A DNA stretch of 38,262 bases from Vibrio tasmaniensis 1F-187 (GTDB lineage Bacteria; Pseudomonadota; Gammaproteobacteria; Enterobacterales; Vibrionaceae). A program made the position numbers and the translations under genes. The DNA lies in contig NZ_AJZM02000309.1 in the NCBI RefSeq assembly GCF_000272405.2, forward strand, positions 1-38,262. Direction: 5' to 3'. Within the stretch, counting starts at the first letter, position 1, and every line of letters starts with the position of its first letter. Below the pieces are notes generated by a model. That model did no database searches, was not told where the DNA came from, and saw nothing but the letters and a program-made list of their open reading frames with translations. Shown here one piece after another: positions 1 through 38,262 of the stretch.

Positions 1-1
1 C

Positions 2-112
2 ACGAAAGGTCAACACGCCCTAAAGCCTTATTTAGGACAGTTAGCCGATACAGCTATTTTTTGTCTGGCGAAAGCCCCTAGAAACCTTGATGATTGGGAA
101 GTAAAACGATGA
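2..112 (+). CDS. C-terminal end of an unidentified protein (5' truncated by window edge)
   Basis: Frame 2 is open from the window edge to a TGA at 110-112, giving a 36-residue tail that ends LDDWEVKR. The stop codon overlaps the ung start in an ATGA arrangement, typical of translational coupling, which supports this being a real gene end and part of the ung transcript. I do not recognise the family from the tail alone. Frame 1 over the same bases closes at a TAG at 79-81 and has no such junction. Confidence 0.55.
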
Positions 113-783
113 GCGCACCAAAGACTTGGGAATCCATTATTAATGATGAACGTGACAAAGAGTACTTTCAGAGTGTCCTCGCGTTTGTTGAACAGCAACG
201 CAATAGTGGGAAAACCGTCTACCCCCCTCAAGAGCAGGTGTTCAGTGCCTTCGATATGACGCCTTTCGAGTCCGTACGCGTGGTTATCCTAGGGCAAGAT
301 CCTTATCACGGCGCTAACCAAGCTCATGGCTTAGCTTTTTCTGTACTGCCAGGTGTAAAAATCCCTCCTTCTCTACGTAATATGTACAAAGAGCTTGCAC
401 AAGATATAGAGGGCTTTGAGATCCCGAGTCATGGCTACCTCGATTCTTGGGCATCTCAAGGGGTGTTGATGTTGAACACTGTCCTTACAGTAGAAGAGGC
501 AAAAGCCCACTCACATGCTAAGTGTGGTTGGGAAACCTTTACCGATGCCGTTATTGCAGAGCTCAATCAGCGCTCTGAACCGATCATCTTCTTGTTGTGG
601 GGCGCACACGCCCAGAAGAAAGGCCAAGCGATTGATGCAGACAAGCACCATGTGTTGGTTGCACCTCATCCATCACCATTATCAGCACGCCGTGGTTTCT
701 TCGGTTGTCAGCACTTCTCAACAACCAACAAGCTACTTTCTTCTATGGATCAACAATCTATCGACTGGCGTTTACCAACATAA
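109..783 (+). CDS. ung: Uracil-DNA glycosylase (family 1)
   Basis: Removes uracil from DNA, arising from cytosine deamination or dUTP misincorporation, as the first step of base excision repair. The 224-residue product has the usual family length. GQDPYH lies at residues 62-67 with the water-activating Asp64, followed by the NTVLTVE segment, and the HPSPLS loop carries His187; both catalytic positions match E. coli numbering. I chose the ATG at 109 over an in-frame TTG at 94, because MSAPKTWES aligns with the usual Vibrio N-terminus and the ATG overlaps the upstream stop codon (ATGA). It is probably translationally coupled to the upstream gene. Confidence 0.97.
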
Positions 784-875
784 GTATAGGTTGGTGGTTT
801 TCTGAGCAGGGTCAAATCATAAATCAGCATCTTCGTATACACTTATAAACAGTAGGTGTAATGGAGTGCAATACT

Positions 876-1427
876 ATGATGATTGAAAGGATAAGACGAG
901 AGCATGGCTATATGGCTCGTTTGCTCGCGATACTCAATAGTAAGTTAGAGTTTCTGAAACAGGAGCGAGAAATAAACTATAGCCTGATCGCAGAGGTGGT
1001 TCATTATCTCATGGACCATTCAGACAAGGTGCATCACCCGAAAGAAGATGTTATTTATCGTTACTACCTTAAGCAATATGGCAGTGATCAAGTGATTGAA
1101 GACTTGGAACTGGAGCATCAATTGCTTTCTGAGAAAACGGCGGACTTTTTAGGTGTGGTCGATATGATCCTTCAAGATGCGGTGGTTCCTCAACAAGTAT
1201 TTATTGAGCAGCTTGAAGCTTTTGTTAAAGCTCAACGAAAACACATGGAATATGAAGAGAAGCATGTGTTACCAATGATTGTTGAGTCGTTCACAGTTAA
1301 AGATTGGCAAGAGGTGGAGTCTCAATGGCTTCAACCTGAAGACGACCCTGTCTTTGGAGAGACAATTGCTGATGAATACCGCCAACTCGCGGCTCGTGTT
1401 CGACAAAATGAACAAGAGTGCGTTTAG
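876..1427 (+). CDS. Hemerythrin HHE domain protein
   Basis: This 183-residue, mostly alpha-helical protein has the spaced histidines and carboxylates of the HHE cation-binding (hemerythrin-like) fold: His10 in the first helix (RREHGYM), a cluster with His48, His53, His54 and Glu57 (HSDKVHHPKED), His81 (ELEHQLL), and His123, Glu127 and His130 (HMEYEEKH). Such proteins bind a di-iron centre and are linked to oxygen, nitric oxide or iron-sulfur cluster stress; the exact role here is not shown by sequence. The start at 876 is preferred over the in-frame ATG at 861, because GGAG at 863-866 sits nine bases upstream of it. It stands alone between ung and a bidirectional terminator. Confidence 0.85.
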   Translation: MMIERIRREHGYMARLLAILNSKLEFLKQEREINYSLIAEVVHYLMDHSDKVHHPKEDVIYRYYLKQYGSDQVIEDLELEHQLLSEKTADFLGVVDMILQDAVVPQQVFIEQLEAFVKAQRKHMEYEEKHVLPMIVESFTVKDWQEVESQWLQPEDDPVFGETIADEYRQLAARVRQNEQECV

Positions 1428-1525
1428 CCAGTTGTCATGTTGAAGCGTGACTATTTTAGATGCTCTCTATTTTAGAGGGCTAGTTCCCAAATGACGCTTT
1501 GAGCGGATTAAATACCTCGTAAAAT

Positions 1526-1554
1526 AAAAAAGGCACCTATACAGGTGCTTTTTG
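1526..1554. terminator. Bidirectional intrinsic terminator, hemerythrin gene / DUF3545 gene
   Basis: GCACCT (1533-1538) pairs with AGGTGC (1543-1548) around an ATAC loop. An A-run precedes the stem and TTTTT follows it, so it can serve both convergent genes. Confidence 0.8.
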
Positions 1555-1578
1555 CTATCCGATTTCTTATCGTGCTGA

Positions 1579-1767
1579 TTAAAGCTTTATATCGTCAAGG
1601 CTAAAATCGAGACCTAGGTTCATCTCTCTAAGCTCTTTCTCAAGCTGTCTACGATCATTGATTGCCTCAATTTCACGCCATTTACGTTTGAGTGGTTTAG
1701 AGCGTGTTTTTTGAGTGGTACGAGGCATTTCTAGTTCTGATAATTCATCGAATTGAAAGCTATCCAT
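1579..1767 (-). CDS. Small DUF3545 family protein
   Basis: A 62-residue acidic/basic small protein with a central basic stretch (KPLKRKWREIEAIND) and an acidic C-terminus, as in the DUF3545 proteins common in Vibrio and Shewanella. The family has no assigned function. The first ATG, at 1773, lies only two bases after the AAGGAG ribosome binding site. The second ATG, at 1767, has the normal eight-base spacing, so translation probably starts there (MDSFQFDEL). It converges with the hemerythrin gene across a shared terminator. No signal peptide or membrane segment is visible. Confidence 0.8.
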   Translation of the reverse strand: MDSFQFDELSELEMPRTTQKTRSKPLKRKWREIEAINDRRQLEKELREMNLGLDFSLDDIKL

Positions 1768-2477
1768 AAGCATATCTCCTTCCGTGGGATTCGTTCTTAC
1801 GAACCATTAAATATCATATTTAAGTTCACAATAACCTTGATTTGTTTCTCATTTGTTTCAAATGTATGAAGTTTTTGTTCTGTTTTATTATGCATGCTCA
1901 CACATTTCGGGGATTTTCGTGTACAAAAAACAAGCAAACAAACTTAAGTAAACGATTAAATTAGGGGGGATTGAATGTTAATTCATTGTGCAAATGGAAT
2001 AGCATTTTGACTACAGTGCATTTAAGTGCGCATTGTGCCGTGTAGTATAGGGATCTCATTACCCTAGAAAAAACACAGATCTTCACTATACCTTGTAAAA
2101 CCTAGGCTGACGTCATTTTTACAGGATGGTGTTTTTGTTTTGATAGTGCCTTAGTTTTTGTTGATATTATGTCCTGACAATGTGACTTTTATTAGGCGCT
2201 ATTGTTGAAAGTTGTGTTAACAAAAGGTGTCTTATTAGTGAAATGTCATTTTAATATGTGTTTATTTTCATATTGATTTTTAGGCCGTCTCGCTGCATTA
2301 TCCGCCCGTCAAAAAATACACCGATACGTAAAATGGATGCATGAAGCGACATTTACAATCTAGATCGCAACAAATAAATATAAATCTAATGCCGACACAA
2401 CTATTGACACTGGCATAGGTGATCTAGAGGAAGGCTAGGAAGCAAGATCGGTGCTTAAACTCAATTACGAGGTTCAC
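1768..2477. other. Long non-coding stretch upstream of the symporter gene
   Basis: About 700 AT-rich bases without a convincing gene separate two divergent genes. Visible structure: TAGGG/CCCTA arms around a ten-base loop near 2048-2067, and a TGACGTCA palindrome (2108-2115) enclosed by TGTAAAA (2094-2100) and TTTTACA (2117-2123). No convincing -10/-35 pair is visible close to the downstream gene. The conserved cores of a glycine riboswitch, which is present upstream of a sodium/alanine symporter in V. cholerae, were not found. A small RNA gene or long leader could be hidden here. Confidence 0.5.
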
Positions 2478-3908
2478 GTGACAGACTTAATCAATTTGAT
2501 GAACGATCTCCTTTGGGGATCTATCTTAGTTTACTTACTCGTTGGTGTGGGTATCTACTTCACTGTACGACTAGGTTTCATTCAATTCCGCCATTTCGGC
2601 CACATGTTTTCTGTTCTTAGAAACAGCCGTAAAGCAGACAGTGCAGGTATCTCCTCTTTCCAAGCACTTTGTACTAGTCTAGCAGCACGTGTCGGTACGG
2701 GTAACATGGCTGGTGTTGCTGTAGCACTAACCGCTGGTGGCCCTGGCGCTATCTTCTGGATGTGGCTAATTGCCATGCTAGGTATGGCAACATCGTTTGC
2801 AGAAAGCACACTGGCACAGCTATACAAAACGCGTGATAACGACGGTAACTACCGCGGCGGCCCTGCATACTACATGGAGAAAGGCCTAGGTATGCGTTGG
2901 ATGGGGGTTCTATTCTCTATCTTCCTAATCATTGCATTCGGTCTTGTATTCAACGCGGTTCAAGCGAACGCGATTGCAAGCGCAATGAACACGGCATTCG
3001 ACTTTGAGCGCAGCTACGTTGGTGTTGGTATCGTAATCATCTCTGCATTCGTTATCTTCGGTGGTATCCGTAAGATTGCTCGCACTGCAGAAATCATTGT
3101 TCCAATTATGGCACTGGCTTACTTAGCTATCGCTATTTACGTAATGCTAATGAACATTGAGAAAGTGCCTGAAGTTCTGGCTCTTATCTTCAAGAGTGCA
3201 TTCGGTCTGCAAGAAGCAGCAGCGGGTGGCCTAGGTTACGCAATCGCACAAGCGATGATTAACGGCATCAAACGTGGTTTGTTCTCGAATGAAGCGGGTA
3301 TGGGTTCTGCGCCAAACGCAGCAGCTTCTGCTACGCCTTACCCACCGCACCCAGCATCACAAGGTTATGTGCAAATGCTAGGCGTGTTCATGGACACGAT
3401 TGTTATCTGTTCTGCAACAGTAGCAATCATCCTGATGTCTGGTGAGTATGTACCGCACGGTGAAGTAACGGGTATCGAACTCACGCAACGTGCACTAACA
3501 GCACAAGTCGGCGAATGGGGTGGTATCTTTGTAGCGGTAGCGATTTTCTTCTTCGCTTTCACTTCAATCATTGCAAACTACTCGTACGCAGAAACAAACC
3601 TTATCTTCTTAGAGCACAACAACAAGAAGGGCCTAGTGCTGTTCCGTATCGTTGTACTGGGTATGGTTATGTTCGGTTCTCTCGCGACACTGCCAACGGT
3701 ATGGGCATTAGCTGACGTATCGATGGGCCTAATGGCGATTGTTAACTTGGTAGCGATCATCTTGCTATCGGGCATCGTGATTAAGCTAGCGAAAGACTAC
3801 AACCGTCAATTAGACGCGGGTAAAGTACCCACGTTCGATGCGGATGATTTCCCAGAGCTTAAGGCTCAATTGGAAGATGGTATTTGGGTTAACAACAAGA
3901 AGAAGTAA
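2478..3908 (+). CDS. Sodium:alanine/glycine symporter (AGCS family)
   Basis: An inner-membrane carrier that imports alanine or glycine with sodium. The roughly 476-residue protein is highly hydrophobic with about ten or eleven membrane segments. Family hallmarks are the N-terminal WGSILVYLLVGVGIYFT segment, TSLAARVGTGNMAGVA, the GGPAYYMEKGLG loop, and NEAGMGSAPNAAA. I prefer the GTG at 2478 (MTDLINLMND) because GAGG lies five bases upstream and the product then begins at the family-typical position. An upstream in-frame GTG at 2451, behind a purine-rich AGGAAG, would add nine residues and cannot be excluded. Substrate preference between alanine and glycine is not readable here. Confidence 0.92.
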   Translation: MTDLINLMNDLLWGSILVYLLVGVGIYFTVRLGFIQFRHFGHMFSVLRNSRKADSAGISSFQALCTSLAARVGTGNMAGVAVALTAGGPGAIFWMWLIAMLGMATSFAESTLAQLYKTRDNDGNYRGGPAYYMEKGLGMRWMGVLFSIFLIIAFGLVFNAVQANAIASAMNTAFDFERSYVGVGIVIISAFVIFGGIRKIARTAEIIVPIMALAYLAIAIYVMLMNIEKVPEVLALIFKSAFGLQEAAAGGLGYAIAQAMINGIKRGLFSNEAGMGSAPNAAASATPYPPHPASQGYVQMLGVFMDTIVICSATVAIILMSGEYVPHGEVTGIELTQRALTAQVGEWGGIFVAVAIFFFAFTSIIANYSYAETNLIFLEHNNKKGLVLFRIVVLGMVMFGSLATLPTVWALADVSMGLMAIVNLVAIILLSGIVIKLAKDYNRQLDAGKVPTFDADDFPELKAQLEDGIWVNNKKK

Positions 3909-3950
3909 TCTTGTTGGAGTGATTCATCACTCATCCTAAAATCATTAGAA

Positions 3951-3978
3951 AGGCTAAGGTTTCGACCTTAGCCTTTTT
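3951..3978 (+). terminator. Intrinsic terminator of the symporter gene
   Basis: A perfect ten-base stem (3951-3960 with 3965-3974) closes a TTCG tetraloop and is followed by a T-run. The stem is very stable. Confidence 0.92.
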
Positions 3979-4151
3979 CTTTGCCTGCGATATTTTCTTT
4001 ATTATCGATTTTTCTTTGTAAGAGATTCTTCTTTGTAAGCGACTTACAGCTAGATCTGTCTATCAAAGTAATAGGAAGAGTCATAAAGACAAGTTGATGT
4101 TTTTTCTATACTCTAGCTGCATCCAGTTAGATAACCGATTAGGGTAAAGTT

Positions 4152-4928
4152 ATGTTAGTTGTCGTTTCTCCAGCCAAGACATTAGATTACGAATCACCAT
4201 TAGCGACTGAGCGCTTCAGCCAGCCAGAGTTTGTTGAGCACTCTGCAGAGCTTATTGAAGTGTGTCGTAAGCTGACACCTGCTGATGTATCAGCACTGAT
4301 GAAGGTAAGCGATAAGATTGCTGGGCTGAACGTAGCGCGCTTTGAGCAATGGAGCGAGACCTTTACCCAAGAGAATGCTCGCCAAGCTATTTTGGCGTTC
4401 AAAGGTGACGTCTACACAGGCTTAGATGCTGAAACACTGTCGGACGATGATTTTGACTACGCACAGAATCACCTGCGTATGCTTTCTGGCTTATATGGGT
4501 TATTGAAGCCATTGGATTTGATGCAGCCTTACCGCCTAGAGATGGGCACACGCTTAGCTAATGAGCGTGGCACCAACTTGTACCAGTTCTGGGGCAACAT
4601 CATCACAGACAAGCTGAATGAATCGTTGAATGCTCAAGGCGATAATGTGTTGATCAACCTAGCATCGAACGAATACTTTAAAGCGGTGAAGCCGAAGAGC
4701 CTTGATGGTCAAATCATCACGCCAGTTTTTAAAGACTGCAAGAATGGCCAGTACAAGGTGATCAGTTTTTACGCCAAGAAAGCGCGTGGCATGATGGCTC
4801 GCTACATCATTGAGAACAAAATCGATTCAGTGGAAGCGCTAACCAGGTTTGATACTGCGGGTTACTACTTCGTTGAAGAAGAGTCGAACGCGAAAGAGTT
4901 AGTCTTCAAGCGTGAAGAGCAAAACTAA
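4152..4928 (+). CDS. yaaA: Peroxide stress protein YaaA (DUF328/UPF0246)
   Basis: The 258-residue protein has the family's usual length and its signature start, [16 protein letters not shown]. It also has the internal [34 protein letters not shown] and [11 protein letters not shown] blocks. In E. coli YaaA is induced through OxyR during hydrogen peroxide stress and limits intracellular free iron, protecting DNA and proteins from Fenton damage; it binds DNA with a helix-hairpin-helix-like fold. I did not find a clear OxyR site upstream. The gene is monocistronic between two strong terminators. Confidence 0.95.
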
Positions 4929-5050
4929 TAGCTCTTGGTTAATTAGTCACTCTTGGTTAACGAGTTACTTCGGCTTTAGCCTGTAATTAAAATTAGAAAC
5001 GAGTTATTTAGCCTGATAACAGGCCAGACAATAATAAGCCAGACAAAGAA

Positions 5051-5083
5051 AAGCCCCATGCAGATAACTGCATGGGGCTTTTT
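5051..5083. terminator. Bidirectional terminator between yaaA and srmB
   Basis: A 13-base perfect stem (5051-5063 with 5068-5080) surrounds an ATAA loop, with A residues before it and T residues after it. It serves the convergent genes yaaA and srmB. Confidence 0.92.
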
Positions 5084-5108
5084 ATTGAATCATTGAAAGG
5101 CGGTTCGA

Positions 5109-6374
5109 TTACTTGTTCTTAACGGCTTTCTTTTTCTTAGCGATTTTCTTTTTCTTAGCAATTTTTTGCTTCGCGACCGCTTTCTTGTCTTCTTTCTTCG
5201 GTTTTTTCTTCTTTGTTACCGCGGCTTTCTTATGCGTTGGGCGCATGCCTTCGATGAAGCGCTCTTTGATCGCATCTTCAGTGTAACGAGCCACACGTTC
5301 AATCATTAGTTGATCGTGCGCTTCAATGATAGAAACCGCGTTACCTTTCTTACCTGCACGAGCCGTACGGCCGATGCGGTGTAGGTATACATCTGCTGTA
5401 CGCGGCATGTCGTAGTTAATAACGTGGCTTACATCTGGAAGGTCGATACCACGAGCTGCGACGTCAGTTGCCAGCAGTACGTTGATAGAACCATCGCGGA
5501 AACGAGAAATCGCGTTGTTACGACGATCTTGAGGCATTTCACCTTGGATCCATACACACGGGATCTGTGCACTTTCTAATTGAGCTCGTAGGTCACCTAG
5601 GCGGTCACGAGTCTTCAAGAAGATGATGCTGCGTTCAGCTTGCTCTGTGATGATATGTTTTAGGATATCAAGCTTGTGCTTAGCTGAATCGGCACGGTGA
5701 TACCATTGAGTGATCTTCTTACGTTCACGCAATGACGATTTTGCATCGATCTCTGCTGGGTTTTTCAGAAGGTCTTCAGTGAAACCTTCAATACCTTTAC
5801 CTTCTAGCGTTGCTGAGAAAAGTAAAGTTTGTTTACGCCAGCGACACTCTGCAGACAGACGGTCAACAACAGGACCAAAGCCCATGTCTAGCATACGGTC
5901 AGCTTCATCGAGAACCAGCCATTCAATCGCACGGCAGTCAAAACGCTCGCCTTCAATATATTCCATCAGACGACCAGGTGTTGCGACTACGATATCTTGA
6001 GTCGTGCTTAAGATATCTGCGTGCTCTTGGTACATCACACCGCCCGTGATCGTAAAGATATTTAGGCTGGTGTATTTAGCAAGCTCACGTGCTTGTTCGG
6101 TGATCTGCATTGCTAGCTCACGCGTTGGCGTCAGGATAAGCATACGTGCAGGGCCAGATTTCTTACGTGGGAAATCCAGTAGGTATTGCAGTGCTGGCAA
6201 TACAAATGATGCTGTTTTACCAGTACCTGTTGGCGCAGAAGCCAAAACGTCTCTTCCATCTAACGCTTGTGGGATTGCTTCAGCTTGTATCTGTGTTGGG
6301 CGTTCGTAGCCCATTTCGTCAATTGCTTTAAGCAGCTCTTGGTTTAGATCGAGTTCTGCAAAGGTTCTGATCAC
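5109..6374 (-). CDS. srmB: DEAD-box ATP-dependent RNA helicase SrmB
   Basis: An RNA helicase of the SrmB group, which in E. coli acts early in assembly of the 50S ribosomal subunit. Motifs in order: Q motif near residue 28, Walker A APTGTGKT (47-54), PTRELA (83-88), TPGR (132-135), DEAD (156-159), SAT (187-189), and HRIGRTAR (331-338). The roughly 50-residue C-terminal tail is lysine-rich, with a near-duplicate IAKKKK unit, and probably binds RNA non-specifically. The adjacent trmN supports the SrmB call over other DEAD-box paralogues, because the two genes are neighbours in E. coli too (there divergent). Here both are on the minus strand, 107 bases apart. Confidence 0.93.
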   Translation of the reverse strand: MIRTFAELDLNQELLKAIDEMGYERPTQIQAEAIPQALDGRDVLASAPTGTGKTASFVLPALQYLLDFPRKKSGPARMLILTPTRELAMQITEQARELAKYTSLNIFTITGGVMYQEHADILSTTQDIVVATPGRLMEYIEGERFDCRAIEWLVLDEADRMLDMGFGPVVDRLSAECRWRKQTLLFSATLEGKGIEGFTEDLLKNPAEIDAKSSLRERKKITQWYHRADSAKHKLDILKHIITEQAERSIIFLKTRDRLGDLRAQLESAQIPCVWIQGEMPQDRRNNAISRFRDGSINVLLATDVAARGIDLPDVSHVINYDMPRTADVYLHRIGRTARAGKKGNAVSIIEAHDQLMIERVARYTEDAIKERFIEGMRPTHKKAAVTKKKKPKKEDKKAVAKQKIAKKKKIAKKKKAVKNK

Positions 6375-6481
6375 TGTTGTTTCTCCACAAGCAATAAATG
6401 TTTCTGCCTCAAAAAGCAGACGATAAAAAAGAGTAGTCGGACATTATAGAAGCATTAGTGATTAGGATCACATGGTATTTG

Positions 6482-7210
6482 CTACATCTTGAGATAAAAA
6501 TCTTTAGTAAGGGCAATAAATGCCTCGCTATAACCGCCATCGTGATGGATCGTAAGCGATTCACGCTGCAAATCTTGCTCGCTAACAGGATCTTTAGATA
6601 GTTCAAACAGGATTCTGCTTGGCGGTTTTTTGTCGGTTGTTTTCACATCAAGGCGCTTTGCTAGGTACCAACCACATTGCTCGGCAAGTTTTATGAAGCC
6701 TTCTCCTTCGGGCGTCGGCAGTATAAAACTGGCGGTGGCGGCATCAGTTGTTATCTCGAAACAACACTGGGCAAGTTGAAGGTGATCCAAGCTGTCGGTG
6801 TGTCTAGCGGTGGCTCTTTGACTTTGCTGTGCCTGTTCACCAGAGTTGAAGTAGGGCGGATTACAAATTATGGCATCAAATTGTTGCGAGAAATCCGTGG
6901 TTAACACGCTGTCGTGATGAAGGGATATGCGATCTTGCCAAGGCGACTGCTCAATATTGACTGTGGCAGCATCAATGGCGTGCTGATCAATATCGATCGC
7001 AGAGATTGAAGCATCCTCAAAACGTTGTGCTGCCATTAAGGCTAATAGCCCTGTTCCTGTCCCTATATCGAGTACTAATGATTCAGGGGCAAGGTTAATC
7101 CATGAGCCGAGTAGTACTCCATCGGTGCTAACAGGCATGCCGCTCTGTCCTCCGTAAATAGAGAACCTCTTAAAATTGAAGCTTTTAGTATTTATCGTTT
7201 TGTCTTTCAT
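6482..7210 (-). CDS. trmN: tRNA1(Val) (adenine(37)-N6)-methyltransferase
   Basis: An S-adenosylmethionine-dependent methyltransferase (YfiC/TrmN6) that modifies A37 beside the anticodon of tRNA1(Val). The 242-residue protein shows the substrate-side segment [22 protein letters not shown], the SAM-binding DIGTGTG (48-54), the acidic strand-two end AIDID (71-75), and the adenine N6-methyltransferase catalytic motif NPPY (117-120). Family length is normal. It lies upstream of srmB on the same strand and may share its transcript. Confidence 0.92.
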
Positions 7211-7314
7211 GAATATTCTGATTATCGAGATATTTTAAGTGATTAGCTCTAATGTTAACTGTTTGTGTAAATTAATATTCTAATTGCTCATCTATTGTTG
7301 CTAACAATGATTGG

Positions 7315-7342
7315 TTGATAATTATGTTAATCTGCGTATATT
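7315..7342 (+). promoter_or_regulatory. Candidate sigma-70 promoter for brnQ, in the 314-base trmN-brnQ gap
   Basis: TTGATA (7315-7320) and TATATT (7337-7342) are each one base from consensus and are 16 bases apart. This would give a leader of about 175 bases before brnQ. The rest of the divergent gap (7211-7524) is AT-rich, and I see no gene, leader peptide rich in branched-chain residues, or strong hairpin in it. Confidence 0.5.
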
Positions 7343-7524
7343 TAGTTTAATTCACTACTTTTTGTTTATATATGCAAATTTATATGGTGTTTTTTTATGG
7401 TGACTTGCAGCTAGCCGAGTGTTTCGTCATTATGCGCGACTATTTTAAAGATTGATTGGCAGCTTCTCGCTGTAACATTCATGTAAGCACAACATAAACT
7501 CATAAATATAATTAAGGATTATCT

Positions 7525-8838
7525 GTGAAACAGAGTCTAAAACTAACAGATATAATGGCATTGGGCTTTATGCTTTTTGCGTTTTTCTTAGGTGCGGGTA
7601 ACATCATCTTCCCACCTCTAGCTGGCCAATTAGCTGGTGATCACTTTCTTCCAGCGATGTCTGGTTTTCTGCTGACTGCCGTTGGTCTGCCGTTAATCAC
7701 TATCGTTGCGGTCGCAGTGGCTGGTGGTTCATGGGGTCATCTAACGAAAGATCTTCCTAAGCAAGCAGCAACTATCATGGCTGTGCTGATCTTCATCATC
7801 ATCGGTCCTGCATTTGCTGCACCACGTACCGGTCTTGTTGCTTATGAGATGGCGGTGAAGCCGTTCTTCATTGATGCGACTCAAGTTCATCTAACTCTCT
7901 TTTCGATTGCATTTTTTGTGGTAGCGATGTTCTTCTCATGGTCACAAGGTAAGCTTATTGACGTTATTGGCAAGGTACTTACGCCTGCACTATTCGTTGG
8001 TTTGGTTGTACTGGCAGTTGCTGTGTTCATTAACCCACAAGGTGATGTCCTTGCGGCTCACGGTGAGTACATCACTCAGCCACTGACCAAAGGTTTCCTT
8101 GAAGGCTACAACACCATGGATACTTTTGCTGCTTTGATGTTTGGCATGCTGATTGTTGACGCAATTCGCAGTAAAGGCGTGACTGACCGCGCAGCAACAA
8201 CTAAGTACCTAATCAGTGCGGGTTGTATTGCGGCAGCGGGTCTAGCATTTGTTTACATCTCTCTGTTCTTCCTGGGCGCAACAAGCGCAACAGTTGCAGC
8301 GGGTGCAGATAATGGCGGCGCTATCTTAAGCTTATACGTCCAATCTTTGTTTGGCCCTTCAGGTCAACTCGTGCTTTCTGTGATCGTACTATTGGCTTGT
8401 CTAACGACGGCGATTGGCCTTGTATCAGCATGTTCTGATTACTTCAGCTCGCTAACACCTCTGTCTTACAAGACCTGGGTAATCATCAACGGTGTAGCTT
8501 GTGCAACCGTAGCGAACGTTGGCCTTTCTCAGTTAATCTATCTGTCTGTTCCAGTTCTGTTTGCACTTTATCCAGTAGCAATCGCATTGGTCGCACTGAC
8601 ATTCTTGCGCAGCCGTTTTCCTAATCCAAAAGCGGCTTACCGCGTAGTGGTATTAGTGTCTCTACTGTTTGCTCTTATCGATGGTGCTAAAGTTGCAGGT
8701 ATAGATGTATCTGCAATGAACATGCTGCCGTTGTTCGAAATCGGTATGGGTTGGTTGCTTCCAACAACTGCCGCAATCATCTGTATGTTCTTCGTTGGTA
8801 AATCAACAGAGCAAGAGATGGCTGAAGAGACTGTTTAA
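7525..8838 (+). CDS. brnQ: Branched-chain amino acid carrier (LIVCS family)
   Basis: A cation-coupled inner-membrane importer for leucine, isoleucine and valine. The 437-residue protein has about twelve hydrophobic segments and the family signature at its start: MALGFMLFAFFLGAGNIIFPP, followed by GPAFAAPRTG and the internal NTMDTFAALMFGMLIVDAIR block. It begins with GTG at 7525, supported by AAGGA six bases upstream. It is a single-gene unit ending at a strong terminator. Substrate range within branched-chain amino acids cannot be told from sequence. Confidence 0.95.
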   Translation: MKQSLKLTDIMALGFMLFAFFLGAGNIIFPPLAGQLAGDHFLPAMSGFLLTAVGLPLITIVAVAVAGGSWGHLTKDLPKQAATIMAVLIFIIIGPAFAAPRTGLVAYEMAVKPFFIDATQVHLTLFSIAFFVVAMFFSWSQGKLIDVIGKVLTPALFVGLVVLAVAVFINPQGDVLAAHGEYITQPLTKGFLEGYNTMDTFAALMFGMLIVDAIRSKGVTDRAATTKYLISAGCIAAAGLAFVYISLFFLGATSATVAAGADNGGAILSLYVQSLFGPSGQLVLSVIVLLACLTTAIGLVSACSDYFSSLTPLSYKTWVIINGVACATVANVGLSQLIYLSVPVLFALYPVAIALVALTFLRSRFPNPKAAYRVVVLVSLLFALIDGAKVAGIDVSAMNMLPLFEIGMGWLLPTTAAIICMFFVGKSTEQEMAEETV

Positions 8839-8876
8839 TCTTCCGTTGAGATGACATTGTCCTTCGACATGAAATA

Positions 8877-8914
8877 GAAAAGGCCTCATTACTTCGCAGT
8901 AATGAGGCCTTTTT
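8877..8914. terminator. Bidirectional terminator between brnQ and fldB
   Basis: A 13-base perfect stem (8881-8893 with 8898-8910) closes a TCGC loop. It is flanked by A residues upstream and TTTTT downstream. Confidence 0.93.
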
Positions 8915-8940
8915 GTATTCTGTGATCTTTTAATATTCTG

Positions 8941-8977
8941 CTACTTCGCTACTTCGCTACTTCGCTACTTCGCTACT
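8941..8977. repeat. Tandem repeat of CTACTTCG, about 4.6 copies
   Basis: Four exact copies of the 8-base unit CTACTTCG run from 8941 to 8972, followed by a partial CTACT. They lie in the gap between the brnQ terminator and the fldB stop codon, outside any gene. Copy number is likely to vary by replication slippage. The unit resembles the TTACTTCGC stretch of the adjacent terminator loop, which may be its source. Confidence 0.95.
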
Positions 8978-9008
8978 GAGTTACTTAGCTGAGTGTACTT
9001 CTGTTTGG

Positions 9009-9530
9009 TTATAGCTTTTCGCTGTACTCAACCAGTACTTGTTCAACCCAGCTAGCGATACGGTCGTCGCTCAGTTCGTATTGTGAATCTTCATCAAGCG
9101 CCAAACCAACGAATTGAGATTGGTCTTCAGTGAGAGCTTTAGACGCTTCGAACTCGTAGCTGTCATCGTTTGGCCAGAAACCGACAAACTCAGCGCCAGC
9201 GATTTTCAGCTCATCATGTAATAGACCCATCGCATCTAAGAACCACTCGCCGTAGCCTTCTTGGTCACCTAAACCAAACAGCGCTACAACCTTGCCTTTC
9301 ATTGGCGTGGTTGCAATGTCTTCCCACAGTTCATTCCAATCTTCTTGGATTTCACCGAAGTCCCAAGTTGAGATACCGAGCAGTAAAAGATCGTAGTCCG
9401 CCATCAATGAAAGAGGGGTTTCTTTCACGTTATGGATATCAACTAGGTCTTCACCAATAATGCCGCGAATTTTCTCTGCTGCCATTTCTGTGTAGCAGGT
9501 GGTTGAGCCGTAAAATAATCCAATTTTCAT
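9009..9530 (-). CDS. fldB: Flavodoxin FldB
   Basis: A 173-residue long-chain flavodoxin carrying FMN as a low-potential one-electron carrier in the cytoplasm. The N-terminal phosphate-binding loop GSTTCYT (8-14) and the [13 protein letters not shown] and [13 protein letters not shown] segments around the isoalloxazine ring are typical. FldB rather than FldA is chosen because the gene sits divergently beside xerD, exactly as in E. coli, and because the C-terminal region [23 protein letters not shown] fits that branch. The protein is strongly acidic, as expected. Confidence 0.92.
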
Positions 9531-9680
9531 AGCAAACGTTCAATTTTAATTTCAGATGGCGAATTCTAACCATAAATCGACTTCGATTGCAGCGATTATC
9601 CGCTCAAGTCGTAATTTTTATGGCATTCATATTTGCTCTGGCATACTCTCAAAACAGTTTCCAATATTGTGAGTAACACT

Positions 9681-10595
9681 ATGCAGTCGCCTCAAGGGCA
9701 GAGCGCAGACCACGGTCTAGTAGAACAGTTTTTAGATGCTATGTGGATGGAGCGAGGATTATCGGAGAATACGCTTGTCTCGTACCGTACCGACCTGTCT
9801 AAGCTTCTAACGTGGATGGAAAAGAACAATTACCGCCTCGATTTTATTAGTCTTTCAGGACTACAGGATTATCAAGGTTGGTTAGCCGATGCTGACTTTA
9901 AGCAGACTTCCCGTGCTCGTATGTTGTCGGCCATTCGTCGCTTGTTTCAATATCTACACCGCGAGAAAGTAAGAGCCGACGATCCTAGTGCGCTGTTGAT
10001 CAGTCCAAAACTGCCGAAGCGCTTGCCAAAAGATTTGAGTGAAGAGCAAGTGGATTCGCTGCTTGAAGCGCCAGATCCAAACGACCCCATTGAGCTTCGC
10101 GATAAGGCGATGCTTGAGTTACTCTATGCAACCGGTTTGCGTGTTACGGAACTCGTCAGTTTGACAATGGAAAACATCAGCCTAAGACAGGGCGTGGTGC
10201 GTGTTATTGGTAAGGGCGGTAAAGAACGCTTGGTGCCAATGGGCGAAAACGCCGTCGATTGGATAGAGACTTTTATTGAACAAGGTCGTCCACAATTACT
10301 CGGTGATAACAGCTCGGATGTGGTTTTTCCGAGTAAACGCGCGAAGCAAATGACTCGTCAAACGTTCTGGTACCGTATTAAGCATTATTCGGTTATTGCT
10401 GGTATCGATACGGATCTATTGTCACCACACGTATTGAGACATGCTTTTGCCACTCATTTACTGAACTATGGTGCCGATCTCAGGGTCGTACAGATGTTGC
10501 TTGGACATAGTGACTTATCGACCACCCAAATTTATACTCACGTGGCGACTGAAAGGCTGAAGCAAATTCACGCTCAGCATCACCCACGTGCTTAA
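9681..10595 (+). CDS. xerD: Site-specific tyrosine recombinase XerD
   Basis: With XerC, resolves chromosome dimers at dif under FtsK control. The 304-residue protein has the N-terminal SAM-like core-binding domain (roughly 10-95) and a C-terminal catalytic domain. All six active-site positions are visible: Arg154 (TGLRVTEL), Lys178 (GKGGKER), His250 and Arg253 (SPHVLRHAF), His276 (LLGHSDL) and Tyr285 (TQIYTHV). I start it at ATG 9681 rather than the in-frame TTG at 9633, which would add an unconserved extension; the ribosome binding site is weak (TGAG). It is the first gene of the xerD-dsbC-recJ run. Confidence 0.95.
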   Translation: MQSPQGQSADHGLVEQFLDAMWMERGLSENTLVSYRTDLSKLLTWMEKNNYRLDFISLSGLQDYQGWLADADFKQTSRARMLSAIRRLFQYLHREKVRADDPSALLISPKLPKRLPKDLSEEQVDSLLEAPDPNDPIELRDKAMLELLYATGLRVTELVSLTMENISLRQGVVRVIGKGGKERLVPMGENAVDWIETFIEQGRPQLLGDNSSDVVFPSKRAKQMTRQTFWYRIKHYSVIAGIDTDLLSPHVLRHAFATHLLNYGADLRVVQMLLGHSDLSTTQIYTHVATERLKQIHAQHHPRA

Positions 10596-10621
10596 ATCCA
10601 TTTATTTTTAAGGTGAACCTA

Positions 10622-11401
10622 ATGAGCGTATTACGCCGTCTTCCTCTACTAGCGCTTCCTCTCATGATTACTGCATGTAATGCATCAGAAGCGAAAGTAG
10701 AAACAACATCAACAGCCGTAGAAGCTGCTCCAGCTCAAGCTATTGATACAGCTGCGTTAACTAAGCGTTTTGAAAAAATCGGTATTAAGGTCGATAAGAT
10801 TGTTCCTTCGGATATCGATGGTCTTTTAGAAGTTCAAACCAACAGCGGCATTATCTTTTCTTCTCCTGGGGGGGATCACTTTCTAGCCGGTACACTTTAC
10901 TCTTTGGATGAAAACGGTAAGTTCAGTGATGTTTTGGCTGAGCGTCAAGCTCCACTGAATGCTGAAAAAGTCGCAGCGATGTCGGATACGGTTATCGAAT
11001 ACAAAGCAGATAACGAAAAGTACGTTGTGACAGTATTTACTGACATTACGTGTGGCTACTGTGTTCGTCTGCACAGCCAAATGCAAGGCTACAACGATCT
11101 GGGTATCACCGTTCGTTACATGGCTTACCCACGCCAAGGTGCGACAGGGCAAGTTGCCGATCAAATGGCGGCAATCTGGGCGTCTGATGATCCAAAAACA
11201 GCTATGCATGATGCTAAAGTCAATCGTCAAATGCCAGCGTCTGGTAAAGACCTAGCAGAGCAAAAGCAGATCATTGCTAAACAATACCAACTCGGTCGTG
11301 AGCTTGGCATCAATGGCACTCCGGCTATCGTGCTAGCAAGTGGTGAGTTGGTGAGTGGTTACTTACCTCCAGCGCAACTTATTCAGCGTTTAGAGCAGTA
11401 A
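10622..11401 (+). CDS. dsbC: Thiol:disulfide isomerase DsbC, with a lipoprotein-type signal
   Basis: A periplasmic isomerase that corrects wrong disulfide bonds and is kept reduced by DsbD. The 259-residue protein has the N-terminal dimerisation domain (about 40-100) and a thioredoxin-fold domain with the redox motif CGYC at 144-147 and the cis-proline loop NGTPAIV. ATG 10622 has AAGGTG six bases upstream and is preferred over GTG 10613. The signal peptide ends ITAC, with Cys19 in a lipobox followed by Asn, then a low-complexity Ala/Thr/Glu linker. It is therefore probably an outer-membrane-anchored lipoprotein, unlike the soluble E. coli DsbC. It follows xerD by 26 bases. Confidence 0.93.
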   Translation: MSVLRRLPLLALPLMITACNASEAKVETTSTAVEAAPAQAIDTAALTKRFEKIGIKVDKIVPSDIDGLLEVQTNSGIIFSSPGGDHFLAGTLYSLDENGKFSDVLAERQAPLNAEKVAAMSDTVIEYKADNEKYVVTVFTDITCGYCVRLHSQMQGYNDLGITVRYMAYPRQGATGQVADQMAAIWASDDPKTAMHDAKVNRQMPASGKDLAEQKQIIAKQYQLGRELGINGTPAIVLASGELVSGYLPPAQLIQRLEQ

Positions 11402-11446
11402 TCTTCATTTTTTATTACCTATTATTCCCCCCTGTTTTTGATTTAA

Positions 11447-11478
11447 GGAGTGGCCTGATTGATATCAGGCCCATTTTT
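11447..11478 (+). promoter_or_regulatory. Hairpin between the ribosome binding site and start codon of recJ
   Basis: AAGGAG (11445-11450) is followed by an eight-base perfect stem (11452-11459 with 11464-11471, TGAT loop), then CATTTTT, and the recJ ATG at 11481. The linear distance from binding site to start is about 30 bases; with the hairpin folded it becomes about 10. It could be a structured spacer for recJ translation, or a weak intrinsic terminator after dsbC. Confidence 0.6.
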
Positions 11479-11480
11479 AT

Positions 11481-13217
11481 ATGATAGAGATCCAACGCCG
11501 TCCTGAGGTCGACACTTCAGTCTTACCTGCTCACTTACCTGACTTGTTAAAGCGCATTTATGTGAGTCGCGGAATCGACAGTGCTGACCAGCTAGAGACA
11601 GCTGCGAAAGGTTTGCACTCTTATCAAAAACTGGGCGGTATTGATGCTGCGGTTGAATTGTTGTTCAAAGCCATTCAGCAGCAAAAGCGCATCATCATTG
11701 TTGGTGACTTTGATGCCGATGGCGCGACAAGCTCCGCGTTGTCTGTGCTTGCTCTGCGAATGTTGGGCAGCTCTAATGTTGATTATCTGGTCCCCAATCG
11801 TTTTGAAGATGGTTATGGCTTGAGCCCTGAGGTTGTCGAACAGGCGATCGAACTTGGTGCTGAAGTGATCATGACAGTCGACAACGGTGTATCTTCAATT
11901 GACGGTGTTCGCTTTGCTAAAGAGAAAGGCCTTGATGTACTGGTTACTGATCATCACTTGCCTGGTTCTGAATTACCGATTGCAGATGCAATGGTCAATC
12001 CCAACCTAGAAAGCTGCGCATTTCCTTCAAAAGCGCTAGCCGGTGTGGGTGTCGCCTTTTACCTGATGATGGCATTGTGTGTTCATATGCGTAAGTTGGG
12101 CTGGTTTGCTCAACACGGCATGACAGAACCCAAGTTGATGGAACTGATTGATCTAGTGGCACTGGGTACTGTTGCGGATGTGGTACCACTTGATGAAAAC
12201 AACCGAATCTTGGTACACCAAGGGCTACAACGCATTCGTGCAGGCAAAGCGCGTCCGGGTATTCAAGCCTTGATTGAAATTGCTAAGCGAGATGCTAAGC
12301 GTTTAGTTGCCTCCGATTTTGGTTTTGCGCTTGGTCCACGTATCAATGCGGCTGGCCGATTGGATGACATGTCCTTTGGTGTTGAGCTGCTAATGAGTAA
12401 TAACATCCATGCCGCGCGTCGAATGGCGAGCGAGTTAGATGGCTTGAACCAAACACGTAAAGAGATCGAAGAGGGCATGAAACAAGAAGCGATGGCTTTT
12501 TGTGAGCGCCTTGAATTTGGTAAAGACGATTTGCCTTCTGGTTTGGCTCTGTTTCAACGTGATTGGCATCAAGGCGTAATTGGTATTCTAGCTTCGCGTA
12601 TCAAAGACAAATATCACCGCCCAGTGATCGCATTTGCTGATGGTGGTGAAGGTAGCATTAAGGGTTCATGTCGTTCGATTCCAGGTTTGCACATGCGCGA
12701 TGCGCTAGACAGAATCGACACTCAAAACCCTGGCCTGATCTTGAAGTTTGGTGGTCACGCAATGGCAGCCGGGTTAACCATTATGGAAAAAGACTTCGAG
12801 CGATTCAGCAAGATGTTTGATGACGTTGTGCGTAAAGAACTCGGTGAGACGGCACTTAAGGGCATTATCTTGTCTGATGGTGAGCTGCTACCTGAAGAGT
12901 TCTCAATGCATACCGCTGAAACATTGCGTTCAGGTGGTCCGTGGGGACAAGCTTTCCCTGAGCCCATCTTTGATGGTGAGTTTAAAGTTCTGCATCAAAA
13001 ATTAGTGGGTGAAAAGCACCTAAAGTTAATGCTTGAGCCATTGTATAAAGGCCACCCGACCAATGTGATGATTGATGGTATTGCCTTTAATGTTGACCTA
13101 CGTCGCTGGCCTGATGCCTCAGTGAAAACGGTACATCTTGCGTTTAAGCTTGATATTAACGAGTTTCGTGGCAATCAATCGTTGCAGTTGATGATTGATC
13201 ATATCGAAGCGAAATAG
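11481..13217 (+). CDS. recJ: Single-stranded-DNA 5'-3' exonuclease RecJ
   Basis: Degrades single-stranded DNA 5' to 3' in RecF-pathway recombination, mismatch repair and base excision repair. The 578-residue DHH-superfamily phosphoesterase matches the E. coli length. Motifs in order: DFDADGAT (76-83), TVDNG with Asp134, DHH (157-159), RINAAGRLDDM in the DHH domain, and GGHA (424-427) in DHHA1, followed by the OB-fold C-terminal domain. An in-frame TGA lies seven codons upstream, so ATG 11481 is the only ordinary start, even though the ribosome binding site is separated from it by a hairpin. Confidence 0.96.
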   Translation: MIEIQRRPEVDTSVLPAHLPDLLKRIYVSRGIDSADQLETAAKGLHSYQKLGGIDAAVELLFKAIQQQKRIIIVGDFDADGATSSALSVLALRMLGSSNVDYLVPNRFEDGYGLSPEVVEQAIELGAEVIMTVDNGVSSIDGVRFAKEKGLDVLVTDHHLPGSELPIADAMVNPNLESCAFPSKALAGVGVAFYLMMALCVHMRKLGWFAQHGMTEPKLMELIDLVALGTVADVVPLDENNRILVHQGLQRIRAGKARPGIQALIEIAKRDAKRLVASDFGFALGPRINAAGRLDDMSFGVELLMSNNIHAARRMASELDGLNQTRKEIEEGMKQEAMAFCERLEFGKDDLPSGLALFQRDWHQGVIGILASRIKDKYHRPVIAFADGGEGSIKGSCRSIPGLHMRDALDRIDTQNPGLILKFGGHAMAAGLTIMEKDFERFSKMFDDVVRKELGETALKGIILSDGELLPEEFSMHTAETLRSGGPWGQAFPEPIFDGEFKVLHQKLVGEKHLKLMLEPLYKGHPTNVMIDGIAFNVDLRRWPDASVKTVHLAFKLDINEFRGNQSLQLMIDHIEAK

Positions 13218-13275
13218 TTGAAGCCAAATAGCGTTATCGTTCACTGAATGAGGTTCATCATTTAGTACCTAATCC

Positions 13276-13309
13276 AACAAGCTCTGTTCAAAAACAGGGC
13301 TTGTTTTCC
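13276..13309 (+). terminator. Intrinsic terminator after recJ
   Basis: A 12-base stem with one G-T pair (13276-13287 with 13294-13305) surrounds a TCAAAA loop and is followed by TTTTCCTTT. Confidence 0.85.
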
Positions 13310-13468
13310 TTTATTGCCTTACAAATTTTACGTGTTTTTTCTGCCCGTCAATTTTATATCCGATTAAGTTATTGAATCTTGGTGTACCACTCTAAAAAAT
13401 TCTGTATCTCCGTCACACTTTTGAGTACAATTCTCCGGTTAAATTCTACTCATAAATGATGAGCTAAA

Positions 13469-14567
13469 ATGTTTGAAATCAATCCTATAAAAAACCGTCT
13501 GCAGGATGTGTCTGAGCGCACAAATATCCTGAGGGGGTATCTTTGACTATGACGCAAAGAAAGAGCGTCTAGAAGAAGTAAACGCAGAATTAGAACAACC
13601 GGATGTATGGAACGAACCTGAGCGTGCTCAAGCGCTAGGAAAAGAGCGTTCAGCATTGGAAGCGGTAGTAGAAACGATCGACCAACTTGACCAAGGTGTT
13701 GAGGATGTTGATGGCCTATTAGAGCTTGCGGTTGAAGAAGAAGATCAAGAAACGTTCGATGAAATTGAGCCAGAACTAGCTGAGCTTGAAGCTAAGTTAG
13801 AGAAATTGGAATTCCGTCGTATGTTCTCTGGTGATCACGACGCATCAGATTGCTACATCGATTTACAGTCAGGTTCGGGCGGTACAGAAGCTCAAGACTG
13901 GACTTCAATGATGTTGCGTATGTACTTGCGTTGGGCAGATTCGAAAGGCTTCAAGACTGAAGTTATCGAAGTGTCTGATGGCGATGTTGCTGGCCTTAAA
14001 GGCGCAACGGTACGTATCTCTGGTGAGTACGCTTACGGTTGGTTACGCACAGAGACTGGTGTTCACCGTCTAGTTCGTAAGTCACCATTTGATTCAAGTG
14101 GTCGTCGTCATACTTCATTTGCTTCTGCGTTTATCTATCCTGAGATTGATGACAACATTACGATCGACATTAATCCTTCTGACCTACGTATTGACGTATA
14201 CCGTGCCTCTGGCGCTGGTGGTCAGCACGTAAACACCACGGAATCGGCGGTACGTATTACTCACGTTCCAACTAACACCGTGGTTCAGTGTCAGAATGAC
14301 CGTTCGCAGCATAAGAACAAAGATCAAGCGATGAAGCAGCTACGTGCTAAGCTTTTTGAACTTGAGATTCAAAAGCAAAATGCTGAAAAACAAGCGAGCG
14401 AAGAAACGAAATCAGACATCGGTTGGGGCAGTCAGATCCGCTCTTACGTGCTGGATGATTCACGTATCAAAGATTTACGCACCGGCATCGAAAACCGTAA
14501 TACTCAAGCGGTTCTTGACGGTGACTTAGAGAAGTTTATTGAAGCTAGCCTGAAATCAGGTCTGTAA
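13469..14567 (+). CDS. prfB: Peptide chain release factor 2, expressed by programmed +1 frameshift
   Basis: Recognises UGA and UAA stop codons and triggers peptide release. The gene is in two frames: 25 codons from ATG 13469 to CTT (13541-13543), then TGA, with the main frame resuming at GAC 13545 after skipping T13544. The joined product is 365 residues, identical in length to E. coli RF2. The stop-recognition tripeptide SPF is at 205-207 and the catalytic GGQ at 250-252. Residue 246 is Ala, the common form, rather than the Thr of E. coli K-12. The gene is followed by lysS, as in E. coli. Confidence 0.98.
13532..13547 (+). promoter_or_regulatory. prfB autoregulatory +1 frameshift site
   Basis: AGGGGG TAT CTT TGA C: an internal Shine-Dalgarno-like run sits three bases before the slippery CTT, followed by the in-frame UGA that RF2 itself reads. 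Low RF2 slows termination and allows the ribosome to slip +1. The arrangement is the same as in E. coli. Confidence 0.97.
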
Positions 14568-14588
14568 GCTTTATCAACTATTAAGCTT

Positions 14589-14632
14589 TACCAATAATAT
14601 TGGTAAAAATGCCTATATTTTCAAAAATATAG
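14589..14632 (+). promoter_or_regulatory. Two AT-rich hairpins in the prfB-lysS gap
   Basis: TACCAAT (14589-14595) pairs with ATTGGTA (14599-14605), followed by AAAAA. CTATATTT (14613-14620) pairs with AAATATAG (14625-14632). They lie in the 98-base gap ahead of lysS and may attenuate or stabilise the transcript; neither has a convincing T-run on the plus strand. Confidence 0.4.
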
Positions 14633-14665
14633 CTGTCCAAATTATAAAAGCAGGGTACATCTCAA

Positions 14666-16198
14666 ATGACTGATGCTGTTCAAAACGAAAATGCACAAGA
14701 AGCTTCTTCACCTGAAGAGAACAAACTAATCGCTGAGCGCCGTAGCAAGCTGGATCATATCCGCCAAAACTGCAAAGCGAACGGTCACCCAAATGATTTC
14801 CGTCGTGAGCACCTAGCTGGCGATCTTCAAGCGGAATTCGGTGAGAAGACTAAGGAAGAGCTAGAAGAGCTTAACCACATCGTTGCGATCGCAGGTCGTA
14901 TTATGGCGAAGCGTGGTCCATTCCTTGCGATTCAAGAAACTTCTGGTCGTATCCAAGCGTACGCAGCGAAAGACGTACAAAAAGTACTGAAAGAGAAGTA
15001 CCAAGGCCTAGATATCGGTGACATCATCGGTGTTAAAGGTGCGCTTCACAAGTCTGGTAAAGGTGACCTTTACGTGAACATGGAAGAGTTTGAATTGCTA
15101 ACCAAAGCACTTCGTCCTCTGCCAGAGAAGTTCCACGGTCTAACTGACCAAGAGATGCGCTACCGTCAGCGTTACGTTGATCTAATCGTGAACGAAGACT
15201 CTCGTAACACATTCATCGTGCGTTCTAAGCTTGTGTCTTCAATCCGTAACTTCATGAGCTCAAAAGGCTACCTAGAAGTTGAAACGCCAATGATGCACGT
15301 GATCCCAGGCGGTGCAACAGCACGTCCATTCATCACTCATCACAACGCACTAGACATCGACATGTACCTACGTGTTGCACCTGAGCTTTACCTTAAGCGT
15401 CTAGTAGTTGGTGGTTTTGACCGTGTATTCGAGATCAACCGTAACTTCCGTAACGAAGGTCTTTCTCCACGTCACAACCCAGAATTCACAATGATGGAAT
15501 TCTACCAAGCGTACTCTGACTACAAAGATCTAATGGATCTAACGGAAGAGATGCTAAGCACAGCGGCGATGGACGTTCTTGGTTCTACTTCTATGCCTTA
15601 CGGTGACGAAACAGTTGAGTTCGGTGGCACTTACGCTCGCATGAGCATGTTCGATGCAATCAAACACTACACACCTGAAAATGCAAACATTCAAGCTCTG
15701 ACTGAAGACGATCTTCAGAACAGAGAATTGATGGTTAAAATTGCAGAAGAAGTGGGTCTTTACGTTGAGAAGTTTTGGACATGTGGTCAGCTTCTTGAAG
15801 AGATCTTTGGTGAAACGGCTGAGCCTCAGCTAATTCAACCAACGTTCATCACGGGTTACCCAGCGGACATCTCTCCACTGGCTCGTCGTAGCGACAGCAA
15901 CCCATTCTTCACAGACCGCTTTGAGTTCTTCATCGGTGGCCGTGAAGTAGCGAACGGTTTCTCTGAGCTTAACGATGCACAAGACCAAGACGAGCGTTTC
16001 AAAGCACAAGTTAACGCAAAAGACGCGGGTGATGACGAAGCTATGTACTACGATGCGGACTACATTACTGCACTAGAGCACGGCCTACCGCCAACAGCGG
16101 GTCAAGGTATTGGTATCGATCGTCTAGCGATGCTATTTACTAACACCCACACAATCCGTGACGTGATCTTGTTCCCGGCAATGCGCCCACAAGCGTAA
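14666..16198 (+). CDS. lysS: Lysyl-tRNA synthetase (class II)
   Basis: Charges tRNA(Lys) with lysine in the cytoplasm. The 510-residue protein has the N-terminal OB-fold anticodon-binding domain (about 50-170, [12 protein letters not shown]) and the class II catalytic core. Motif 1 is around EVETPMM, motif 2 is [21 protein letters not shown], and motif 3 is [13 protein letters not shown] near the C-terminus. Family length is normal. The ATG at 14666 is preceded by AGGG about ten bases upstream. It ends at a strong TTCG-loop terminator. Confidence 0.98.
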
Positions 16199-16234
16199 TT
16201 TTCGCTTATGGGGTGTTTACTGCCCGTGTAATTT

Positions 16235-16259
16235 AAAAGCCACCTTCGGGTGGCTTTTT
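16235..16259 (+). terminator. Intrinsic terminator of lysS
   Basis: AAAAGCCACC pairs with GGTGGCTTTT around a TTCG tetraloop (16245-16248), with the T-run continuing to 16259. Confidence 0.95.
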
Positions 16260-16323
16260 CGGTTTTTAGCGTCAAAACCTAGCTCGTACCGCACTCTTGA
16301 TTCGAAAAATGATTATTTATGAC

Positions 16324-16363
16324 ATAGTCTTACCATTGAGACAAAAAATCTAAGATAGTCTCA
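16324..16363 (+). promoter_or_regulatory. Paired repeats upstream of vpsR, possible operator
   Basis: ATAGTCT occurs at 16324-16330 and 16355-16361, exactly 31 bases (about three helical turns) apart. TGAGAC (16337-16342) and GTCTCA (16358-16363) form an overlapping inverted repeat. The spacing suggests a protein-binding site in the vpsR control region. No binding protein can be named from sequence. Confidence 0.3.
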
Positions 16364-16475
16364 TTACTATACGTATCGGATCTGAATACGATCTTGCGGC
16401 AACTTTGTACCCGTATGATTCGTTTAACTCGTGTTAGCCTGATTGAAAAAAATAAAAACAGAATAAGGAAGAAGG

Positions 16476-17810
16476 ATGGGAACTCAATTTAAGATGGATT
16501 CCTTACCAGGTTCTCTTATCGTCGTTGGTGGTGCGTACGAACCCTGGTTATCAGTGTTAGAACAAGTGGGTTGGCAATGTACCCAGTGTGCAGATTTACG
16601 AAAAGCCGATGCCTTAATTACTGATATTGGCCCCTGCATTGGCATTGTGGATCTTAGTCATGATGAGTTTAGCCTTAATGGTATCGCTAACCTCGTGAGC
16701 AACAACAAGCAAGTTCGATGGCTTGCTTTTATCCGTGAATCGCAATTGAGCTCAGATACAATCTGCCAATTTATCGTTAACTTCTGTATCGACTTTTTCA
16801 CGGCACCAATCCCTGATGCTCAGCTATTGAGTACCATTGGTCATCAACTGGGTATGCTCAAACTTGAGCAGAAAGTATGGCCAAACTACGGTATTAACAA
16901 CAATATGGGCCTACTCGGTGATTCTGTGGCGGTGAAACGCTTGAGAGACCAAGTCAAGCGAATTGGCCCCACAGATGTCAGTATTTTGATTTACGGTGAG
17001 AGTGGGACAGGAAAAGAGACAATAGCACGTTCCATTCATCAAAATTCATCGCGAGCTCAGAAACCATTTTTAACTGTGAATTGCCGTGCTCTATCTGAAA
17101 TGAGGATAGAGACTGAGATGTTTGGTATTTCAGCCCCAGCAACGGCAGCGCCTTGTATGTTGGAAGAAGCCGATGGCGGAACCCTCTTACTCAACGATGT
17201 CCTAGCGATGCCTCGTAATCAACAATTGAACCTTTTACGCTTTTTACAAGAAGGGAAAATTGAAACCACGAAGGGAGCTAAGTCGGTTGATGTTCGCATT
17301 TTGGCTGCTAACTCTTCTGATATTGAAAAGGCATTGATCGAGGGCGACTTCAATGAAGAGCTTTATCATTACATCAATGTTCTGCGTATTCATGTTCCTA
17401 GCTTAAAAGAACGTGTGAGTGATATTTCAGTGCTAGCGAATCATTTTCTGCGTGAGTACTCAAAAGAGTTTAATGCGCAAGCGAAGAGCTTCTCAGACGA
17501 TGCTATCCGCTCGATGAGTCGCTACCATTGGCCTGGCAACGTTCGTGAATTGATGAATCAGATTAAGCGTGTTGTGTTGATGTCTGATGCTGTCATCATT
17601 GAGGATCATCAACTGGATTTACCAAAACAGAATGATGAACGCCGCAGTCTGAAAAGTATACGTGAACGTTCAGAGCGAGATGCTTTACTCATTGTGTTGG
17701 AATCTTATGGTGGTCAAGTGTCTTTGGCCGCTAAGGAGCTTGGAGTTTCACGCGCAACTATGTACCGCTTACTCAATAAACATGGTCTTATATCTGAGGG
17801 CGTTGTTTAG
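16476..17810 (+). CDS. vpsR: Biofilm (exopolysaccharide) transcriptional regulator VpsR
   Basis: A 444-residue regulator closely resembling V. cholerae VpsR, the c-di-GMP-responsive activator of Vibrio exopolysaccharide and biofilm genes. Domains: receiver-like N-terminus with Asp59 (CIGIVDLSHDE), AAA+ domain with Walker A GESGTGKE (174-181) and a degenerate Walker B region TLLLND (236-241), and a Fis-type helix-turn-helix at the C-terminus (VSLAAKELGVSRATMYRLL). The GAFTGA loop that contacts sigma-54 is missing: the segment after EMFG reads ISAPATAAPCMLEEADGG. This agrees with published work showing VpsR works with sigma-70 polymerase. Position right after lysS is as in V. cholerae. Confidence 0.95.
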   Translation: MGTQFKMDSLPGSLIVVGGAYEPWLSVLEQVGWQCTQCADLRKADALITDIGPCIGIVDLSHDEFSLNGIANLVSNNKQVRWLAFIRESQLSSDTICQFIVNFCIDFFTAPIPDAQLLSTIGHQLGMLKLEQKVWPNYGINNNMGLLGDSVAVKRLRDQVKRIGPTDVSILIYGESGTGKETIARSIHQNSSRAQKPFLTVNCRALSEMRIETEMFGISAPATAAPCMLEEADGGTLLLNDVLAMPRNQQLNLLRFLQEGKIETTKGAKSVDVRILAANSSDIEKALIEGDFNEELYHYINVLRIHVPSLKERVSDISVLANHFLREYSKEFNAQAKSFSDDAIRSMSRYHWPGNVRELMNQIKRVVLMSDAVIIEDHQLDLPKQNDERRSLKSIRERSERDALLIVLESYGGQVSLAAKELGVSRATMYRLLNKHGLISEGVV

Positions 17811-17854
17811 AACGTTCTATTCATTGACTCTATCCGGTGAGTGAAAATTCAAGG

Positions 17855-17879
17855 GCCACGTATCATACGTGGCTTTTTT
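17855..17879 (+). terminator. Intrinsic terminator of vpsR
   Basis: GCCACGTA (17855-17862) pairs with TACGTGGC (17866-17873) around a TCA loop, followed by TTTTTT. Confidence 0.9.
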
Positions 17880-18150
17880 GTTTCTGAAGGATAGTCCGCT
17901 GTTCTATAGAGAGAGCCCTAAGATAGATATGCTGTGATTTTATATAATCATAGTGAATATGTTATATGTAAATGAATATGCAACTGATATTTCAGGCGAA
18001 TGCATTGTTTTAAAAATGTTAACCAATTATCGGTTGAATAATATACTCACTTGGTTAGACTTTAACCGTGAAAGCAACGATTTAACAAAGACTTGTCTGC
18101 TTTTACGACCCCATTTCTTTTTGGATTTTTTAGTTAGCTTGGAGGCGCAA
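17880..18150. other. Non-coding gap between the vpsR terminator and a small ORF
   Basis: An AT-rich stretch. An open frame runs through it from GTG 17953 in the frame of the small ORF at 18151, but it has no ribosome binding site and an unconvincing composition, so I do not call it. TATAAT at 17943-17948 has no matching -35 element at the normal distance. Confidence 0.4.
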
Positions 18151-18273
18151 ATGAAACATTTCGATTTTATACAGCATATTTGCGCGTCGTTTGATCCGTG
18201 TACTGACATGGTGACTGATATGTCACACACATCAGCCATGGCCGATCGAAACACCCAAGATAAACCTAACTAA
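18151..18273 (+). CDS. Possible 40-residue small protein
   Basis: An ATG at 18151 is preceded by an excellent ribosome binding site, GGAGG at 18141-18145 with five-base spacing. It opens a frame of 40 residues starting MKHFDFIQHICASFD and ending NTQDKPN. The product is acidic-to-neutral with two cysteines and several Met, Thr and Asp residues in the middle; there is no membrane segment. I do not recognise a family. It ends about 110 bases before the DUF1127 gene on the same strand, so the two may be cotranscribed. Evidence is limited to the strong ribosome binding site and position. Confidence 0.4.
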   Translation: MKHFDFIQHICASFDPCTDMVTDMSHTSAMADRNTQDKPN

Positions 18274-18298
18274 TAGATCCGTACCCTTATTTGGCTGC

Positions 18299-18353
18299 GG
18301 AAAAATAGCAGCTAAGTGAGAAGCCCTCATACTATCTAGAACGCTATTTTTCC
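18299..18353. repeat. Inverted repeat (11-base arms) ahead of the DUF1127 gene
   Basis: GGAAAAATAGC at 18299-18309 is perfectly complementary to GCTATTTTTCC at 18343-18353, with 33 bases between. It lies 30 bases upstream of the DUF1127 start codon and could fold the leader of that gene. The right arm contains TTTTT, so it might also stop transcription. Confidence 0.7.
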
Positions 18354-18382
18354 TCAGTTTATTCCACAACTGGAGAGTTATT

Positions 18383-18634
18383 ATGCGTCACTCAGTATAT
18401 TTAAAACTAGCAACAGTTCTTATCCGTGCAGACCTTCGTCGTGAAGAGCGTGAATGGCAACGAAAAGTTCGTCGTAGTTCATATGATCTACCATGGAACA
18501 ACACCCATTTATTGAGAGATATTGGCCTTGAAGCCGATGGTCGACCAATTGGTTTTTCTGAGCCTGAAGTTGTCACGATTGAGCGCCGAGTACGCCATCT
18601 TCGTCGTGTCCTAAGTGCGCGAATACCGACGTAA
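18383..18634 (+). CDS. DUF1127 domain protein
   Basis: An 83-residue, strongly basic protein whose middle carries the DUF1127 core WNNTHLLRDIGLEADGR, a short helical segment containing the family's LLxDIGL pattern. Arginine-rich stretches flank it on both sides. Small DUF1127 (YjiS-like) proteins in alphaproteobacteria bind RNA and affect phosphate, carbon and small-RNA metabolism; whether this holds in Vibrio is unknown. ATG 18383 has GGAG about nine bases upstream. The family assignment is good and the function is open. Confidence 0.8.
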   Translation: MRHSVYLKLATVLIRADLRREEREWQRKVRRSSYDLPWNNTHLLRDIGLEADGRPIGFSEPEVVTIERRVRHLRRVLSARIPT

Positions 18635-18726
18635 TCTGCGGGGTTGATAGCACCGTTCAACCCCTAAGATAAGTCACAGTGATGGTTATGGCGTCGAAAG
18701 TGCAAATTTTTGAACTAGAACTGGCC

Positions 18727-18756
18727 AAAAAAGAGAAGCTCTTGCTTCTCTTTTTT
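18727..18756 (+). terminator. Intrinsic terminator after the DUF1127 gene
   Basis: AAAAAAGAGAAG (18727-18738) pairs perfectly with CTTCTCTTTTTT (18745-18756) around CTCTTG. Further T residues follow. Confidence 0.88.
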
Positions 18757-18826
18757 GCTTTTTTAAGTCGTTATCTAGTAAAGGTAAATAGTTCGGCTAA
18801 GCTTTATAGAGCAAGGGAGGCTGACT

Positions 18827-19138
18827 ATGCAGAAGCATCAATTAGACATGTGGTTACATGGAGAGCACAAAGACTCTTATCAGACACCGAAAGTGTACGT
18901 TATTGGTTGCTCTGATATCTCAGAATATTTACTGGCGGTGGAGTACAAACACAAGCTAGAACCGGTAAAGCAAGACGGCGAGCCGCTTCACTTTGGATCC
19001 TTGGATCAAGTGAAAGAGGAATTACTCCGGCTCGGCTTTGAAAAGGCCTACCTTCGCTTGCACAACGCGTATGATGAGTTTGGTAATGAACCCAACCAAA
19101 GCTACTGCGATATTGAACTGGCGCTCAAACCTCATTAG
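18827..19138 (+). CDS. Conserved Vibrio protein, DUF6482-like
   Basis: A 103-residue soluble protein beginning MQKHQLDMWLHGEHKDSYQTP, with alternating strand-like and helical segments: VYVIGCSDISEYLLAVEYKHKLEPV, then LDQVKEELLRLGFEKAYLRLHNAYDEFG. It resembles small conserved gammaproteobacterial proteins grouped as DUF6482; the family name is from memory and should be treated as tentative. No catalytic motif, signal peptide or membrane segment is visible. GGGAGG seven bases upstream supports ATG 18827. It converges with mutH. Confidence 0.75.
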   Translation: MQKHQLDMWLHGEHKDSYQTPKVYVIGCSDISEYLLAVEYKHKLEPVKQDGEPLHFGSLDQVKEELLRLGFEKAYLRLHNAYDEFGNEPNQSYCDIELALKPH

Positions 19139-19236
19139 AGAGTATTTTTAACGAGCGTTGTAGTGAGAAATTACTTCTAAATTGAGACGGTTTATAACGT
19201 ACTGATCTTTTAGCATATCTATGCTAGATAAAACCT

Positions 19237-19902
19237 CTATGCGTAATGGGTTGTCAGCAATCTGTGGGTGAATTGAGTTCGTAGATAGAAACCACGAGGT
19301 TTGGTCTTTATTGGTTTTCCACTTGCACCGTAAGCTTCTGTTAACACTCGACTGTTGGCGGCTTTTGGTCGCAAATGCAGTGCTTCGCCGTGTCTTGCTG
19401 TTATCTGTTCAACATTACCTAACACGATCAGCTCCATGAGCTCTTCCCAATCCCTTTTTAAGATCTCGTCTTCCGCTTGGGTTGGTGTCCACAATAAAGG
19501 GGATCCTACATGCCTTTCTGCCAGTGGGATCTCTCTTTCTCCCTCTACCGGGATCCACAACACTTTAGACAGCTTGTTTCGAACGTGACTGGTTTCCCAC
19601 GTTATGCCTTGCACGCCCATCAATGGCGCGACACAAACAAAGGTGGTTTCGAGTGGCTTCCCTGAATAACCAATCGGGATACTTTTTAGCTCGATCCCGA
19701 GCTTGGCAAAATCTTGTTCTGGTTTACTGCCAGCTGGCGCACCCAAGTGCCATTCCAATAGTTGTCCAACCCAGCCTTTATCTCGCTTTAGGTCGTTTGG
19801 TACAACCATATTGGCTTCATCGGCGAGCTCTTTGAAGGTCATTCCTGCAATAGCATATGCTCTGTCTAACAGCTCTTGTTGTGTTTGTGGTTCTGGTTTC
19901 AT
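19237..19902 (-). CDS. mutH: DNA mismatch repair endonuclease MutH
   Basis: Nicks the unmethylated strand at hemimethylated GATC sites when activated by MutS-MutL, giving strand discrimination after replication. The 221-residue protein retains the D-ExK nuclease triad: Asp64, Glu71 and Lys73 ([13 protein letters not shown]), six less than E. coli numbering, plus the conserved Glu50. The [23 protein letters not shown] and [15 protein letters not shown] blocks are typical. I start at ATG 19902 ([10 protein letters not shown]) by alignment length. In-frame ATGs at 19914 and 19950 exist, and none has a clear ribosome binding site. Its 5' end faces a DnaA-box cluster and rppH. Confidence 0.96.
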
Positions 19903-20004
19903 AATAAAAGGCATGATCAAAAAAATGATTTTACCAGAAGTTATCACCATATGACGACTGGTTAAGAAATGATCGCCTTGCTAGAAAAGGGATCAAACTC
20001 ATGG

Positions 20005-20482
20005 TTATCCACAGGACATGAAGGTAATTAATTGAAATATTAATTTAGTGGATAAATAAACAGGGGTTTGCAGGGGATAAAATGCTTGCTAAATAGGGTT
20101 TGAAATGAATCTTTCACTTACTAGTGTGGATAAACATCGGAGTGGTTGATCTTTGACCATGGGTGGTTTTTGAAAGATCTTTTTATTTTTTCATGTTTTT
20201 AAAATTGATGAATTTGTTTTAATTTACTGATTTTTAATTGTTTTTGTTGTCGGTGGGTTGTTTTTTGTTTTTGGTTCTGATAAATCTATGGATTAAAAAA
20301 AACGATTACGGGTAATTCTTCACATAGTTATTCACAGAAAAGGTGAATAAATGTGGTCTATGTCTCACTCTTGTGTGGGTAACTAAGATTTGAGCAAAAC
20401 TTATCCATATTCGTAGTTATTATTCATAAATATAGCGCTTGTCACGTCACTAAGTTTGCTCCGATTGGGGATATGTGGAAAA
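20005..20482. promoter_or_regulatory. DnaA-box cluster in the mutH-rppH gap, probable DARS2 counterpart
   Basis: About 615 non-coding bases separate mutH and rppH. They hold three boxes matching TTATNCACA exactly: TTATCCACA at 20005-20013, its reverse complement at 20125-20133, and TTATTCACA at 20328-20336. One-mismatch boxes lie at 20047-20055 (-), 20316-20324, 20342-20350 (-), 20374-20382 (-), 20401-20409, 20420-20428 and 20474-20482 (-). The middle (20175-20300) is very T-rich. In E. coli the mutH-rppH gap is DARS2, which converts ADP-DnaA to ATP-DnaA with help from IHF and Fis. I could not assign IHF or Fis sites by eye. Confidence 0.8.
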
Positions 20483-20518
20483 ATCAGTGTAATTAAAAAT
20501 TTAGATAGAGGTTGGCCA

Positions 20519-21037
20519 GTGATAGATGGCGATGGTTACCGATTAAATGTTGGTATTGTAATCTGTAACAACCATGGTCAGGTCTTCTGGGCTAAACGAT
20601 ACGGGCAACATTCATGGCAATTCCCTCAAGGGGGAATAGATGAAGGTGAAACTCCGGAACAGGCAATGTACCGCGAGTTGTATGAAGAGGTTGGCCTTAC
20701 TAAAAAGGATGTAAAGATCGTCGCGACAAGTCGTCATTGGTTACGCTATAAGCTGCCCAAACGACTGGTTCGGTGGGATTCTAAACCTGTCTGTATTGGA
20801 CAAAAACAGAAGTGGTTTCTTTTACGCTTAGATTGCGATGAATCGCATATCAATATGCAGCGTGGAAGCACACCTGAGTTTGATGGTTGGCGTTGGGTGA
20901 GTTACTGGTACCCAGTTCGACAAGTTGTATCTTTCAAGCGAGATGTTTACCGTCGAGCGATGAAAGAATTCGCATCTTTAGCAATGCCGTTTAAAGAGCG
21001 AAAAACAAAAGGAAAGCGCAAATTGCGTAGAGGTTAA
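20519..21037 (+). CDS. rppH: RNA pyrophosphohydrolase RppH (Nudix)
   Basis: Removes phosphates from 5'-triphosphate ends of RNA, starting RNase E-dependent mRNA decay. The 172-residue product carries the Nudix box from residue 38 ([23 protein letters not shown]), with metal-binding Glu53, Glu56 and Glu57, and the family-specific [15 protein letters not shown] and [11 protein letters not shown] blocks. The start is GTG 20519 ([14 protein letters not shown]), matching the E. coli N-terminus, with AGAGG seven bases upstream. The frame stays open further upstream, but that part is unconserved. The stop is two bases from the ptsP start, so the two genes are coupled. Confidence 0.96.
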
Positions 21038-21039
21038 GC

Positions 21040-23289
21040 ATGCTCAGCCAACTAAGGGAAATAGTTGAACACGTATCAAGAGTTGAAGATGTGTCGACGG
21101 CTCTTGATATTTTGGTTAAAGAGACATGCAGCGCGATGCAGACAGAATGTTGCACCGTGTATTTGGCAAATAATGATATGCAGCGTCTTGAGTTGATGGC
21201 AACTCAAGGCCTGATCTTCAAAGGCAATAGTATTCACATTGGTTTTGACGAAGGTTTGGTTGGCCTTGTTAAAAGAAGTGCTGAACCGATCAACCTTGCA
21301 CAAGCGTCTGCTCACCCTGCTTATAAGTTTTTTCCCGAGCTTGGAGAAAAGGTTTATCACTCTTTTCTCGGCACTCCGATTATCTATCGCAAGCAAGTGC
21401 TTGGCGTATTGGTCATTCAACAGAAGTCCCCCCGTTTATTCAGTGAGATGGAAGAATCCTTCCTTGTTACACTCTCAGCACAACTTGCGGTTATTGTGGC
21501 GCATGCCCAAACTCAAGGCCATTGGCTGTTAGAGCAACAGAAGCTACCTGCGACCAAAGGTATTGCAGCTTCATCGGGTGTGGCGATTGGTGACTTATGG
21601 TGGGACAACACTCAGCCTGAACTCACCGATGTTTACCCTGCTTCGACGCTCAATGTTGAAAGGGAGCATGAGCTGTTGGCAGTCGCTGTCGAAAATGCTC
21701 TCAATGATTTTAAGCGAATGCGAAAGCGTTTAGACAGTGAAATCAATAAAGACGCGTTGGCGATCTTTGATCTGTTTACTCACTTACTCAACGATCCCAT
21801 GTTACGTAAGGATCTCAAGAGTCAAATTCAGAAAGGCGACAAAGCCGATTGGGCATTGAGACAGGTTGTTGAGAGTTACTCTAACCGTTTTGCTCGTATG
21901 TCAGATGTGTACCTTCGGGAGAGAGCGCAAGACGTCCGAGAGCTTGGTCAAAGACTGCTCTATTTCCTCCACAATTCTGAACATGAACTTCGCACGTTAG
22001 ATAAACCGATTATTTTGGTGGTTCGTGAGTTAACGGCCTCTGTATTAGCGTCTATTCCTAAAGAAAAACTATTAGCGGTTATTTCCTTGGAAGGGGCGGC
22101 GAACTCGCACGCAGCGATTTTATCTCGAGCTTTGGGTATTCCTTCTGTTATGGGAGTTAACCTTAATCTTTCGCAAGCTAATGGTAAGCAAGCGATTGTT
22201 GACGGGTATAGCGGCGAGATCTTTATTGAGCCGACTAAAAACCTGCTCAAAGAGTATCGGGGGCTAATTCTAGAAGAGAGTGAGCTCTCCTCTATGGTCA
22301 ATCGAGAACTGTACTTACCGGCAAAAACGAAAGACGACAAGCAAGTCGAGATTCTGCTTAATGCGGGTTTGAGTGCAGACACTAACATCGCTATCAACCA
22401 AGGGGTTGATGGGGTTGGTCTGTATCGAACCGAAATTTCTTTCTTGTTACAACAAAGGTTTCCGTCAGAGGACGAACAATTCAAGCAGTATCGTTCTGTG
22501 CTCGCTAGTTACCCTGAGAAGCAAGTGGTGATGCGAACCTTGGATATTGGTGGAGATAAGGCGTTACCTTATTTCCCAATAGAAGAAGACAATCCATTCC
22601 TTGGTTGGCGTGGTATTCGTTTTACGCTCGATCATCCTGACATCTTTATTATTCAGTTACGTGCCATGTTACGTGCGAGTTGTGATAGCCAGAACTTGAG
22701 TATCTTGTTGCCGATGATCTCTAGCACTCAAGAACTGGATGATACTGTTCAACTCATCGAGCAAGCCTACGATGAAGTGCATGAACTCGACAGTCGAGTT
22801 CGCATGCCGCGTATCGGTATCATGATTGAAGTGCCATCCATGCTTTACATACTGCCGTTGATAGCGGATAAGGTCGACTTCGTTTCAGTCGGTACCAACG
22901 ATTTAACCCAATATTTATTGGCGGTTGACCGGAACAATTCCCGTGTCTCTGATGTCTATGAATCCATGCACCCTGCAGTGATCATGGCATTGAAACACAT
23001 CCATGATACTTGTAAGCAATATCAATTGCCGGTGTGTATATGTGGAGAGCTCGCGGGTGATCCAATGGGTGCATTGCTCTTGATTGGGTTAGGGTATGAG
23101 ACGTTAAGTATGAACACCTCAAATGTCGCAAGGACTAAGTATTTGATTCGTCAATCTAAGCTTAGTGAACTGCAAGATTTGGCAAATGAGGCGCTATCAA
23201 AACCGTATGGAAGTGACATCTATAGTATGATGCTCAACTATTTCGAAGAGCGTGAATTTACAGGCTTCATTCGAGCGGGTAAAAAATAG
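21040..23289 (+). CDS. ptsP: PEP-protein phosphotransferase of the nitrogen PTS (EI-Ntr)
   Basis: The first enzyme of the regulatory nitrogen phosphotransferase system: it takes phosphate from phosphoenolpyruvate and passes it to NPr, then to EIIA-Ntr. The 749-residue protein has an N-terminal GAF sensor domain (about 15-155), which in E. coli responds to glutamine and 2-oxoglutarate. The PTS enzyme I region follows (from about 170), with phospho-histidine His357 in EGAANSHAAILSRALGIPSV and the PEP-binding TIM barrel (VGLYRTEISFL, RTLDIGGDKALPYF, SVGTNDLTQYLLAVDR, CGELAGDP). It lies in an rppH-ptsP unit, as in E. coli. Confidence 0.97.
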   Translation: MLSQLREIVEHVSRVEDVSTALDILVKETCSAMQTECCTVYLANNDMQRLELMATQGLIFKGNSIHIGFDEGLVGLVKRSAEPINLAQASAHPAYKFFPELGEKVYHSFLGTPIIYRKQVLGVLVIQQKSPRLFSEMEESFLVTLSAQLAVIVAHAQTQGHWLLEQQKLPATKGIAASSGVAIGDLWWDNTQPELTDVYPASTLNVEREHELLAVAVENALNDFKRMRKRLDSEINKDALAIFDLFTHLLNDPMLRKDLKSQIQKGDKADWALRQVVESYSNRFARMSDVYLRERAQDVRELGQRLLYFLHNSEHELRTLDKPIILVVRELTASVLASIPKEKLLAVISLEGAANSHAAILSRALGIPSVMGVNLNLSQANGKQAIVDGYSGEIFIEPTKNLLKEYRGLILEESELSSMVNRELYLPAKTKDDKQVEILLNAGLSADTNIAINQGVDGVGLYRTEISFLLQQRFPSEDEQFKQYRSVLASYPEKQVVMRTLDIGGDKALPYFPIEEDNPFLGWRGIRFTLDHPDIFIIQLRAMLRASCDSQNLSILLPMISSTQELDDTVQLIEQAYDEVHELDSRVRMPRIGIMIEVPSMLYILPLIADKVDFVSVGTNDLTQYLLAVDRNNSRVSDVYESMHPAVIMALKHIHDTCKQYQLPVCICGELAGDPMGALLLIGLGYETLSMNTSNVARTKYLIRQSKLSELQDLANEALSKPYGSDIYSMMLNYFEEREFTGFIRAGKK

Positions 23290-23297
23290 GATTTAAC

Positions 23298-24089
23298 GTG
23301 TCATATGAACTGATAGGCTTGCTAGCAGGCCTTGGTGCTATTGTTGGTGTTTTAGCTGGCTTGCTGGGCATTGGTGGTGGTTTGCTGGTGGTTCCTGCCT
23401 TACTCTTTTTGCTTCCTAAAGCGGGTATCCCTCAAGAGTTTGCGATGCAAATGGCATTGGCTACCTCGTTATCAACCATCATCGTTACGTCGGGATCGTC
23501 TGCGATTAACCATTTAAAATTGGGTAATGTAGAGATTTTTGTCGTTAAATGGTTGATACCAGGTGTCGTGATAGGTGGCTTCCTAGGTTCTTTCGTGGCC
23601 GATGTGATTCCAGCTCAATACTTACCAAAAGTCTTTGGTGTGATTGTCTTGGTATTGGCGTTGCAAATGCTGTTGTCGATTCGCTCTAAGAGCCAAAAGT
23701 CGATGCCGGGTTCAGCTAAAACCGTGCTGTGTGGTGGCGGTATTGGTTTGGTATCAAGTTTAGCGGGCATTGGCGGTGGGTCTTTGTCGGTACCTTTCCT
23801 CAACCATCACGGTGTGGAAATGCGTAAAGCCGTCGGCTCATCTTCGGTATGCGGTTGTGTTATCGCGATTTCGGGAATGCTAGGTTTCATTTGGCATGGA
23901 TCTTCTGTCGATGATCTTCCTGCGTATAGCTTAGGTTATGTTTATCTGCCGGCTTTGATTGCGATATCTTGTACCTCAGTGTTGACCACTCGAGTGGGTG
24001 CGAAACTGGCCACTCAATTACCAACCTCTGTTCTGAAGAAATTCTTTGCGGTATTTTTAATGTTTATAGCAGCGACAATGCTGCTGTAG
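23298..24089 (+). CDS. TSUP (TauE/SafE) family membrane transporter
   Basis: A 263-residue integral membrane protein of the sulfite/sulfonate exporter superfamily, with about eight hydrophobic segments. The family's internal duplication is plain: GLLGIGGGLLVVPALLF near residue 25 recurs as SLAGIGGGSLSVPFL near residue 160. Members move sulfite, sulfoacetate, thiosulfate or other anions, usually outward; the substrate here cannot be inferred. Start is GTG 23298, eight bases after the ptsP stop, with AGGA upstream, so it probably shares the rppH-ptsP transcript. E. coli has the same ptsP-TSUP-type gene-lgt-thyA surroundings only in part, so the link may be positional. Confidence 0.88.
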   Translation: MSYELIGLLAGLGAIVGVLAGLLGIGGGLLVVPALLFLLPKAGIPQEFAMQMALATSLSTIIVTSGSSAINHLKLGNVEIFVVKWLIPGVVIGGFLGSFVADVIPAQYLPKVFGVIVLVLALQMLLSIRSKSQKSMPGSAKTVLCGGGIGLVSSLAGIGGGSLSVPFLNHHGVEMRKAVGSSSVCGCVIAISGMLGFIWHGSSVDDLPAYSLGYVYLPALIAISCTSVLTTRVGAKLATQLPTSVLKKFFAVFLMFIAATMLL

Positions 24090-24146
24090 TGTCTTTTCTG
24101 TTAGCTATTGAGCTAACCGTTAATCAATTTAGATAGAGAGCCAAGT

Positions 24147-24968
24147 ATGTCTCAGGGTTTTATCGAATTCCCAAATATCGATCCTGTTCTTATTGAACTA
24201 GGACCAATCTCAGTTCGTTGGTACGGCCTAATGTACCTTGTCGGTTTTATGTTTGCTCTTTGGTTAGCAAATCGCCGAGCTGATCAACCCGGTAGTGGTT
24301 GGACTCGAGAGCAAGTATCAGACCTACTGTTTGCTGGCTTTCTAGGTGTGGTGCTTGGTGGTCGTATTGGCTACGTACTTTTCTACAACTTTGGCCTTTT
24401 CATTGATGATCCACTCTACCTATTTAAGGTATGGACTGGCGGTATGTCTTTCCACGGTGGTTTACTTGGTGTGATCACCGCGATGCTTTGGTATGCCAAA
24501 AAGAACGGTCGAACCTTTTTTGGTGTCGCTGACATGATTGCACCATTGGTTCCATTTGGTTTAGGTATGGGCCGCATGGGCAACTTCATGAACAGTGAGC
24601 TATGGGGTCGTGTGACTGATGTGCCATGGGGGATTGTATTCCCTAACGGTGGTCCACTTCCTCGTCACCCATCTCAGCTTTATGAAATGGCGCTTGAAGG
24701 TATTGTACTGTTCTTCATCTTGAACTGGTTCATCAAAAAGCCTCGCCCTCTTGGTTCTGTATCAGGGTTATTCCTAGCAGGATATGGTACATTCCGCTTC
24801 CTAGTTGAATACGTACGTGAACCTGATGCTCAGCTAGGTTTGTTCGGTGGATTTATCTCTATGGGACAAATTTTGTCACTGCCAATGGTTATCATCGGTG
24901 TGCTGATGATGGTTTGGGCATACAAGCGTGGTCACTACAAAGATGAATTACCACAACAAACGAAGTAA
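24147..24968 (+). CDS. lgt: Prolipoprotein diacylglyceryl transferase
   Basis: Transfers diacylglycerol from phosphatidylglycerol to the lipobox cysteine, the first step of lipoprotein maturation in the inner membrane. The 273-residue protein has about seven membrane segments and the family landmarks [16 protein letters not shown], the [11 protein letters not shown] region, SFHGGLLG with His103, and the signature [16 protein letters not shown]. It is followed nine bases later by thyA, the same pair as in E. coli. LspA, the next enzyme in the pathway, lies near the right end of this window. Confidence 0.97.
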
Positions 24969-24977
24969 GGAATTGGT

Positions 24978-25829
24978 GTGAAACAGTATTTAGATCTCTG
25001 TCAGCGTATCGTTGATGACGGTACTTGGATTGAAAATGAACGCACAGGCAAGCGCTGCCTAACTGTGATCAATGCTGACCTTGAATATGATGTTGGTAAT
25101 AACCAATTCCCACTGGTAACAACACGTAAAAGTTTTTGGAAAGCGGCAGTTGCTGAATTGCTTGGCTATATCCGTGGTTACGATAATGCTGAAGATTTTC
25201 GTAAGCTAGGGACTAAAACTTGGGATGCGAATTCTAACCTGAATGAAGCATGGCTAAATAATCCTTACCGCAAGGGTGAAGACGACATGGGTCGTGTTTA
25301 TGGCGTTCAAGGACGTGCATGGGCAAAACCTGACGGCGGTCATATCGACCAACTGAAGAAGATTGTTGATGATCTAAAAAACGGCATTGATGACCGCGGC
25401 GAGATCTTAAACTTCTATAACCCAGGTGAGTTCCACATGGGTTGTTTGCGTCCGTGTATGTACAGCCATCACTTCTCTCTACTTGGTGATACTCTGTACC
25501 TAAACAGCACTCAGCGCTCTTGCGATGTACCACTAGGCCTGAACTTCAACATGGTTCAAGTGTATGTGTTCCTCGCTATCATGGCGCAAATCACAGGCAA
25601 GAAAGCGGGCGTGGCTTATCACAAGCTTGTTAACGCACATATCTACGAAGATCAACTCGCACCTATGCGTGATATCCAGTTGAAGCGTGAGCCTTTAGCG
25701 GGGCCAACATTCCATATCAATCCTGAGATTAAGTCTTTAGAAGATTTGGAAACGTGGGTGACGATGGATGACTTCTGGGTTGAAGGCTACGAATGCCACG
25801 AAGCGATTAAGTACCCATTCTCGGTTTAA
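24978..25829 (+). CDS. thyA: Thymidylate synthase
   Basis: Methylates dUMP to dTMP using methylenetetrahydrofolate. The 283-residue protein carries the nucleophilic Cys160 in CLRPCMYSH and the phosphate-binding [13 protein letters not shown] (179-191), and ends KYPFSV, close to the family's C-terminal pattern. It is about 20 residues longer than the 264-residue E. coli enzyme. The start is GTG 24978, with AAGGA upstream, nine bases after lgt. A terminator follows, closing the lgt-thyA unit. Confidence 0.97.
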
Positions 25830-25867
25830 TCTAATCTGCTTTGTTTGACTGACTGACTGATTGATCG

Positions 25868-25894
25868 AAAGGCTGCCTCTGCGCAGCCTTTTTT
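25868..25894 (+). terminator. Intrinsic terminator of thyA
   Basis: AAAGGCTGC pairs with GCAGCCTTT around a six-base loop (25877-25882), followed by T residues. Confidence 0.88.
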
Positions 25895-25969
25895 ATTTCT
25901 GATGCTTGGCTTGCTTACTATTCGTAAAACCAATAATCTTGAGTGGTCTTTTCTAACCACAGAACTACT

Positions 25970-27361
25970 ATGACTCGCTCGCATTGCTTTGTATTGCAAC
26001 ACGACTTTCCTATTTCTTTCTACCCTGATAAAAACCAGTTGGTGATTGATAGTGAAGAGATTCATTTAGAGCCACTACAAGCAAGGCTGCTCAGCTATTT
26101 CATCGACAAGCGCGGGCAAGTGGTTAGTACGCAGCAGATAGCTGCTGATGTGTGGCAAAGAACTCAAGTGTCTGACAACTTGGTCAGACAGGTCATCAGT
26201 TTACTGCGCAGTCAGCTTCAGGATAAAGTACGTCCGTATCGCATCATTCAGACCATTCCTAAGCAAGGTTATCTGTTCGATATTGAGATAATTCAGCCTA
26301 GCGTTGAGACTACTCCCGTAGTAGAAATTCCCCCACCTGAAATCAAAGTTGTTTCTAAGCCTAAAAATAAAACCATCGCCCTGATTACAACCGCAGTATT
26401 CTCTATTGGCTTAATAGCAACTTGGGCGTGGCAAATTGATGTCTCAACCAATGACACAGCTGTTATTTCTGCGCCTCAAAGTGATGTGATTCCCGTTTAT
26501 ATCCATGACATAACACTCGATTCTGCGGACGATTATGAGATGTCGGAAAGCGTGTACAACTACCTATTCTACGGGCTGAACTCAGCGAGAAATTTATCGG
26601 GTTACCACTTCTCTCAGCTCTCGAAACAGGGCAAGCAATCACTTGCCAATAATGGTGTCGAACTCAAAGGTTGGCTCAAGCAAAAGGGCAGTAATTATAT
26701 ACTGAGCGTGCTGATACAAAACAACCGCCAGCCCAATCAAAGCCAGAAAGTGGAAAAGAGCTTTAGCCAAGATAACTTCTTTGATGCCATTGGGGATGTG
26801 ATTCTTGAGATTAAAGCCATTATTGCCCCAATGAGTTCAGAATACGGTGTCGTCAGTCATCGAGTGACTTCTATTGATAACTACGACGATTGGAAGGTTA
26901 TTTCAGAGGGAATATCGCTTTTCTACCAAGGCAAAGGTGGACAGCCATTTGCAGAGATCGCACTTCAGTTGGATACGATTCAACAGCAAGGAAGAGACAA
27001 TTATTTGGTCAATGCCTTATTGTCGTATTCGGAATCTTTGGCTTATTTGCAAAGTCATGAGCAAGAAGATCGCGAACATGCACTGCAACTGGCAAAGCAA
27101 GCCTTTGAGATGAACCCACGTTGTGATATTGCCAACCTTACCTTGGGTCTTGCACTGTTAATCAACCAACATGCCAATCAAGCTTTCCCTTACCTTTTTT
27201 ATGCGGCCGAAAGTACACCGAGCCCTATCAGTTTTTATCTACTTAGTGTGGCTGACAAGCTGTCGGATAACCCAGAAGGTTCGCAATACAACTATCAGCG
27301 CTATACCGAAGTGAAAAAAGAGTATAATGGCCAACTGTTTGATCTTATTGAATCTTTATAA
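25970..27361 (+). CDS. ToxR/CadC-like membrane-anchored transcriptional regulator
   Basis: A 463-residue, one-pass inner-membrane regulator. The N-terminal winged-helix DNA-binding domain (about 20-105) has the OmpR/PhoB-type pattern: LEPLQARLLSYFIDKRGQVVS, then DNLVRQVISLLRSQL and the wing ending TIPKQGYLF. A proline-rich linker (about 110-133) leads to one membrane helix (about 135-154) and a periplasmic domain of roughly 300 residues with helical repeats near the C-terminus (YAYL/Ala-rich, TPR-like segments around HALQLAKQAFEMNPRCDIANLTLGLAL). No partner gene such as toxS or cadB is adjacent. I prefer ATG 25970 over GTG 25943. The signal sensed is unknown. Confidence 0.88.
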   Translation: MTRSHCFVLQHDFPISFYPDKNQLVIDSEEIHLEPLQARLLSYFIDKRGQVVSTQQIAADVWQRTQVSDNLVRQVISLLRSQLQDKVRPYRIIQTIPKQGYLFDIEIIQPSVETTPVVEIPPPEIKVVSKPKNKTIALITTAVFSIGLIATWAWQIDVSTNDTAVISAPQSDVIPVYIHDITLDSADDYEMSESVYNYLFYGLNSARNLSGYHFSQLSKQGKQSLANNGVELKGWLKQKGSNYILSVLIQNNRQPNQSQKVEKSFSQDNFFDAIGDVILEIKAIIAPMSSEYGVVSHRVTSIDNYDDWKVISEGISLFYQGKGGQPFAEIALQLDTIQQQGRDNYLVNALLSYSESLAYLQSHEQEDREHALQLAKQAFEMNPRCDIANLTLGLALLINQHANQAFPYLFYAAESTPSPISFYLLSVADKLSDNPEGSQYNYQRYTEVKKEYNGQLFDLIESL

Positions 27362-27440
27362 AAAACAAACCTTTCCTAAACCACATAATTCTCTTTGAAG
27401 TGAAGACGTTGAGTTACCGCTAATAGTAACGGCTCTTCCG

Positions 27441-27453
27441 CAAGGTTTCCTTG
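27441..27453 (+). promoter_or_regulatory. Small hairpin in the leader of the membrane-protein gene
   Basis: CAAGG/CCTTG around a TTT loop (27441-27453), in the 217-base gap after the ToxR/CadC-like regulator. A nearby GTTAC/GTAAC pair lies at about 27413-27430. No T-run follows, so it is not a terminator. Its significance is uncertain. Confidence 0.25.
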
Positions 27454-27578
27454 TGCTAACAGGCTTCTCAACATGTTTGATTATTGTTTGGAGTTAGGCT
27501 CGATTGCCTTGCATCAAGCATAAAAACATCGACTTCCACATACTGGTCACCAAATCATTTATTATTTGGGGTATACAC

Positions 27579-28055
27579 ATGTTGAAGAAGTTTGCTTTTC
27601 AGATCATTCCAATTCAGATCTTCTTATTCGTCTTTTGGTTCAAAAATGGCTTTATCGATAAAGTGATGGGCGTGCTACTTGGCTTCATTACGCCCGATAC
27701 CGCTTATGCAGGTGACACTTGGGCTGGCTGGAAAGGCTATATTGTCGGCACTTGGGATAAGAGCCAAGTTGGTCATGTTTTACTGAGCCCTACGTTCGAT
27801 TTTATGTTTCCTATTCTGATTGCTTTGCAATGTTTACCATTTTTATTGGTTCTTCGTTCAGTACTAGCAGGTGAATTCATGGCTGGTAAAGAACGCCCGT
27901 GGTTACTCTATGCGGCATTCGCTTCTCTGTTTGTAACTGCTTGTATGGCTTTCACTCAAACCATCACTGGCGCAAGCGATGGGCAGTATCTATGGCAACT
28001 TATCGGCTTTGGCATGGTTGCCATTATGTATCTGCGTAATGAGCAAGGTAAGTAA
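27579..28055 (+). CDS. Unrecognised four-helix inner-membrane protein
   Basis: The 158-residue product has hydrophobic segments at about 7-25, 74-97, 107-126 and 138-152. Between the first and second is a longer polar loop (about 40-70) containing TAYAGDTWAGWKGYIVGTWD, rich in Trp and Gly. I do not recognise the family. The ATG at 27579 follows a weak GGGG ribosome binding site; an upstream in-frame start at 27504 would add 25 unconvincing residues. It follows the ToxR/CadC-like regulator on the same strand, which might control it. No catalytic motif is evident. Confidence 0.7.
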   Translation: MLKKFAFQIIPIQIFLFVFWFKNGFIDKVMGVLLGFITPDTAYAGDTWAGWKGYIVGTWDKSQVGHVLLSPTFDFMFPILIALQCLPFLLVLRSVLAGEFMAGKERPWLLYAAFASLFVTACMAFTQTITGASDGQYLWQLIGFGMVAIMYLRNEQGK

Positions 28056-28127
28056 GCGTTTCTTTAGATGCGAGATAAGGGGAGTTAGATACAAGTAGAA
28101 GAGATTCGGGATACTAAGATCAAAAAC

Positions 28128-28176
28128 CCCCGTCATTCCCTATCACGCTCGTTCCTCGCTGTAGGGAATGACGGGG
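28128..28176. repeat. REP-like palindromic intergenic repeat
   Basis: CCCCGTCATTCCCTA (28128-28142) is perfectly complementary to TAGGGAATGACGGGG (28162-28176), with a 19-base loop. The CGTCATTCC/GGAATGACG type of palindrome recurs in many gammaproteobacterial intergenic regions, so this is likely one copy of a dispersed family. It lies 3' of both flanking genes. Confidence 0.8.
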
Positions 28177-28301
28177 ATATATAGATGCGAGTAAAACGGG
28201 CTTTTCGTTACTCGTTCACTCGCATTCCGTATCTGCTTTCAACTTGTTATTCGCTACTCCAATCTTCTTTTTGTTTCCCACATCTGCCTTTCAGAAAAGA
28301 A

Positions 28302-28332
28302 AAAGCCCGCAACCTAGGAGGTTGCGGGCTTT
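28302..28332. terminator. Terminator 3' of nptA
   Basis: A 14-base perfect stem (28302-28315 with 28319-28332) has an AGG loop; the A and T ends make it usable on both strands. Confidence 0.92.
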
Positions 28333-28357
28333 GCTATAAGCGATGTTTGTTTTGCTA

Positions 28358-29503
28358 TTAAGCTGTCAGTGCTAACACGCTACCAGGCAGTACAAGGAAT
28401 ACCGCAACAAGATAACCTGCCACTACAGCTTTGTTTTTCACTGCCATGTCTGAAATGATATCAGCGGCTTTCACTGGCAGTTCACGTAGGAACGGAATAC
28501 CAAAGATGAATACCGTAGCCATGATGTTGAACACCAAGTGTACTAGAGCAATCTGTAGTGCGAATACTGCAAACTCACCAGATACTGCTGTCGCTGCTAA
28601 TAGCGCGGTAATACACGTACCGATGTTTGCACCTAAAGTGAATGGGTAAACGTCACGTACTTTAAGAACACCTGAACCAACTAGTGGAACCATCAAACTT
28701 GTTGTCGTTGAAGAAGACTGAACAAGGATAGTAACGATAGAGCCAGAAGCGATACCGTGGATAGGGCCTCGACCAATTGCATTCTTTAGAATCTCACGAG
28801 CACGGCCAACCATTAGGCTCTTCATTAGCTTACCCATTACCGTGATAGCTACGAAGATAGTCGCGATACCTAGAACGATAAGCATAACCCCACCAACAGT
28901 GTCGCCAAACGTTGATAGTGGTTCTTTAATCGCACTTACAACAGGCTTAGTGATTGGCTTGATGAAGTTAAGACCACCCATGCTCATATCACCTGTTGCT
29001 AGCATCGGTGATACTAACCAGTGAGAAATTTTCTCTAGAATACCAAACGCCATCTCTAGTGGTAGGAAGATAGCAACGGCTAATAGGTTAAAGAAGTCGT
29101 GAATCGTCGCACTTGCGAATGCACGTTTGAACTCATCTTTACAACGAACATGACCAAGGCTAACTAGCGTATTGGTTACCGTAGTACCAATGTTCGCACC
29201 CATGATCATAGGGATTGCTAGCTCAACAGGTAAACCACCTGCCACAAGGCCAACGATAATTGAAGTAACTGTACTTGATGATTGAATAAGTGCTGTTGCT
29301 ACTAAACCAATCATTAAGCCTGCAACTGGGTGTGAAGCAAATTCGAAAAGAACTTTTGCTTGCTCGCCTGTTGCCCATTTGAAGCCTGTACCAACCATTG
29401 AAACTGAAAGTAATAGTAGGTAAAGCATGAATGCCAAGTTAGCCCAGCGTAGCCAACGAGTTGTGCTCGAGATAGGCGCTGCTGCAGTAGTAGCTTGGTT
29501 CAT
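28358..29503 (-). CDS. nptA: Sodium/phosphate cotransporter NptA
   Basis: A sodium-driven phosphate importer of the Na/Pi-II (SLC34-like) family. The 381-residue membrane protein shows the two inverted repeat signatures, ALIQSSSTVTSIIVGL and ILVQSSSTTTSLMVPL, each followed by a GANIGT motif. I chose ATG 29503 (MNQATTAAAP), which has GGAG eight bases upstream; the in-frame ATG at 29578 lacks one. It sits divergent to nhaR, the same neighbourhood as the characterised V. cholerae NptA. Phosphate regulation (a Pho box) was not seen clearly. Confidence 0.94.
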   Translation of the reverse strand: MNQATTAAAPISSTTRWLRWANLAFMLYLLLLSVSMVGTGFKWATGEQAKVLFEFASHPVAGLMIGLVATALIQSSSTVTSIIVGLVAGGLPVELAIPMIMGANIGTTVTNTLVSLGHVRCKDEFKRAFASATIHDFFNLLAVAIFLPLEMAFGILEKISHWLVSPMLATGDMSMGGLNFIKPITKPVVSAIKEPLSTFGDTVGGVMLIVLGIATIFVAITVMGKLMKSLMVGRAREILKNAIGRGPIHGIASGSIVTILVQSSSTTTSLMVPLVGSGVLKVRDVYPFTLGANIGTCITALLAATAVSGEFAVFALQIALVHLVFNIMATVFIFGIPFLRELPVKAADIISDMAVKNKAVVAGYLVAVFLVLPGSVLALTA

Positions 29504-29891
29504 AATGTTTTCTCCATTGGACCGTTTTAGTCTGTGTTTGGTCTGTTTGTTTAATCTGAGCGTGATGTTAGAGAACAAATATTTCAGTAATATTACATTT
29601 TGGTTTAGGTGAGACTTTTTTGTGATGATTTGCTCTTTAAATATTTGGTCTTGAAATGGTGGTGGTTTAACTTGTTGTTTTTAAAGTTTTTTGTTCGTGT
29701 TTTTGATAGGTGATGTAGATCTTAAAAGTTAGAGAAAAATTGAAAATAATCGTTGAAATATTACATTATGAAATCAGACACTTCGTAAAAATAAGTAGTA
29801 ATTGATAGTTATGTATAGTTTTTCCGAGCTTGTTGAGTGGAGGTGTCATATTTGATATAACAGGTTATCTTCTCTTTTTTACGGCACATTT
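29504..29891. promoter_or_regulatory. Divergent control region between nptA and nhaR
   Basis: A 388-base AT-rich gap holding the promoters of two divergent genes. AATATTACATT occurs twice in direct orientation (29589-29599 and 29757-29767), which may mark a shared binding site. I see no gene or terminator in it. Confidence 0.45.
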
Positions 29892-30782
29892 ATGTCGCAT
29901 CTCAACTATAACCACCTTTATTACTTCTGGATGGTTTGCAAGCAAGGCTCTGTTACTAAAGCTGCAGAAGCCCTATTCCTAACACCACAAACGGTAACAG
30001 GTCAGATAAAAGCCTTAGAAGAGCGTATGGATGGTAAGTTAACCAAGCGTAATGGTCGCAGTGTTGAGCCGACAGAGCTTGGGCAGTTAGTCTTTAAGTA
30101 TGCTGATCGTATGTTTGGCCTGAGTTACGAGATGCTGGATATCGTGAATTACAGCCAGCACTCCAATATTCTGTTTGATGTTGGCGTCGCGGATGCACTG
30201 TCCAAAAGATTAGTCAGCAAGATATTGATGTCGACAATCCCACCCGATAACAGCATTCATTTACGCTGCTTTGAATCGACTCATGAAATGCTACTTGAAC
30301 AACTTTCTCAGCATAAGCTCGATATGATTTTGTCAGACTGCCCGGTGGATTCTAGCCAAAGCCCAGGCTTGTTTAGTAAAAAGTTGGGTGAGAGTGGTAT
30401 GAGCTTTTTCAGTTCAGGTAATGTGGAAGGTGTTAACTTTCCTGCTGTATTAGAACAAAAGAAACTGTTAATCCCAGGAAGTCGAACTTCGATGGGGCGT
30501 AAAGTACTGCAATGGTTTGATAGACAAGGACTTAAGCCTGATATTTTGGGTGAGTTTGATGACGCGGCATTGATGAAGGCTTTCGCTCGTTACCACCACG
30601 ACGCTATTTTCTTAGCGCCTACGCTATATATGTCAGAGGTTGAGGAAGATACGTCATTGCAATTGTTGGGGGGAATCGAGGAGTTAAAAGAGGAGTACTA
30701 CGTCATATTTGCTGAGAGGATGATCCAACATCCAGCAGTAAAAAATGTATGTGACGCAGATTTTAGCAAATTGTTCGAGTGA
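29892..30782 (+). CDS. nhaR: LysR-type transcriptional activator NhaR
   Basis: A 296-residue LysR-family regulator with an N-terminal winged helix-turn-helix (about 5-62: [40 protein letters not shown]) and a C-terminal effector-binding domain. The [10 protein letters not shown] opening and the [13 protein letters not shown] wing are typical of NhaR, which in E. coli senses sodium and activates nhaA and related genes. Here it sits beside a sodium-coupled phosphate transporter rather than nhaA. That context fits sodium-related regulation but does not prove the target. The annotation as NhaR follows Vibrio convention. Confidence 0.88.
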
Positions 30783-30882
30783 GCTTGTTTGTTAATGAAT
30801 TGATATCGATTATCATGACTTCATAATCTGCCGGAAATACTGATAACCCGGACTTGGCGTAAAGGTTGTATGGAGCCAAACT

Positions 30883-31176
30883 ATGAACTTAAAAGAGATG
30901 GAGAAGAATTCAGCACAAGCTGTGATTCTACTCAAAGCCATGGCCAATGAGCGTCGCTTACAGATTCTGTGCCTATTGCATGGTACTGAGCTGTCGGTTG
31001 GGGAGTTGTGTGGCAAGTTGGAATTGAGTCAATCTGCTTTATCTCAACATCTTGCTTGGTTGAGAAGAGATGGTTTGGTCGAAACTCGCAAAGAAGCTCA
31101 AACAGTGTATTACACATTGAGCAGTGAAGAAGTAAAAGCGATGATTAACCTGCTGCATGGTATGTACTGCAAGTAG
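30883..31176 (+). CDS. hlyU: ArsR/SmtB-family regulator HlyU
   Basis: A 97-residue dimeric winged-helix protein nearly identical in pattern to V. cholerae HlyU, a regulator that relieves H-NS silencing of hemolysin and RTX-type loci in pathogenic vibrios. The recognition helix is in SQSALSQHLAWLRRDGLV (49-66) and the wing is in ETRKEAQTVYYTL. No ArsR metal-binding ELCVCDL motif is present. Cys30 and Cys96 correspond, allowing for an eight-residue shorter N-terminus, to the redox-active Cys38 and Cys104 reported for V. cholerae HlyU. GGAG seven bases upstream supports ATG 30883. The known neighbourhood nptA-nhaR-hlyU strengthens the call; its targets in this species are unknown. Confidence 0.9.
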   Translation: MNLKEMEKNSAQAVILLKAMANERRLQILCLLHGTELSVGELCGKLELSQSALSQHLAWLRRDGLVETRKEAQTVYYTLSSEEVKAMINLLHGMYCK

Positions 31177-31342
31177 TTTATTGCTGGTGGGGGAAGTGAT
31201 TTCTTACCAGGGGTAGGGTCGACACAAGGAAGTGTCAGTATTTCATGTCGAACGTTAGTGCCTATCAGTAAACCGCATATCTTTAAGTAAACCAAGTAAC
31301 GCTCAGCAAGAAAAATCTCTGTGTTACTCAAAATTTAGATAT

Positions 31343-31370
31343 AAAAAAACCGGCCGAGGCCGGTTTTTTT
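31343..31370. terminator. Bidirectional terminator between hlyU and rpsT
   Basis: CCGGC (31350-31354) pairs with GCCGG (31359-31363) around CGAG, with seven A residues before it and seven T residues after it. It serves both convergent genes. Confidence 0.92.
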
Positions 31371-31396
31371 CGTTTTGCGTTGTAATCAAATTTCTA

Positions 31397-31657
31397 TTAA
31401 AGAGCTTTGATTGCAGCAGCGAAACGAGACTTATGACGTGCAGCTTTATTCTTATGAATAAGGCCTTTAGTCGCCATGCGGTCTAGAAGAGGTGTAACTT
31501 CTACAAGAGCAGCAGTTGCAGCTTCTTTATTGCCAGCTTCAATAGCTGCAATAGTTTTTTTCATGTAAGTGCGCATCATAGAACGACGGCTAGCATTGTG
31601 CTGGCGACGTTTCTCAGCTTGGATAGCGCGCTTCTTAGCAGATTTACTGTTTGCCAA
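31397..31657 (-). CDS. rpsT: Ribosomal protein S20
   Basis: An 86-residue 30S subunit protein bound to 16S rRNA near the base of the body. [23 protein letters not shown] and the all-helical, Lys/Arg/Ala-rich composition are diagnostic. The start codon is TTG (31657-31655), preceded by GGGAG at seven bases. A UUG start is also used by E. coli rpsT, where it limits translation and takes part in autogenous control, so the feature appears conserved. It ends at a strong bidirectional terminator. Confidence 0.98.
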
Positions 31658-31703
31658 GGTCTAACTCCCAAAAACTTAGTTCGGTGACAATTTAAGGGCG
31701 AGG

Positions 31704-31732
31704 ACTATCCCTCATAGGCGCTTAATTGTCAA
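31704..31732 (-). promoter_or_regulatory. Candidate rpsT sigma-70 promoter
   Basis: Read on the minus strand: a perfect -35 TTGACA (31732-31727), a 17-base spacer, and -10 GATAGT (31709-31704). A G/C-rich discriminator (CCTCGCCC) follows, as expected for a growth-rate and stringently controlled ribosomal promoter. The leader to the TTG start is about 40 bases. Confidence 0.75.
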
Positions 31733-31907
31733 ATGATTTGTGCAAAAACCAATCGTAGCCAAACAAACTTTGGTATGGAAAGGTCATCGCGGTTAAGATG
31801 GCGGGGATTCTAACAGCATTTTTAGACCAATGCTAATAAATATGCTTCTTAGGACAGGATAGTATTTATCCTCGCTTGAAAGTAATCAACCAGTGTCAGA
31901 GGTTTGT

Positions 31908-33470
31908 GTGAGTAAACGACTATTAAAGTCAGGCCTGATTGTCAGTGCAATGACTTTTGTTTCGCGCGTATTGGGGCTAGTACGTGATGTAGTAGTAGCA
32001 AATTTGATGGGAGCAGGAGCGAGTGCCGACGTATTTTTCTTCGCTAATAAAATCCCTAATTTCTTACGTCGACTTTTCGCAGAAGGTGCCTTTTCTCAAG
32101 CGTTTGTTCCTGTATTAACAGAATATCACGCTGCTGGTGATAAAGATAAGACTCGAGATTTAATTGCCAAAGTATCGGGCACGCTCGGGGTACTAGTTTC
32201 TATCGTCACCGTTATCGGGGTGTTGGGCTCGGGTGTCATCACTGCGATGTTTGGCGCAGGTTGGTTTATCGATTGGTTAAATGATGGCCCAGCAGCACCA
32301 AAATTTGAGCTGGCGAGCTTTATGCTCAAGATTACCTTTCCTTATTTATGGTTTATCACCTTTGTTGCTTTATCTGGTGCAATCCTCAATACCATGGGCA
32401 AATTTGCGGTTTCGTCATTTACCCCTGTGTTCCTGAACGTAATGATCATAGGTTCAGCATGGTTTATCTCTCCTAATTTAGAACAACCCGAAATTGGCTT
32501 GGCCATCGGTGTGTTTCTTGGTGGTTTAGTCCAGTTCCTTTTCCAAATGCCTTTCTTGATTAAAGCGGGTGTGTTGGTTAAGCCGAAGTGGGGGTGGAGA
32601 GATCCCGGTGTAGTTAAGATCCGGACGCTAATGATCCCTGCCTTGTTTGGTGTGTCAGTGAGCCAAATCAACTTGTTGTTCGATACCTTCATTGCCAGCT
32701 TTCTAGCAACCGGCTCTATCAGTTGGCTATATTATTCGGATCGATTATTGGAATTCCCACTCGGTTTGTTTGGTATTGCTATTGCGACGGTTATTCTTCC
32801 TGCTTTGTCGCGTAAACACGTAGACGCTCAAGGGGAAGGGTTTGCTCATACAATGGACTGGGGCGTGCGCATGGTTTTATTGCTAGGCATTCCTGCAATG
32901 TTAGGTCTTATTGTTTTAGCAAAGCCGATGCTGATGGTGCTCTTCATGCGTGGCGAGTTTTCACCACACGATGTACAGCAGGCTTCCATGTCTTTGGTGG
33001 CATACGCTTCAGGCTTGCTTAACTTCATGTTGATTAAAGTGTTGGCTCCGGGCTATTACTCACGTCAAGATACTAAAACTCCTGTGAAGTACGGCATCAT
33101 TGCGATGGTCACTAACATGGTGTTCAACGCGATTTTCGCTTATTTCTATGGTTATGTTGGTTTGGCAATCGCAACGGCGTTATCTGCGTTCGTGAACATG
33201 ACTCTACTTTATCGTGGTCTGCATATAGCGGGTGTTTATCGTTTAACCAAGACTACATTGTTGTTTAGCCTTAAATTATTAGTATCTGGAACTGTGATGG
33301 TTGGCGTGATTTTATGGCAACTAGACAATATGCAGCTGTGGCTTGATTGGAGCTTCAACCAAAGAGCGTTGACGCTAACAGGGTTGATCGCACTTGGTGG
33401 CTTTGCTTATATTGTGTCGGTACTGGTTTTAGGTATCCGAGTAAAACATTTAAAAGCAGCGACAGATTAA
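31908..33470 (+). CDS. murJ: Lipid II flippase MurJ (MviN)
   Basis: Flips lipid-linked peptidoglycan precursor across the inner membrane; essential for wall synthesis. The 520-residue protein has about fourteen membrane segments of the MOP exporter superfamily. The N-terminal SAMTFVSRVLGLVRDVVVANLMGAG and LRRLFAEGAFSQAFVPVL blocks hold the conserved Arg residues of the central cavity. I chose GTG 31908 (MSKRLLKSG), with AGAGG five bases upstream, over GTG 31893. It lies between rpsT and ribF, an insertion relative to the E. coli rpsT-ribF-ileS order. Confidence 0.96.
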   Translation: MSKRLLKSGLIVSAMTFVSRVLGLVRDVVVANLMGAGASADVFFFANKIPNFLRRLFAEGAFSQAFVPVLTEYHAAGDKDKTRDLIAKVSGTLGVLVSIVTVIGVLGSGVITAMFGAGWFIDWLNDGPAAPKFELASFMLKITFPYLWFITFVALSGAILNTMGKFAVSSFTPVFLNVMIIGSAWFISPNLEQPEIGLAIGVFLGGLVQFLFQMPFLIKAGVLVKPKWGWRDPGVVKIRTLMIPALFGVSVSQINLLFDTFIASFLATGSISWLYYSDRLLEFPLGLFGIAIATVILPALSRKHVDAQGEGFAHTMDWGVRMVLLLGIPAMLGLIVLAKPMLMVLFMRGEFSPHDVQQASMSLVAYASGLLNFMLIKVLAPGYYSRQDTKTPVKYGIIAMVTNMVFNAIFAYFYGYVGLAIATALSAFVNMTLLYRGLHIAGVYRLTKTTLLFSLKLLVSGTVMVGVILWQLDNMQLWLDWSFNQRALTLTGLIALGGFAYIVSVLVLGIRVKHLKAATD

Positions 33471-33540
33471 TACTGATTAGTATATAATCCGTCGGTTTCA
33501 CACAATAAATGATGCAAATAACAGGTTTTAGCTGATCACA

Positions 33541-34476
33541 ATGGAACTGATCCGAGGTATACACAATATTAAAGCACAGCATCATGGCTGTGTATTAACC
33601 ATAGGTAACTTCGATGGTGTTCATTTAGGGCATCAAGAGGTTCTGAGTCAGGTTTCTAAACAAGCTACAGCTCTGGGACTCCCTTCTGTTGTCATGACGT
33701 TTGAACCGCAACCTATGGAGTTGTTTGCTAAAGGTCGAGCGCCAGCGCGTTTAACTCGCTTACGAGATAAGTACGTGCAATTGAGCAAGCTAGAGATTAG
33801 TCGTTTATTGTGTGTGAATTTCAATCAGTATTTTGCAAGCTTGTCTGCGGAAGCGTTCATTAAGGATCTTTTGGTTGATAAGCTTGGTGTGAAATTCTTG
33901 GTGGTTGGTGACGACTTTTGCTTTGGCAAAGGCCGAACAGGTAATTTCGCTATGCTTAAAGAAGCGGGCGAAAAATATGGTTTTGAGGTGGTGAGCACCC
34001 AAAGCTATTGCTTAAACCAATTACGAGTAAGCAGCACTGAGATACGAAATGCGTTAGCGGCCAATGACTTGGCTTCTAGTGCTACCATGCTTGGGCGTGA
34101 CTACAGTATCAGTGGTCGTGTTTCTCATGGTCGTAAACTAGGGAGAACTATCGGTTTCCCTACCGCTAATATTCCATTAAAACGTTGTGTTTCTCCTGTG
34201 TCGGGAGTGTATGTTGTTGAAGCATTAGATATCGACGGTGTTCCTGTTGGTGGTGTTGCTAATATTGGACAACGACCAACAGTTAATGGTGTAAGGCAGC
34301 AATTAGAAGTACATTTTTTTGACTTTAAAGCCAATTTATATGGTAAACAGTTAGAAGTACGACTTTTGCACAAACTGCGCGACGAGATAAAATTTGAATC
34401 GTTCGACGCACTAAAGAATCAAATAGAATTGGATGCTGAAGCCGCAAGGGTGTGGCTGCTTCAGCTAAAGAATTAG
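33541..34476 (+). CDS. ribF: Bifunctional riboflavin kinase / FAD synthetase
   Basis: Converts riboflavin to FMN and FMN to FAD. The 311-residue protein has an N-terminal nucleotidyltransferase domain (about 1-180), with the adenylyl-transferase signature GNFDGVHLGHQEVL near residue 22 and the SSTEIRNAL motif around 160. The C-terminal riboflavin kinase domain (about 185-310) has GRTIGFPTANI, with its conserved PTAN, and the GVYVV, GVANIGQRPT and EVHFFDF strands. The ileS gene begins 63 bases later, so the two probably share a transcript as in E. coli. Confidence 0.97.
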   Translation: MELIRGIHNIKAQHHGCVLTIGNFDGVHLGHQEVLSQVSKQATALGLPSVVMTFEPQPMELFAKGRAPARLTRLRDKYVQLSKLEISRLLCVNFNQYFASLSAEAFIKDLLVDKLGVKFLVVGDDFCFGKGRTGNFAMLKEAGEKYGFEVVSTQSYCLNQLRVSSTEIRNALAANDLASSATMLGRDYSISGRVSHGRKLGRTIGFPTANIPLKRCVSPVSGVYVVEALDIDGVPVGGVANIGQRPTVNGVRQQLEVHFFDFKANLYGKQLEVRLLHKLRDEIKFESFDALKNQIELDAEAARVWLLQLKN

Positions 34477-34539
34477 TCGGATGATTCCACCGATTAACAT
34501 AATGTCTAACTTCGCCCAATATAACGGAATTAAGAATCG

Positions 34540-37398
34540 ATGAGTGATTATAAAGATACCCTGAACTTACCAGAAACAGGGTTCCCAATGCGCGGCAATC
34601 TGGCAAATCGTGAACCAGAAATGCTGAAGCGTTGGTACAAAGAAGATCTTTACGGCGAAATCCGTAAGGCAAAGAAAGGTAAAAAATCTTTCGTGCTGCA
34701 TGATGGCCCTCCATACGCGAACGGCGACATTCACATTGGCCACGCGCTGAATAAGATTCTTAAAGACATTATTATCAAATCTAAGACCCTTTCTGGTTTT
34801 GATGCACCGTACATCCCAGGTTGGGACTGTCACGGTCTTCCAATCGAGTTAATGGTTGAGAAGAAGAAAGGTAAGCCTGGTCAGAAGATTTCGGCTGCTG
34901 AATTCCGCGAAGAGTGTCGTAAGTACGCTGCGGGCCAAGTTGAAGGTCAGAAAGAGAGCTTCAAACGTCTTGGTATCATGGGCGAGTGGGATAAACCTTA
35001 CCGCACTATGGATTTCGGCACTGAAGCGAACATCATTCGTTCTCTAGGCAAAATCGCAGACAAAGGTCACCTTCTTAAAGGTTTCAAACCCGTTCACTGG
35101 TGTACTGACTGTGGTTCTGCTTTGGCTGAAGCTGAAGTTGAATATAAAGATAAAGTTTCTCCATCTATCGATGTGAAATTTACAGCAGCTGACGAAGCGG
35201 CGCTTCTAGAGAAATTTACTCTAGCGGAAGGTCACGCGGGTCAGGGCGAAATCTCTATCGTTATCTGGACGACAACACCGTGGACTCTGCCTGCTAACCG
35301 CGCAGTATGTTTACGTGATGATCTTGAATACGTACTTATCCAAGTTGAAGCGAATGGCGAACAGCCAGCTCAACGTATCGTTGTTGCTTCTGAACTAGCA
35401 AAAGACGTAATGGATCGTACAGGTATCGAGCACTTCCATAACCTTGGTTTTGCGACTGGTGCTGATCTTGAGCTTTCTCAGTTCAACCACCCGTTCTACG
35501 ATTTTACTGTTCCTGCTGTTCTTGGCGACCACGTTACAACGGATTCAGGTACTGGTGTGGTTCACACTGCGCCTGGTCATGGTCAAGAGGATTTCGTGGT
35601 TGGTAAGAAGTACGACCTAGAAATCGCTAACCCAGTAGGCTCAAACGGCGTTTACCTGCCAGATACTGAGCTATTTGCTGGTCAGCATGTATTCAAAGCG
35701 AACGATTCTGTTTTAGAAGTTCTAAAAGAGAAAGGTGCACTACTGCATCACCACGCTTACGAGCACAGCTACCCACACTGTTGGAGACATAAAACTCCAA
35801 TCATCTTCCGTGCAACACCGCAGTGGTTCATCTCTATGGATCAAGCTGGCCTACGTGCAAAAGCACTAGAGTCAACGAAGAGTGTTGAATGGATGCCAGA
35901 ATGGGGTCAAAGCCGTATCGAAGGTATGATCGAAGGTCGCCCTGAGTGGTGTATCTCTCGTCAACGTACTTGGGGTGTGCCAATTGCTCTGTTCGTTCAT
36001 AAAGAAACATCAGAACTTCACCCAGATAGCCCAGCTCTTATTGAAAAAGTAGCGAAGCTTGTGGAAGAAAAAGGCATTCAAGCTTGGTGGGATGTCGATG
36101 CTGCTGAACTGATGGGTGCTGAAGACGCTGACAAGTACGAGAAAGTACTTGATACGTTAGACGTATGGTTCGACTCAGGTGTAACGCACTTCTCTGTTGT
36201 GGATTCTCGTGAAGAGTACAACTTCCCGAATGAAGAAAGAACGCACAGTGCTGATCTGTACCTTGAAGGTTCTGACCAACACCGTGGCTGGTTCCAGTCA
36301 TCTTTGATTTCATCTATCGCGATGAAAGACGAAGCACCATACAAGCAAGTGCTAACGCACGGTTTCGTGGTTGATGGTAACGGCCGTAAGATGTCTAAAT
36401 CTATCGGTAACGTTGTTGCTCCTAAAGATGTAACCAACAAGCTAGGCGCAGATATTCTACGTCTATGGGTTGCTTCTACGGATTACACTAACGAAGTTGC
36501 GGTTTCTGACGAGATCCTTAAGCGTTCTGCTGATGCATACCGTCGTATTCGTAACACGGCTCGTTTCTTCCTAGCGAACTTGAACGGTTTCAACCCTGAA
36601 ACTGACCTAGTGCCTGCTGAAGAAATGGTCGCACTTGATCGCTGGGCTGTTGGCCGTGCTCAAGCGGCACAAGAAGAGATTGTTAAAGCATACGGTGAGT
36701 ACAACACTCACGGTGTGACTCAACGTCTAATGCAGTTCTGTTCTATCGAAATGGGTTCTTTCTACCTAGACGTAATTAAAGACCGTCAGTACACAGCGAA
36801 ACAGGGCAGCCATGCTCAACGTAGCTGTCAAACGGCACTTTACTACATCGTAGAAGCTCTAGTTCGTTGGATGGCGCCTATCATGTCGTTCACTGCAGAT
36901 GAAATCTGGAACGAGATGCCTGGCGAACGCGACACGTTTGTATTCACAGGCGAGTGGTTCGAAGGCCTATTTGGTCTTGCTGACGACGAAGAGCTAAGCA
37001 ACGAATTCTGGACTGAAATCCAGTCAGTTCGTGGCGCAGTGAACAAGCTTCTTGAAGATGCTCGTAAAGAGAAAACGATCGGTGGTGCATTGCAGGCTGA
37101 AGTGACTCTATACGCTGACGACGCACTGGCTGCTAAAATCAACAAGCTAGAAGATGAGCTACGTTTCGTACTTATTACTTCTGCTGCGGTTGTTAAACCA
37201 CTTAGCGATAAGTCTGATACAGCTCAAGCGACAGACGTTGAAGGTCTGTACGTTGAAGTTGCAGCAACTGAAGCTGAGAAGTGTGACCGTTGCTGGCACC
37301 ACACTCCAGATGTAGGCACAATTGAAGGTCACGAGAAAGTTTGTGGTCGTTGTGTGTCGAACATCGACGGTGAAGGCGAAGTGCGTAAGTACGCATAA
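34540..37398 (+). CDS. ileS: Isoleucyl-tRNA synthetase (class I)
   Basis: Charges tRNA(Ile) and edits misactivated valine. The 952-residue protein has HIGH at 65-68, an editing domain (CP1, roughly 180-400: [16 protein letters not shown] and the [16 protein letters not shown] region), KMSKS at 617-621, and a C-terminal zinc-binding knuckle with Cys915, Cys918, Cys935 and Cys938 (CDRCWHH and CGRC). That zinc-binding C-terminus is typical of the bacterial mupirocin-sensitive type. It follows ribF, and codon use looks biased, as in highly expressed genes. Confidence 0.98.
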
Positions 37399-37437
37399 CG
37401 ACTCAGAGAAAGACTGAACTTTTTGTAAAAATCATAG

Positions 37438-37464
37438 CCCCAGTACCAACTGGGGTTATTTTTA
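37438..37464 (+). terminator. Candidate terminator between ileS and lspA
   Basis: CCCCAGT (37438-37444) pairs with ACTGGGG (37449-37455) around ACCA, followed by TTATTTTTA. The T-run is interrupted by one A, so some read-through is likely. lspA may also have its own promoter in the 158-base gap. Confidence 0.7.
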
Positions 37465-37556
37465 ATTATAGGAAATGTGTTTAGCCAAGTTTGGTAATCA
37501 AGGTCACTTAAATTGAGTAACAGTGAATACCAAATTCGTAAATACTAGGAATAGAA

Positions 37557-38057
37557 ATGAGTGAAGTTTCGTTAAAACAATCTGGTGTGCGTTGGTTATG
37601 GTTGGCTCTACTGGTCTTCCTTGCTGATATCGGTATCAAACTTTTTGTTATGGACAACATGGGTTATGGCTGGGCAAACCGTATTGAGGTGTTGCCATTC
37701 TTTAACTTTTTGTACGTGCATAACTACGGTGCAGCATTTAGCTTCTTGAGTGATCAAAGTGGTTGGCAGCGCTGGTTATTTACTGGTATCGCATTTGCAG
37801 TAACGGGGATGCTGACGTACTGGATGAGCAAGCTACCAGCAACAGATAAGTGGAACAACATTGCTTATGCGATCATCATTGGTGGCGCTGTTGGTAACGT
37901 GTTCGACCGTGTTGTACATGGCTTTGTCGTCGATTACTTAGACTTCTATTGGGGTACTTACCACTGGCCTGCATTTAACCTAGCGGATATGGGAATCTGT
38001 ATCGGCGCCGCGATGATCATCTTAGATGGTTTCCGTAAGAAAGATGAAAGCCAATAG
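37557..38057 (+). CDS. lspA: Lipoprotein signal peptidase (signal peptidase II)
   Basis: Cleaves the signal peptide ahead of the lipidated cysteine in the inner membrane. The 166-residue protein has four membrane segments and the two aspartyl-protease motifs: [22 protein letters not shown] and [11 protein letters not shown], each carrying one catalytic Asp. The N-terminal [11 protein letters not shown] block is also typical. It is the downstream neighbour of ileS, as in other gammaproteobacteria, but ends at a strong terminator instead of running on into fkpB and ispH within the visible 205 bases. Confidence 0.97.
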
Positions 38058-38147
38058 ACTACTCAGACATTAATGAGTATCAAGCAAATCGCTTTGTAAT
38101 AGATTGTCCTAAAGTCAGCCTATGACTCACAGAATAGGATAGCCCTA

Positions 38148-38182
38148 AGCGCTGTCGGTTGATTCCGACGGCGCTTTTTTTT
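38148..38182 (+). terminator. Intrinsic terminator after lspA
   Basis: An 11-base stem with one T-G pair (38148-38158 with 38165-38175) surrounds TTGATT, followed by a run of eight T residues. Confidence 0.93.
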
Positions 38183-38197
38183 ATGCTGCAATTAATA

Positions 38198-38262
38198 TCA
38201 ATCGTAGTAAATAACTACTCTCCCTAGTTTGCTAAAAGCCTCGATAACTTCGTTAGAATTTT
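38198..38262 (-). CDS. Possible C-terminal end of a minus-strand gene, cut by window edge
   Basis: On the minus strand, the frame entering at 38260 stays open for 20 residues (NSNEVIEAFSKLGRVVIYYD) and stops at TGA (38200-38198). The residue mix is plausible for a gene end, but the length is too short for confidence, and chance open frames of this size are common. No terminator with a T-run on the minus strand follows it. I do not recognise the family. Confidence 0.2.
   Translation of the reverse strand, partial: NSNEVIEAFSKLGRVVIYYD

Follow-up and report, generated by a model that had tools for sequence, protein, structure and literature searches.

A probable Vibrio counterpart of DARS2 in the mutH–rppH gap, and a possible third DARS-type site on chromosome 2

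Introduction

The closest described system is the replication-control locus DARS2 of Escherichia coli. In the accessible text of two reports (PMC8682772, PMC4245941), a head-to-head pair of ADP-DnaA molecules sits on its facing boxes I and II and loses ADP; the locus requires Fis at FBS2-3 and IHF at IBS1-2, and ATP-DnaA on box V and the weak boxes displaces Fis. A second E. coli locus, DARS1 (uvrB region), has the same core geometry (a box, 3 bp, a box, 5 bp and an inverted box) at a different place, and works without IHF and Fis according to the accessible part of PMC4585315.

V. cholerae is listed among the species with conserved DARS2 (core, Fis block and boxes) in the figure 8 legend of PMC8682772, and DARS-like sequences in V. 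cholerae are cited in the accessible portion of PMC6090056. Since V. cholerae DARS2 is in print (PMC8682772, as far as its accessible text goes), DARS2 in Vibrio is already known and the locus described here is another case, of the same element in the same genus, likened to that of V. cholerae by published description. Here, we analyse the gap between mutH and rppH in a 38,262-nucleotide contig of Vibrio tasmaniensis 1F-187 (hereafter, the window), which an earlier note had proposed as a Vibrio counterpart of DARS2.

Results and discussion

Extent and DnaA box content of the gap

The flanking genes, assigned by profile matches (Table 1), together with E. coli records place the locus in the same gene gap as E. 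coli DARS2, mutH–rppH(ygdP), as the earlier note had said. Of the limits given there (19951..20518), the right end stands, with the rppH start codon read by us as the GTG at 20519; the left end is shifted, the mutH start codon being more likely at 19902-19900 than at 19950, and the gap runs from about 19903 to 20518. The described box content was fully recovered: three exact TTATNCACA boxes in mixed orientation (20005-20013, +; 20125-20133, -; 20328-20336, +) and seven one-mismatch boxes (20047, -; 20316, +; 20342, -; 20374, -; 20401, +; 20420, +; 20474, -), in a stretch that is indeed A+T-rich (68%).

Dinucleotide shuffling of 19903-20518 gave means of 0.06 for exact boxes (three observed) and 1.16 when up to one mismatch is allowed (ten observed). 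A scan of the 38-kb window in 489 sliding stretches of 616 bp puts those over the gap first, and other A+T-rich DNA is not as dense: among the 30 stretches with A+T of at least 0.62, those outside the gap hold no exact box. In the whole genome (5.33 Mb) the exact box occurs at 146 places, against 144 for a reversed control, and is therefore not enriched, so that the cluster is local to the gap. The composition of the gap is what would favour chance as the source of the boxes, but neither count was reached in any of 1000 shuffles, and the core is conserved base by base in 117 of 118 genomes of the genus; an origin in chance or A+T content is refuted by these two results, and we regard it as scarcely conceivable. 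An Rfam RNA was also ruled out, with none at the gathering threshold in 19237-21040.

Table 1. Features of the mutH–rppH region of the window, and two related cores elsewhere in the genome
Feature	Position	Strand	Basis or remark
mutH (left flank)	19237..19902	-	NF003458, 375.7 bits (cut-off 243); start codon is our choice
mutH–rppH gap, probable DARS2 counterpart	19903..20518	.	Aligns collinearly with the MG1655 gap
Distal exact DnaA box, TTATCCACA(G)	20005..20014	+	Pairs with an E. coli box in the alignment
Exact DnaA box, putative counterpart of E. coli DARS2 box V	20125..20133	-	Named from the accessible text of PMC8682772 and from position
Predicted Fis-site block, FBS2-3 counterpart (GGTTGATCTTTGACC)	20143..20158	.	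Sequence likeness to MG1655
Possible IHF site	20220..20232	-	One mismatch to consensus; weak, region A+T-rich
DARS core	20316..20350	+	Boxes 20316-20324 (+), 20328-20336 (+), 20342-20350 (-)
One-mismatch boxes, rppH side	20374..20428		20374 (-), 20401 (+), 20420 (+); partly conserved among Vibrio
TTTTCCACA box, presumed rppH promoter region	20474..20482	-	Sequence match
rppH (right flank)	20519..21037	+	NF001934, 338.8 bits (cut-off 241)
DARS1 counterpart	C66:145-179 (L145:145-179), outside the window		About 350 bp before uvrB
Third DARS-like core	C434:5329-5363 (L146:1501-1535), outside the window		Flanked by ybbP and by a gene weakly matching FAD oxidoreductases

Comparison with E. coli DARS2

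The earlier note had found little obvious sequence identity to E. coli DARS2 beyond the boxes; this does not hold, as blastn by itself gives a match and a collinear alignment reveals a conserved core and Fis block. Searched with blastn against 5426 E. coli genomes, the gap gave a weak 50-bp match (82%, E = 0.2); 5373 of the genomes contain it, at 5374 places in all, and in the one record opened it falls in the mutH–rppH gap. In the alignment with the MG1655 gap, the 20005 box, the block 20125-20158 and the core 20316-20350 are paired in order. The core, TTCTTCACA-3-TTATTCACA-5-inverted TTATTCACC with two boxes facing, is identical to that of MG1655 at 30 of 35 positions and has the same 3-bp/5-bp spacing and orientation, and the box V/Fis block 20125-20158 (a predicted Fis site) is identical at 27 of 34. 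In MG1655, by our reading of its gap, this core is flanked by the primers that the accessible part of PMC4585315 gives for deleting 'DnaA box I-III'.

The gap thus agrees with E. coli DARS2 in gene location, in the order of its parts, in the geometry of the core and in having the box V/Fis block, and its relative distance from the origin is similar. The differences are that the middle core box is a perfect TTATTCACA in the gap and CTATCCACA in E. coli; that the gap has an exact box near rppH, which MG1655 is without; and that the E. coli IHF sites have no clear match in the Vibrio gap. The spacing between block and core is also longer in Vibrio (190-195 bp, against 184-185 bp in nine E. coli-side loci) by about 6 bp, or about half a helical turn; E. 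coli DARS2 is described, in the accessible text of PMC4245941, as sensitive to 5-bp shifts of its IHF site.

Conservation of the core and its surroundings

rppH was found in all 118 genomes of the genus, and the core pattern (at most three mismatches) occurs once each in 110 of these, with no control matches. In six of the eight genomes missed by the pattern, a core with 4-6 mismatches occupies the same place, and a seventh (G058) has it with 8 ungapped mismatches, resembling a one-base indel, its rppH also being split. Altogether, 117 of the 118 genomes keep the core, which stands 198-212 bp upstream of rppH (110 loci scored, seven placed from coordinates), and its position is thus conserved in related Vibrio, as the note's proposal required. 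In the remaining genome, G026 (1.0 Mb), mutH and rppH are 128 bp apart and the core is absent (L067, G026:C2:108400-109900). This is a natural loss of DARS2 and, because G026 lives without the core, the latter is dispensable at least in a reduced genome.

Gaps were extracted from 111 of the 118 genomes, all eight pattern misses included, and in the alignment of 110 (one gap being short) conservation is highest at the distal box, the core and the Fis block and in a further block ahead of rppH. TTATCCACAG is present at the distal box in 97 of 109 Vibrio gaps, against 4 of 30 loci of other Vibrionaceae genera, and the box V/Fis block is found with at most three mismatches in 102 of 109 gaps and is not recognisable in the other 7. 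Comparison of the gaps for box spacing and for IHF and Fis sites, which the earlier note had suggested, therefore bore out the core, the spacing and the Fis block but not the IHF sites: counterparts of IBS1-2 between block and core are not clearly recognisable in the Vibrio gaps. In 52 of 109 gaps the best match to the IHF consensus is placed at -95 to -97 relative to the core, and an IHF-like site with at most one mismatch occurs in 85 of 109, both counts coming from an A+T-rich region and without a shuffled control.

This conservation bears on a reading of the gap as a mere sink that titrates DnaA. A cluster of exact boxes should bind DnaA, and titration has been argued for E. coli (PMC12371093, accessible text), but titration needs no fixed 3-bp/5-bp spacing, facing pair or Fis block at near-constant distance, and we consider this reading extremely unlikely.

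Beyond the genus, the core was found in 57 of 61 genomes of a family sample (46 of 50 from other genera) and, at no more than three mismatches, in 20 of 148 genomes of an order sample, 11 of the 20 being outside the family. Eight of these 11 are beside rppH by coordinates and the other three at least 2 kb away; the seven order-sample cores beside rppH that were examined lie 189-241 bp before the gene, with mutH beyond. Twenty further regions upstream of rppH from other families have looser cores or none.

The window also has a strongly conserved block before rppH (20449-20493), which holds an exact DnaA box in most Vibrio, and a TRTGRAAMAATC-like stretch stands at about the same place before rppH in other families (GTATGAAACAATC in E. 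coli). The block is possibly an rppH promoter element. The boxes might, then, chiefly regulate transcription, with DnaA near the rppH promoter controlling rppH (or mutH); in favour of this, 103 of 110 Vibrio gaps have an exact TTWTNCACA box some 45 bp upstream of rppH, within one of the best-conserved blocks. The core, however, is about 200 bp from rppH and has DARS geometry, and the TRTGRAAMAATC-like stretch of other families is often not a DnaA box, so that the box near rppH may be a promoter element which only reads as a box. A chiefly transcriptional role is accordingly very improbable, although it could coexist with a DARS role.

Position on chromosome 1 and proposed mechanism

Twenty genomes were used to place the locus, of which three were not placeable. 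In the 17 with dnaA within 18 kb of the start of the chromosome 1 contig, DARS2 lies at 0.161-0.215 of the contig from dnaA, and a DARS1-type core at 0.291-0.374; among the 20 DARS1-type cores, the uvrB neighbourhood was checked in two (G075, G107) and the rest were assigned by sequence likeness. The distances are similar to those of E. coli DARS2 and DARS1 from oriC (0.206 and 0.329, respectively, from what we take to be the E. coli oriC coordinate). The case for DARS2 is built on location, core geometry, Fis block, spacing, conservation and position relative to dnaA. Against it count the loss of the core in G026, the 7 gaps with no recognisable Fis block, the lack of clear IHF sites and the longer distance from block to core. 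On balance the gap is very probably the DARS2 locus of chromosome 1, as first proposed, with a mechanism assigned by homology with E. coli. DARS positions relative to oriC are conserved within E. coli, according to the accessible part of PMC4585315.

Every step of the mechanism outlined here for Vibrio is transferred from the E. coli papers. ADP-DnaA would bind the core boxes, the two facing boxes holding a head-to-head DnaA pair that loses ADP; the resulting apo-DnaA would leave the core and then take up ATP. DARS2 would be switched on by Fis bound at the block 20143-20158 together with IHF bound between this block and the core, and it may be switched off when ATP-DnaA fills box V and the weak boxes and displaces Fis. 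The parts that this mechanism uses in E. coli are all present at the window locus except clearly recognisable IBS1-2. With the DARS2 core, the Fis block and the relative origin distance common to E. coli and Vibrio, the ATP-DnaA cycle of E. coli should be a usable model for chromosome 1.

A third three-box site, on chromosome 2

Three places in this genome show the three-box geometry (at most three mismatches), namely DARS2, C66:145-179 and C434:5329-5363 (Table 1), and the control matched nowhere in it. All 118 genomes of the genus have at least one match, and the control matched once in each of two. The DARS1 counterpart lies between uvrB and rsxA in three relatives (L215, L217, L218); G026 keeps a core beside rsxA, and uvrB was not found in the 3 kb there (L339).

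This assembly being a draft, the C434 site is assigned to chromosome 2 from relatives. Two of its three boxes face each other with 5-bp spacing and the third is 3 bp away; in DARS1 and DARS2 this third box stands beside the better member of the facing pair, whereas here a poor third box (TTATCCCTA) stands beside the imperfect member. A pattern for the site (at most two mismatches) is found in 114 of 118 genomes of the genus with no control matches, and the patterns collecting these sites themselves fix many of the bases then seen as conserved; the four genomes without a match are G026, G073 and the incomplete G053 and G064. Among 84,980 species genomes, the exact degenerate pattern matched 88 stretches; every title names Vibrio, Vibrionales, Vibrionaceae or Candidatus Photodesmus, and three of the titles say chromosome 2. 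Within the family, most other genera have weaker matches, and genus g75 has none in 10 genomes. A plasmid-collection search for V. cholerae chromosome 2 yielded six Vibrio records, none named V. cholerae, and another search mostly matched a sugar dehydrogenase gene.

In this genome and 30 relatives, ybbP adjoins the site in 30 of 31 loci and the oxidoreductase gene in 28; at least one of the two does so in all 31, so that shared gene order may explain its position. Candidatus Photodesmus blepharus, a reduced symbiont, retains the site with 0 mismatches; its neighbours there are a DAHP synthase gene and rplT, with neither ybbP nor the oxidoreductase gene in the 8 kb examined. Since the site outlives its usual neighbours, it is unlikely to serve them as promoter or terminator, a role rejected also on the varying distance to both genes. 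In G026 a version with 3 mismatches lies near infC (L338), and RctB was not found in this genome. As for other candidates, no Rfam RNA was found in L145, L146 or L310, and no terminator was called in L146, the TTATCCAC arms being kept as sequence and not covarying.

The distance to rctB was taken in 61 genomes in which the site and RctB (PF11826) are on one large contig, treated as the whole circular chromosome 2 although some are drafts; G098 was left out, as were drafts such as G013, G058 and G078 that have both on a contig of unmeasured length. The site lies a median 0.471 of the contig from rctB (at least 0.40 in 46 of 61, below 0.40 in 15 and below 0.25 in 4), the 61 being related species and not independent points. 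It is thus too far from rctB to be ori2. In G098 the site and rctB are on a contig that also carries rppH, and in genus g70 two genomes have a second contig starting at rctB; their sites are weaker and lie at about 0.39 and 0.41 in one and about 0.39 in the other. What we take to be the matS motif occurs exactly 75 times in 57 of 88 named 8-kb loci of the chromosome 2 site, against 0 when reversed; it had no exact match in the window, in 61 loci of DARS2 or in 360 kb taken from the starts of chromosome 1 contigs, nor in 31 three-kb loci around the chromosome 2 site.

We infer DARS activity of this site from its sequence. Tentatively, Vibrio may have a third DARS-type site on chromosome 2, usually near the terminus; because the site is copied late, its doubling would raise ATP-DnaA, and the completion of chromosome 2 would feed back on the following round of initiation at the origin of chromosome 1. 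The known crtS checkpoint runs in the opposite direction. Counting against this reading, which we hold to be possible but doubtful, is the reported insensitivity of chromosome 1 to blocking of chromosome 2 replication (PMC5854411, accessible text). The 15 of 61 sites below 0.40, the shared gene order, the 31 three-kb loci free of matS, the missing or weaker matches in other genera of the family and the further facing pairs described below also count against it. No DARS on Vibrio chromosome 2 was found in the literature searched, which lay mostly outside subscription papers, and 'DARS3' in the DnaA sense appears in the accessible part of PMC4585315 only as a speculation for E. coli. The site is the novel lead of this analysis and bears on the coordination of the two origins more directly than DARS2. 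If it acts on DnaA, it would offer chromosome 2 a route to influence the initiator of chromosome 1, an influence that is directly testable by removing or moving the site.

Other facing pairs and weaker cores

At C152:34226-34248 (stretch 34214-34248) two perfect boxes face each other across 5 bp with no third box beside them, with likenesses in G046 and G009, and a further geometry match, GTATCACCAnnGTTATCCACAGAnTCTGTGGATAA, occurs in G002:C93, G029:C4, G045:C1, G048:C34, G069:C1, G082:C6 and G090:C5. A facing pair alone is therefore not unique to the three sites. Weaker DARS-like cores stand beside other genes in other Vibrionaceae genera (L352-L358, L360, L362-L370, L378 and L379), several of them on the second contig of two-chromosome assemblies.
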